This document shows, in pieces, positions 1 through 64,000 of a stretch of 64,000 nucleotides of DNA. This DNA comes from Tausonia pullulans (Eukaryota; Basidiomycota; Tremellomycetes; Cystofilobasidiales; Mrakiaceae): contig OX637629.1 of assembly GCA_951802195.1 (NCBI GenBank), positions 186,001 to 250,000 of the forward strand, given 5' to 3'. Made by a program: the position numbers and the translations under genes. The notes below the pieces were generated by a model. It was not told the DNA's origin, did no database searches, and worked only from the letters and a program-made list of their open reading frames with translations. Numbering within the stretch: position 1 is the stretch's first letter; every line of letters begins with the position of its first letter.

Positions 1-867
1 CGACGTAAGGGTGCCTCGTCCAAATGTACCGCTCGGTGAAGATGGAGCGGAAATCCGAACGCCAAGTGTTGCGCGTCCAGCGGAGGACCTGTTTAATGAA
101 TCGCCAGTTGGGTTTCATCGTCGAAAGCAGTTCAGCGTCTTTGCAGACCTGGATGTACGTCGACCAGCCGTGAGAGACCATCCATCGGGTGAGGAACTTG
201 TCGTCGCCCGAGTTGAGGTGGTACTTGCCGAGCCAGAGGTCGTTGGTGAAGCCGTGAATGAACTCGGGGTCTTTGAGGATAACTGTCCGGTAGGCGGCCG
301 TCCGACCGGAGAGGCAGGGGACGCCCCCGTCGATGTGCGTCGACGCAGCGATCTCGATGTTGCGGATCGTCAAACGGAAGGCGGCGAGGACCTCCCAGAC
401 GGTCATCTTGTCGCCGACAGGCTGGACGCGCTGCGAGGTGCCAACGCCGCCGACCTGCTGGTCCTCGAAGCAGGCGAGGACCGTGGGGAGAAGTGTCGGC
501 GGCCAGATGGCGTCGTCGTCGGCAAAGACGATGATGTCAGTCGACGTGTTGCGGATGCCATGGGCCATCTGGAGTCGCTTGTTGGCAAATGGGACTGTAA
601 GGACCCGGATCTTTGACGGGTCGACCGAGTCGGCGAGCTCCTGGAGCGGGCCGAGCATGCGCTCCTCAGTGATGATGATGATCTCCTTGGGCCGACCAGC
701 GAGCCATGAGTGGGCGGCCTCGCGGAACTCTTCGCCGGCGTCAATGGTCGGGACGATGATCGTCACGTCCTCGTGCGCAAAATACGTCGGGTTTTCTGGG
801 ACGGGGATCGGTCGGTAGGCGGCCGTTGCCGCGAGACGGATCATAAACCAGAGGTAACGATAGAAGC
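1..867 (-). CDS. CPS1: Cps1-type polysaccharide synthase (family 2 glycosyltransferase), partial
   Basis: Reading the minus strand from 867 to 1 gives one uninterrupted frame of about 289 residues. In order it shows a membrane-proximal segment (GFYRYLWFMIRL), the GT2 opening VTIIVPTIDAGEEF, the nucleotide-sugar motif VFADDDAIWPP, the acceptor motif NSGDDKFLTRW, and the processive-synthase motif QVLRW near the end. This is the arrangement of fungal Cps1/hyaluronan-synthase-like enzymes, membrane proteins that polymerise a sugar from UDP-sugar at the plasma membrane. The exon opens after an acceptor ending CCTTAG at 868-873, so at least one 5' exon lies further right; I could not identify it among the open frames of 900-1300. 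The 3' part, expected to hold the C-terminal membrane helices, is beyond the window. The family call is firm; the polymer made is unknown. Confidence 0.85.
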
Positions 868-2634
868 CTAAGGTAAGGCAGTGATGAAGGGGTGAAGTGG
901 AGTAAGGAGGTCAGAGCTCTTCTCCTAGGGCTCGAGAGAAAGCGCGTCCCTCTTCGCTCTTGGCCGGGCGTCTATGCGTCCCTCCACAGGCGAAGCACAG
1001 AGGGACACCAAGACGAGCCGCCGGCCCCTCCTCGGAAGAAGGACACAAGGGCGAGTCCTCCAGCGGAGCATGCGAAAGAAGCAGGATCAGAGCGGGAAGG
1101 GCTCACCAATGACCCCGAAGGGACTGCGATGCGTCCAAAGGAAACCAGCCTCGTCAGCACTGCGAAGTTCCCGACCACACCGCCGCCCGCAGGCCAAAGC
1201 AGCGGCAGAGCCAACTCACACAAAGACGGGGAACTTGTCGGCAGTGAGATACCTGGAGGAGGAACGACCACGATAGAGAGGTTTGCATGAGTCCCTCGTC
1301 GAGCAGATAAAGAGCGGGAGGCGCCTCTGTGTCACGCGTACGACTGCAGCGGACGACGGCTTCGCAACAGCAGCGGCAACGGCAGCGGCCGCAGCGCAGG
1401 CGTGGGCTCTCAAATGGGTGGACGAACAGCATGTCCGGCGGTGAACGACTTCAGACAAGGAATCGAGGGAAGGAGATAGACGATGGGGGAGCCGGGCGGG
1501 ACCGCTACCAAGGGCAAGAAGAAGGCAGGCGGAGGGGTTGCAGTCGGAAGTCGAGCTGGGAGGCGAGGGAGGACGGAGAGAAGCTCAAGTGGAAGGCGGC
1601 GCGGTGCTAGGTGTGGGAAGGGAGACGGGGCACTCTAGCAGGCGGAGAGGAGGAGAGTGGGCCGAGCGAGAGGAGAGGGGAGGGGGAGTTTAGGGTGCCG
1701 CGGTCGTCGTCGTCGTCGTCGGCCAGATGGATGGTTAGGGCAGAGCAGGAGAGGGTCCCTCCTTCGACCTTGGACCGCCTGGGGGTTTCGCGGGGAAAGC
1801 AAGGGGTCTCGATCTTGCGCACGCCATGATCTTTCAGCTCGCCCATTTTTAGCTCGAGCATACTCCCATCATGGTCTTGCAGAAAGCACCCTGTTCCAGC
1901 CCTGCTGGTACCCGGGAGACGGATGAGGAGGACAAGGGCAAGGGCAACGGGCAACGGGCAAGAAAAAACATGGTAAGGGACAAAGCTTTTACACAGGAGA
2001 ACCGGGGCTTGAGCATGTGCCGCGGTTCGCCAGATGACGTCGCCGCAAGGCCTGCCTTCCCCTGATCTTGCGCAGGCCTTGCCAAGCTGAACGCCCACGA
2101 TCCGCGCGCCTTCCGCAATCAACATGATTCATCTGCAAGGGAGAGCGTACGAGTCGCCAATCGAGGGAGGGGGTGAGAGTGAGGAAGCTCTGAGCAGCAC
2201 GCTTTTGGCGGTCAGGAGACTCTCCGTTGAGCTCCCTCTCAAGCAAACTTCAGGGGCTTTCCCCGCAGTCTTTCTTTCAGACCGGAGTTGAGAGAGCGTC
2301 TCTTGTTTCAGTTGACGCAGTGTGGGAGACACCCTACAGTCAAGAGTCTAACAGCGGCGTGTCGCCCATCTCATAGCGCCAACAGCCTACGTGCCGCGCT
2401 GACGATGCTACCGCTTAGGACGCATGCAATTGTCACTCCTTCCACAAAGAAGGAGATGTCACATCAGGACATGGTAACATGACAATCTGCTCATTGTGGA
2501 CGACGGTGCGTTCGGTTCAGGCGCGTTCTTGGATGTCAGGCCGCGTCTGATACAAGAAAGAATCGAAACGACTCGGAATGGGGTGCCTACGGTCGACGTC
2601 CACGAAAGGAACGATACTCGGAACCTAAAAGACT
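868..2634. other. No supported gene; upstream region of the polysaccharide synthase
   Basis: No frame here shows a recognisable domain. Open frames are long on both strands, as expected in GC-rich DNA, and have Arg/Ser/Pro-rich compositions typical of chance frames. The missing first exon(s) of the synthase gene should lie at the left end. A (GTC)6 microsatellite sits at 1703-1720, and 1330-1400 is CAG/CGG-rich. Confidence 0.4.
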
Positions 2635-2789
2635 TTTGGCCGAGAAGCTCGCATCAGCCAACGATGAACAACGTTCTCCCCGGAATGAGCGCGCCAAGCG
2701 GCGCGGGTGATGCCACTCGTTGTCCTTCAGACGCCGGCCGCTATACATCTTCACACCACTGCCGACGCCAACATCAACGCCCCAGGGAC

Positions 2790-2794
2790 AAAAA
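2790..2794 (-). terminator. RNA polymerase III oligo-T stop of tRNA copy A
   Basis: Five T residues on the minus strand begin about 6 nt after the tRNA 3' end, as expected for pol III termination. Confidence 0.6.
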
Positions 2795-2799
2795 GTCTT

Positions 2800-2873
2800 A
2801 GACCAACGTGGGACTTGAACCCACAATCTCCTGATTCGTAGTCAGACGCGATAACCAATTTTGCCAGTCGGCC
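2800..2873 (-). tRNA. tRNA-Arg(ACG), copy A
   Basis: The 74-nt sequence folds as a complete tRNA. Its acceptor arm GGCCGAC pairs with GTTGGTC (with G-U pairs), and an A-box-like TGGCAAAATTGG and B-box GGTTCAAGTCC are both present. The anticodon loop CTACGAA gives anticodon ACG, read as ICG for arginine CGN codons after inosine modification. The same anticodon loop occurs in yeast tRNA-Arg(ACG). There is no intron. An oligo-T terminator follows. Confidence 0.92.
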
Positions 2874-2928
2874 CTGCAAGGAGGGAGACATGCAAGGGAG
2901 GGGAGGAGAACGGACCGAGACTCCCACT

Positions 2929-3205
2929 TCCCTCTTGTGGACACCAAACGTCGTCCCACGAAGGAATTTTTTTTTGTATTTAAGTCATGAGTTATACGTG
3001 GAGAACGAGGTAACCCTATGAGAGATATCGAGTTGTAGCTAGATAGAGGGAGAGCGGACATGACCGAGCGCGAGAACGTCGGGCGAGGCGCCGTGGGAAG
3101 AGGGTTGGCCGAACCACTGGGGATGATTGGCCGGACGGCGTGATGGGCGCCGTGAGAGGGGGGTTGGTCGAACCACCGGGATGGTGGTTGGCCGGAAGAG
3201 GGTTG
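2929..3205 (+). repeat. Left arm of a 277-bp inverted repeat
   Basis: Position x in this arm is the complement of position 7470 minus x in 4265-4541, with no mismatch or indel in the stretches I compared, including a run of nine T matched by nine A. The outer 165 bp or so is unique sequence. The inner part is the minisatellite in inverted orientation, and it runs into the assembly gap, so the true arm may be longer. Confidence 0.9.
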
Positions 3206-3405
3206 NNNNNNNNNNNNNNNNNNNNNNNNNNNNNNNNNNNNNNNNNNNNNNNNNNNNNNNNNNNNNNNNNNNNNNNNNNNNNNNNNNNNNNNNNNNNNNN
3301 NNNNNNNNNNNNNNNNNNNNNNNNNNNNNNNNNNNNNNNNNNNNNNNNNNNNNNNNNNNNNNNNNNNNNNNNNNNNNNNNNNNNNNNNNNNNNNNNNNNN
3401 NNNNN
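3206..3405. other. Assembly gap (200 N)
   Basis: Exactly 200 unknown bases separate minisatellite units running in opposite orientations. The round number suggests a placeholder of arbitrary length. The gap lies where the inverted repeat turns round, which is where assembly would be expected to fail. Confidence 0.95.
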
Positions 3406-4378
3406 ACCCCCCTCTCACGGCGCCCATCACGCCGTCCGGCCAACCATCCCCAGTGGTTCGACCAACCCCCTTCCGGCCAACCACCATCCCGGTGGTTCGA
3501 CCAACCCCCCTCTCACGGCGCCCATCACGCCGTCCGGCCAACCATCCCCAGTGGTTCGACCAACCCCCTTCCGGCCAACCACCATCCCCGGTGGTTCGAC
3601 CAACCCCCCCCCCCTCTCACGGCGCCCATCACGCCGTCCGGCCAACCATCCCCAGTGGTTCGACCAACCCTCTTCCGGCCAACCACCATCCCGGTGGTTC
3701 GACCAACCCCCCTCTCACGGCGCCCATCACGCCGTCCGGCCAACCATCCCCAGTGGTTCGACCAACCCCCTTCCGGCCAACCACCATCCCGGTGGTTCGA
3801 CCAACCCCCCTCTCACGGCGCCCATCACGCCGTCCGGCCAACCATCCCCAGTGGTTCGACCAACCCCCTTCCGGCCAACCACCATCCCGGTGGTTCGACC
3901 AACCCCCCCCCCCTCTCACGGCGCCCATCACGCCGTCCGGCCAACCATCCCCAGTGGTTCGACCAACCCCCTTCCGGCCAACCACCATCCCGGTGGTTCG
4001 ACCAACCCCCCCTCTCACGGCGCCCATCACGCCGTCCGGCCAACCATCCCCAGTGGTTCGACCAACCCCCTTCCGGCCAACCACCATCCCGGTGGTTCGA
4101 CCAACCCCCCTCTCACGGCGCCCATCACGCCGTCCGGCCAACCATCCCCAGTGGTTCGACCAACCCCCTTCCGGCCAACCACCATCCCCGGTGGTTCGAC
4201 CAACCCCCCCCCCCTCTCACGGCGCCCATCACGCCGTCCGGCCAACCATCCCCAGTGGTTCGACCAACCCTCTTCCGGCCAACCACCATCCCGGTGGTTC
4301 GACCAACCCCCCTCTCACGGCGCCCATCACGCCGTCCGGCCAATCATCCCCAGTGGTTCGGCCAACCCTCTTCCCACG
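3406..4378 (+). repeat. Minisatellite, 98-104 bp units, about ten copies
   Basis: The landmark TCTCACGGCG recurs at 3413, 3511, 3615, 3713, 3811, 3914, 4013, 4111, 4215 and 4313, giving periods of 98, 104, 98, 98, 103, 99, 98, 104 and 98. Each unit holds two similar half-units built on CCGGCCAACCA and TGGTTCGACCAACC. Length variation comes almost entirely from a poly-C stretch. The spacing pattern repeats every 600 bp. The plus strand has no stop in the unit, so long frames cross it in all three phases; these are a by-product of composition and not genes. Confidence 0.95.
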
Positions 4379-4541
4379 GCGCCTCGCCCGACGTTCTCGC
4401 GCTCGGTCATGTCCGCTCTCCCTCTATCTAGCTACAACTCGATATCTCTCATAGGGTTACCTCGTTCTCCACGTATAACTCATGACTTAAATACAAAAAA
4501 AAATTCCTTCGTGGGACGACGTTTGGTGTCCACAAGAGGGA
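4265..4541 (-). repeat. Right arm of the 277-bp inverted repeat
   Basis: This is the complement of 2929-3205. The outer terminus reads GGTGTCCACAAGAGGGA and abuts tRNA unit copy B. The last bases, GAGGGACGG, also occur in copy C at 26361-26370, which lacks the inverted repeat. The element's end therefore lies at or within this short motif. No convincing direct target-site duplication is visible on the two outer sides. Confidence 0.9.
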
Positions 4542-4734
4542 CGGAAGGTCCTCGTGAATGAGAGATAACGGTAGCAGAGAAGCTCGTATCAGCCAACAAC
4601 GAACAACGTTCTCCCCGGAATGAGCGCGCCAAGCCGGCGTGAGAGATGCCACTCGTCGTCCTCCGACGGCGGTCGCCATACATACACCTTCACACCACCG
4701 CCAACACCAACACCAACGTTAACGCCCCAGAGAC

Positions 4735-4738
4735 AAAA
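4735..4738 (-). terminator. Short pol III oligo-T stop of tRNA copy B
   Basis: Four T residues on the minus strand follow the tRNA after 6 nt. This is one fewer than in copy A and two fewer than in copy C, so termination may be weaker. Confidence 0.5.
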
Positions 4739-4744
4739 GATCTT

Positions 4745-4818
4745 AGACCAACGTGAGACTTGAACCCACAATCTCCTGATTCGTAGTCAGACGCGATAAC
4801 CAATTTTGCCAGTCGGCC
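4745..4818 (-). tRNA. tRNA-Arg(ACG), copy B
   Basis: This is a 74-nt tRNA identical to copy A except for one change in the T-arm that turns a G-C pair into G-U, so the fold and the B-box are kept. The anticodon is ACG. It looks functional. Confidence 0.9.
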
Positions 4819-4873
4819 AGAGGGATAGAGAGGAAGGGAAGAGGAAGAAGGAACCGAAACTTCCACTTCCTTG

Positions 4874-5186
4874 ATGGGACGATCGCACAGTGGTCTGTTT
4901 ATATATCGAGCAAAAGAGGCGACCGTCGCTTTGTCCTCTCACCCTTCACCCTCATCGAGCCACAAGCGGGCGCTCAGAGATGATGGTGGTGGAAGTCGAG
5001 AGAGCGATGTCCGCAGCGCGTCGTCCATGGTGTCGAGTCTCGTTTCCTCTTCCTCCCCAGACGGCAACCCTCAGCTATCCTTGATCTGGCTCATTTTTCC
5101 CCGCCGTTCGCCCTTTCCCTTTGGGAACCTCCTTTCTTAGATATCTTAGCATATATCTCCACGCACCAACCAACATCTTCATCCCG
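4874..5186. other. Intergenic; 3' flank of the DEAH helicase gene
   Basis: About 310 bp lie between tRNA unit B and the stop codon of the helicase gene. No domain or conserved frame is visible. It should contain the helicase 3' UTR at the right end and the tRNA upstream region at the left end. Confidence 0.5.
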
Positions 5187-8209
<3,023 letters not shown>

Positions 8210-8975
8210 GGCTGCTCTTGAGAAGAGACCAGGAAGCGGAGAAGGTCGTCGCTTTGGTCACAACGCGTGTGGGAGAGAAATCGGGGGACAGCGAATCGTG
8301 GTCCTGTCAAGGGCAATGCGCGCCTGCTGCGGCTGACCCAGCACGCGCGGAGGCCGGCGAGAGAGACTGAAGGCGTGCGCCGAAACCAGGGAAGCGATGC
8401 TTTCCCTCGACCACCATTAGCCACCCACGCGGCAAGCCCATCCTAGAACCTGTAAGTCGTTCTCCAGGGACCGTTCAGAGTGCATCCAGTATCTTTGGAC
8501 TTCCGCGCGCTCGCGGCCGAGCGACCTCAGATGCGCCGGCGTTCGTGATGACGCGCGGGGGTGGGAACTTCAGAGCTCTATCGCTTTTTGCCACTCTTGG
8601 CAGCAGCAGCGATGCCGTCCAAGGTGGAAGCTCAGCTCCTCTTGGTACCTCTTCGCACGCCCGCTGTCTCGCGGTCGCTCTCGTCCGAGCTCGTCGACGC
8701 GTCCGCACCGACCGCGTTGTCGTCTTTCGTCGCTTCGGTCGTTCCCGAGGAGGACCTCACAACAGGAGATCGGGGATAGCAGCCTCGTGGGAGGCTGAAT
8801 ATCGCTTGCGCAGAGCTCCTTGACCAGCGTCGACCAGCCGAAGGCCAGAAGGCTCCCCAGGCACATCCTCACCCTGTCATCTTCCCCGCTCCGCCTCAAT
8901 TGTGCATCCCGGTGGGCCAGCCCAGCTGACGTCGACCTCTCCAGATCTCACACTCCTGTATCTTCCACCAATAAC
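8210..8975. promoter_or_regulatory. Shared upstream region of the helicase and SH3 genes
   Basis: This 766-bp gap separates two divergent start codons, so it must carry both promoters. I see no convincing TATA box. Several short frames cross it on both strands, but none shows a domain. Confidence 0.4.
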
Positions 8976-10103
8976 ATGGTTTTCTCCAATCTCACCTACG
9001 AGGACAAGGTGAATACCCGTTCGCGTCACATGGAAGAGCGACGATGACTGAACTGTAGCGTTCCGCCCCCAGGTTGCCTTCTTCGAGTTGATGGACGAGG
9101 TGCGAGGATCTGTCAATCACAGACACGACCTCCCGCTTATCTACCCTACCTTTTAGTATTTCGCCTCCCGCCCTAACCTCTTCGCCAACTCCGGCGGAGG
9201 AAGCGCACCTCAGAATGCCGCTGCCGCCGCGGCAGCCTCCCAAGTCTCCTCTTTCGCGTCCAAGAACACCGCTCTCACCGGGAACCTCATCTCCTCCGGC
9301 ATCCAGCACCAAGCGGTCGCGAACCCTGAATCGAAATGGTCCGGTGTTCTCAAGAACGATAAGGTCTCGGGAGCGCTGGGCAAGATGGGTGCTGCGGGAC
9401 TCGCCTCCGGAGCGACAACTTCCGCACCGGCGGGTGCTGGAGTGAACGGGGCAGCACCGCCGCCGCCGCCTTCGCAGGCTGCTAAGGCACCGAGGGGAAC
9501 ACTGGGTGGGCTTCAGTCGGCGAGGACATTTGGACATGTTGACACATCGAGCAAGCTGGGCGCGATGAAGACGATGTTCAAGGGTGCGCCTTTAAACAAC
9601 TGCGCGTTGACACACGCAGAGATCGGATGCTGACTTTTGGTGTTGCTCTCAGACCCCAAGGCCGCTCGTAAATCTCTTCCCTCTCATGCTTCGGTCACAT
9701 CTGACCTCGCCTCCCTCTTTTCTCCTAGCCGCAACTAGCCCCTCTCTTCCGTCTCACAGCACCACCGCCGGCGCCAGTCCCCGCCGGACCAACAACCTCC
9801 CACCCCCTCCCGTCCGTCGTGTTACCGCCTCTCCTCCTGCCCCTTCCGTGCCGGAGCCCGAGGACGAGGGTGACCTCGCTGAGGCGATGTACGAGTTCAA
9901 GTCGGCTGAGGACGGGGATCTGCCACTGAAGGCGAAGCAGGTCGTTGTGATACTTGAGAAGGTGAGGCCTCCTCATCGATCGAGGAGTGCTAGGAGCTGA
10001 TATGATTTTGGCAAGCAAGGTCTCAGCGGACTGGTGGAAGGCGAGGAGCAGGGAAACGGGCCAGGAGGGCTTGGTGCCGAGCGCTTATCTCAAGGAGATC
10101 TGA
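8976..10103 (+). CDS. SH3-domain protein with conserved N-terminal helix
   Basis: The start MVFSNLTYEDK is at 8976. Exon 1 ends at 9008, and the protein continues as VAFFELMDEYFASRPNLF after two short introns. The stop TGA is at 10101-10103, giving about 275 residues. The middle is Ala/Ser/Pro-rich with the proline run APPPPPP. A C-terminal SH3 domain starts at LAEAMYEFKSAEDGDLPL, continues after an intron through DWWKARS, and ends at GLVPSAYLKEI, with the ALYDF, WW and P-Y signature positions present. SH3 proteins of this design in fungi (Lsb1/Pin3 and Csh3 relatives) bind proline-rich actin and endocytosis factors. That role is family inference; the exact orthologue is not clear. Confidence 0.8.
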
Positions 10104-11295
10104 CGGACAGGACTCGTGGTATGAATATAATATGGAGAGATCTTCCGCCATCAACACGCCTCCCCCGGTTTCCGCGAGCTGCTTCACACAACCTCAAACC
10201 AATCCTCCATCCCCCTACCTCTTCTCGGCCACCCCTTTCAAAAACACTTCCTTCACGCCTTCCCAATTAACTCCGTTCCAAGCACAATCCTGACCGGCTC
10301 ATCCGACGTCGGAGAAGATCGCATCACCTCTCCTCCCCTTTTAGTTGCAGCGAAAAATCTCAACGATCGCAATTTTTTCTTTCATATTTCCCCTTCAACA
10401 TCCTCTCAACACTCGCGATGAACTTCAACCATAGGAGAGACGAGTGAGGCACGCGACGTCCGTCTTGGCCGCGGCAATGCCGTGGATGATTCGGAACTGA
10501 AAAGAGTCCGCTGCCGGGATGAGATGATGACGTCGTTTCTGCCGATGGTATGGGGTTGAATGGCCGGGGTGTTGGTCCTCGCCGGAGTAGCGAGCCCACG
10601 AGCGGAGAAGAAGCTAGAAGAACATCCATTGTTGGCCGCGTCGAAGTGGTCATGCGGCCCGGCCGAGAGCGGGGAGAAAGCACACAGGGCTGAGGAGCGG
10701 TAACGCTCAAAAAAGACTACTAGTGAGATTGGTTGTGCGACGTCATGACGGTGAACACGAGTAGCGGGTTCGCGTGGATTAGCGAGCCTGTGCTGGCGGT
10801 AACGCGGGTTGGAGAGACGTGGAAAGTGTCGGCGTCAAAGACTTTATGGATTGGGTCGTATGGGCATTGATACATTCCCTCGTACATTCAGAGGACTTGT
10901 GAATCCTGTGGAAAGAGTGGTGGAAAGGGAGAGGAGGCGCGAGACCCGGTCGGAGTTTAGAAGAACGCATCGCATGGTTGGCTCGAGTAAGCGAATATCG
11001 CGTTGTTAGATGAGAAATCAAATGGACATACATGCCCGCAGAAGAGCAGGAGAAGCGTGCGTTGATCCAACAACGACTCGATCGTATAGGAACGGCGCAC
11101 ACCTCTTGAATGCATTGAAGTTGAGCCGGCAGACGAATGCCAACGTCGGAGTGTCTGCGAGAGTGGTCAAAGAGGTGAAAAATATCCGATGGGGGGAACA
11201 GTGTCTGTCTGCAAAAGCAGGATGGAGTCGGAAACCGCCGGATATGTGCATCCGCTGGCATGCACTCATTGACCACTTCGCCGCTCTTTAAAGGT
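10104..11295. other. No supported gene
   Basis: Downstream of the SH3 gene the frames on both strands have no recognisable domain. 10130-10400 is pyrimidine-rich and AT-richer, like a 3' UTR. Confidence 0.4.
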
Positions 11296-11619
11296 CTAGA
11301 GATCTTCCTTTTCTATATCCGAGCTCCCCTCCTGGCTATCTGAACCCAATGACTCATAGGTGAGATTACATTTTACCGAAGAGAGCGCAATCTCAAGTTG
11401 ACTGGTCGTCTCTTGCTGGAGAGCGATGGTGGATTTCAGAGTGGAAACTTTGGTCACCATGGGCCACTCTAGCACGGCCAATTACTCCTGCAGGTCTTGA
11501 AGCGCTCTGAACATAGTCGAAAGAGGCTGGTTATCAGAGAGAGGATGAGCGACCGAGGTAAGGGTGAGGCATCGTCGATATTCGCACGGAAGCGAGGGAT
11601 CATCCGACTCCTTCGTCAT
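11296..11619 (-). pseudogene. Small split reading frame with one in-frame stop; unrecognised
   Basis: From an ATG at 11619 the minus strand reads MTKESDDPSLPCEY and on to ALQDLQE, then TAA at 11482-11484. In the same frame it continues LAVLEWPMVTKVSTLKS for 61 more codons to an acidic end, GSSDIEKEDL, at 11296. The composition (Leu/Glu/Gln-rich, helix-forming, acidic tail) is unlike the Arg/Ser/Pro-rich chance frames around it, and the frame is not broken otherwise. It could be a young pseudogene, a read-through gene, or two exons whose intron I have not resolved; the only GT-AG pair directly enclosing the stop is 17 nt and would shift the frame. I do not recognise the family, and chance remains possible. 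Confidence 0.35.
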
Positions 11620-12295
11620 CCGGACGGAAAAGTCGGGTCACAGAGACGGAGGTTCGCTTTATAGGGTCGGCCAAAGCCGGTGGATATCAAGCATAGACCA
11701 TGTGAGGGGGCAGATAGACAGAGAGTGAAGGGCCTTGTTGTGCTTGGTCTCAAGAAGAGCAGGAAAACGCGCGTGATCTTTCGCATACACTCCAGATCAG
11801 CGGCGCACATCCGAGCCGATGAAGCTGAGCATCCGCGGAAAGGGGGAGGTTTGGATCTACGAAAGGAATGTGGGGAGCATACTTGATCAAGCAATGAAAG
11901 GAGCGATAAAAGGGGGGGTAAAGCTCCAGGGAGAAGATGACTTGGACAAGATTAGAGCAAAACTACATGCGAGGAAGAAGAAAGGATGAAAGAGCGGCTG
12001 GCACTTCGGAAAGTTAAACTTCCAGTTAAATGTACAACGGTTCAAGCTGAGGAAGGGACCCGACTGTGAGGTGCTAGCGATGCAAGGGGGAAGAACGGTA
12101 AGGTAAGGTGAAGAAGCAAGATCCAAAACGACGAGACGAGCGAAATGCGGAAGTACGGCAGACAGCAAGACGACCAAAAATGACATGACGTGAACAGCTG
12201 GAGAGCGACGAAGACAGAGGGGGAAATGGGACTACGAGATCAGAGAAGATGAGACATAGACGAGACGAGATGAGAGGAAAGGGAGGAAGCCAGAA
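11620..12295. other. No supported gene; 3' side of the homeobox gene
   Basis: No domain or convincing frame. This 676-bp stretch should contain the 3' UTR of the homeobox gene. Confidence 0.4.
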
Positions 12296-15106
12296 TCAGG
12301 AACCGTACGGCCACTGATCGCCCGCAGCAGAGGGCTGTTGCTGTTGGCGTGGTTCATCCGAGATGTCCGTATCGAATGCCGGTCGGTCGGCCGAGTCGGG
12401 AGGCGACCGGTAGCCCCGATTGCCATCCGCGATGTTGTTGGGGTCGCTGGAGGGGGGCCACGAGATGAAGGGCGCCTCGGAGCGTTCAGCAGTCGTTGGG
12501 ATGGACGATTGCGCACCACCAGGGATCGATGAGGCGCCAAATGGGTCATACTCAAAGTTGACGTCAAGTCCATTGAAAGACGACGTGCTCGTCGAAGGCG
12601 GACGCTCGTAGGCGCCAAGTCCCGAGGGGACGTGCGAGTTCGACGAGCCGTCACCCTGAAACATGGGAGACGTGGTGGTGAAGGGTGATGGGGGTTGGGT
12701 GTTCGAAGTGGATCCGAACGCGGGAGGGGCGAAGGATGTCGAGGCAGGTGAAGGGTAGGGCAGGGCTGAACTCGGCGGCGGGGCACGATAGGGCGCGAAG
12801 GGAGGCATGTCGAAGCTCTGGGAGGATGACGGCCAGCTGGGCCCGTACCACCCTTCCGAGAAGCCGCCTCCCTGCACCGAGTGGGATCCACCGATGTATG
12901 GAGAAGCTGACGACAGGGGGGCGCCGACACGCTGATCGCCTGACCAACCCCTGAGTTCCCAGCTGGTTGATGGCCGCAAGTTGACGGGAGACGGTCGCAC
13001 AATCCTGCGCTCTCCTCCCGAGGTCGACGGCCGAACAGACAGAGGGAGTTGCGAGGCCTGGATTCGACGGAGAGTGGGAGCCGGGCTGCCTCTGATCGCA
13101 TGTCCACCACGAGGTGTGACGGAGGGATCGTCAAGGGCGGCAGAGGGGCTGGCTGGAGATGCCGGATGGAGTGACGAACCAGAAGAGGAGGATGGCTGAG
13201 GGACAGGGAGAGAGGAGAGGACAGTGAGCGAAGGGGGGGAGAGCTGGGAGTTGACGGAATGGAGAGAGGGCCGAGCGTGGCCAATTGAGCCCTCGAGGAA
13301 GCGCATGAGATCCTTCTGGCCGGTCTAGAGGACGAAGGGAGGGGAGCAGAATTAAGCGAGGTGAAAGAGAGTATGTAATGGCTAGATCACGAACCTGACT
13401 GCACTGGATTGAGTGCACTCGCACTACAGAGGCGGACCCGTCGGTGAAGTCGCCGACTGGTTCCCATCGCATTCTTATCTGCTTATCTCCTGCTGGGACA
13501 GGAACGGCGGTTGCCATCTCGGGTGCTTCGGAGACTTCAAGTACGACGCCGTCGACGCCCACGCGAGAGAAGTTGATGATGGACTCAAGCCGAACAGTGA
13601 TTTGGTAGCCGAGATCGGCATGAGAGAGGTAGTAGACGAGCGCGCCCTCCTTGCCGTAGATGACGAGGTCCGGCGAGCGAGGGTTCGAGGAGGTGAGATT
13701 CCGCAGCCATGTACCGATGGCGAGGCTCGAAACGCGGAAGAGCTGGACATTGGCTGCAAAAGGAGAAGGAAGCATAGGCGATCACACAGGAAGAGGAGGG
13801 ATCAGCTTCCGAAAGAAGACCGGGCTGTCTGACAATGGAGTCCTTTCAGGGGAGGAGGGGGAGGCACAGGCAACACTGACAGCTCGTCTCGAGGAGAATA
13901 TGCTCGCGCAGGTAGTGGTCCAGTTCTGCTGAGGCCGCTCGAGCGGTCTGGCTGTTGGTCGACGAAGAAGATGCGGAGGCCGCGGCCTCACGTGCCTTTT
14001 TGTAGCGTTGCGACTTGGGCACCATGCCCTTGGCTTCCTCCCGAATCGTTTGGCGGCTGCAGGATGACAATGCAGCAAGCAAACAAAAATCTTCGAGTCA
14101 ATGCGAAGGACGACGGCCAAATCTTGAGCCGAAAAAACATTGAACAAACCGGTTCTTTGATTTAAGAGCGAGGGAGATGGTGTAGGGGGGGAATTGAGGC
14201 GCGGAGATCCCGACGATCAGCATGAATGCAGCGAAACGTGGCGTCGCGCCGCCGCTTTCTCACGCGCATGTAAAGAAGGACAAAGGGGAAGGAAGATGGC
14301 CACCGACCTGAAACCAGACCGTGACATTCTTCTCCGTCACAGTGACGCCGGGCTCAGCGAGCCTCGTGGCCTCCCTTGCGAGCCTCGTTCGCTCGGCCTT
14401 GCTGAGCCGGTCAGAGACGTTGAAGTTCTGGAGGAAGAGGGCGACCTGCCTCTCATTCGACTGGAACCGCCGGGGCTGGAAACTGACGCTGCTGCCCGGA
14501 GCACCTGACGCCGCCGCGGAGGAAGACGAGGTTCGCCTGGGAGATGTACGAGATCCTGACGAGGATGCTGGCCGGCCCGACGTTGACGGGGCCTTTGTGG
14601 GAGATGAAGAGCGAGAGGAGAGTGAGGAGAGAGGACTCGAAGCCGTCTCCGAGGTAGGTCGACGAGGCGATTGGGAGGAGTGGTCGGGAAAGAAGGCGGC
14701 AGCGCCTGGGAGGACCTCTGCATGGTTCTGGTGTGGGCTTCGATAGGCTTGGAAGGGGGACGGGGGCTAGGGTGATGAGAAGGTGCTTCGGACGGACGTG
14801 TTTGTTTAAGACATGCGCGTACGCACTGAACTCACATGAAGGCCGTCGTCCGAGTTGCTGGTACGGTTGGTATGTGTGGTCTCCCACCGCCGTGGGACGA
14901 TCCTTCTCGAAGTGCAAGTGCTGGTGGTGGGTCGCGGTCGGCGACGGTGGCGCAGTGTGGTGCAGCAATTGCTGATGCTGATTCGCCTGATGATGCTGGT
15001 GGTGGTGATGATATGGGTACCCAACAATCTCCGGCACGCCGCCGACTCGAAACGCCGATGATGGCGTCCTTGCGTCACCAGGAGCCTCGGCGGGCGGGGG
15101 CTGCAT
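12296..15106 (-). CDS. Homeobox transcription factor with a 5-nt micro-exon
   Basis: The start MQPPPAEAPGDARTPSS is at 15106 and the stop TGA at 12296-12298. Exon 1 is His/Gln-rich (YPYHHHHQHH) and ends at a GTGAGT donor near 14833. The next exon is Ser/Pro-rich and then carries the homeodomain: FQSNERQVALFLQNF, LSKAERTRLAREATRLAE, and KNVTVWFQ ending at 14308. The invariant NRR is supplied by a 5-nt exon (14150-14154) joined to the exon starting at 14056, giving WFQNRRQTIREEAK. A further exon (about 13400-13760) holds a conserved-looking region, VQLFRVSSLAIGTWLR to DLVIYGKEGALVYYL, that I cannot name. A 330-residue low-complexity Ser/Pro tail follows and ends in Gln runs (PRQQQQPS). It should act as a nuclear DNA-binding regulator; its targets are unknown. 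The 5' splice site after exon 'ETSCQ' and the acceptor of exon 2 are my least certain joins. Confidence 0.82.
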
Positions 15107-15109
15107 GCT

Positions 15110-15130
15110 GGGGGGGGGGGGGGGGGGGGG
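15110..15130 (+). repeat. G21 homopolymer next to the homeobox start codon
   Basis: Twenty-one consecutive G lie just upstream (minus strand: C21) of the ATG at 15106, in the presumed 5' leader. A matching C21 lies at 43601-43621. Confidence 0.9.
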
Positions 15131-16625
15131 TGTGGGGGAGGGTCTCAAGGTGATGGTTATGGCGGACGTGAGAGAGAACGCGTCCCGCGAGTCGTAGGGT
15201 GACGCGGGTCAGCGGAGAGATCTCTGAGCCAACAGGAGAAAGTCGGGTTGGATAAGAAGGGAGGGGAAGGAGGACGAGGGGATGTGGAAGGAAGAGGACA
15301 GGGGAGAGAAGCGCGGGTCCACGGCGGACGGAGTGTCGAGAGGCGCTTGTCGCTCATTCCTCGATGTGAGTGGATATTGGCTCGCCCCCTCCCCCCCAAT
15401 CCACCCCTTCTTGTTTCTCCGCCACTCCTTGCCCAGGCGGCCGGTTTTTGCTCGCCCTCCCTCCCCCTTGCCCCGCCCGCTGGCAAAGGGCTGCGGCGGC
15501 TGATCTCGCTGCTCACCTGTGATGATTTGAAGAATATGGCCAAGAGGTTTATATCTCGCTATGGCCGGGCGAAGAGAGAGAGGTGGGAGCCGGACAACTG
15601 AAATTTAGGCAAGAGAGCGAGAGCGATGACGGCCGAACAACAAGCCGGATTGAGAACCCACGTGGAAAGGAGGCGGGAGAGTGGGAAGAGATGACGAGAG
15701 CCGGGCGAAGGACCGGGCGCGAGATGAAACGGGCGGGGTCCAAGCCCGCCTGAGCTCGAAAGGCGTATTACGGAGGGATGATGTGATACATCAGTTAGAG
15801 ATCAAGATGGGGTCGCCTTTCGGAGGGAGGGTAGCGCCAGTTCTCCGTGCAGCGAATGAGAACAGGGGAATCCGATGGCCGTCAACCTTGAGTCTGTTTC
15901 GCCGCCCCGTCGTCTCTGGCGGCTCAGCGAGGGAGGCGATCTGGCGACGACGGCAACGATCATTCTCCTGCCCTTCCTCTTGACGAGGAAGAAGAAGCTC
16001 CACGAGGGGCTGGAAGACCCGGCCGGCGGCGGCACCTTGCGCCCCTTTTCAAACCGCGAGCTTCTTGTCTTTCTTTTTGAGCTCGCCCCCTTTAAGGAAA
16101 AGAGCAAGCGTGGGGCCAACGACGGAGCGATTGATGACATCTTTCGTTCGGTTCCGCATTGGGGTCGAGAGAAGGGAAGAACAGGAAAGAGGATGGGCCA
16201 GCCGATGACACCTGGGATGGACACTGCATGCCTGGACTAGAAAAGAGATCGCGTACCAGACTTTGACGTCGATCTAGCGCGTGGACGAACGCCAAAGGCG
16301 AGGGGGAGGGGAGCGAGGAAGCAAGGGATCGAAACAGCTGACGCACACGCACACGCATGTCTCATCAGGATCTCCTCGAAACGGCGTCTCACTGCGTCTC
16401 CAGGCGTCGTTGTGCACTCAGCGATGGTGAACCACGGTCCGTCGCTCCCCCTAATACTCCGCGGGCGTTAGAGCCACGAGGAGGGGTTAGCGACCACGGG
16501 TCCGGGGGGACACGGGCGAAGAAGGGCAGGCACAGACGGATCTCGATCGACGTTGATGTCACGCATGCAAGCCGGGGTGCTGCATGGATGTTTCATCGCG
16601 AAAGAATGTTTTGCATCACAATCCA
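15131..16625. other. No supported gene; upstream region of the homeobox gene
   Basis: About 1.5 kb lacks a recognisable domain. It lies between the homeobox start and the 3' end of the LARP7-like gene, so it holds the homeobox promoter and the other gene's 3' UTR. Pyrimidine-rich blocks (15380-15480) suggest 5' leader sequence on the opposite strand. Confidence 0.4.
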
Positions 16626-18349
16626 TCAACCCTTTCCTCGCTTCTTCTTCGGAGGTTCCTGCTGCCCTTCGGTTTGAACCACGCCGAGCGCGACGTCGAC
16701 AGCGACCCGCCTCAAGGGCTCCTTGACATTGTCCATCCAGTAGATCCGCTCGCGCTCCCCAGTCACGAGTTCGGCGGTGACCGTCTTCCCGGCATCGGCG
16801 ATGCTCGAAGCGTCAACAGCGTGCGACGTGAAGTGCGCGAGCACAAGGGGCGCGAGAGAAGGATGAGGCAGGCGGAGGTGTGCCTAGCAATACATGGGCG
16901 GGCCTTGTCAGCATGTGGTGGTCCTCTCGGAGAAGACGGTGGGCGGACTGAGAATGGAAGTAAAGAAGGGAAGGAGAGTGAGACTCACTGAGTCCGCGCC
17001 CTTGCTCCAGTCGACATAACCGACTTGCCAATCGCCCGACACGGCTATATTCTCCTTGTGCCGCAAGATACCGTTGACGAGATCCTTGATAGCCGTCTTA
17101 TTAGTGCTCGGCGAAAGATTCTTGAGGAAGAGAAGACAGTCGGGCGGGAAGTCGGGACGCGCGTGGCTTATGCTTTCCTCCATCGCGATGACTGTCGGAC
17201 CCAACGGAAAGGCGGGACTCTTCTTCGACGTGATCGGTGCAGCAGGCAGTGTTTCTATGGTCTGAGCGGAATGAAGCAGGTCGAGATACTCCGCCTCAAG
17301 TCTCTCGTATTCGGTTCTACAGAAAAAAAGATGAAACAAGCGGTCAGCGTGACTGCGCAACTCAAGTCGTCTTCGAACGCGCGAATTTACTTGGGCAGCA
17401 TCCGAAGGCCCGCAGCGCATGCGTCGCCCGCCTCACGAGGGCCACCCTTGCGCTTCCCGCGAGCCTTGGCCTTCGACCAGCTCCAGGCATCGAGCGCGAG
17501 GAGAGTGCTCGCGGAGTCTCGAAGGGTAATGAAGGCGAAGCCCCGGAAGTTGGGAGGAGGCACCACAAGCGATTGAACAGTCCCCGGACCAAGAAGAGCG
17601 TTGAGGAAGACGAGGATTTGCGGCACGTTGTGAAGATAGGATGGGAAGTTCTCCTGCGGGGCGGGACACAGCAGTGGCCTATCAGCGTGGGAAGAGACAG
17701 CTAGACAGGGGAGCCGGTAAGCTGGACGAGTTACTCAATACTCACGACGTACACCTCGTTCGGGCGAGCCACATAGTAATTTTGAATCTTGCCAGTCCAT
17801 CCTATGCGACCGATCTCGAAGCCACTTTCGCCATGGGCCCTGGACCCTCCATAGCTTGCTGGCTCGGTGAGGGTGATCCTCGACTGGAGGAAGCCGGGCG
17901 TGCCATACGCCTTGAGAGCGCAGTGGACGGTGAGCTGAGGCTGGCGTCGGAACTGCTCCAGCGACCGATGAGAGAGCACGTGTTGTAACGAGACGACTGA
18001 GAAGAGGGGGTTTCAGCGCATCGTAAATCCCGGCCTACGGGCAGAGGCAGCACTGACAGCCATTGTTTCGGCCCATCCGCGCAGACAGGTGCAGCTCGTC
18101 TGGGTCGAGCGACAAGTTGTAGTCCGAGAAGAGAAGTTCGATAGCAGCGGCACACTCGATATCGGCCGCCTCTGACCCAGCCTGCGGCTTGCTTGACGAG
18201 GTCACGGGAGATGCTGAGTTGTTAGTTGTTGGCGCAGAGAGTGCTGGTGGAGGAAGGGGTGGCGCCAGCGCGCTGGCGGGTGGCACTACCGGTGGCCGGG
18301 GAGCCTCCGAAGACTGAATCTTCTTCTTGACCACTCGCGGCACGAACAT
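16626..18349 (-). CDS. La-related protein of the LARP7/Pof8 family (La motif, RRM, C-terminal xRRM)
   Basis: The start MFVPRVVKKKIQSS is at 18349; an in-frame ATG at 18487 would add 46 residues. The stop is TGA at 16626-16628. After a Pro-rich stretch comes a La motif split by an intron: IELLFSDYNLSLDPDELHL, then VSLQHVLSHRSLEQFRR. RRM1 follows, with NFPSYLHNVPQILVFLNALL and the RNP1-like FRGFAFITL. The C-terminal domain has LLFLKNLSPSTNKTAIKDLV, then LVLAHFTSHAVDASSIADAG and ERERIYWMDNV, which matches the xRRM with its helix after the sheet. It ends in a basic tail, PPKKKRGKG. LARP7-type proteins bind the 3' part of an RNA polymerase III or II RNA. In ciliates (p65) and fission yeast (Pof8) that RNA is telomerase RNA, so this is a telomerase RNP candidate. 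The family call is strong; the RNA partner is inference. It is divergent from DPB11. Confidence 0.78.
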
Positions 18350-18718
18350 GGCTAGAGTAGCAGTGGTTGCGGGCAAGAGGGTTAGTGAAGCAGAGAACGA
18401 AAGACGCGTCGTCCTCGCTCCCGCATGGACCGACGGCTGGCGCATTGAGGTTGTAGGAGAGGGCTCCCCACTCGAGAAGGCAGGCATGTGCTAGAGAGAA
18501 AGCTGGCTAGGGAAGACCTGCCGGCTTGTGGTGGAGTAAAGTTACATCGGATGGTTTACGGTTAGAGACAGATCGACGGGCGCATGACGCGTCGCGAGAC
18601 AATGTCGAGAGAGGCGAGCGCGACGCGTCAAGACGACGGCTCGTTCTTATTCATCCCGACCCCCTCTAACGGCCATCCATCAAGTCAACTTCACCGTCGC
18701 CATATATTTTCCGCTTAC
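18350..18718. promoter_or_regulatory. Short shared promoter of the LARP7-like and DPB11-like genes
   Basis: Only 369 bp separate the two divergent start codons (138 bp less if LARP7 starts at 18487), so the two genes probably share control elements. The sequence contains CGACGCGTCAAG at 18620-18631 and ACGCGTCG at 18588-18595. ACGCGT is the core of the fungal MluI cell-cycle box bound by MBF, which drives G1/S genes. That role is inference here. Confidence 0.5.
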
Positions 18719-21700
18719 ATGGGCAAAGGCCACCTCTCATCCAAGGTTCCAGGTGTCAAGCTGCGGCCCGCACGACCCCGCTCGAAGCGGACAAGTAAGA
18801 ACGGGAAGCACGCGTCTCTTACTGGTTCGTACACGTGATCACTCGTCGGATACCTAAGATCCTCCCTTTCCTCCCTCTTTTCTGATAGTGCGTTCCCTTT
18901 AGACGAGGGCGAAGAGGAGGATACCGACGAGTTCGAGCCGGAACCGACGGCCGAGAAGCTCAACGTCGTCGACCGCCCCTTCAAGGACGTCCGGATTTGT
19001 TTTTCTGCGGTCAGGAACAAGGTGCGAGGAGTCTTCTCTCATAGCGGAGGCATTCAGCTTTTTGATCTGACTGATGAGACTGGATGGCTGGCTCAGCGAG
19101 CGCTGATGGGCTTCGCCGACGATCTCGGTGCGGCTGTTGAGCACGCCCTGACCGACACCTGTACTCACCTCGTCGCTGCCGATCACACGAGTCCCAAGTA
19201 TCAGGTGAGGCCCCGACCACATTCTGAGGCGTTTAGAGGATCCCGACTGATAAAGGATGGACAACATGCGCAGGTCGCTCTTGGTCTGGGGTTGCCTATC
19301 TTGACAGAAGAGTGGCTCAGCGAGACCCACCGGGTCTGGATGGAGGGCGGAGAAGTGTCGCTATCCGAGGTGAGACCGAGGTGAGCTGTCAAGTGAGGTA
19401 ATTGGTGTCAGAAGCTGAGGTTATGACTGCATTCGCTACGCAGTCTGTCGAGGCCCATCGGCTACCTCCGTTCCAGAATCTCCGGATCTGCCTCTCTGGA
19501 TACTCTCGCAGCAGTGAGTCTTCCCTCCTCTCCCCTCCTTTTTTTTTCTTTCTTTCCGAAAGGAATGCCAGAAGCTGTGATGTATCTTCCGGACGTGTCT
19601 CGTGCGCCTTCTTGACCATCTGCCCCCCAGGCCCTCACAAGAGCAAGATGATCTCCTTAATCCACTCGCTCGGCGGCTACCACTCTAAGGACCTCGACCT
19701 CACTTGCACACACCTCATTCCAATGGATCTTAAGTCGGCACATGCCAAAATTGAGTGCGTTCGATCCCTCACATGTCTAGAGCGACACTTATGACAATCC
19801 ACTCTCTCTACAGCTGGACCAAGAAGCAAAACAGCAAGATGGTGCTGGAGCGGCTTCAAGCTCAAAAGGCCGGCAAACCCCCACCGACAATCTCAGTGCC
19901 CGGGCACGGTAACCACGGACACAAGGTTGAGAAGCCCAAAGAGGAGATCAATATTGTCTGGGAGCAGTGGTTCTGGGATTGCGTCAACGCTCATGGTGCG
20001 CTTTGCCTCTCAACTTGAGCGTGTGTAGGTAACTATCACTAACCTGCTTCCTTGTCGCTCCTCAGGTCGATGGATTGAGGAGGAATATTTCATCGAGAAA
20101 CCGGTCGACTTGATTCCTCCAAGACCAAGTGAGCCCAGGTCCTCGAGTGCTCGGTCTGGGTGTGCGCTGATCTTGCACTCGCCTTCAGCCAATTTCACGG
20201 TCCATCATATCTCTCTTCACGGAGCCGACTCAACGACCCTTACCTCGGCCGATCTCATGACTGGCACGACTACCGCTCCGACTTCTGCAGTGGCCGGCGG
20301 CTTTCCTGGACCCTCAAGGACCTCTACGGCAGACGACCATCTCGAACAGGCCGTTATCCGGAGGCAGCGTCGGAAACCGGGGGAAGATCTTGCCAGCGTC
20401 CTTTTCTCAGCGACCCAGCAAGTCTCATCAGCTAGTTCGAAGCAGCAGAACGCGCAAACCGGCGTGGAGAGCGACCAGCTCCCTAATGTCCGAGAACTCA
20501 CCCGATGCGCTTCATCTGGAGCAACACAGGCCCCCGTCGTTTCCTCCAAGCTCTCTCGGATCGGAGGGCTCTCACGGGCCAAGTCTTTCACCGCTGAGAC
20601 CGCCAGGACCGGCACTTTCCCCGTCTGGTCGTCGTCGTTGAGCAATCGGCTTGCGACTGTCCCTGAGCCCTCGTCGCCATCGGAACAGATCTTCCGAGGC
20701 CTTTGCTTCTGTTTGCGCCTCGGTTCCGGTAAGACCCGCCAGACCATCGAGAAAGAGATTCGAAAGATGGGCGGAGAGATTGGAGCAGAGGAAGAGCGCG
20801 CCGACTATCTTGTCGTCAAGTTTGCCCAGTGCGTCCTCTGTCTGGCTCACTGATCTGCCTGCTGTGGGATAAAGGTGTTGATGATCTGGAGTTGTCTTTA
20901 CTCCTTCCCAGTGGCCCGCACAAGCGACTCAGACCTTTGCGCCCCCACGACACGGGAAAGCGGGCCCGGCTCGTTACGGATTACTGGGTCGAAAGCTGCC
21001 TGGCCGAACGGAACATCCAACCAACCGACGCACGCCTCCGGTTCACGCCGGTTAACTTCGATGTCCCAATACCAGGTGTGAATTGTCCTCGAATGGGAAT
21101 CAACTCTACATATTCTCAGACTGATCCCCAACGCTTTTTAGGCTGTGAGACGCTTCTGTTCGGCAAGACTAACTTGATGACGTCCGATTGGCGTGATATA
21201 GAAGTCCTCGTCCTGCTCATTGGTGCGTCGTCAGTTCCACTTGCACTAAAGCTAGCATTGCCCAACGAACGGACCCACTTGTTTTCGTTCCTCGTCGACA
21301 GGCGGACAATTCACTCAAGCCTTCCCCGCAAACATGACACATCTCATCTGCGACCCCAACGACGTCCAGGGTGGGAAGTACGAGACGGCGCTCAAGCTGG
21401 ACATCCCCGTTGTCTCTCCTGAATGGCTCGGGGCCATCAAGCGACAAGGGCGGATCCCCGAGCTGGATGCATACCGCCTCGGAGAGTCAATTGCCGACGG
21501 TGGGTCCCTCTCATTCCCTGATGATATCGAACGCATACTGAATGGACGTTTCTTCGTCTCCAGACAAAGTGGATCGTGTCGCCATCGACGCCGTCGCCGA
21601 TGCGCGTTCCTCCTCATCCGCAAATGTGTCGTTCAGCGGCTCGCTCCCTTCCTACCCTTCGAGATTCCACTCTCTCACTTCAGCCACATCTCTTCCTCTC

Positions 21701-22639
21701 CCGGCGCCACCCACAATTACCGGAGAATCTCCGTCTCTACCTTCCTCATCAGACATGCTCGCCAAAAATCTTTTCACGACCGAGACCACCTCCGCCGCTG
21801 ATACTGCTTCTGCTGCTCCACTGGCTCGTTTATCGCCCTCCCGGAAACCGCTCGCACCACTCGCAAAGACGACCTCCTCGCCCGGCAGATCCATGACGAC
21901 TAATGCCGTCGACTCGCCCTTCTCGGGCGTCAGCGCGATCTCAAGGGGCAAGCAGCGAAGCTTGAACGCCCCCCCGGCACTCACGCCCGAGTTCAAGGCG
22001 TTCATCGATCAGATGAGGACGTCAGAGGCGGACACAGCAATGCATACACCGGAGCCGGATCAGAGGGTACGCCTCTCGTTTCTTTCCTGTAGCAGTCGTT
22101 CCATCCACTGACAGGCTCATTTTTGTCAGTCCTCCAAGCGAAAACGCATCCTCGGACGACCAGGTGGTCCCTCCCGCCTCACCAAGTCCCCCTCTGTCGT
22201 CTCCATGCCTTCCACCTCCCCCCAGGGTCTCCCCTCGACCGTCGGCCCGCCTCTGTGCCCCCCTCCAGCGTCGTACCACCGCCCAAACTCTCCTCCTCTA
22301 GGCGAGGAAGACGCCTCCTCGCCGCCTGGTGGGCGAGGCGTGCAGGCGGACGAATCTCTGAGGGTGTTCTATGATGACCCCGATGCGCGCGCGGCGAGGC
22401 AGCGGTTGATGGCGACGATGCGAGGTGACGGTGGCAACGGAGAGAGCGGCGGTGGAGAGAGCAGCGGGAAAATGAGTCCGAGGAAGCGTGGCCGAAGAGA
22501 TGAGACGCAGGAGACGGACACGGAAGATGAGGATGCGGGTGGAGGCCAGACCGAGGCGTTCGGGGAGAGTTTGTTGGAGAGGAGGATGATGTCTGGAAGG
22601 AGGAGCGCTGTTGTGAAGGTGGGGAAGTACACAAGGTGA
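18719..22639 (+). CDS. DPB11: Multi-BRCT replication/checkpoint protein (Dpb11/Rad4/TopBP1 type)
   Basis: The start MGKGHLSSKVPGVKLRP is at 18719 and the stop TGA at 22637-22639, with about 14 exons. BRCT repeats are visible in order. The first is FKDVRICFSAV to TCTHLVAADHTSPKYQ and PILTEEWL. The second is FQNLRICLSGYS with GGYHSKDLDLTCTHLI and WEQWFWDCVNAHG. The third is IFRGLCFCLRLG with EIRKMGGEI and VTDYWVESCLAERN. The fourth is CETLLFGKTNL with GGQFTQAFPANMTHLI and PVVSPEWLGAIKRQG. After a Ser/Pro-rich linker the tail has VFYDDPDARAARQRLMATM and basic and acidic patches, ending VVKVGKYTR. Four BRCTs in two tandem pairs is the Dpb11/Rad4 layout. These scaffolds join phosphorylated Sld2/Sld3 at origins and 9-1-1/ATR in the checkpoint. 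The Met at 18584 is in frame but I prefer 18719. Confidence 0.85.
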
Positions 22640-24138
22640 TTCAGTGTCTGTATGAAACTGGAGATGTTATGCCCTTGATGGCTGCCCTGATGATCTCGGA
22701 GTGCGCACAGACCGCAAGTATCTCTTGCATGTGTGCCTGACAAGGGCCTATCTGCCCGGCTCATGATTGTAGTCATGCCTGCTCAATTCATGGGGACTCT
22801 ATCGAAAAACTTGTTCCGGTCCGACTAATGTCCCGGGAAGGCCCGGAATGATGATAGCGCGCGTGAGCGAGTTCCCGACGCCGTCGACGGCGTCCTTCTC
22901 TTGCCCTTCGATCTCCCAACGAGCACTAGGCAACGGAGACGGACCGCAAAACGGCACCACGGCCCGGAGCATGATGACGACCACAGCAGAGGTCCGTCGT
23001 CGGAAAGGAAACGTGCCGAGAGACGGACGGACGGACGTCCGCGCGCTTCGTCTGTCCGCATCCTTCTTCCGACAGAGCGAGCGAACGGGTGTGTCACATG
23101 AACGGAAGGCGGCTTGCCATGCTAGCCAGAGCAGAGATTTGCGTGAGCCGGAGCTGCACAAGGAGACGGCGAAAAGTGGCTATGATGTGTGCGCGCGCAG
23201 AAATGGGAATGCATACACGCAGGCAATAGACGAGCGATGAAATGCGACCCACTCGAGTCAGAAACTGGAGATCGACGCAAAGGCTTTCTCCGTCCGGCCG
23301 AGGCCGTCCGACAACGGGGGTGCCGGCGGCAGCGGACACGGCGTGCGGGGTTAGAGAAGAAGGCTGAAGGGCACCAACCTGTAAGTTCTCTGCGGCATGC
23401 GATGGCTTGAAGGGTGGACGCCTCACGTTCACGTTTCTGGGGAGAGCCCTTGTGGCTTCCTGCAGAGAGATATGTGGATGGCTGCCCCAGTGGAGGGGAG
23501 GGAGCCAAGGGAGAAGAGGAAAAATGTTGAAATCAGCCCGAATCAGGGGCGTGTTCACAGACGGGCCTCGTTACTCGATCTCGATAGATCCACTACTCCT
23601 CAGCAAGGAAGGAATCTCTCTACAGCGAAATGTATGAGCCTCTCCTTGCCTATCCCAGAGCTGCCACACGCTGGATGGACGACGGCGCGCCGCAAGAAGC
23701 CGGGAAGAGAAAAAGGGACAACAAATATGGGATGACGCGATTCACCCGCGCTGACTTCCTCCCCTCTGATGCCTCTCGCCCTCGCCGAGCCCTCAGTTTC
23801 GCCCGCGGGGGCCGTTGCCGCACGAGAGAAGGCTTGATGCTTGGAATTCGCCTTGCCTGTCTCGCTCAGGCGATAGTCAACGCTTCTTTCCCTCAACCAC
23901 CAGCCTTCATCCTTTCATTACTCTAGCTCTCTCTTCTCACCCGCTTCGTCCTCGCATCAAGGACGAACGCCCTCGCGCCGACCGCTAGCTTTCGGCCCCG
24001 CAGGAGCCTGGTCTCTCACGGCAGGCTGACCCGCCGCCAACACTCCGTTCTCGGTCAGCCCCTCTCTTTCTCTCTTGCCTCGAACGTCGTCCTGCCCTCT
24101 TCTCGACGACTCCTCCCTCCCATCCTTACCTCCGTCAA
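22640..24138. other. No supported gene; upstream region of the next gene
   Basis: This 1.5-kb stretch shows no domain. From 23750 to 24138 the plus strand is strongly pyrimidine-rich with many CTC/TCT runs, as in the 5' leader of the gene that starts at 24139. Confidence 0.45.
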
Positions 24139-25355
24139 ATGGTCTCTGATACGCATACGGTCTGCCGCTCCATAGACTCGGACCTCGAAGAGCTCAACCC
24201 GAGGCTCTTCATCACCTGGGCCACTCTCCGCCAGACGTTCACCAGCTTGACGGCCCTCTCAATGGCCAACGAGCTCGACAACACCCTCGTCCCCCCGACA
24301 CCTCACCTCAGCATGAAGGAGATTCTAGCTGCCCACATCCAGGTACGTCTTGGTCGGATAGACCAGCGGAGTGAAGGCGAAGCAGGGCGACGTGCGCAAG
24401 CACGTGTACCCCCGCCCGCTCGCTCTGCTAGCAGTCCCGCACATGTAAGCATATAGCTCACCCGCCCTTCTTACTCCGCAGGTCCACCTGCTCTTCTCGC
24501 CTGACCAGCAGGAGACCTGGACGCTTCTAGAGCGCAAGTTTCCGCGGGCAACCGAGAAGGAGTTCAACGCGGCCGTCGCCGCCCTCGAAATGGATGTGAG
24601 TCCAACGCGCCTCGCTCTTCATCTTGCTGGGCCGTGTCCTTCGACGTGACGCCCCTCTCTTCACACGTTCGCTTGGGACAAACTGACAAAGCTTTTCGCG
24701 TCTACTCCTTCCTCCAGGACGTTATCAGCATCGACCCCCACCCTCACTTTCCCTCCGAGTATCTCATCAAGATTGACTATCCTCCAGAAATGGCCCGGCC
24801 CGAACCCCTCCCCTTCCCGGGTGTGTATCTCCCGCCTGACATTTCTGCCCCCTCTTGCACATGATCTCCTGACGCGGTGCCGTTTGCTCCATTCTTTCAG
24901 GCTTCCACTACCCGATTCTCGATACTCCACTCGGCACCGGCGTCGGCACCGGCTCCGAGCAGTCCTCCTCTACAGTTTCCGAGACGCAGACCCCTGCTAA
25001 GATGGTGCATTTCCTTCCTGGCTCCTCGCACCGGTCCTCCTCGACCAAGCGGACACGGAGATCCTCGTCAGGCACAGCTGCCTTGGCGCCTGTGGAGGAT
25101 ATCGTCAAGGGGCTGTGGAGCCATACACCTCCACGACTGAGGGACGCCCTCAGGGAGGCGGACAATGAGGAGGACGAGGACCACCAAGCCGACGTCGGCG
25201 TCGAAGGAGACGACGACGAGGCGTCAAAGGTCGCCAAGAACGACATCTTTGCAAAAAACGCTGTGGCTGTCGCTGATATGACAGACGGAAGAGAGCTTGG
25301 ACTGAGACTCCATTTGGGTGGAAAGGAGGGCGGCGGTGGCACGGTCGTCGCTTGA
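24139..25355 (+). CDS. Unrecognised protein, four exons
   Basis: The start MVSDTHTVCRSIDSDLEEL is at 24139 and the stop TGA at 25353-25355, giving about 290 residues. Splicing joins EILAAHIQ to VHLLFSPDQQETWTLLERK, then AAVAALEMD to DVISIDPHPHFPSEYLIKI, then PEPLPFP to GFHYPILDTPLGTG. Each join uses a normal GT-AG intron and keeps the frame. The first half looks folded (mixed helix and strand). The second half has a Ser/Thr-rich basic linker (SSHRSSSTKRTRRSSSGT), an acidic stretch (EADNEEDEDHQADVGVEG) and a Gly-rich end. There is no signal peptide or membrane segment. I do not recognise the family. The exon structure and composition make it very likely a real gene. Confidence 0.7.
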
Positions 25356-26097
25356 TCGCTCCTGCCTCCCTACCTCTTTCTCTCCCTTTGCTCCCTGCCT
25401 CTGCCTTTCTGTTCATACTCTTCTCCTTATGCCTCCTCTACTGTATGTTCTTGCCCTTCCTACCACTTCCCACCACACCACCTTACCCCCCTCCCCTCCC
25501 TTCCCACGCACAGAGACCTTCAACGGTCCTTTTCATCATCCCCTATCTTGCATCTTGCCCTCGTCCGCAAGCTCTCTAACCCCCCCCCACCCCCCTCCTC
25601 TCTCTCCCCTCATCCTAGAAGACTTATACGCACCTCACGACCCCCATCTCCTTGCCCTGCCTGCCTTTTCGTTTCTTCCTTCTTTCCTTTCTTCCGATCA
25701 TACGTACCCCCTCGGCTGGCCCCTATTTTCCGTTGGGACCTATCCCTCCTTCGTTGTATCTTATGTTTTCGCGCCTTCTGATAGACGTATGGGTGAGGAA
25801 AGGGGAAGCCCATGGTGAATCCCGGTCCCGTGTACAAAGAATGTGTAGAGGAGAAGGTAAGAGAAAGAAAAAGGAGAGTTGAAGGAGGAGAGCAGAGGGA
25901 AACAAGAACACCAGGAACGCATCCCACGCCTACCTCCACCCCCAGCACGACCAAAACACTCCCCACCGACACACCAAGACGCTACTACCAGCAGATGAGG
26001 GAGCGAGGGGCCGTCATTTGACGAAGCCGAGGCTTGATTTGTAGGCCAGAGTTGGGTGTGACAGGTGCTCACGGTTTACATCTCTTCCGCCTTGGAG
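25356..26097. other. 3' flank and intergenic, pyrimidine-rich
   Basis: The first 400 bp is C/T-rich on the plus strand and looks like 3' UTR. Nothing else is recognisable before the tRNA. Confidence 0.4.
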
Positions 26098-26171
26098 GGC
26101 CGACTGGCAAAATTGGTTATCGCGTCTGACTACGAATCAGGAGATTGTGGGTTCAAGTCCCACGTTGGTCT
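26098..26171 (+). tRNA. tRNA-Arg(ACG), copy C
   Basis: This is a 74-nt tRNA identical to copy A, on the plus strand. The anticodon is ACG in loop CTACGAA, and the A-box and B-box are intact. Confidence 0.92.
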
Positions 26172-26371
26172 AAGATTTTTTGTCCCCGGGGCGTTGGCAG
26201 TGGTGTATTGTGAAGGTAGGTGTACTGGCGACCGGCGTCGACGGACGACGAGTGGCATCCCCTACGCCGGCTTGGCGCGCTCATTCCGGGGAGAACGTTG
26301 TTCGTTGTTCGGCTGATGCAAGCTTCTCGGTCACTGGTGTCTCTCATTCACCAGTACCGTCCGTCCCTCTC
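26172..26371 (+). repeat. Downstream flank of tRNA unit, copy C
   Basis: About 200 bp downstream of this tRNA match the downstream flanks of copies A and B, through GAGTGGCATC, CATTCCGGGGAGAACG, CTGATGCAAGCTTCTC, CTCTCATTCACC and CCGTCCCTCTC. The flank upstream of the tRNA shows no clear similarity to A or B. The shared part is thus tRNA plus 3' flank. Confidence 0.75.
26176..26181 (+). terminator. RNA polymerase III oligo-T stop of tRNA copy C
   Basis: Six T residues begin 4 nt after the tRNA 3' end. Confidence 0.65.
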
Positions 26372-27061
26372 GTAGTCATCAACCGAAGGCGCCCCAGTCC
26401 GGGGCGCCTCGCCGTTTGATCTGGCTTTGGCGACGTCTGTCTGTCCTCGTCGCGCATCTTCTCCGGCGCGATCTGCCTTGAAGTTACATTCGACCTCTCC
26501 GGCCGAGGGCACGTTGGCAAGCCCGACCACAGGGGTTCGCTGTCGAGAAGCGTGAGGGTTTGCATCCTGCGCACCAGGTTCTGCAACGAAGCAAGAGAGG
26601 ACGCGGATTACATGCTCATCCTGACCCATCCCAGCCTCAGCCTTCAATCTAGACGCCTGAGAGCCCGCGAGGACAAGCACCGTCAGTCGAAAATATCTGG
26701 GTTCGACTGAAGAGGACTGTATGCGTACCATCCAGGGGACGGTCCGAAAGGCACAGTGTGCCACCTGCCTGAGCCGGGCATCCGAGGTTCCGGTGGTACG
26801 AATGGCTGCTACACGTCGATGGCCGTAACGAGAAGCGGAATATGATGAGCCAAGCCCGCCGGTCGCCTGTCTTTCGACCAAGAGACCAATGTTCCTGTCG
26901 AGGTGTTGTCCGCCTGCCCAGCCCGTCCGTTGCTGCGGAAAAGGAGGGATATCGCACAGCGTCCAAACGGAGTTCTGCTCAAGAGGCCGGGGCCTGAAGC
27001 GTGAGCGGGAAGGAGAGCGGCGTGGGCCCAGAGAAGTACGGCTGCGCGAGGTCAAGCGGGG
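26372..27061. other. No supported gene; 3' flank of the F-box-like gene
   Basis: A 235-codon minus frame crosses most of this stretch, but its composition is Arg-rich and it has no domain, so I treat it as chance. The F-box-like gene's 3' UTR should lie at the right end. Confidence 0.4.
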
Positions 27062-28243
27062 TCATGTAGAAGAGGGCGTGAAGCTGTCGCTCAGTGCTTG
27101 ATGAAAGAGAACGTCCCTGTCAGAATCATCGAAGAAAGGGCACCAAGATACAAAGACGTACAGCGGCGGGATGTCCAGAACTTCCTCCTCTGGAGAGACA
27201 GACTCATGTGATCTCGCAGGCTCGTCAAAGACGAGCCGACTTCTCGGGTCCCGGACGTTGTTGAACGAGCGCTCCACCTCAACCTGCAAGCGATCCCTCA
27301 GCTTGCTTCCCAGCCCACTGACGATGACTTTCCCCGACAAGCCGCCGAGGAGGGCAGACCGAACGAGGAGTACGCGTCGATCCCACGGGTTGAGAGTGAG
27401 AGCGCCGTCGCCGTTAGGCGTGGCGGGTGGACGTAGCGCGCCGAAAAGGAGGACGACCTCCTGGACGCATCGCGAGGCGGAGGGGAGATCGGCACTGAGA
27501 AGAAGGTTCGGCCGTGGAGGTTGAGTGGGGTGCGTTTGAGGAGAGTGGAGAAAGGTCCGGTCGAACGTGATCTGAAAGGACGTCGAAGACGTTGAGGCGA
27601 TGGCGCGCCGAACGAGGGCGGCGAGTTGACGCGTCTCAGGAAAGACGAGATGATGTTCCGATGCCGAAGGCGCGAGCCGGCGGGGAGGCTGGAAGGCAAG
27701 CTCCCCCGTTGGCGAGAGATGGGAGGTGAAGAACCGTTCGCCGAGCTCTAGGACAGAGAGCAGCGACGAGGGCGAGTCAACGCCGAGTCGGAGCGCGACA
27801 AGCGCAGGGAAGAAAGACGCCGTAGTCGCCCTTCCTTCGCCAATGGTATCATTGGATGCTACTCTCGCTACCTCTTCCTCTCGCTTGTCAAGGAGCCGGC
27901 GGAGCGTGGCAACCTCGAGACGCGTCCAGGGTGCGCCGGATGAGTCGATCTCGAGCACCTTGACGCGTGCGAGCGCGGCTTTGTTTCCTCCGAGGAGCGC
28001 AAGGATGTGCTGCGGTTCGCTAAGGACGACAGTGTGGAAGAAAATGGGCATGTAACATGCACACCAGGTAGAGTCGACCAGGAGTGGAGACGTGTCCCGG
28101 AGAGGAATGAAGCGGAGGATAGCGTGGAGCAGCTCGGGTATAGCGAGGACCCGCGCGACGGCCGAGGGAGGTGTGGACTGGACTGGCATTTGCTGGAAGG
28201 AGACGAACAGGGAGGCGAGGATTTGGGAGAGAACGGCGCCCAT
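27062..28243 (-). CDS. F-box-like protein, single exon
   Basis: One uninterrupted frame of 393 codons runs from MGAVLSQILASLFVSFQQ at 28243 to TGA at 27062-27064. A second Met (MPVQSTPPSAVARV) 18 residues in is an alternative start. Residues 28-75 (VLAIPELLHAILRFIPLRD, CACYMPIFFHTVVL) have the F-box pattern of Leu-Pro-x-Glu-Leu-Leu followed by a Trp/Cys-rich helix and a buried hydrophobic stretch. In this family the F-box binds Skp1 and the rest recruits a substrate for ubiquitination. The C-terminal part is Leu/Arg-rich with no repeat I can name. The lack of introns is unusual beside the intron-dense neighbours. Confidence 0.7.
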   Translation of the reverse strand: MGAVLSQILASLFVSFQQMPVQSTPPSAVARVLAIPELLHAILRFIPLRDTSPLLVDSTWCACYMPIFFHTVVLSEPQHILALLGGNKAALARVKVLEIDSSGAPWTRLEVATLRRLLDKREEEVARVASNDTIGEGRATTASFFPALVALRLGVDSPSSLLSVLELGERFFTSHLSPTGELAFQPPRRLAPSASEHHLVFPETRQLAALVRRAIASTSSTSFQITFDRTFLHSPQTHPTQPPRPNLLLSADLPSASRCVQEVVLLFGALRPPATPNGDGALTLNPWDRRVLLVRSALLGGLSGKVIVSGLGSKLRDRLQVEVERSFNNVRDPRSRLVFDEPARSHESVSPEEEVLDIPPLYVFVSWCPFFDDSDRDVLFHQALSDSFTPSST

Positions 28244-29519
28244 CGCCGAGTTTGGTGGGAGTTGAAGAGGACAATGAGAGAATAGTAGAAGGACCCCAAG
28301 AGTTTCGGGGAAGAGCGTCTGGACTGCTTGAACAGGATGTTGTGACCCTTAACCACCAGCACGCCCACATACCCTCGCTATCATGTCTGGCCTTCGGTAG
28401 GCGGTGAATCGTCCTGGACCATGTATGCGCATCCGAATCGCCTTACGGGTCTGCCGTAGGCTCATCGCTTTGATCTAGTTGCTGCGCGGCCCTCTTACCC
28501 CCAGCTCGGCCCTGGGCCTCACACCAATTGAGAGCCTCACCTAATCTACCCTGAGGACGGCCCATATCCTTCAGGTCTTGAATTGTGCCTCAGCCTCTCC
28601 GCTAGACCTTAATGCCATCGAGGACCTGGAGCTGCCACTCTCCATTCCGGCCCAAAATTCGTTTCATGGCCAATGGCCGTCAGGCTTCTATCTTCTAGCA
28701 GTCTCAAAGGTCCTGCGTCTTTTGGTCCATAGGGCCCGGGCTTATATGGCAGTACCGCTGGCGGAAACCTTCGCAGGGGGAGGGCGGACGGCAACGAGTT
28801 GGGACACGAGACAAGGATGACCAGCTCGACTCCGCGTCGTTGTCGTCCAACGAAGTTTATGGGCCGATGTACTTCTACTCAGAGGACCCAGACAGAACAG
28901 CATACCGTACTAACAACAGCTTGAGCAAGGCTTCAGTCCACACTCCTTCTCTCTCCCCTTCTCCGGACGGCCGCCATTACACCCCTCACTTCCCTTCGTC
29001 TTGCCTCCATCGCATGTCCGCCTAATTCTTCGTGGACCTGCCTGTTCACCGACACACTTGCCTTTAAACTTTCGTCGTCGGACCCGCCATTCAGGGAAGT
29101 GCATCCCTCCTGGTCAGTAATAACTGTCCCCTCCCAGGCGAGACTTTGCGGCTACGAGCGCAGCCTCCCCGTCCCCATTCACCATTTCCTTGTCTTGTAC
29201 TCGATTATTTCTCTTCAAAATAGCCCTCAATCACCGACATTGGAACGAGATTGGGTCATCTGGCAGTTATCCGCCGGTCGCCATTTATTTGGCTCTGCTG
29301 ACGAGGTGGGGGCCGGCATGAGGACGTCGAGCCGAGAGGCGATCAGTACCAGCTCTTGCAATCCTTACTCGTTTGCTCTCGGTGGGCTTCCGCGGGGCAC
29401 ATCGGCGGGCCAAAGAGACAATAGGGGAGAAGCAAGGGAGCTCATTCCGTTCTCAAGCTCGTCAAACGAATCCCGGAAGTCAAGCTTGACCAATACACGC
29501 GTCATTCATCTGCCTCCTC
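28244..29519. other. No supported gene; F-box promoter and possible remains of the helicase 5' part
   Basis: This stretch lies upstream of the F-box gene and of the eroded helicase. I looked for a GxGKT nucleotide-binding motif that would complete the helicase and found none. A phrase, DEVGAGM, near 29300 could be a worn DEAG/DEAA motif but is too weak to call. Confidence 0.35.
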
Positions 29520-30941
29520 CAGGTCGAGCTCTATGTCCTTGTGTAAGTGAATGCGATATGACGAGGTGATGCTGGTCATCCATTGACTTGAGCTTTTGAC
29601 CGACCCAGCTATCTCCGAGAACTTCTGTGCTCTCTGCCAGCATCTCTCCCCTTGAGCGTCTGTTTCAGCGCCCGATGTACTGACAGGAGACGCATCGCAC
29701 TTGTCCAAGTTCGTCAAGGTGCGAACTCATCTCCACCCCTCACCCTTGCCTCAGCTGCCCCTTTTGTCTGTAGAACTACCGAAATCATCCGTAAGCCCAT
29801 CGTTTGCGGTGGCTGACTAATGACAATGTAAATTGAATAATGCCCTCCGCATGGCACTCTCGAGGCTCTTCTACAGCGACCGTATTGAAGTATCCGCCTC
29901 AAATGGCCTCGTCGCCTGGTCGGGTCTTCCAAACTCCTCCATCCCTGTCGTTTTCCTTCATGTTGTGGGCGAGGAGGGTAGGATCTCTCGGAGACGTCCT
30001 GCTGGGCGTCCGTCTTTTCCAATCCTCCACTAGTTTCTGATCCCTGCGTACTCAAAGGTACAACGACATCGAATTTGCCACCGGCGTGGTCCTCATCCAA
30101 TCCCTCGTCCATCCATCCTCCGCCCCCGCCTTCTCCCTCCCCCCAAACTTCGCCTCACAGAGAACAGCGTTTTCGTTCCCTTCCAGTCCCAAATTTGGAA
30201 ACCCGTGTGACCCTCTGACGCGTCCCTTTGAGTGGTTGATGTAGGCAGCGCGGAGGATTATGAGGGGAGGGAGGCGAGGTTTGTGTTGTATAGCACGGCG
30301 AGGCCGAGGAGTAGGTCCTTGAAGGCTAATAAGACGGGGGGGGGGTAGGCCATGTTCGGAGCAGAAAAGGTACATCTGATCCCTCCATTTTTTGTCAAGC
30401 CAGTATCTGGCACTGCGGCGAAAAAGATCCAACAGCACCTCTCATCCGGGCGCACGAGCATGTCGTCATCGTCGTCGGTGGACACACCGAGCTTCTAGCA
30501 TCCGATGACTCCTTCAGGGGAGTGCTCATCTCGTTCGCTGAGAGCAACGGACTGTACGTGGTTGTTTGTTCCTTGCATTCGACCGCAAATGTCTGCTGAA
30601 CTTGTGCCTCTCCAGCCTCATGAGGACGCCCGCCCATCTCCCCAAGTGCAAATCACTTTGTCGCCAAGCTTGAGTGCGCTTACTATCCCATCTGTCTAGC
30701 CCTTCTCCACCGGCTGACGATTCCCTCTATCGACAGGCCCGTCCTGCTACGCAACACCCTCGTGACACCCTCTCACGTTGCCCCCCAACAGCAGCCCCGA
30801 TGGCCCAGCCCTTCCGGAGACGGCGAGTCCGACGGCGATGGGGAAGACGACGATGACGAAGACGACGCGGGATTCGCCAGGTCCAACGGCTCCATCGCAA
30901 GGGAGCCGCTCCAGGAGCAACAGGGTCGGGGGAGGACATGA
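29520..30941 (+). pseudogene. Eroded MOV10/SDE3-like SF1 RNA helicase, C-terminal part
   Basis: Scattered exon-like pieces on the plus strand match the C-terminal half of MOV10/SDE3 helicases. They are DASHLSKFVK (29669-29718), NYRNHP (29774-29790, motif IV region), ALSRLFYSDRIEVSASNG, WYNDIEFATGVVLIQSL-like sequence after 30057, and HVVIVVGGHTELLASDD followed by GVLISFAESNGLYV near 30460-30550. An acidic tail, DGEDDDDEDDAGFA, ends at TGA 30939-30941. Intact family members bind ATP through GxGKT and DEAG motifs; neither is recognisable upstream. The motif VI position reads APLIRAHEH instead of the usual VALTRAR. After NYRNHP there is a good donor and branch site (CTGACTAATGAC) but no AG for about 40 nt, and not all joins keep frame. 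It is therefore probably a decaying host gene; a divergent working gene is less likely. Confidence 0.5.
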
Positions 30942-31034
30942 AATGGATTGGAACAAGGTTGGGATACACCGATACAAGGACAGCAGCTCAGCAAAAAAAA
31001 AAAACATTTCCCTTCTTTTTAAATTCGAGACCTT

Positions 31035-32422
31035 TCAGAGCTTCTCTCCCTTGACGAGCTTGGCAAAAATCTAAGAAGGGACGTAGGTAGGTCAGAATTG
31101 GCCGCCTCGTCGGGTTTAACCAAAGACTCACGCCCGCAAACGTATCAACCTCCTGGGCGCCCGAGATTCCATATTTGCCGTCGACAACGGTGAAGGGGAC
31201 TCCACTGATGCCCTGGGGTAGATTGAATGAGATGAAGAATCAGCAAGACGACGACTTGGAACGAACTGCGCAAAACAACGTACGAGCGACTGGGCCTTGG
31301 CGTACGCGCTCTGGAGTTCCGGGAGGAGTTCCGACGATGTGAGGAAGTTCTTGGCCTGGGTGTACATGAGGAGTGAATTAGTATTGGGAAAAAGGAGGTG
31401 AGGAGGAATGGGAGGAAAGAGGAGCTGACTTCATCCTCGGACGGGAAGACTCCGGCGTCGACCGCCGAGGACGCGAGGAACGCGTGGTCGCCGATGTCCT
31501 TCTCCTCCTCAAAGTAGCCCTGATGAATTTGGTTGTTTGTGTTAGTCTCTGCTCGAACCAAGGGAGAGAGGGAAGGAGGAGGGGCCTCACCTTGAAGAGC
31601 TTCTCGAGGAGAGCCAGCTGGCGGGCCTCACCGCCCTGCTTGTACGCGAGCGTAAGGAGCCGGTGAGCGTCGTGCGTCTGCCGAACGACACCACCGTATG
31701 AGCTACAAGAGAGACGCGACGAGGTCAGTCAAGCTTGCATAGAAGAGGATGGGGGCAAAGAGAGGGGTGGAAACGCACAAGTTGATGGGGGGCTCAACCT
31801 CCTTGCCCCGTTGAATCATCGCCGTCTCCATTGCCTTGACGCGCTCGGCGCCGCCAAACTTGGCGATATATCTGGATAATTCAACCCTGTAAGAGAAGGA
31901 CGGAGACAAGAAAGAGGCCATCCGCCAGAACCCACCTCTCACGCTTGTTGGTCGGTTTGTCATCGAGCGTCGGGTCAAGGAGGAACGGCTCGAACTTGAT
32001 CTGGAATTCGACGTCCGGATGGGTCTCCTTCGTCTTCTTGATGGCGGACTGGATCTTGCGGAGGCCGCTGAAGGGGAGCAATGTCAGGCGAATTGCAAAA
32101 TGACGTGGCAGGGCTAGCTATCGCCTCTGGGACTAACAGGCTGTGACAGGACAAGGCGTGAACGACCGGTTCGTCAGCGCCTCCTTCTCGGCGGGCGAAC
32201 AAGTGGCCGGGTAGGGAAGAAGCGACATACTAGCAGAAGGGGCAGATGGCACTGAAAGAAGCATAGGCGAGGGTCAGACGAAGCAAACGGAGAGGAACAC
32301 AGAGGCCAAACCCACTCCGAAGTGATGTCAAGCTTGATGACCTTGCTGGCCTGGTCGCCCGCGTTGGCGGGGGCGAGCGGGGAGCGATGCTCGGGGACGG
32401 TGGAGGCAGCGGTGTTCGCCAT
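31035..32422 (-). CDS. DsbA/FrnE-like thioredoxin-fold oxidoreductase
   Basis: The start MANTAASTVPEHRSPLAP is at 32422 and the stop TGA at 31035-31037, with about eight exons and 250-260 residues. The catalytic motif CPFC is on its own 21-nt exon (32231-32251). It joins KLDITS to give SDAICPFCYGLRKIQSAI, the DsbA-family 'SD-x-x-CPWCY' pattern. The helical insertion follows: FEPFLLDPTLDD, RYIAKFGGAERVKAME, and YGGVVRQTHDAHRLLTLAYK. The closing thioredoxin fold has the cis-proline motif GISGVPFTVVDGKYGISGAQ, and the end is FAKLVKGEKL. No signal peptide is seen, so it is probably cytosolic like other fungal FrnE-type proteins, which reduce or isomerise disulfides or act like kappa-class glutathione transferases. 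Substrate unknown. Confidence 0.88.
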
Positions 32423-32836
32423 GGTGCGTCTGCCAAGAGAGAAAGACTGGGGAGTAGCGAAGATGCGGCGGGCGGCGAAGAGGGCGGATATGTTGGCGAG
32501 CGAGTGAGAGGGACTGGTGGTTTGGGGTCAAGGAAAGAAGGGCGAGCGAGGAAAGACGTGCCTTCACGTCATCAGTCAGCGACCGGGGCCCCAAAGGCGA
32601 CGGCCTCCACCGAATCGGGTTCTCAGGCCTTCGTTTGCCCAGAAGGGACGCCCACCCGATTGTAAGCCAGAAACAGCTTACTGTGTCCGGCTCAATCGGT
32701 CAGTAACCCTCTCTCCCAGGGTTCGGCAAGCTCATTCCGCTGGGACACTCAAGACCTGACAGCATGCCAGCGGCCAATAACAGCGCTCTTTCTATCACTG
32801 GCGTCGCGGAAGTGCATATATGCGAAACTAACTCTC
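32423..32836. promoter_or_regulatory. Intergenic promoter region of the DsbA-like gene
   Basis: These 414 bp lie between the 3' end of DPM1 and the start of the DsbA-like gene (same strand), so they must hold one 3' UTR and one promoter. No specific site is recognised. Confidence 0.4.
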
Positions 32837-34287
<1,451 letters not shown>

Positions 34288-35856
34288 GGGGGTCTAGAAA
34301 GGGTAAGAGATGGTGCTTGTCGGATGGGAAGGCAGGCAAAGGTCTGGAGCCCGGTAGGGACGCTCGGGGCTTGTGACTTCAGGTCCGACCCTGGGCCACC
34401 TTGACGACAGACAGCGCCAGCCCTCTTTCGGTCTTTCGTCGAGGACACTCTGCGAGCAAACCAATGCAGCATTTGACATGACTCCCTTAAACTAGCGTCT
34501 CAAAACAGGAGCTCCGGAAAAGTAGCTGAATCTTAATGCTTCCGCAACGCTCGCACCTGGCCTGGCCGCGCAGAACGCTTCGGCCATCACAAAGTCCGGT
34601 CAAGTCGTCGCGCAGGTAACGAATTGACTTTGAGAGTAGATACGACAACCCTGAAGCTCTTGCAAGCAAGAGTGCATGCTCGTCCCATCCTGAGCCAAAA
34701 TGGTCATCCGTCATTCCTAATGGGCCACAACCTCTCCCCTACTCTCGCATTCTTGAAATCCACCGAGGCGCTTGCAGCTTCGCCGTCCCCACGCGATGGG
34801 TCCTCCGAAGTACAAAACAACCGGGAAGAAGAGAAGTGATGCGAGTTTTTGCGGAGACAGGATCGGCCCTTATGTAAGGGTGATGGCCGCCTTGACTCGG
34901 GTCTGAGAGGACGGAGGGATCCCGGTGATGAGAGAGTAGGATCAGTCATAGGGTCGTTTACTATCGGATAGATTCTCGTCCCGCGGAACGAGCGCTCTGT
35001 TATTGACGACAGAGGGTGAAAAGGAGGGGAAACGAGAATCGAAAGAATGAGACATCTGGTCTTCCGAGCCCTAGAGAGAAAGATAAACGATAAGATAGGA
35101 TCCTTGAGGGGCAAGAAGACATGCAAGCGATGATCTCCAGTCAAGTGGATACGTAATCTGCTCCTCGCAGCCCAGGAATGTGATAGAGATGATTGATCTG
35201 GACCTGGTCGGTCATTCAACTATACCTCTTACGACCGAGAGCTGATAGGAAAGACTGCGACAGATGGTGGGATACCTTGGCATGTCGGTGAGCTGCAATG
35301 CTTTGTTCTATGTTGGCCTTGCGAAGAAGACCTGCGAGAGTTACACATCAGACACCCATCCACTATCATGAGGCGCGCTGAAGCGTGTCAGTTGGGACTC
35401 GTCGGTACACTGAAATAGGCAAACTTGAGCAGCCTCTCTCCTTTTTCTCATATCCGTTTCGCTCACAGTGTAGTTTGAAGGATGGATTGGTGACGAGACA
35501 GGAAGAAAGCGTCGTCAGGTGGAGAGATTTTTAGTTTTTTTGAGAACAAATGAGGGGAACAGGGAACAGGGGCGGAGAAGAGGAGAGAAGAGCATTGCTG
35601 TTGGAGAACAAAGACAAGTAAGGGGACGACAACCTCGAACTTGCCGGTGAGCTCCTAGAGCCTGCCTCCATCGGACTTTAGAAATCGAGATAGGCATCGA
35701 TACACTGAGTTGGGAGACGCGGTTCGCAAAGAGATTGTGGGGTCTGTCAATAATATGGGAAATTATAGACCAGGTGGATAGGAGGATAAGAGGCGTGGAA
35801 GAAGAGCTAGGAACTGTATGGTTGAGAACGAAGGAAAAAGGAACAAGGATCAAAAG
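34288..35856. other. No supported gene; DPM1 promoter and transporter 3' flank
   Basis: About 1.57 kb with no recognisable domain on either strand. The right part is AT-richer, consistent with the transporter's 3' UTR. Confidence 0.45.
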
Positions 35857-38800
35857 CTAAGCCTTGGACTTCTTGTTCTTTGGCTTGGATCTGATGCGCA
35901 TGGCGAGGAAGACGAGGAAGAAGAAGAAGACGGCGTAGAGAATGGTGATGAAGGCGTTGCGCAGTCCGATCACAGATCCATTGAGATTGACAGTAGCCAG
36001 GAACCTGCGAGCAATGGCGAAAGACTTCAGCTCGACGTCCGAAATAGCGCAAGACATTGCAGAGACCACGTACTCGTTTCCATTGCTGTTCCCGCAGAAC
36101 TTGCAAAGATCTGTCGCAGATGGGTCTTGGACGTAGCCCTGGCGAGCCGCCTGAAGGAACGGCCCAAGATACTCGCCGCAGGTCTGGCCAGCGGGAGGGG
36201 GGAACCTAGCGAATTCTCCTTCGGTGCAGACGACAGGGATGTTACGGGTAGCGAAGAAAACCTCGCCACCAAGGATGTATGTCCTATGATGAGTAAATAT
36301 GACTGTCAGAAAGATACATAGAAAGGTAGCGTAACGATGCATCGCCGTAGCGGTAACGCTATCGCCCCTCACCCCTCTTCAGAGGCACAAGAGAGAGGTA
36401 AAAGACTCACCAAGGATTGATGTAGTCTGTAATGAGAAGATGGACGGAAGGAGAAGGAAAGGGACAAAATGGAAAGGCAGTAACGCTGTAAGCGACTCCG
36501 AGCGAACGTAAGGATTGTTGAGTCCCGCTCACAAAGCCAGTAGCGCCAGAATGCAGTGATTTGCGGGTAGGGCACCAAGACACCTGAGAACGATGCGAAA
36601 CTGTGTGCAAACAAGTACACTCTCAGTAAAAGGTGAAGGAGAAAGTGTCGAGATGGGCAAGGGCAACCCACATTCCAATGAAAATCGGGTTGATGAGGGC
36701 GGCCTGCTGCTCGTTCCCAGAGATGGCGGCAATGCAGAACGCGAAGCCGAGGATCCAGAACTGGTAAAGGATGACTGCGGTGCAGCAGAGATGGTGTCAT
36801 GGCAGGTGAGCGGTGGCGAGAGGAGAAGGCGAGCGCCGGGCAAGACTCACGCATCGCGTACATGCCGCCGGCGTGGGAGGCGTCCGTGCTGATCCCGACG
36901 GGGAAGACAACCTGAGAACAAGACATGAATGAGCAAAAGGAAAAGGAAAACTGGTGACTCCTGCACTCACAAAGTACCAGAGCAGGTAGTAGATTGTGCC
37001 ACAGATGATGAGCCAGGGCGCCTCGGCGACGAGCTCTCCCACAACGAAGGGGAACCAGTGGTACATCTTAGACTGCTTCTCGCGAGCCTCGAAAAGCATA
37101 CGCTTGTGGAGGAAGCGGGGCTGCATCTGGTTCAAAAGACCTGGGGCGATAAACATGCCCTGAAAGACGGAAAAGAGCCGGTTCTGGAGCGAAGCGACCG
37201 AGTTGTCGAGCTGAAGGAAAGTGAGTGAGTTGACGAGGGCTGAACCGATGTGAAGACCGATCTTGGAGCTGATGTACTCGGTCGAGCGCCACATGGATTG
37301 GTTGGCACGGCCGATGACGAGCTTGAACTGGGTTGCCATGGTCGTGGCGTACTCAAGACCATCCTCCTCGTACGAGGGAGGCTTAGCGAGGCACTCGGTG
37401 TTGAGGTCGAGGACCTCCTGGGTAACGGCGCGGTACTCCTCGGACTCGAGCCAGATCTTCGCCCAATCTTTGCCCTTGGAGAGTGATCCAGAGACGACGC
37501 TTTGGCAGAAGGAACAATGTCAAAAGGAAGTAGTGAACGCGAGCTCGAGCGAGCTGGACTGACTCGATCATGAACTCGGCTGGGTTGGCATCCTCAGGGC
37601 ACTCGATACCGTTAGCCGCAAAGTAGGACTTCATTGTCGCGCCATTCTCGCCCAGGTCGCCAAAGTAAACGGTATGGCCGCCGCGAGCGAGAAGAAGGAG
37701 GCGGTCGAACTGGTCGAAGAGGAGGGCAGAAGGCTGGTGGATGGTAACGAGCATCGACTGTCCGGCGTCGGCGAGCTTGCGGAGGAAACGGAGGATGTTG
37801 AACGAGGACTGGCCGTCAAGACCGGAGGTGGGCTCGTCGAGGAAGAGGAGGATCGGCTTGGAGACAAGCTCGACACCGATGGTGACACGCTTGCGCTGCT
37901 CGACACCGAGACCGACGTTGTTCTCGCCGATGAAAGCATTCTGGATGTCGTTAAGCTCGAGGAGGTCGATGACGGTGTCGACATATGCGATCTTCTCCGC
38001 CTCAGGAACGTCGCGGGGCTGGCGGAGAAGGGCCGAGAAAACGAGCGCCTCGCGGACGGTCTGTGTCGGTTCGTGAATGTCCATCTGGGAGACGTAGCCT
38101 GTGAAAGATGATGATGAGTAACGGCTGAAAAGGAGGCGTGATGATGTTTGAACAGGGGACGAACCGGTCGTGCGCTGGAAGGAAGTACCGAGAGGGCGTC
38201 CATCGATATTAATGTCACCCTCGACGACACCCTCTTCTTTGCGGAGGGCGAGGACATCGAGCAGAGTCTGGGGGGAAAAACAGTTCAGAGACTGGCTTCT
38301 TCTTCAGGCGGAAGAGAGAGCGACCCACAGTCTTTCCGGCTCCCGAGGCACCCATGAGAGCAGTGAGTGTTCCCGGCTTCGTGTAACCCTGGACTTCAGA
38401 AAGGAGCTGACGGTGGCCTCCCTTGACGGGAACGGTGTAGTTGAGGTTCTTCCAGGTGAAGACAGTCGATGACTTTTTGATCTGATCCTCGGCCCGGTCG
38501 GCAACGGTCCGCTGCTCCGACTTGGGTTGGATCTGGACGGCGTTCTTCTCCTCGTCTCCGGCGCCGCGCGCGGCCATGGCCTCCTGCTCGTGCTTATCAT
38601 GCGTCCGCTGGAAGAGGAGGTACTGCTTCTGGGCTCCGGCAGCCTTGAGGCGCTCGACTCCAAAGCAAGTGAGGGCGATGAAGAAAATCCAGAAGGCGAT
38701 GATGATGCCGATGTTGCGTCCGAGATGCGAGTAGCTATAGTTGAGGCCGGCCTTGAGATAGGCGTCACCGGTGACGAAAGCCTGACCCGAGACAGATCCC

Positions 38801-41800
38801 TGCACGGTGCAAGCGAAGTTACCACCGTCGGTCGTGTAAGCGCCTCCAGAGGGGACGAGCGAGACGCCGACACAGGGGAAGTTGGTGTCGTGGAACTAGG
38901 AGTGAAACACGGTGAGCAGATGGATCCCTTGTGGGGACAAGGAGCGAGTACACACCTCGTTGACCATCGCAGCCTCAAATCCGTAGTAGAGCGGGTTGAG
39001 CCAGACAAGCCACCTAAGCCAGACCTGCATGTCGTTCTAAAGAGCGGATGAAAAGATTCAAGTCAGCCCAAGGCGTCTCGCGCGCGTTATTGGTCGAGAA
39101 AACCACGTACATAAGGAATGAGATAGCCCGTGTACAAGATCAGGAGTCCGACTCCAAGACCAGAGGCCTGGGATGCGCCGCCAAAGGTGCTGAACGAGTA
39201 GCCGATGGAGCGGAAGAGACCGAGGAGACAGAGGGTGAGGGTGTACGTGATGGCCCAGAGCGTGAAGAACGCCTGGGCAGTCTGACGAAGCTGGCACATC
39301 TGTGGGAGGCAGGACAAACCGAAGATGAGGGACGTGGTCGAAGAATAAACTAGGGCATTGGACGAACGAAATAGATGGGTAGGAGGAACAACGTGACCTG
39401 GGCGATGAGGATGGGAATGTCGGAAAGGACTGTGAGAAAGAGGCGAGGGTCAATAATCAGACGCCAGGCTGAGCACTGTAGACGAACAACATACCCTGGG
39501 CGAGGATCAGGGCAGAGGGGCGGTACATGGCGAACGACTTGTGCTTGGCGAGGATGGCACGGCCATCAAATGAGGAGGTGACCTCGGACATACCAAGGAG
39601 GGCGTTGAAGAGCAGAATGAAGAAGAGTGCTCCTCCGCGTGTGAAAAGACCGCTCGTGTTCGGCGGAAGGTTGTAGAACAGAGAACCGAGGATGATGGAC
39701 TGGGTAATGCACGATCCTTGCTTGATGGCAATCGATCCCTTGTCGTTCCACATGAGCTGGAACTGCCTCGTCGTCGCGGCCTTGACCTGGGTCCAAAGAC
39801 CGGCGGTGTAAGGGGCACGCTTGCTGACCGACTTGGCCTTCTCGGCCTTGACGATTTCCTTGAACTCCTTTGTGCGGTCCGCAAGGCCCTCGTGGGCGAG
39901 GTGAGCCTCGAGCTCAGCCTCGGACCTCTTGTAGATCTCCGAGTTGTGGTACGCATCAACAAACTCAGCAATCGAGGTCGGGGGTTGGCCCTGGAAGTTT
40001 TTGAAGATGATGCGCTCAGTGGCGACGGTGACTCCGGTGAGGTAATCGCCCTAGAAAGTGGGAAGCTGAGTCAGTAACAGACTAGGGACGGATAGCAGGC
40101 GAGACGCTCACGCACAATGTTCTGACCCGGAGGGCACTTGAAGCCAAGGCTCTCGAAGTAAGGGCGGGCATCCGAGCGAGGACCCCAGAATATGCACTCT
40201 CCCGCGGCGATGACGCAGACTTTGTCGAAGAGATCGTAGATCTGGTTACCAGCTTGGTAGAGCGAAACGAATGACGTGCAGCCGAGGACATCCGTGATCG
40301 TCCTGACGGAGCGGGTGTACTCGAGCGCGGTCGAGGCGTCGAGTCCGCGAGACGAGTTGTCCCATCCGACAACGGAAGCGCGGTTGACGAGGACCTCGGC
40401 GAGCGAAACACGCTTGCGTTCTCCGCCGGATACTCCACGGACGAATTCGCTGGAGAAGGGCGTGTAGGACGGCCGTCAGTGGCCAGCAAAGCGATAGGTG
40501 AGAGAGGGAAGTCTTGTTACCCACTTTCCAACAAGTGTGTTGCTGGTGTGCTCGATGCCGAAGGTCTTGAGGAGAGTGTCGAGGAGCTCTGCAAAGGGCC
40601 TCGTCAGATCATGTCAAGGGGAGGCAAAGAGACACCGCCGCCTCACTCTGCTCGTACTCCTCGCGGGAGATGTCTCCGGGCCGCTCGCGCGGAGTCTTCA
40701 TCTTGAGAGCAAATTTGAGCGTCTGGGCAACGGTGAGGACGGCTGGAGGTAGGAAGTGTTAGATGACCGCCAGAGTGCGGCGAGACGAGGTTGGAGGAAC
40801 TGACGATAGTGGGTGTCGTCCTCGGCGTTGAAGACGATCTGGCCAGGGAACTTCTCGGCCTCCTTGTGGTCCATGTTTCCGAAGTATACCTCTCCGTCGA
40901 AGCCCGCGAAGCCGTTGCGAATATTGGTGACGGCCTAGAGAGAGAGCATTATGTCAGGACGACGCAGGCAGATATTGACGAACCCGCGGTTTCTTTCACT
41001 CACTTTGAGGAAGGTTGTGCAACCAGCTCCGGGCCGACCGACGACGAGCGCCATCTCGCCGGACTTGAGGACACCATTGAAGTCGTGGATTAGGAACTTT
41101 TCGTTCTTGCCGAGTGTCTTGGCGCTTTCGTTCCCGGATTGGGCCGCCTGATTTTGGGCGCGAGCGGCAGCAGCCTTGGCCCGGCGAGCGTCGGCAACCT
41201 TCTGGAGCGGGTTGAACATGCTGCGAGGACAGATACTTCGTCAGCGATAGGGCACACAAAGACACACAGGGGAGGATAGAGACCGAGGGGAGCACACATC
41301 GCGGGGAACTCAGGGGTCCTCGATCCCATGCCTTCCTTCCCCTTACGCGTGCCCTGATCGAATGTGACAAAACAGAACAGCCACTCACGTTCCAACATCG
41401 TCCGCAAAGACAGCACCGGCGCCAACGCCTCGGACGCTGAGGTGCTTCCAAGCAACGTCGAGACGCTTCTCACGAACACCGCGCTCCTTGCTCCGCTGAA
41501 GAGTCTTCTCGAGCGAAAACGGCTCTTCGCCATGGTGAGAGCCCGTAAGGGACCGCCTGAGCTCGAAGAACCGGGGGTCGTCCGTCCGCATGGGTTCGGC
41601 GACGTGGACGTCCTCGCCCCAGTTGGACTGGGTGGGACCCTGCTCCTTGAGGACCTTGGGCCGCGAGGTAGGCGAACCATCGGCGACGGCTGTCCGCTGG
41701 CCAGAGTGGGAGGAGGAGGAGGAAGTAGTCTCGATGTCGTGGTCTGCGGGAGCGTCGATCACGTTCTCTGGGCGTGAAGGATCCTCGCCCTTGGGGGGGG

Positions 41801-41819
41801 GCGCCAGAGGGAGGCTCAT
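35857..41819 (-). CDS. Full-size PDR-type ABC transporter (ABCG)
   Basis: The start [20 protein letters not shown] is at 41819 and the stop TAG at 35857-35859, with about 15 exons and roughly 1450 residues. The order is NBD-TMD-NBD-TMD. NBD1 has the degenerate fungal Walker [13 protein letters not shown] (Cys for Lys), the signature [12 protein letters not shown], and the worn Walker B region [15 protein letters not shown]. The first TMD includes [22 protein letters not shown]2 has the canonical GASGAGKT (split by an intron), the signature [15 protein letters not shown], Walker [14 protein letters not shown], and [14 protein letters not shown]. The last TMD ends with a large extracellular loop rich in Cys and a basic tail, [11 protein letters not shown]. 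Asymmetric NBDs are typical of Pdr5/Cdr1-type pumps, which export drugs and lipids at the plasma membrane. Substrate cannot be told from sequence. Confidence 0.95.
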
Positions 41820-44127
41820 TCGTTGCGAAGGAGTGTGAGCGCTGGTAGATGGCCTAAGTGTGTTGGGTAGGGAGGGACCACGGGCGAGGAGAGAGGAAAA
41901 TTGATGTCTTGAAGCGGGAAGAAGAGGGTTGGCTGAAGAGAGTTGGAAGAAAGAGCGGGAGGACAGATGCTCGGCTTTCAGCTTCCCTCTCGTTCGTCCG
42001 GTCGCTTGCTGCCTCGGCCCAGCGCACGCTGGCCGACCCCGAGGTCACTCACGCATTCTCCTCGGCGGACTAGTTCCCGGGCGCCGGTGAAAAGCGAATG
42101 CGGGGGTTGAGCGGAGGCGAACGATTTGGGCCCAGTCTTGCTCCCGGTGAGTCAGCCACTGTTTCTCGACCGAGGAAGGGTTTTCTGTTTCTGAGCCTCA
42201 TGCGTCATCCCTTCCTTGAATGCGATCAAAGATGAATACTCTGACGCATCTTACCTTCCTTGCTATGTGAGAAGTGGCCCGGTTTACTCGCTCAGCTGTA
42301 TGTCACCATATCTGACTAGCTCCTGAGATGTCCAGAACTATTTTCTTGGATTCCCTTTCATTGAAGAAGACCGTGGCGGACAGTCGACTCAGATCCGGCG
42401 GGCAACTAGCTCACCCTGCGGCTCGATCATCTCTCGCTTTAGTGGAAGTCTCGCTCAAGGGCCGCGCACGCCGCCGTCATCAGTCGTGCTCGCGTTCTCT
42501 TGCATGCCCACGCACGACATGTAGGATCAAACTGATGACCTAGCGGGCCAGCAAGAGCAAGCTGAAGGGGATCTCGGCCGCCGTAGATCAGGTCATCCGC
42601 CCGCAGAAAGAAGATCAACCGCATAATCATGCGAGGGAGGACGGACCTCTCATGCAGCGCACGCCTCCTAACGCCTGCTGCTTAGTCTAGCTACCGGTTC
42701 ATCTGCCGCCGCGGGAGACCTTTCCATGTTTCTTCTCTCGCCAGCATACCAGGTCTGTTGAGTAGGACTTGCCCACGTACCCAGGCAAGACGCGAGAATC
42801 TCTGTCATCATGCAAGAGGTGGGATAGTCACCGCTACGACCGGCCTCGTTCCTCCGTGATTCTGAGCAGCTACCCTCGGCCATCGCTTCGGGGAAGAATT
42901 GGGAGCTCCTTTCTCGCAGAAGAAGGTCGGGGTGCCGGCTTGTGACACTGTCTCTCCGGCACCCCTCATTCTTTTTGCGCTTCACAAACGACGAACGTGT
43001 CCTAGAAAGTACAAAGTTGAGTCAGCGCACAATGACTGCTCAGAATGTCTGTTTTTGTGTTTCTTTTTTGGGTAAACACCATCGTCGAGAGATACACCCC
43101 AGAGTTGTGGAACACGATCATCCCGAAAGACCTCGGTTTCCAGGATCGCCAAGCGGCGCTTGGGGATATGAGATCCGTCCAGCGATGCTATGCAATGTAT
43201 CTTGACTGGGCCACCACAAACCAAACAACCAGGTGGATAGACGACTAATACGACGAAGCGATTCCGACCTCTCGAGATAGGACGGAAGAGATTGCCAGCC
43301 GATGCAAATTCGTCAGTCCGACCCAGGCGAGTGACTGTGATGCCCACCCATCGCGCGTTGTCACGGCGGATATCGTTCTCGCCAGTAATACGTGGCCGGG
43401 TGTTCTCTGTTTGAACGCCATAGCGAGTACTCGGGACTCTCTTGACTACGTAGTTCTCAAAAGGAGGGGGGATCGCACAGTTCTGGTCTGGTTGCTGCCG
43501 AGGTGGCAGGTCAGCAGGAGACGAGACCGCCGCCGCCCGGTAGACTCGGCCGCCGTGCACATGAAGACGGCCGGCCTTATCTGACGGTGACATATCCCCG
43601 CCCCCCCCCCCCCCCCCCCCCGTTCTCAAGCAACCTATAAGAGACTGTGCATCCATTTGAGTCTAGAACGTGTTCTTTCACAATCAGCCATGCCCGGCGA
43701 AAGAGAAGGCGGTTGATCGGTTTCAAAACCCGCCCGCTGAAAGCCACAATCAGACGAACGGGCGCCGTGCCGCGGTCAGTCGCGTGCAAAGCTTTGGCCG
43801 TCAGGCTGACTGTCGTGAAGGTCTCAACAAAGAGTAGGGTCCATGAAGGAGCCAGATGCAGCATCAGCAAGAAACAATCAAAAAAGTGGTAGAGAAAACA
43901 GAGGGGCGTGGAATGAAAGGCGAGCGGACGGAGGAGCGTTCTTGAGGAGGATGTAAAGACCCGCAGTGCGAGTGCAGACAGAGGAGAACAGAGTATATGG
44001 GAGGCCAGGAGGGTAGTGATTGACAGGGTAGAGAAACAGATCAATAGAGAATGGGAGAGGGCAAGCAGACCCGCGTCACGAACGAGACGTGTATTGTTGG
44101 GTGCTCTTTCGCGACAAGAGATCTTCA
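41820..44127. other. Long intergenic region; transporter promoter, one doubtful frame
   Basis: About 2.3 kb. The left end is the transporter's upstream region. A minus frame at 42982-43656 (224 codons, starting inside the poly-C tract) and an overlapping plus frame at 43045-43248 (67 codons, MSVFVFLFWVNTIVERY) both look less Arg/Ser/Pro-rich than chance frames nearby. Neither has a domain I recognise, and they cannot both be trusted. Confidence 0.35.
43601..43621 (+). repeat. C21 homopolymer
   Basis: Twenty-one consecutive C preceded by CCCCG. It has the same length as the G21 tract at 15110-15130. Confidence 0.9.
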
Positions 44128-45687
44128 TCATTCGAAGGGATTTGTCTTTCCAGCCTGTGGTCGAGGCGCAAACATCAACATACGCGTCAGCGAAACGAGT
44201 CTTCCCTCCCTCATCCCTCTCGCTTACGGTAAGACTCACCTGATCCCCATCGTCGTCATCGCTACTGTCCCCATCCGCCCGACTCTCCCCAGGCACCCGA
44301 TCCCGACCCGTTCCGCAGAGATTCTCCCAGAAGCTCTTCTCCCGCCTTCGTTGCTGCCTCGCCTCTGCCGCAGCAATCGCTGCCGCTCCGCCGCGCCACT
44401 TCGGGCCGCGGTACTCGAACTCTTGGGATGTCGCCGAGGTTGGGGACATGGGGCTGCGAGGGGGTGGTGGGGCGGTGGTTGCCTCCATGCTGCTGCTGCC
44501 CGCCGCAGACGGTGGGGCGACGGTGGTAGGATGCGAAGAGCCAGCCGGAGGGGAGGATGTCGGCGGAGGCGAGTGAGGCGCGGCATGGAAGGGGATCGTG
44601 TTGGAGGCATGCTGTTGTACGGCAAGAGAGCGGCGTAAGTAGGGTGCCAGTATGATGAAAGAGGTCAGGGTAGGGGGATTGCTGGCGCGTCGTGGAAGTC
44701 TTCGCCGGGACGCGCGCGACGAGTATCACGCGCCAGCTGGTCTTCTCCAGAGAGAACCCAACAATCCAGGGAGCACACGCGCACATGAGCAGATAGGAAG
44801 ACTGTTATTGTCTTGTCCCCCACGATGAGGCGCCGAAACGTCATTTACCCCTCTCTCTCATCACACAGACGCGGGATCGAGGTGGGGCCAAGCGAGGCGA
44901 AGCAAAGAGCAAGCGAGCGAGACAGGGAGGGAGGGGAAGAGGGATTACTCACGTCCTGGCTGCCCGATGCACTCCAGAGGCTCCATCGATGGCTGTTCGA
45001 CCCTCCCCCTCCACTGCCTCCTCCCCCTCGAAGGACCCCGGTCAGCGACCCGAACGAGCTCGCAATTGACGCGCCAGAGCTCGTGCGGGCCTGCTTCGAC
45101 TCGCGCGCCGCGCGCCGGCGCGCGAGGTCGCGTTCTTTCCAGAGGGCAAGGTTCTATACAGAAGAGAGGAAAGAGAAAGGAAGGGAGGGGAGAAGAGGAA
45201 GGGGAAAGGGTGTCAGCCAAAGGAGTCTGGATGGATGGAAGGAGCGGAGAGGGGCCAGCAGCTGACGCACGTCGGCGATTCTCTTGGCCTCCTGTTCTTC
45301 TTCCGTCAATGGCGGAGGGTATGCTGTCGCTCCTGGTGTGGGCGAGAGCTCGTTCACGCGCTCCCAGCCATCCCTGATCATCTCCTGATCGTCCTCTGAA
45401 GTCAACCCGCCGACATCCTGACGCTCGAGGTCGAGCCAGCCGTCGTTGTTGGTCGATGAAGGGGCGATGACCTCACGCATCTTGCCCTTGCCCTTCTTGG
45501 ACTTGGACCGGCCCACAAAGTCAGACGGGTCGGTAAGCGGCGAGTAGCCCGAGCCACCGTCTCGGGCGGGCAGCATTGAGGACGAGCTGGCGAGCGGAGG
45601 TGAATCCGGCGAGAAGGCGCCGGAAGACAATGGGGAAACAGATGAGGGGCCGGCGAGAGCGGCGGTGGTTTGGGGAGAGTCCGGCAT
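44128..45687 (-). CDS. Unrecognised protein ending in an NPF motif
   Basis: The start MPDSPQTTAALAGPSS is at 45687. Exons join as KRIAD to NLALWKERDLARRRAARES, ASGSQD (GTGAGT donor) to HASNTIPFHAAPHSPPP, and DSSDDDDGDQ (ending 44240) to a 27-nt last exon (44128-44154) reading AGKTNPFE then TGA. All joins keep phase. The roughly 330-residue protein is mostly low-complexity. It has a conserved-looking segment (NNDGWLDLERQD, MIRDGWERVNELSP, LTEEEQEAKRIAD), a Gly/Ser linker, and a later block, EFEYRGPKWRGGAAAIAAAE with KSFWENLCGTG. C-terminal NPF tripeptides are ligands for EH domains of endocytic adaptors, so a trafficking role is possible; this is inference only. It is divergent from the METTL25-like gene. 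Confidence 0.6.
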
Positions 45688-46311
45688 GGCTAACGACAGG
45701 TGGGGGTCTCGGGCCAAGCGCGGCTTGTGCAGAGAAAAGGTGCAAGCAGACAACCGAAAAGGAGCCTGGGAAAGCAAGGTTGAGGCCGAGGTCGAGGTTG
45801 ATGATGGAGGTCGGAGACGCGAGAGAGAACGAGACGAGGCCTCCGCCTGCCAGCCCGCCCCCACGCGGAGCGCCTCTTGCTGCACCAGACGAGGCCCCCT
45901 TTCAGCAATGACGAGAATAGCCACTGCCCGGTTCGCCACTTTCAAGGGCTCAAGCGAGTAACTCTGATGTTCCTGTCAATCGCTCTCGGTCATGTCTGTT
46001 GACGGGCAGTGAGCGAGGTATAGCTGAGTGTGTGACAACCTTGACGCGTCGGTGAAGCCTACGATTTCAAATGACACGTTCTTCTCATCAGCTCGGCTGT
46101 CTCTTAATGCAACCCGACACTCCGACTTCCTTGCCTTGGGAGAGAGAAGGAACAAATCTCCGACACAGAAGATCTCCCTCAAGCTCCTCCTGTATCACGC
46201 GCATTGACCAGCACTGTCCCGACGCGTTGTCGCTCCGCTCTCTCGACTTTCTTTCTCAACACAACCACCATTATTTAGTATCACACCGCCGACAGAGCAG
46301 TCCCCGAATGA
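45688..46311. promoter_or_regulatory. Shared upstream region of the NPF protein and METTL25-like genes
   Basis: These 624 bp lie between divergent start codons. The left half is open on the minus strand upstream of the chosen Met, so the NPF gene's start could lie further right. No specific site is recognised. Confidence 0.4.
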
Positions 46312-48267
46312 ATGCACTTCCCTCCTGGCTTTGACTCGAACGAGTCTTATGCGGCCGCCCTCGCCTCGTTCGTAACAGGGCCTCTCTTCCAACTTGTCAC
46401 AGTCCGTCTACGTCGCGTCTCTCTTCCTCTTCGTTCGACGCGACTGAAGTGCTGGCAAAGGATATCTAGGCCGATATTCACCATTTAGACCTCCTTGATT
46501 CGTCAAAGGACCCCTGGAGCCACCTCCCGACCGACTGGCAGACCTGGTTCGACAGCACGCGCACGCCCGAGGAGGCAGAGGTTAAGCTGAGAGGTCTTGG
46601 AGGCCTCGAGGACAAGGGTCAGTGAGACGCTTAGTCGCTGCTATCCCCAATCCAGAGCTGATCTGGAGCACTTACGGTGATCTGCGCGTGCCTGTAGACG
46701 ACTCGAGCGGCCGACCAAAGTCTCTCATGCGCTTCCTGGCGGACCTGCGCAACCTCGCCTTGCCTCGAGATGAGGAACAACAGGATGATAGCTTGGCAGT
46801 GCGTCCACTGCAGTATGTTCAATACGTATACAATTGGCTCAGTGCCGTGGTACGCGCCGAAACAGATCCCCTTGCCGCCTGCTGTTGTTCCTGGGATGTC
46901 GGGCAAGAAGCGCCTGGAGGTTCAACGCTTTCGGGATCTCGTTCAGCCACTCATGTTCAGGATTGGTCTCACTGCAATCATTGTGAGCCCTTTCGTTCGA
47001 CCAGCAGAGGAACCAGCACTGACAGACGAAACCGCTGCGTCCTTGTAGGACATCGGTGCAGGTCAAGGTTACCTCTCTCGGACACTAGCTACTGCGTCGT
47101 CGGCGATCTCTTCTCCGGCATGTGATGTCCTCGCCATCGACGGCTCACCTGCGCAGATTCTCGGCTCACAGGCGTTTGCATCACGCGCCTCGGTCTTGTA
47201 CAACGCCGACGTAGCCAACGCGCCACCACCACCGCCCAAGATCACCTACCTCGTCCGCCGGATCGAGCACCCCGCCTCGGCGCACGACGAGGTCTCAGCA
47301 TGGCTTCAGGAGCGAGGCGACCGAGGCATGCTCATCGCCCTTCACGCGTGCGGCAAGCTCACGGACGACGCCTTGGGAATGTTTGTGGCCGAGGAGGGGC
47401 TGAGGGCGGTGGTCATCGTCGGATGTGAGAGCGGAGCTGCATCTCCTTTTAGAGAGTGCACTCATATTGATCTTGCATGCTCGTAGGCTGCTACAACCAC
47501 CTCCGGACGACACCAGGCGATCAACACGCCTTTCCGCTCTCGAAGCACTTCCAAGAGCGAGGCGTCGCGCTCAGCAGTACGGCGCTCATGGCTGCATGCC
47601 AGAACGTGAGCTGCTGGTCCTCGCCCTCATCGCCATTTTCGTCGTCGTCAGCCAAGGCCACTCCCGACCGTGCTCAAGCGCACAAGCGGTGCGTCGCTGC
47701 TCCCTCTCGTCAGGTTGCTCTCGTCTCCTCTGATCTTGCCATACTCCTGCCGATCTTAGCGCGCATTACCGCCGCCTCCTCACCCCACTCCTACAACATA
47801 GTCTCCTCCCACCCCTCCCCCCTATCCTCCCGCTAGGCGCCCTCCCGCAAAGCGCGCTCGCCTCGTTCCCAGCTTACGCCCGCGCGGCACTCGACAAGCT
47901 TGGGGTATGGCCCTCGTCAGAGGACGACGCGCTGACACTGGAGAGGGAGGCGGAGCGACTTGAGCGGGAGCATGGAGGCTGGACTTGGATGATGCGCGGG
48001 AGGGTCGTTGAGAGGCTCGCAAAGCTGTGTGGCGAGGTCGTCGAATCGTCCGTTCTCTCTCCTCCTCTCTGTTTCTTCCCTGTGCTCGCTGCCTAGGTTG
48101 AACCCTCCTTTCGTCCGCGACCTTTCAGGATCATCGTCATGGACCGGGTTCTCCACCTTCGCGCTCAGCCGGGGATTCACGCAGTTGACGTCCGCATCGG
48201 CTGGGCCTTCAGCGTGAGCCCACGCAACCTTGTCGTCATAGCTGAGAAGAAGCAGCCAAGTCGATGA
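46312..48267 (+). CDS. METTL25/RRNAD1-like SAM-dependent methyltransferase
   Basis: The start MHFPPGFDSNESYAAALA is at 46312 and the stop TGA at 48265-48267, with about eight exons. The N-terminal part reads DPWSHLPTDWQTWF and RVPVDDSSGRPKSLMRFLAD. The linker MSGKKRLEVQRF precedes the SAM-binding core DIGAGQGYLSRTLA (motif I) and VLAIDGSPAQILGSQA (motif II). Then come MLIALHACGKLTDDALGMF, a VVIVGCCYNHL-type motif across an intron, and FPLSKHFQERGVALSSTALMAACQ. The C-terminus reads IIVMDRVLHLRAQ and SVSPRNLVVIAEKKQPSR, matching the family's closing 'SPRN-x-V-x-x-A-K'. Human METTL25-family members have little-known substrates, one linked to 28S rRNA (RRNAD1/METTL25B naming), so the reaction here is inferred only as methylation. 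The family call is strong. Confidence 0.85.
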
Positions 48268-48939
48268 CCATACGAGGAGAATATGGCGCATTTGTATGAA
48301 GATCTATAAAAGCCCAGGGGAGACACACACAGAGAAGAGACCGATGATGATGGGTGGGGGCGAAGAAAGCAAAGCCCAAAGTGGTAGAGAAACACAGCCA
48401 AGGGTCGAAGTGTGAAGAGAGGAATTGACAAGCCAGGGAGAGAGAAAAAAGAGGAGCTTAGAAAAAGAGAGAATTCAGCGATTCAGGGTAGATTGATGTC
48501 AAACGAAGAAGAGAAGGACAGAAAGGAAAGCGAAAAGAGCCAATAAACCAAAGGAAGGAGGAGAACGGACCAAATGATTGCAGGAGAAAGCAAGCGAAAG
48601 ACGCAGACAGAGAAAAGGACAAGACCGAGAGTTCAAAAGAAAGTGGGACAAACCATAACGCATGAGAAGCGCTCCAACAGGTGTGCGGAATCGCAAAGAG
48701 CGATCGACGACGACGAATTCAAAGGAATCCAGACTCCTCGAGCATTCTGCGGATCGGGTAGGGTCGGGCGAGGAGGTGCGGACAAGATCGGAGGAGGAAG
48801 CGAGGTGGAGGGAGGGAAGGAGTGTAGGAGGGTAGGAAGGGAAGGAGTGTGTGGATGGAGGAGAGAGGGAGGGGGGCGAGGGGGGAACAAAAAAGGCAAC
48901 AACACAGCATGAGCAATCAACTCAACTCTTTCGTACTCG
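48268..48939. other. Convergent 3' flanks, purine-rich
   Basis: These 672 bp lie between two convergent genes. The plus strand is strongly A/G-rich (repeated GAGAGA and GGAGGG), so the minus strand is pyrimidine-rich, fitting a 3' UTR of the RasGEF gene. No frame is supported. Confidence 0.5.
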
Positions 48940-51900
48940 TTACACAAAAGCCAGGGACGCCGAGCTAGAAAACATGTGCGACGACAGATTATAGGAGGGA
49001 GGCTGAAGCTCTGACCTCGTGATGCGCTCTGGTTCCTGCTCTCTCGGCTCTATCTCCTTGGAGCGTGCGTAGAGGTCGTCCTCGGTCCGATGGGCGGCGT
49101 CGGTGAAGGAACGGTCGGCAAACAGCTGGATCGACATGAGCGCATTGAGGCTTCAGGCGTAGGGGGGTCGAATCAGGATGGGAAGTAGCAGGAGAAGGGA
49201 AGAATTAATGAGAACAAGGCACACGCACTTGTACGGGTCCCTTTGGTACGTCTGCATTTCGCGAAGAATATCGGCTGACTTCATCCGCTTGCCAAAGTTG
49301 ATGAGCTTGCGCTCGCCGGGGAGGAAATTGGGATTGCCGTCCTCGATGAAGGTCAAATGCGTGAGGTAGACGCCGAGGAAGGGTACCGACGGTGGGTTGA
49401 CGCGCGAGAGCTGGTCGCGGTATGCGGCAAAATTCTTGCCTGAATCGACGGCCTTGGAAACGTTCTGGAATGCCGTCGTCGTCTTGATCGACAGCAGGTC
49501 GAATGTCCGTTTGAGACGCGCGATCGGCGACGAGCCAAGACCAGCGACGATAGCAGCAACAGTCGAAAAGTTGTTGAGCGAAAGGCAACGCTGCGGAGGA
49601 AATGGTACGTTGTCAGCTTGTGCTGAGAAGAGAAGGAAAGGTGCATTTGAGTGCGATAGAAAAGCGCAGTAGCAGCGGTGCTCCCTCACATCGGCGATCT
49701 GGATCCAGTGCTTGACAACAGCAGCGCGCTGCTTGGGCTGGTTATCCGCGAGGACTGAGACCTGGACCCATCGAGAGATCTGATTACTAAGCTTGATGAC
49801 AGCTTTGATGTTGGGCGCTTTGCGTGGGTCTGAGAGGTCAGACCAGGCCTTGTGAAGGCATTCGACCGGTCGGATCCGGGTATAGACCCGGGCTTCCATG
49901 AGCGTCAGTTGGCGGGCCATCTCGAGCGGGTCAATATCCTGCAGACGGAGCGTCTTGCGTGATGGAGGGACGATCGACGGTGGTGGAAAGTCGTTATGAG
50001 TGAGCGTAAGTTTGCGCATCGCATTGAGATCCTTGCCCTCGTTCTGGAGAGAGAAGGGGTTAGCTGAAGACGACAGAGAAACAAACAGGTGGATAATTCG
50101 ACGTACCCGGCCTTCAACGAGTCGGATGAGAAGTTTGCCCCACTGACCCTGGAGTGACTCGGGCAGGTCAAGCGCGAACTGGTGGACTTTTCGCATTACA
50201 GTCTGGTCCTCGTCCTCCATGTAGTTCTCGGCAATCCAGATCTTGAGGACGTTAAGCACCTTGAGTCGGATCGGCAGCTGTTTCTCCGCCCGCCACTTAT
50301 CGAGCTCGTCGAGCTCGAGGCCCGAGGGAGGCGCAAGCGAGAACCGCTGAACGAGGAGCTCAAAAAGCTCGCTCGGCGTCGAAAACGACTTATGGGTCAT
50401 GAGGAACGTCTCGCGGAAGGTGTGGCCTGCGTCGAGTGGAGGATGTCAGCTCCATTATCAAGGAGGGAGAAACAAAGGACGAAGGCCTAACCACTGTAGC
50501 CGCCTTGATGCGAGGTGAGATGAACAATAAGGGCTGGCAGTGTCCCGCCCTTGACTTGGTCGCGTTCGCCGTCGACCATGATGAGGTCCTCAGGGGCAAA
50601 ATCGGCGCCCAGGAACCATGGCGGTTCCGGAATCGGGGTCGGAAGGACACCCGGGTTGATTCCGAGCATCCGGGTGAGCTTGTTGCTGTTCCGACTCGGA
50701 GACTCGCTAATCAATGTCGTCGACCAAGCTGTTCATCGACGCGAAAAGATCAATATTTGGCTTTTATGGCAAGGCGAGCACGATTTGCTTCACTCACCGG
50801 TCTCGTCACTCTCTCTCCGCCGAAGCGAATCAACGCCCCGCGAGCTTCCACTTCCGCGGAACTGGTTATCGTACGACGTCGATGGGTTGGACGACGACGT
50901 TGAAATGCCGCCCAAGCTGCTCTGCCTCGCCCTCCCAGCAGTGGAGAGCGAGCCGACCGAGCTCTCCGCGAGCCCCCTTGCGAGCGAGGCGTGCTTCGCG
51001 TCGAATCGGTCTCTCTCCTCGTCGAGATTGTCGGGCGGTTCGTTGTCAATCTCCTGGTCAATCGACTGGGCAAGGTTTTTCCCTGATCGGCGGAGGTAAT
51101 CGCTCCGCTTGGACGAGACAGACCCTCTCGACTTCGCCGAACCCATCGACATGCGCGAGATTGACCCGCGAGCGGAGCAGGACGAGCTTAGCGTCGTCGG
51201 AGGTCGTCGCTGACCGATTCGACCCTTCGTGCCAGCCCGGACGGCGTTACCCTGCTGGTACGAGACGTGCCAGAGGGCAAGGAACGATGTCGTCAACGCT
51301 CCGAGGGACGCCTGAAGCGTCGTAACGATGAGTCGGAGGTTCACCTCGGTGAGGACACCGAGCGAAGAGACGAGCGAGCCCGAAGCGTCGAGGAGCGAGT
51401 CGAGCGAGGCCTCGTACTCCCGCAGAAGCTCGTTGGCCTTGACGACGAGCTTCGCGTACGCGGCGTCGCGTTGAACGATGGAGACGTCCTCGTCCTCGCC
51501 GTCGAGATCGATCGCAGCCGCGACGTCAAAGCTCCTTGCGTGCTGGGTGACGTCGTTGATGCGCCGAAGGAGCTCGTAATAGAGGTGTAGAGGCGGATCA
51601 CCGGTGACTGCTGCTGATACTGTTGATGAGTCATTTGCTGTCGTTGTCGCCGAACGAAGGGCTTCCAATGACTGGTTCGCCCTAGCCTGAAGCTGCCGGA
51701 TGTGAGCCTCCGTAGCATCGATCCCGAACGGTCGGGTAAGCTTTTCGCCGTCGACGTTGAGGGAGAAACCGTTCCTGCCGCCTATGAGATGCGCGATCCC
51801 GACTGAATCGAGCCATCCCTCAAGCCGCTTGGGCCTAGCCGAAGGCCCACGGAAGGCTCGCTCCCGCTCGGCCTCGAGCCCAAAGGCGACGACGGTCCGC

Positions 51901-54866
51901 TCAACGTCCTCGGCGTCCGCGAGGACCTGGATCTCGACGGCGGAGGCGTCCGGAGGGGGGGTCGACGACGTCGGCGAGAGTGGCGGGTCCTGCTCAAAGA
52001 GCCGGAACGAGACGATAAGTCGGGCGAGGCTCGCCTGGACACGTCGGTGGGAGGCCTTGAGCTGTTCCGAGACCTGTAGCACGTTGGGGATAGGCCTTGC
52101 GGCAGAGAGCGTGTTGGATGAGGAAGATGGAAGATAAGATGAAGCCGCTGCTGCGGGAAGCGCCTCGCTGGCTGAGGCGTCCATTACGCCTGAAGCATAT
52201 ATGAGTCGTCTCGTCGCGGCAATGACGACTGTCATTGCAGTATTAGCGCGTTCCTCGCGGGAAGCAAAGAGATCCTGGTCCTGCTGGTCGTCCTCAATTG
52301 CCAGAGGCGACAGCAAGGCCTCCCCCGGTGGACGAACCCCAACTGCGTCCTTGAGCCGACGAATGGCGTTGCGGACCTTGAGAGCGAGAACGGGGATCCC
52401 ATCAGGCTCGTAGTGGCTCGAGATGCCGTCCTCGAGCTCACGGAGCTTGCGGTGCATCTCGTCCGTCCCGCCGCGGTCTCCCCCGGCTCCTCCTGGGCCT
52501 CGCGGAAGAGGGGATGGACCACCGCTGGAAGGCCTGTCCTTAATAGAGCGGCTAGTGCCCACTGGCTGTCGCTTCCGGAATGAGATCTCCTCGTCGAGGT
52601 CAGACGTGTCGTCGAGGACCTCGGAGTTCGCAGTATGGCCGTTGACGAGCTTGGCGGGCGACGAGAAGGGCGACTGGGACCTGCTTCTCGGCATTCGATT
52701 CCCGGACTGATAAGATATCCGTCGATCTTGAGACCTTTGGGGTGGAAAGGAGGAGGCCTCTCCGCGTGCTTCCGGAGGCGGCGGTGAGGGCGGTCGGAGT
52801 CGGTTCTCCCCCGTCTCCGGATTGTGGTAGTAGACGGTCATGCCGTCCTCGGTCATCCGGGTAAGCCACGGTGACGGTAGCTGAGCGGCGAGCTTGAGCC
52901 GAGGCTGGAAGCCCGTCGATGACGACGATGGATGCATCCCCGTCCCGGACGAGAACGATGGCGAGGGTGAGGGGAGTCCGCTCTGGTCGTACGACGTCCG
53001 TTGATGGTGCACCTGAGAGCGATGTTGCTGCTGATAAGAATGAGAGTGCGAATGGTGAGGATACTCGCTGTTGCTGCTGGGGCCGTTGCCGGAGTCGTAG
53101 AAGGTCTCCTGGTGGGCCGAGGGCGAGGGAGCGTAGTCTGTGTCGTCAGACTCAGACTGCGACTCGGCCGAAGGGAGGTCTTGGCTCGTCGCCCCTGTCT
53201 GCGTGTTCAGGTAGAAGATCTGATGGAAAAAGGGGGGTTGTCAGCGCAAATTCATCGAGGCGGGCCGACGAGGGGACCTATGTATGCGCGCTCACCTGGC
53301 CTCCAGCGGTAACCTAGCGGATCAAACGAGCGAGGTACGCAGCAATCGCGACGGAACAAGTGAAGAGAGGGAGGTGATAACGCGTTAGTCAACAGCATCC
53401 GACAGCTACCTCGAGAGAGACGCGCGCGAGACATACTCTTGGGACCCAGAACTCGTTCGCATCCCGCCCTCCTCGTCTCGACGAGGGCTCCGTATACGAG
53501 TCCCCTCGACGACGTCCTCCACCCAGCTCCTGGTCGTCGTCGTCGTCCCCGGCGTGGAAGCTCGGGTCGAAGCCCCCCTGTGGCGTCCGGTGTTGCCAGT
53601 CGTCGTCGTCCGAGAGCGGGCCCTCGCGCTTGAGGAGCTCTTCGGCCGCTTCCTCCTCGGACAGCTGAGTGACATAGTTGGATGGGAGCCAGCTGTAAGG
53701 TAAAACAAAAGTGGATGAGCTAAAGTGTCAGCGGACGAGGTAAACGCGAGAGGCTTGAGAGTCCGGATGTTTGGGAGCTCGCGAACCGACCCGCGACACA
53801 CGCGCGCACCCCCTTTCCTGGCGACTATGAGACTGGCTCGGTAGGAGGGGTCCCAAAGAGCGTGTAACAATGGCAGAGACGGGAAGCTCAAAGGACAACA
53901 AGGAAAGAAGGCGAGAAGGGCGCTCTTGCGACTCGCTTGGGCCGCCGCCCTCTAGCTCTCGAGGCCCGACGCGACCGGCATGAGGGATCCAAGGCAACTC
54001 GCACTGGGGAGCACCTGCCTTGTGACACATGTGAGAGGCGATGGAATGGGAGAACGAATAGCCAGGGGGACGGAGACGCATGATGAAGCAAGGAAAGGAG
54101 GAGGGAGATCAACGACGGCGGTGCCGTTCCTTCTCATTTCATCCCGTTCCTGATCACCACACAGACTACCTCCAGCCCCCTCGCACTTCCCACAAACTGG
54201 CCGCGACATCCAAGGGACTGTGGTGGCAGCCAAACGAGGGCATGCAGGCGAGAGAACAAGGAGGAAGGGCAGGTGCGAGCCCCTTCTCTCTCCCCCGCGA
54301 GACGAGCGACCCTCCACCACTTCTCGCGTGTGAGCGAAGGGTCGGGCCCCTCACCCCCGGAAGCATTCGTTCGTGGAGCGAGAGCTAGACGCGGAGAGCA
54401 GGGCAGCGAGTGGGAGTAGAGCGGAGCAAGGCAGTGGATGGGATATGTGAAGGGTAGGAGGTGCCAGCTGCCATGAGTTGTGAGACAGGTCGAAGGAAGG
54501 GAGCATGGGTAGGGGGGAAGCTGCTAGTACCCTCGTTCGTAGACTCTCTCACAGGCATTCTTGTCCTCGATCTCGCTCGTGAACACCAGACAAGATAAGG
54601 AAGGAAATGGCCACCACTCACCCTCGCTGGCCCTCATGGACGCCGTCCCACCAGCCCGACTCGAGCTGGCTGAGGATCTCAATCACGTCGCCGACGCGGA
54701 AGTTGAGGCTCGAGCTCTCGGACGACTGAAAGTCAAAGAGCGCGCGAACAAAGATGGTCTCCTCGCCCTCCTCATTGTCGGCAAGGCTGTCGCGGTCGTC
54801 CTGAGCGTCAGCGAAGGCGGAGATCGGGTCCTCCTCCCCGTAGAGGTCCGCGGGCGGGTGCGGCAT
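48940..54866 (-). CDS. CDC25: CDC25-type Ras guanine-nucleotide exchange factor (SH3, WW-like, RasGEF-N, RasGEF)
   Basis: The start MPHPPADLYGEEDPISAF is at 54866 and the stop TAA at 48940-48942, about 1400 residues. An SH3 domain at about residues 30-90 reads FVRALFDFQSSESSSLNFRV, GWWDGVHEGQRG, and after a 0.93-kb intron WLPSNYVTQLSEEEAA. A WW-like module follows: LPSPWLTRMTEDGMTVYYHN. A long helical region with Ser/Pro linkers leads to RasGEF-N (MTHKSFSTPSELFELLVQRF, WIAENYMEDEDQ). The catalytic CDC25 domain contains DPLEMARQLTLMEARVYTRI, SNQISRWVQVSVLAD, NNFSTVAAIVAGLGSSPIARL, PFLGVYLTHLTFIEDGNPNF and INFGKRMKSADILREMQ. It should load Ras with GTP at membranes upstream of cAMP/MAPK signalling, as Cdc25 and Ste6 do in yeasts. 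The family call is certain; pathway output is inference. Confidence 0.93.
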
Positions 54867-56691
54867 GGCGGCGGGGTCGAGGAGACGTAAGCGGGTCGAG
54901 CCGCGTCGAGGGCGACCGAGGTGCGAGCGAGCGAGGAAGACGGGTGGGAGGAGAGGAGAGGACGAAGGTGGGAGAGAATAAGGCGGGCGAGGAGAAGAGA
55001 GAGTGATAGAGTGAGGGAAAAGGGGAGGCTAAGCGGACCGTCGGAGGGGGGGAAGGTAAGGGAAGGGGGTGCGAGCGTTGAGAGGGAGAGGAAGGAGGAT
55101 GAGCAACGACAGGGAGGCGGCGACGCGCCTCGGCCGGGGGGAGGAGGGGGGGGAAGAGGGCGAACTGCGCGGGGTCGGCAGACGGGTGGAGGAAAGGACA
55201 GACGACCGGAGACGGAGCTCGAGAGACTGCGTGCGAGCAAGTGCGGTCGAGAGAAAATGGTTTGGGCGCCGGTCGAATAGAGAGGTGAGGACGATAAGAG
55301 AGATGAGAGCGAACGAGGGTTGCTGCCGGGCGGGCGGAGTCTGAAGACGTCGCGCGCTGGCGAGATGAGTCTTAACGGTAACACGTGAGGGCAGGGTTCG
55401 AAGCCCAGATCGTGGGTCTTCTCAAAATGGCAAGTGAATTTAAGGGAGAAGAAACGCTAAAAAGAAAGACTGTTTGCAGGCCGAGCGATGGTCGCGGACC
55501 TCTGCCGGAAGCGCCCACGTCCGGTGGTGCTCTCGCGCGCTGCTGTCGTGCAATCGCGTCGTCTCCTTGTCACGACTGATCTGCCCTCTCTCCCTGGCTC
55601 CCTTTCAGGCCCTTTTTACACGTAGGAACAGATCTGATCAGGGTCATCCCAGCCCCGCGTTCTCGCCCCGTTTGTTTGGTTTTGCCCCGGAGTCTGAGCC
55701 AGAGTCTGACCAGGACTGAAGGCCCCACTTCTGGGTCGAAGATCGAAGTCTGACCGTGTGCAATCTGCCAAATGCTCATCACTTTGAGCTGCTCAGGCTT
55801 CTCAAAACAAGGAGACCCCCGAAGAGGGTTAACCGGCGAAGGTTCTTCTAGGCCTTTCACTCGTCCAGGTTTGCTACTCCGCTTCGTCAAAGCAGCAAGT
55901 TACTCGTCTACCCCTTCTCCTCTTCGCTCTCCATTGACGGTGGCGCAGGCTCACTCTGTTGTCTTCGGTAGAACAGTGTGGAGATGCATCATCATTTGCT
56001 GGAATCTCATCAAGGGACCTTCGAGTCGCTCATGATAGGTGACAGAGCTTGCTCGTTGACATGACATACGCCACTATAAGCCATTACTCTCGTCATCTTG
56101 CTTGCTTCTCCTCCGTTGAACGAGCTGACATCAAACTTTCTCATTGATTGGGGGTGCATGCGTTCGTTGTATACTCCTCGACGAGACTCACAACCCCGCG
56201 ATGCAGTGTACCTTGCCGAGCCACACAGCGGCGGGAGATGCTACTGCATGCCTTAGAAGGGTTGCTTTGAGGTTACGGCGAACAGGGCAAGAGAGCCGCC
56301 CACTCCCCCCGTTTCAGGGGTAGGAGCCTTCCTCTGCTTCTGGCCTTCTCATATCTCCGCCTTCAAAGCACGCCGCTATCCCAACGCGCGCGTGCGTTTC
56401 GATGTATTCTCCTTCCCTCATTCACGGTCCTCTTTTCACACTGATCAATCGACTGGCATAGGTAGGTTTCAAGGGGCCATCCTCGTCGTGAATTGCTGTT
56501 CCTCCACTGGCTCCCAAGGAATGGACGACCAATCTGAGAGATCCCACGGCGAACACTCCGTTCATGCCCATCATCGGTCGCGCTCCCTCTCGACGCGTCG
56601 CCTGCCAGCCCACCTCGCGTTACCCCCTCCCTCCACCTGGCAGCTCGCGTACCCCACCCTCACTCACTTGCCACCCAACCCATTGCGGCGC
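54867..56691. promoter_or_regulatory. Divergent upstream region of the RasGEF and RDH54 genes
   Basis: About 1.8 kb separate the two start codons. 54890-55340 is purine-rich on the plus strand, hence a pyrimidine-rich leader for the RasGEF transcript. 55500-56400 holds nothing recognisable. An in-frame ATG at 56521 upstream of the chosen RDH54 start would add 57 low-complexity residues. Confidence 0.4.
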
Positions 56692-59600
56692 ATGGCGACT
56701 CCCCGCCCCACGCCCAAGTTCATGAGCCCCCTCGCCGGCCCTTCGATCCCCCCGACCTCAGGGGGAACCAAGCGTAAGCTCACAGCGGTGGATGAGAACG
56801 CGCCTGCCTCAAGCACGGCAGGTGGAGGCAGAGCCAAAAGATCAGCGCACCTCCTCTCGACAACCGGGATAGGCTTAGCCCATGAGCGGAAGGTCTTCTA
56901 TGGGATCAACCAAGCCGCGAATGATGCGGCTGCTGAGGGGGACACGGAAGCGACTTACTGGTGAGGTGTGAAAGGGAGGATGGAATTGCGAGCTTCACAG
57001 GACTGACCTCTACGCGTCGTGGACCGATCGGTGGGTGAGCAGGATGGTCCAATGGTCAGTGCCGCCTTCTCTCGCCCTTGCTCTCTGTGTGTTGATAAAA
57101 GGTCTTGTTCCAGGCGCAAGCCTCAGCAGAAAAAGGTACGTTGGAGCGTGGGTGAGAATTGTCGTCCTGTTCTTTAACCTTCCATCGCTCCACCTCCTGC
57201 ACTTTCGCCCGCAGCACAAGGTGAGTTAGCCAGCTGGCTCCATCCCCTCTCAAATCAACCTGACGATTGAAACCAGACCTGGGATGGAGACGCAATTCTC
57301 ATTATCCGAGGCGACAAGTGCTCCTTGAAAGACACAGACGGCAAGGAGTGAGTCTGGAAACAGGCCGAACGTGCATGACACGACGTATCTTGTTAATGCT
57401 CTTATCGTCTCGCAGCATCGGTTCTTCTAAGTTCACCGCTGGCATCATTGAGATCGGGACGGAGCTCAGGATCGGCGGCAAGGAGATCGAGGTCGACATG
57501 CCGATCTCGGCCGAGGAGTAAGTGGCGGACTTGCTCTCAAGTTGACGCCGGTTCAGTGAGGACGGCCAACATACTGATCAGTCGTTATATTCATCATCGC
57601 CAGATACCTCTCAGGTGGGCGCATACATCCCGTTTCCGAGCCTCGCGCGCTACGCTCAACCACAACTGACCTGCTCCCCTCCTCCTCCACCTCCTCCCAG
57701 GATCCTGCTTCACCTCAGGCCACAAACCCGGTGCTCCCTCATCCTCTACAATGCCCTCAGCCGCTGCCGCCGCCTCGCTTGCCCGCGTCGCCGGCCCGGC
57801 TTTCAAGCCCCTCTTGCTCAAGTCAGCGGTGCTCCAGGCTGCGTCGAAGAACTCATTCAAGCCTCTCACACTCGCGGCACCATCTCGAGCTGGCGGCTCT
57901 CCCTCTGGGGGCGCGTTTGCCTCTTCGTCGACCGTGGCGGCGGCTGGTGTAGAAGGGGGAGTATCGGGGACGCCTAACGTGAAGGGCAATTCAAGGGCGC
58001 CAGCGCCGCCAGTGAAGAAAAAGCCTCAGCCGAAGTGGGTGTGCTGTGAAGTAGGTGTATCAGGCGGACTGGCTGACCTAGCAAATGATGTAGGTTCGAT
58101 CCCACAAGGGAGGGCGCGGTCGTCATGATGCGGCCTAAGCAGCAACATCTCACCAAATACAACAAGGACCACAGGAAGTGAGGCTACCAAATCTAATTTG
58201 CGAGATCGCCCGTAATGGGAGCGAATCTCTTATCCCTCTCCCCCTGCCAGAAACCTCGAGCTTGACGACATCGTCGACGTCGTCCTCGACCCCAAGCTCA
58301 GCGACCAAATGCGGCCGCACCAAAAGGAGGGCGTCAAGGTGAGGACCAACTTCTCGTTCAGCGCGCGTTTCCATCGTTGATGGGCTCTACGGGGCAGTTC
58401 ATGTATGAGTGCGTGATGCGGCTCAAGAAGTTCGAGGGCGAGGGCGCAATTCTCGCCGACCAGATGTGAGAGCTCTCTCTAGCATCGTCCCTCTTTTCGT
58501 ACGTCTGACTGTGTATGTACGCGTGGCACTCAGGGGCCTCGGCAAGACGCTCCAGACTGTCGCGCTCATTTGGACACTCCTCAAGCAAACGCCCTATATC
58601 GGCCCTCATTCACAGAGTGTCATCGGTAAGGCGCTCATCGTCTGTCCGGTCTCGCTGACATCGAACTGGAAGAAGGAATTCAACAAGTGGTGCATCGTTG
58701 TGTCTTCGTGGCCCGTTCGCATTGACGGCCTTGAGCTGACGGGGTTGATTGCCTTTAGGCTCGGACGAGATGCCATCGGCGTCTTCGTGGGAGACGGAGA
58801 CAAGAATCACATTCGACAGTTCACAACGTCCCGCCGGCACCAGGTCCTCGTCATCGGATACGAAAAGGTACGGATGGCTGCGAAAAGGAGCTTCTCTATA
58901 GAAGAGCCTATGCTCACGCTCTTCGCTCTCAGCTTCGCAAGGTCATCGACGAGCTCAAAAGCTGCCAGCCTCCGATCGGGCTCATTATCTGCGACGAGGG
59001 TAAGCAGCGAGCTCGTCTCTCCCCGCGATCGGTGTGAGGTAGGGAGGGGGGGAGGCCAGATATCTGATGATCTCTCCGCCAGGTCACCGCCTCAAGTCCA
59101 AAGACGCCAAAACGAGCAAGATGTTTGATGCGCTCAGCACCAAGCGCAGTGAGTAATAGGCGTTCTTTCCCGACCCTTCAGACTGACCCCACCTCGCTTT
59201 TCCAGGGATCATCCTCACGGGCACGCCTGTCCAGAACGATCTCGGCGAGTTTTGGAGTATCGTGAGCGCGCGCATCCCCACCTCGAGGAGTCGCTTACTT
59301 ACTTATCTAACCCATCGCCACCCGCCAGGTCGAGTTCATCAACCCGGGGATCCTCGACTCGTACAGCGCGTTCAACAAAATCTACGAGAAGCCCATTGTC
59401 CGTCGTCTCCCCGATCGCACGCTATGCCAGCATGTCTCTCCCGATACTGATGGGCTATCACTCAACTAGGTCAAGTCGCGCGCCCCGGACTGCACGAAAC
59501 ACGAGGCCGAGCTTGGACAGGCACGCCAGGCCAAGCTGAAGGAGATCCAGAACCAGTTCCTTCTCCGCCGAACCGATAAAATCCTTGCTGACTTTCTCAA

Positions 59601-62235
59601 GGCAAAGCGTGTGTTCCTCTCCCTTTCCTTCATCTATCCGCGGATTGTTTTGAAAGTTTTCCTCGATCAGACGAATATGTCGTCTTCGTCGCGCCGACAA
59701 CGCTGCAACTGGACGTGCTTGGCAAGCTGCTCCATCCGAGCACGCTCGCCAGCTTCATCCGAGGCCCGGCGTCTCAGGCCCTTAATCTCAGTGAGTCTTC
59801 TGCGGGTACCCCTTTTTCACTTCCCGAGCTGAGTCCTCTCCTTCTGGGTAGTTGGCTACGCGAGGAAAGTCTGCAATAGCCCGATGGTGAGCTGAAAGCT
59901 CTCCTCGCATTGTCGACGGGTCGCTGACCACCCTGAGTTTCTGTCAGCTCCTTCGACAAAACGAGGGAGGATCATCTGAAGTCCCTGCTCCAGTCGCGGC
60001 GGCTCGCAAGCTTATCCCTGCCGAGCTCGGCGACAACGACATGTCGGTCAGCGGTGCGCCTTCGTCCTCTCTTCCTTGAAATTTGACTTCTCAACTGATC
60101 TGCGGCATCCCACAAACGACTAACCCAGGCAAGCTCATCTCGGTCGCAAACTTGCTGGGCAAGATCAAGGAGCGAACCGAGGAGAAAGTCGTGCTAGTTT
60201 CCAATTTCACCCAGGTGCGACGGTGTTTCTGTCGTTGATGCTCGCCCGCCTTGCGCTGACGTTTGTCGGTGTCAGACGCTCAACATTCTCGAATCTCACT
60301 GCAAGAAGATGAGGTATAAGTACGAGCGTCTCGACGGGTGAGAATTGCTTTTTTTCTTTCTCATTCTTCCGACCGATGAGAGTATGAACGACCCGTTGTC
60401 TCCCAGCTCAACGCCGCAGGGGAAGCGCCAGGACATGGTCGACCGCTTCAACCGGAGCCCCCAATCGAGTAGTTTCATATTCCTCCTATCGTCCAAGAGT
60501 GGAGGCGCCGGCATCAACCTCATTGGTGCCTCGAGGCTCATCATGTTCGATTGCGACTGGTGAAACCTTTGATACTGCCCCTCATGCCTGAAACAGCGGC
60601 TGACAGATTCAACGACGGCGTATAGGAACCCCTCGACGGATCAGCAGGCTATGGCGCGTGTGCACCGAGACGGACAGAAGCGCGACGTCTTCATTTACCG
60701 CTTCATGAGTGAGTGTCTTTCCCTTCTCAAAAACATTCTCTTCTTTTCTGACTCTATCGCACCATTCACAGCCACGGGGAGCATCGACGAGAAGATCTAC
60801 CAGCGGCAGGTCACGAAGATGGGCCTCTCTGGGGCGCTTCTTGTAAGTCTCGACCTGTCCAAATATCTTTGTCTTGTGTGCTCATATTCTTTACTCTCAG
60901 GGTGAAGGCAATGCAGACGTCTTGGAAAAGTCGAACAACAACGGCAGCGACAGTTTCAGCCCTGAGGAGCTTGTGCGTCTTCGCCTGCTTCTATTTTAGA
61001 CTCGTCAGCGACTCACCCTCGTTTCTCCTGGTAGCGCGACCTCTTCACCGTCCAGACGCGCACGTCCTGCCAGACGCATGACCTCATTGACTGTAAGTGC
61101 CTCTATGAGGAGCTTGAAGATAACGACGACGACGGCGATGACCGAAGCGGCCCTGGGTCCGTTATGGCCTCCGGTTCCACGACTCCGAGCGCACGGTCAA
61201 GCGTCAAGTCGTCGAGCGTCGCACCTTCGGACAGCGAGGACGATGACGAGGCGTACATCACCACGGCGTCAAACATCCGACCGGAGAAAGCGGAAGCCAA
61301 GGTGCGCAATGGACGTCGCCCTCTCTTCGTTGCCAGACGGACTGACTGCTCACTTGGCGTGCTTCATCCAGAGGAAGAAGTCAAAGATCGACAAGCTCGC
61401 GGCGCTCAAGGACTGGACGCACATTGATGGTCTCGCCCCGAGCACGTACTCAGGCGTTCAAGACGACATCCTGTGTGTTGGCTTTCTCTTTTCGATTCAC
61501 GTTCAGCTGCTGATTCTGAGCTCGCCTCAGGAGGGGTATCCTTACGATGTACCAAAAGTTCTACCCAGCTCCGGCAACCAGTGCACCCATGGCCAGTTCG
61601 ACCCAGAAACAGAAGGCCGGGGCGTCTCCCGCTCCCCACTGCCCTTCATCCTCGACCAAGAGGAGGCGCGGTGCTATCGTTATTGAGAGCGATGAAGAGG
61701 AGGAGCAGGGGCAGGGAGAGGAGGATAACTCCGGCTCCAGTTCGGACTCGGACTCGTATATCTCGGTCATCGATGATCGTGAGTGCCCGACCTCTTGCAC
61801 TTCCCTCACCTGTCTCGCGAGAGTCTGACCTCCATGATCTGTTCCACGCTCCAGCGGACTTCACCGCCCCCCGGAGCCCGTCTTCGTCCGACGACGAGCG
61901 TGCCGCCCGCAGGGCGAGCAAGAAGGCGAAGAAGCCGCCGCAAAAATCCATCCTCAACACCATCGACACCATCGACACCATAGACGTCCTCAACGTTCAT
62001 GACGTCGAGGAGGAAGAGCAGACTCAGCGAGCGATGCCATGTTTCTCAGCGACCTCCGACCAGACCGGTGGCTGGGGCGGCGTTGATCTTGCGAGCATGG
62101 CTGCTAAGGGGGAGGGTGGACGAGTAAGTGGCTGGCTCTCTCATTTGGGTAGGCCCTCGCACTAGACTGACGTCTTCTCACTTCCAGATCTCCTTCCTCT
62201 TTGAGCGCAACAGTCTGCCCTCTGATTCACTGTAA
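56692..62235 (+). CDS. RDH54: Rdh54/RAD54B Swi2/Snf2 recombination ATPase
   Basis: The start [17 protein letters not shown] is at 56692 (alternative 56521) and the stop TAA at 62233-62235. About 20 exons give roughly 1150 residues. The N-terminal Rdh54/RAD54B domain is built from exon 1 (ending 56960), a 12-nt exon (57043-57054), a 22-nt exon (57114-57135), a 6-nt exon (57215-57220) and the exon from 57277. Together these read TYWMVQWRKPQQKKHKTWDG, then [16 protein letters not shown]. ATPase motifs follow: [80 protein letters not shown], and [20 protein letters not shown]. The C-terminus has [20 protein letters not shown], an acidic Ser-rich stretch, and [15 protein letters not shown]. Rdh54 helps Rad51/Dmc1 by translocating on duplex DNA and removing recombinase from dsDNA, in the nucleus. 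The DEGH box and the N-terminal KPQQKKHKTWDG separate it from Rad54 itself. Confidence 0.93.
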
Positions 62236-62607
62236 ATTTTGCATCCTGCTTGCTTGTCTTGTCTTTCCGCCTCTTCCCCCTTCTTTGCATCTCTTTCGCC
62301 TCCTCCATCGCTTCGCTACGCATCCCACAGCTCTACACGTTTCATGTCCAGCCTTATTCAACTCTGAAGAGAGGAAGGGCCCCGAAGCCCTTTGCCCGGA
62401 AACATCAAAGACTTCTTTGGTCACTCTTGCTGCCCCTGTCAGTCGAGTGATGCAATTGAAAATCCGTCAGGGGTCTGCACGACGTGCGCTCATGCAACCC
62501 AACGCAGGGACCTCGCTCGCTCCCGTCCACCTTCCCACCATTAGTCTTTCCCTGTCCTCTCCCAAAAGTTCCACCCACTCCGCCTCTACCTCTGGACGAC
62601 CCTCACG
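62236..62607. promoter_or_regulatory. Intergenic promoter region of the GPI-anchor candidate
   Basis: These 372 bp lie between the RDH54 stop and the next start. The plus strand is C/T-rich (TCTTTCGCCTCC, CTCGCTCCCG), as in fungal core promoters and leaders. Confidence 0.4.
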
Positions 62608-63436
62608 ATGATATCTCCTCTCGTCGGCCTTGTTCTCCTCGCCCTCCCGCTCACGACTTCGCCCCGTCCGCTCACCGCCGTGCCCGCCGACGCTCTCGTC
62701 TTCCGCTCGTCCTCGACCTTGTCGTCTTTCGCCATCGCCTCATCGTCATCTTCCTCGCTTGGCCAGGTTTGCCCTGGATGCACAAGCTTTGGCGATGTGG
62801 TCCAGGTATGCTTCCTTCAAGCCGGAGCTGGTGGTGACTTCAACAAGACGCTCGGTAAGTCGCTGTTCTCAAGGATCGAGAGGGCGGCGGGGTTCGAGAG
62901 CTCGCTCGGTTGCCGCACGAACCCTCGGCGCTCATTCCGCTTCTCTGGGACTCATCCTCTTTACAGTCCCCTGCGTGTGCTCGACCGCCATTTTTGAGCC
63001 GCTCGGAAGTTGTCTCTCATGCGCTCAGACCGCCGCCCCGGAGAGCTACGCGAAGATCCTCACTGCCGCCAGACGTGAGTGACTACGCGCTTCCGCTCCT
63101 ATTGCACCGATATGCACCGATATTGATCAATAACACAACGACAAAACGTCTCTAGAGATCGACGATGTCTGCTCCTCCTCAGCCTTCAATGTCTCCCTCG
63201 GTAACCTCACGACCGACACTGCCTCCTCGTCCTTCTCCTCTACCCTCGCCCCAGCGTCTGCGACGGCCGGTTTCCTCGCCGCTGCCTCAAGCCTCGCATC
63301 CGCCCTCCCATCCGCCGACTCTGCCTTGTCCTCGTCATCGACTTCGAGCGCGGGAGAGCCTGCGATGGAGCCGAGGAGCCCATGGATCATCTCGCTCCTC
63401 ATCGTCGGTTACTTCGGCCTCGTTCATATCGCCTAA
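62608..63436 (+). CDS. Small secreted cysteine-rich protein, probable GPI anchor
   Basis: The start MISPLVGLVLLALPLTTS is at 62608 and the stop TAA at 63434-63436, with three exons. The first 18-25 residues form a signal peptide. Exon 1 ends after FNKTL at a GTAAGT donor; the next joins as VPCVCSTAIFEPLGSCLSCA and the last as QIDDVCSSSAFNVSL. Nine cysteines (CPGC, VC, PCVC, SCLSC, DVC) sit in a compact domain, followed by a Ser/Thr/Ala-rich stretch and a C-terminal hydrophobic segment, SPWIISLLIVGYFGLVHIA. Signal peptide, Ser/Thr linker and hydrophobic tail are the marks of a GPI-anchored wall or membrane protein. The cysteine spacing recalls small fungal surface proteins but is not a clear eight-cysteine CFEM domain. 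Function unknown. Confidence 0.72.
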
Positions 63437-63876
63437 GGGATGAAGTTGGGGTAGCTAGTTGGCCTGTTAGTCATGCTTGGGGTTCTGTCTTTCTGTCTAT
63501 CTTTTCTTCTTTTCTTTTTGTTCGATCAGGTCTCTCTCCTCTTCCTCCTCACCTTTCTTTGGTTATCCTTTCTAATGAGCACGACTCACACGACCCTATA
63601 ACGAACATGGCGATGATTTCACACGCACGACGGGCGACATGGAGTTCGATGAAGCTAGGAACAGGCAGACGCAAAATTGAGTTGAACTTTGAGTTGCAGG
63701 TTATCAAGTTCAGATGATTGCTGGTTTCAGGGCTTGAGGAACGAGGTCAGAATGCAAATCCATAGCTGATAGGTAGGTAGCAGCAGGGCGCCAAGACCAG
63801 GAGGCACTCGACCGTTCACGGCAAGGTGTGATGCCGCCTCCCGAGCGCGCTTGCTCGCTTCGCCTGGAGCCGGATG
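63437..63876. other. 3' flank and tRNA downstream region
   Basis: C/T-rich 3' UTR sequence to about 63560, then nothing recognisable. The 165 bp downstream of the tRNA do not match the flank shared by copies A-C. Confidence 0.45.
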
Positions 63877-63881
63877 AAAAA
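63877..63881 (-). terminator. RNA polymerase III oligo-T stop of tRNA copy D
   Basis: Five T on the minus strand follow the tRNA after 3 nt. Confidence 0.6.
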
Positions 63882-63884
63882 CTT

Positions 63885-63958
63885 AGACCAACGTGGGACT
63901 TGAACCCACAATCTCCTGATTCGTAGTCAGACGCGATAACCAATTTTGCCAGTCGGCC
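63885..63958 (-). tRNA. tRNA-Arg(ACG), copy D
   Basis: This is a 74-nt tRNA identical to copy A, anticodon ACG. Its downstream flank is unrelated to copies A-C, so it looks like an independent, perhaps ancestral, locus. Confidence 0.92.
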
Positions 63959-64000
63959 CTGGAATGGAGGGGTGTGTGACGAAAGAGAAGATGGGACAGA

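Follow-up and report, generated by a model that had tools for sequence, protein, structure and literature searches.

Ultra-short exons in fungal genes are on record, one of a single nucleotide included, so the kind of exon considered here is already known. The 1-nt exon of Fusarium CYP621A is described as having SRA read support and an identical candidate in 24 genes, and nearly all deposited transcripts are reported to be wrong at that point (PMC12940212). The subject of the present analysis, the five bases AACCG in a homeodomain gene, resembles this case in being an ultra-short fungal exon that lies between AG and GT, completes a conserved motif and was deduced from motif and phase; it differs in size (5 nt), in belonging to a transcription factor rather than a P450 and in being predicted from sequence, whereas the CYP621A exon is read-backed (PMC12940212). 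Among the P450 microexons described for Phanerochaete chrysosporium the shortest given is 6 bp (PMC1184071), and an 8-nt exon is also mentioned (PMC12940212). These are likewise basidiomycete genes with small introns and with microexons, some of which lie inside conserved motifs, but they represent the P450 family and not the homeodomain family (PMC1184071).

In the transcription factor Xlr2, a microexon is described as deciding the DNA-binding domain of a fungal regulator; its inclusion is glucose-dependent, and the domain is GAL4-like rather than a homeodomain (PMC11121469). A 3-bp micro-exon is described in a homeodomain gene, Drosophila homothorax, but it is placed between the MH and HD exons, outside the recognition helix, and makes up the first 3 bp of a 48-bp alternative exon (PMC7392893). 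By domains alone, the present gene can be likened to HOY1, Pah1 and Phx1, which carry a TRF2/HOY1 PH-like domain and a homeodomain on one protein; the text of that paper contains no mention of introns (PMC3438059). For two Cryptococcus papers, the passage found says only that the microexon search of the aligner was on (PMC3990503, PMC8022950). None of the titles and opening lines of abstracts searched described a fungal homeodomain gene with a microexon inside its WFQNRR motif, and such a report may exist in print.

The window, i.e. the whole 64-kb stretch of DNA that was analysed, contains the gene on its minus strand, and all gene coordinates are numbered within it. The most coherent model joins six exons and five GT–AG introns into a single open frame of 759 residues. 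Exon 1 (14836–15106, 271 nt) is an open frame with a putative start codon, ATG, at 15106 and the donor GTGAGT. It is followed by intron 1 (14748–14835, 88 nt; GTGAGT...CCAAG), the acceptor of which is a prediction; one alternative acceptor that is in frame and stop-free would move the start of exon 2 to 14705. A run of 21 C (15130–15110, minus strand) has AG after it and ends four bases before the putative start codon, and it might represent the pyrimidine tract in the acceptor of a 5′ UTR intron. Exon 2 (14308–14747, 440 nt) encodes the homeodomain through Gln50 (...VTVWFQ) and is followed by intron 2 (14155–14307, 153 nt; GTCGGT...AAAG), in phase 0 at the Gln50/Asn51 boundary. Exon 3 is the microexon AACCG (14150–14154), which encodes Asn51 and two bases of the Arg52 codon; within this codon lies intron 3 (14057–14149, 93 nt; GTTTGT...GCAG), in phase 2. 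Exon 4 (13881–14056, 176 nt) opens on the minus strand with CCGCCAAACG, directly after the CTGCAG of intron 3, and supplies the third base of Arg52 followed by Arg53 and QTIR.... Intron 4 (13754–13880, 127 nt; GTCAGT...GCAG), exon 5 (13395–13753, 359 nt) with the PH_TRF2_HOY1 domain, intron 5 (13325–13394, 70 nt; GTTCGT...CTAG) and exon 6 (12296–13324, 1029 nt including the stop codon) with a low-complexity C-terminal part complete the gene.

The spliced codons TGG TTT CAG AAC CGC CGC CAA ACG thus read WFQNRRQT. The first-pass annotation had ended the WFQ exon at 14308, begun the next exon at 14056 and proposed that AACCG, flanked by AG on its 5′ side and GT on its 3′ side, is inserted between introns of 153 and 93 nt to restore the phase and give WFQNRRQ. 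Both exon boundaries proved exact on the minus strand, the microexon and its flanking dinucleotides (the GT belonging to GTTTGT) were located to the base at 14154–14150, and the two intron lengths and the restored motif were recovered within the 759-residue frame.

The whole spliced protein matches the Pfam homeodomain family (PF00046) with 29 bits and the spliced homeodomain piece including the microexon with 33.6 bits, against a cut-off of 22.9. With residue numbers assigned from the motif, Trp48, Phe49, Asn51 and Arg53 are all present, and Asn51 is supplied only through AACCG. The homeodomain is followed at residues 303–418 by a PH_TRF2_HOY1 domain (PF24818; 24.9 bits, narrowly above the cut-off of 24), and a search of the genome (23.86 Mb) with this family reported one match, the 759-residue gene itself, with 28.8 bits. 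Homeodomain matches in a search of solved structures were weak (best E value 0.016). Judged by its predicted domains, the product is a HOY1-type homeodomain transcription factor.

The donor that follows the microexon, GTTTGT, matches the pattern GTNNGT, which is found at 7.3% of all GT dinucleotides on the window's minus strand. A hand-made list of 16 donors from eight homeodomain genes, five of them from the HOY1-type gene, contains 13 that fit this pattern, a figure to be read as a consistency check and not as independent proof since the donors were picked during splicing; the three that depart from it include both donors of the locus L011. The acceptor of intron 2, AAAG, is less common than YAG, and intron 1 as modelled likewise ends in AAG. 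Ahead of its acceptor, intron 2 is free of AG for 98 nt; a run of at least this length precedes 0.76% of the 4061 AG dinucleotides on the minus strand, coding sequence included. A single match to the branch-site pattern CTNAY was found in the 251-nt stretch between the WFQ exon and exon 4, namely CTGAT at 14220–14216, inside the AG-free run. The putative branch adenosine (14217) is about 62 nt from the intron 2 acceptor, which is a long distance, and this together with the AAG acceptor counts mildly against the microexon. Pyrimidines make up 74% of the 47 bases ahead of the final three in intron 2, compared with 64 to 83% in the other four introns.

The 251-nt stretch contains a single AACCG, and AGAACCGGT occurs once in the 64-kb window when both strands are counted. 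The homeodomain could instead be atypical and lack Asn51 if one longer intron with other splice sites were used. The enumeration of single introns of at least 30 nt took GT donors starting 60 nt upstream of the WFQ codons and continuing onward, and allowed AG acceptors as far as 60 nt inside exon 4; ten GT–AG introns do leave an open, stop-free frame; all ten were rejected, as none gives WFQN or Asn51. An enumeration of stop-free internal exons of up to 60 nt between introns of at least 40 nt produced four that restore the frame, of which AACCG alone provides Asn51, and the other three were rejected on that ground. The microexon form, the form with the microexon skipped and five of the ten single-intron readings were scored against the Pfam homeodomain: the skipped form reached 23.3 bits, and the single-intron readings gave 22.3, 22.5, 23.9 and 22.5 bits and, in one case, no match. 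Two of these six readings without the microexon (23.3 and 23.9 bits, the latter for the intron 14307–14038) still exceed the cut-off of 22.9 bits, since homeodomain positions 1 to 49 are intact. A single longer intron would furthermore make the perfect AACCG and its GTNNGT donor a coincidence, and it appears highly improbable. The proposal of the first-pass annotation that a 5-nt exon is used here is supported in that it is the sole reading found that preserves the homeodomain motif. The size of such a coincidence was estimated from 20 000 dinucleotide-preserving shuffles of the 251-nt stretch with the outer splice sites fixed, an inner exon of up to 60 nt and introns of at least 40 nt. WFQNRRQT was obtained in one shuffle with a GTNNGT donor and in nine with any GT donor, and the looser WFQN[RK][RK] in three and 33, respectively; these figures presuppose that the motif must be WFQNRR, and the match is far above chance provided that the motif is expected at this place. 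That the gene is decaying, with a broken homeodomain and a fortuitous 5-nt match, might be suggested by the PH-like domain, which is barely above its cut-off (24.9 versus 24 bits). Against this stand the six exons in one 759-residue frame with five GT–AG introns, the status of the gene as the sole PF24818 match reported in the genome and a chance of about one in 20 000 for the match, and we consider decay extremely improbable.

A regulated switch would retain the microexon and make its use variable: occasional skipping, or retention of a flanking intron, would shift the frame and turn DNA binding off through truncation or nonsense-mediated decay. There is a reported precedent in Trichoderma virens, where a microexon is said to act as a switch in the transcription factor Xlr2 (PMC11121469). 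The first-pass annotation had noted that direct joining of the neighbouring exons destroys the frame, and the skipped form indeed stops at codon 260; retention of intron 2 or of both introns leads to a stop at codon 253 and retention of intron 3 to one at codon 256, so that the skipped and intron-retained forms all end early. The same result can be turned against a switch, in that every alternative form computed is truncated, and a length of 5 nt, in contrast to that of most microexons, cannot be divided by three (PMC11121469); divisibility by three, which keeps both forms readable, is the usual, not universal, property of switch microexons. Regulated use is thus unlikely, though less so than the two readings above.

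By far the most probable interpretation is that AACCG is a constitutively included 5-nt coding microexon of the HOY1-type gene between two U2-type introns. Its length falls within the class of about 3–30 nt, and GT–AG introns flank it on both sides. Two ordinary U2-type introns would occupy codons of the recognition helix, one at Gln50/Asn51 in phase 0 and the other in Arg52 in phase 2, and the interval between the two would hold just five coding bases. The difficulty of the spliceosome with very short exons concerns mainly exon definition, and intron definition is expected at intron sizes of 70–153 nt, the range found in this gene. The spliceosome would most likely treat each short intron separately, one after the other: removal of the first intron would join the microexon to an exon of normal size, after which the second could be removed. 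With separate and sequential splicing, U1 and the 3′ splice-site factors would not need to share five bases simultaneously. We infer that the microexon is present in the mRNA, that its inclusion is constitutive and that the introns are spliced in sequence.

Six-frame searches of the same genome gave eight matches to PF00046, including the HOY1-type gene, and three to PF05920, one of them shared, and hence at least ten distinct homeodomain-type loci. Introns in these loci were predicted from the sequence around the motif, with WFxN numbered 48–51. One locus (L009) is below the PF00046 and above the PF05920 cut-off; another (L013) is below its cut-off and was read through one stop, which falls in a predicted intron. 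Eight of the ten loci have one or more predicted introns at codons 46–52, and five require an exon shorter than 30 nt (5, 12, 25, 26 and 29 nt). In L007 (G000:C7:1030220-1033321, minus strand), putative introns at Gln46/Val47 and Gln50/Asn51, each of 103 nt, enclose the 12-nt exon GTCTGGTTTCAG, which encodes VWFQ; the Pfam score is 65.1 bits with this exon and 39 bits, still above the cut-off, without it. L007 is thus a second, independent case of a predicted microexon. A candidate intron at Trp48/Phe49 is found in L003 (minus strand), where a 26-nt exon lies upstream of it, and in both L004 and L005. In L011 and L013 the candidate intron interrupts Trp48 in phase 2 and is followed by exons of 25 nt (giving WFTNMRRRS) and 29 nt, respectively, and in L002 (minus strand) it interrupts Arg52 in phase 2. 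The short predicted exons of L003 and L013 lie within the recognition helix or span it. L006 and L009 showed no predicted intron at codons 46–52.

The phase-0 intron at Gln50/Asn51 therefore recurs at its predicted position in L007 and the phase-2 intron in Arg52 in L002, so that each intron bounding the microexon has a counterpart at the same codon and in the same phase in a different homeodomain gene. The common positions may derive from ancestry or from repeated insertion at similar sites. L011 and L005 lie about 1.4 kb apart on contig 13 (near 189000 and 190470) in opposite orientation, an arrangement that resembles a basidiomycete HD mating-type pair; on this basis the genome is called basidiomycete-like. 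Both loci have a predicted intron at Trp48. HD pairs are described as divergently transcribed (PMC4915694).

It is conceivable, and on the present sequences quite improbable, that in this fungus the homeodomain recognition helix is a general intron hotspot and correct microexon splicing a shared checkpoint for homeodomain regulators. If this were true, an altered splicing efficiency would turn off the DNA binding of many such regulators together, perhaps with the mating-type-like pair among those affected. Searches for the kinase and forkhead families served as controls for intron placement; their tables, read by eye together with one kinase sequence, give no background microexon rate. Among the Pkinase matches listed, 18 rows (about 14 genes, counted by eye) start or stop at profile position 122. 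This suggests that introns may recur in invariant motifs outside homeodomains as well, the Pkinase RD motif being perhaps another hotspot. In the kinase L034, the Arg codon belonging to the RD motif of the catalytic loop (YR/DLKPE) is split after CG by a putative phase-2 intron, as at Arg52.

Elsewhere in the window, a frame at 16908–17432 on the minus strand matches the xRRM family (PF19977; 44.4 bits) and one at 18839–19384 on the plus strand matches BRCT (PF00533; 26.8 bits). Four tRNA matches are located at 2800–2873, 4745–4818, 26098–26171 and 63885–63958. One match to 5.8S rRNA (L015, G000:C8:1294449-1294568) was obtained with 39 of 795 candidates scored, and it looks diverged in the 1,001 bases read. 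A genome search with the phenylalanine ammonia-lyase family (PF00221) returned no match, and heavily split genes can escape such detection. Searches of the protein database with residues 178–430 of the spliced protein (E ≤ 0.001) and with the exon 2 frame (E ≤ 10) produced no confirmed relative. Two queries against viral contigs and one against genome contigs gave two, 56 and 31 pattern-match stretches, respectively, with no confirmed relative among them; as these collections are viral and prokaryotic, this absence says little about conservation.

New here are the clustering of predicted introns at codons 46–52 in eight of the ten homeodomain loci, the recurrence of the positions of the flanking introns and the need for an exon shorter than 30 nt in five of the ten. 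The location at Asn51, the 5-nt size and the paralogue-wide cluster are worth reporting, and they are not revolutionary. If transcribed as proposed, a very short coding exon bears Asn51, the residue with which the protein appears to read DNA and the one most critical to its DNA-binding domain. As the HOY1-type gene and several of its sister genes carry predicted introns within one short stretch, ordinary gene-finding programs may read them wrongly, and annotations of such fungi may contain homeodomain genes that lack a working recognition helix. With introns clustered in one helix across paralogues, there is a natural opportunity to test why invariant motifs come to harbour introns, and how a spliceosome that works on short introns copes with exons too small to hold both splice-site complexes together.
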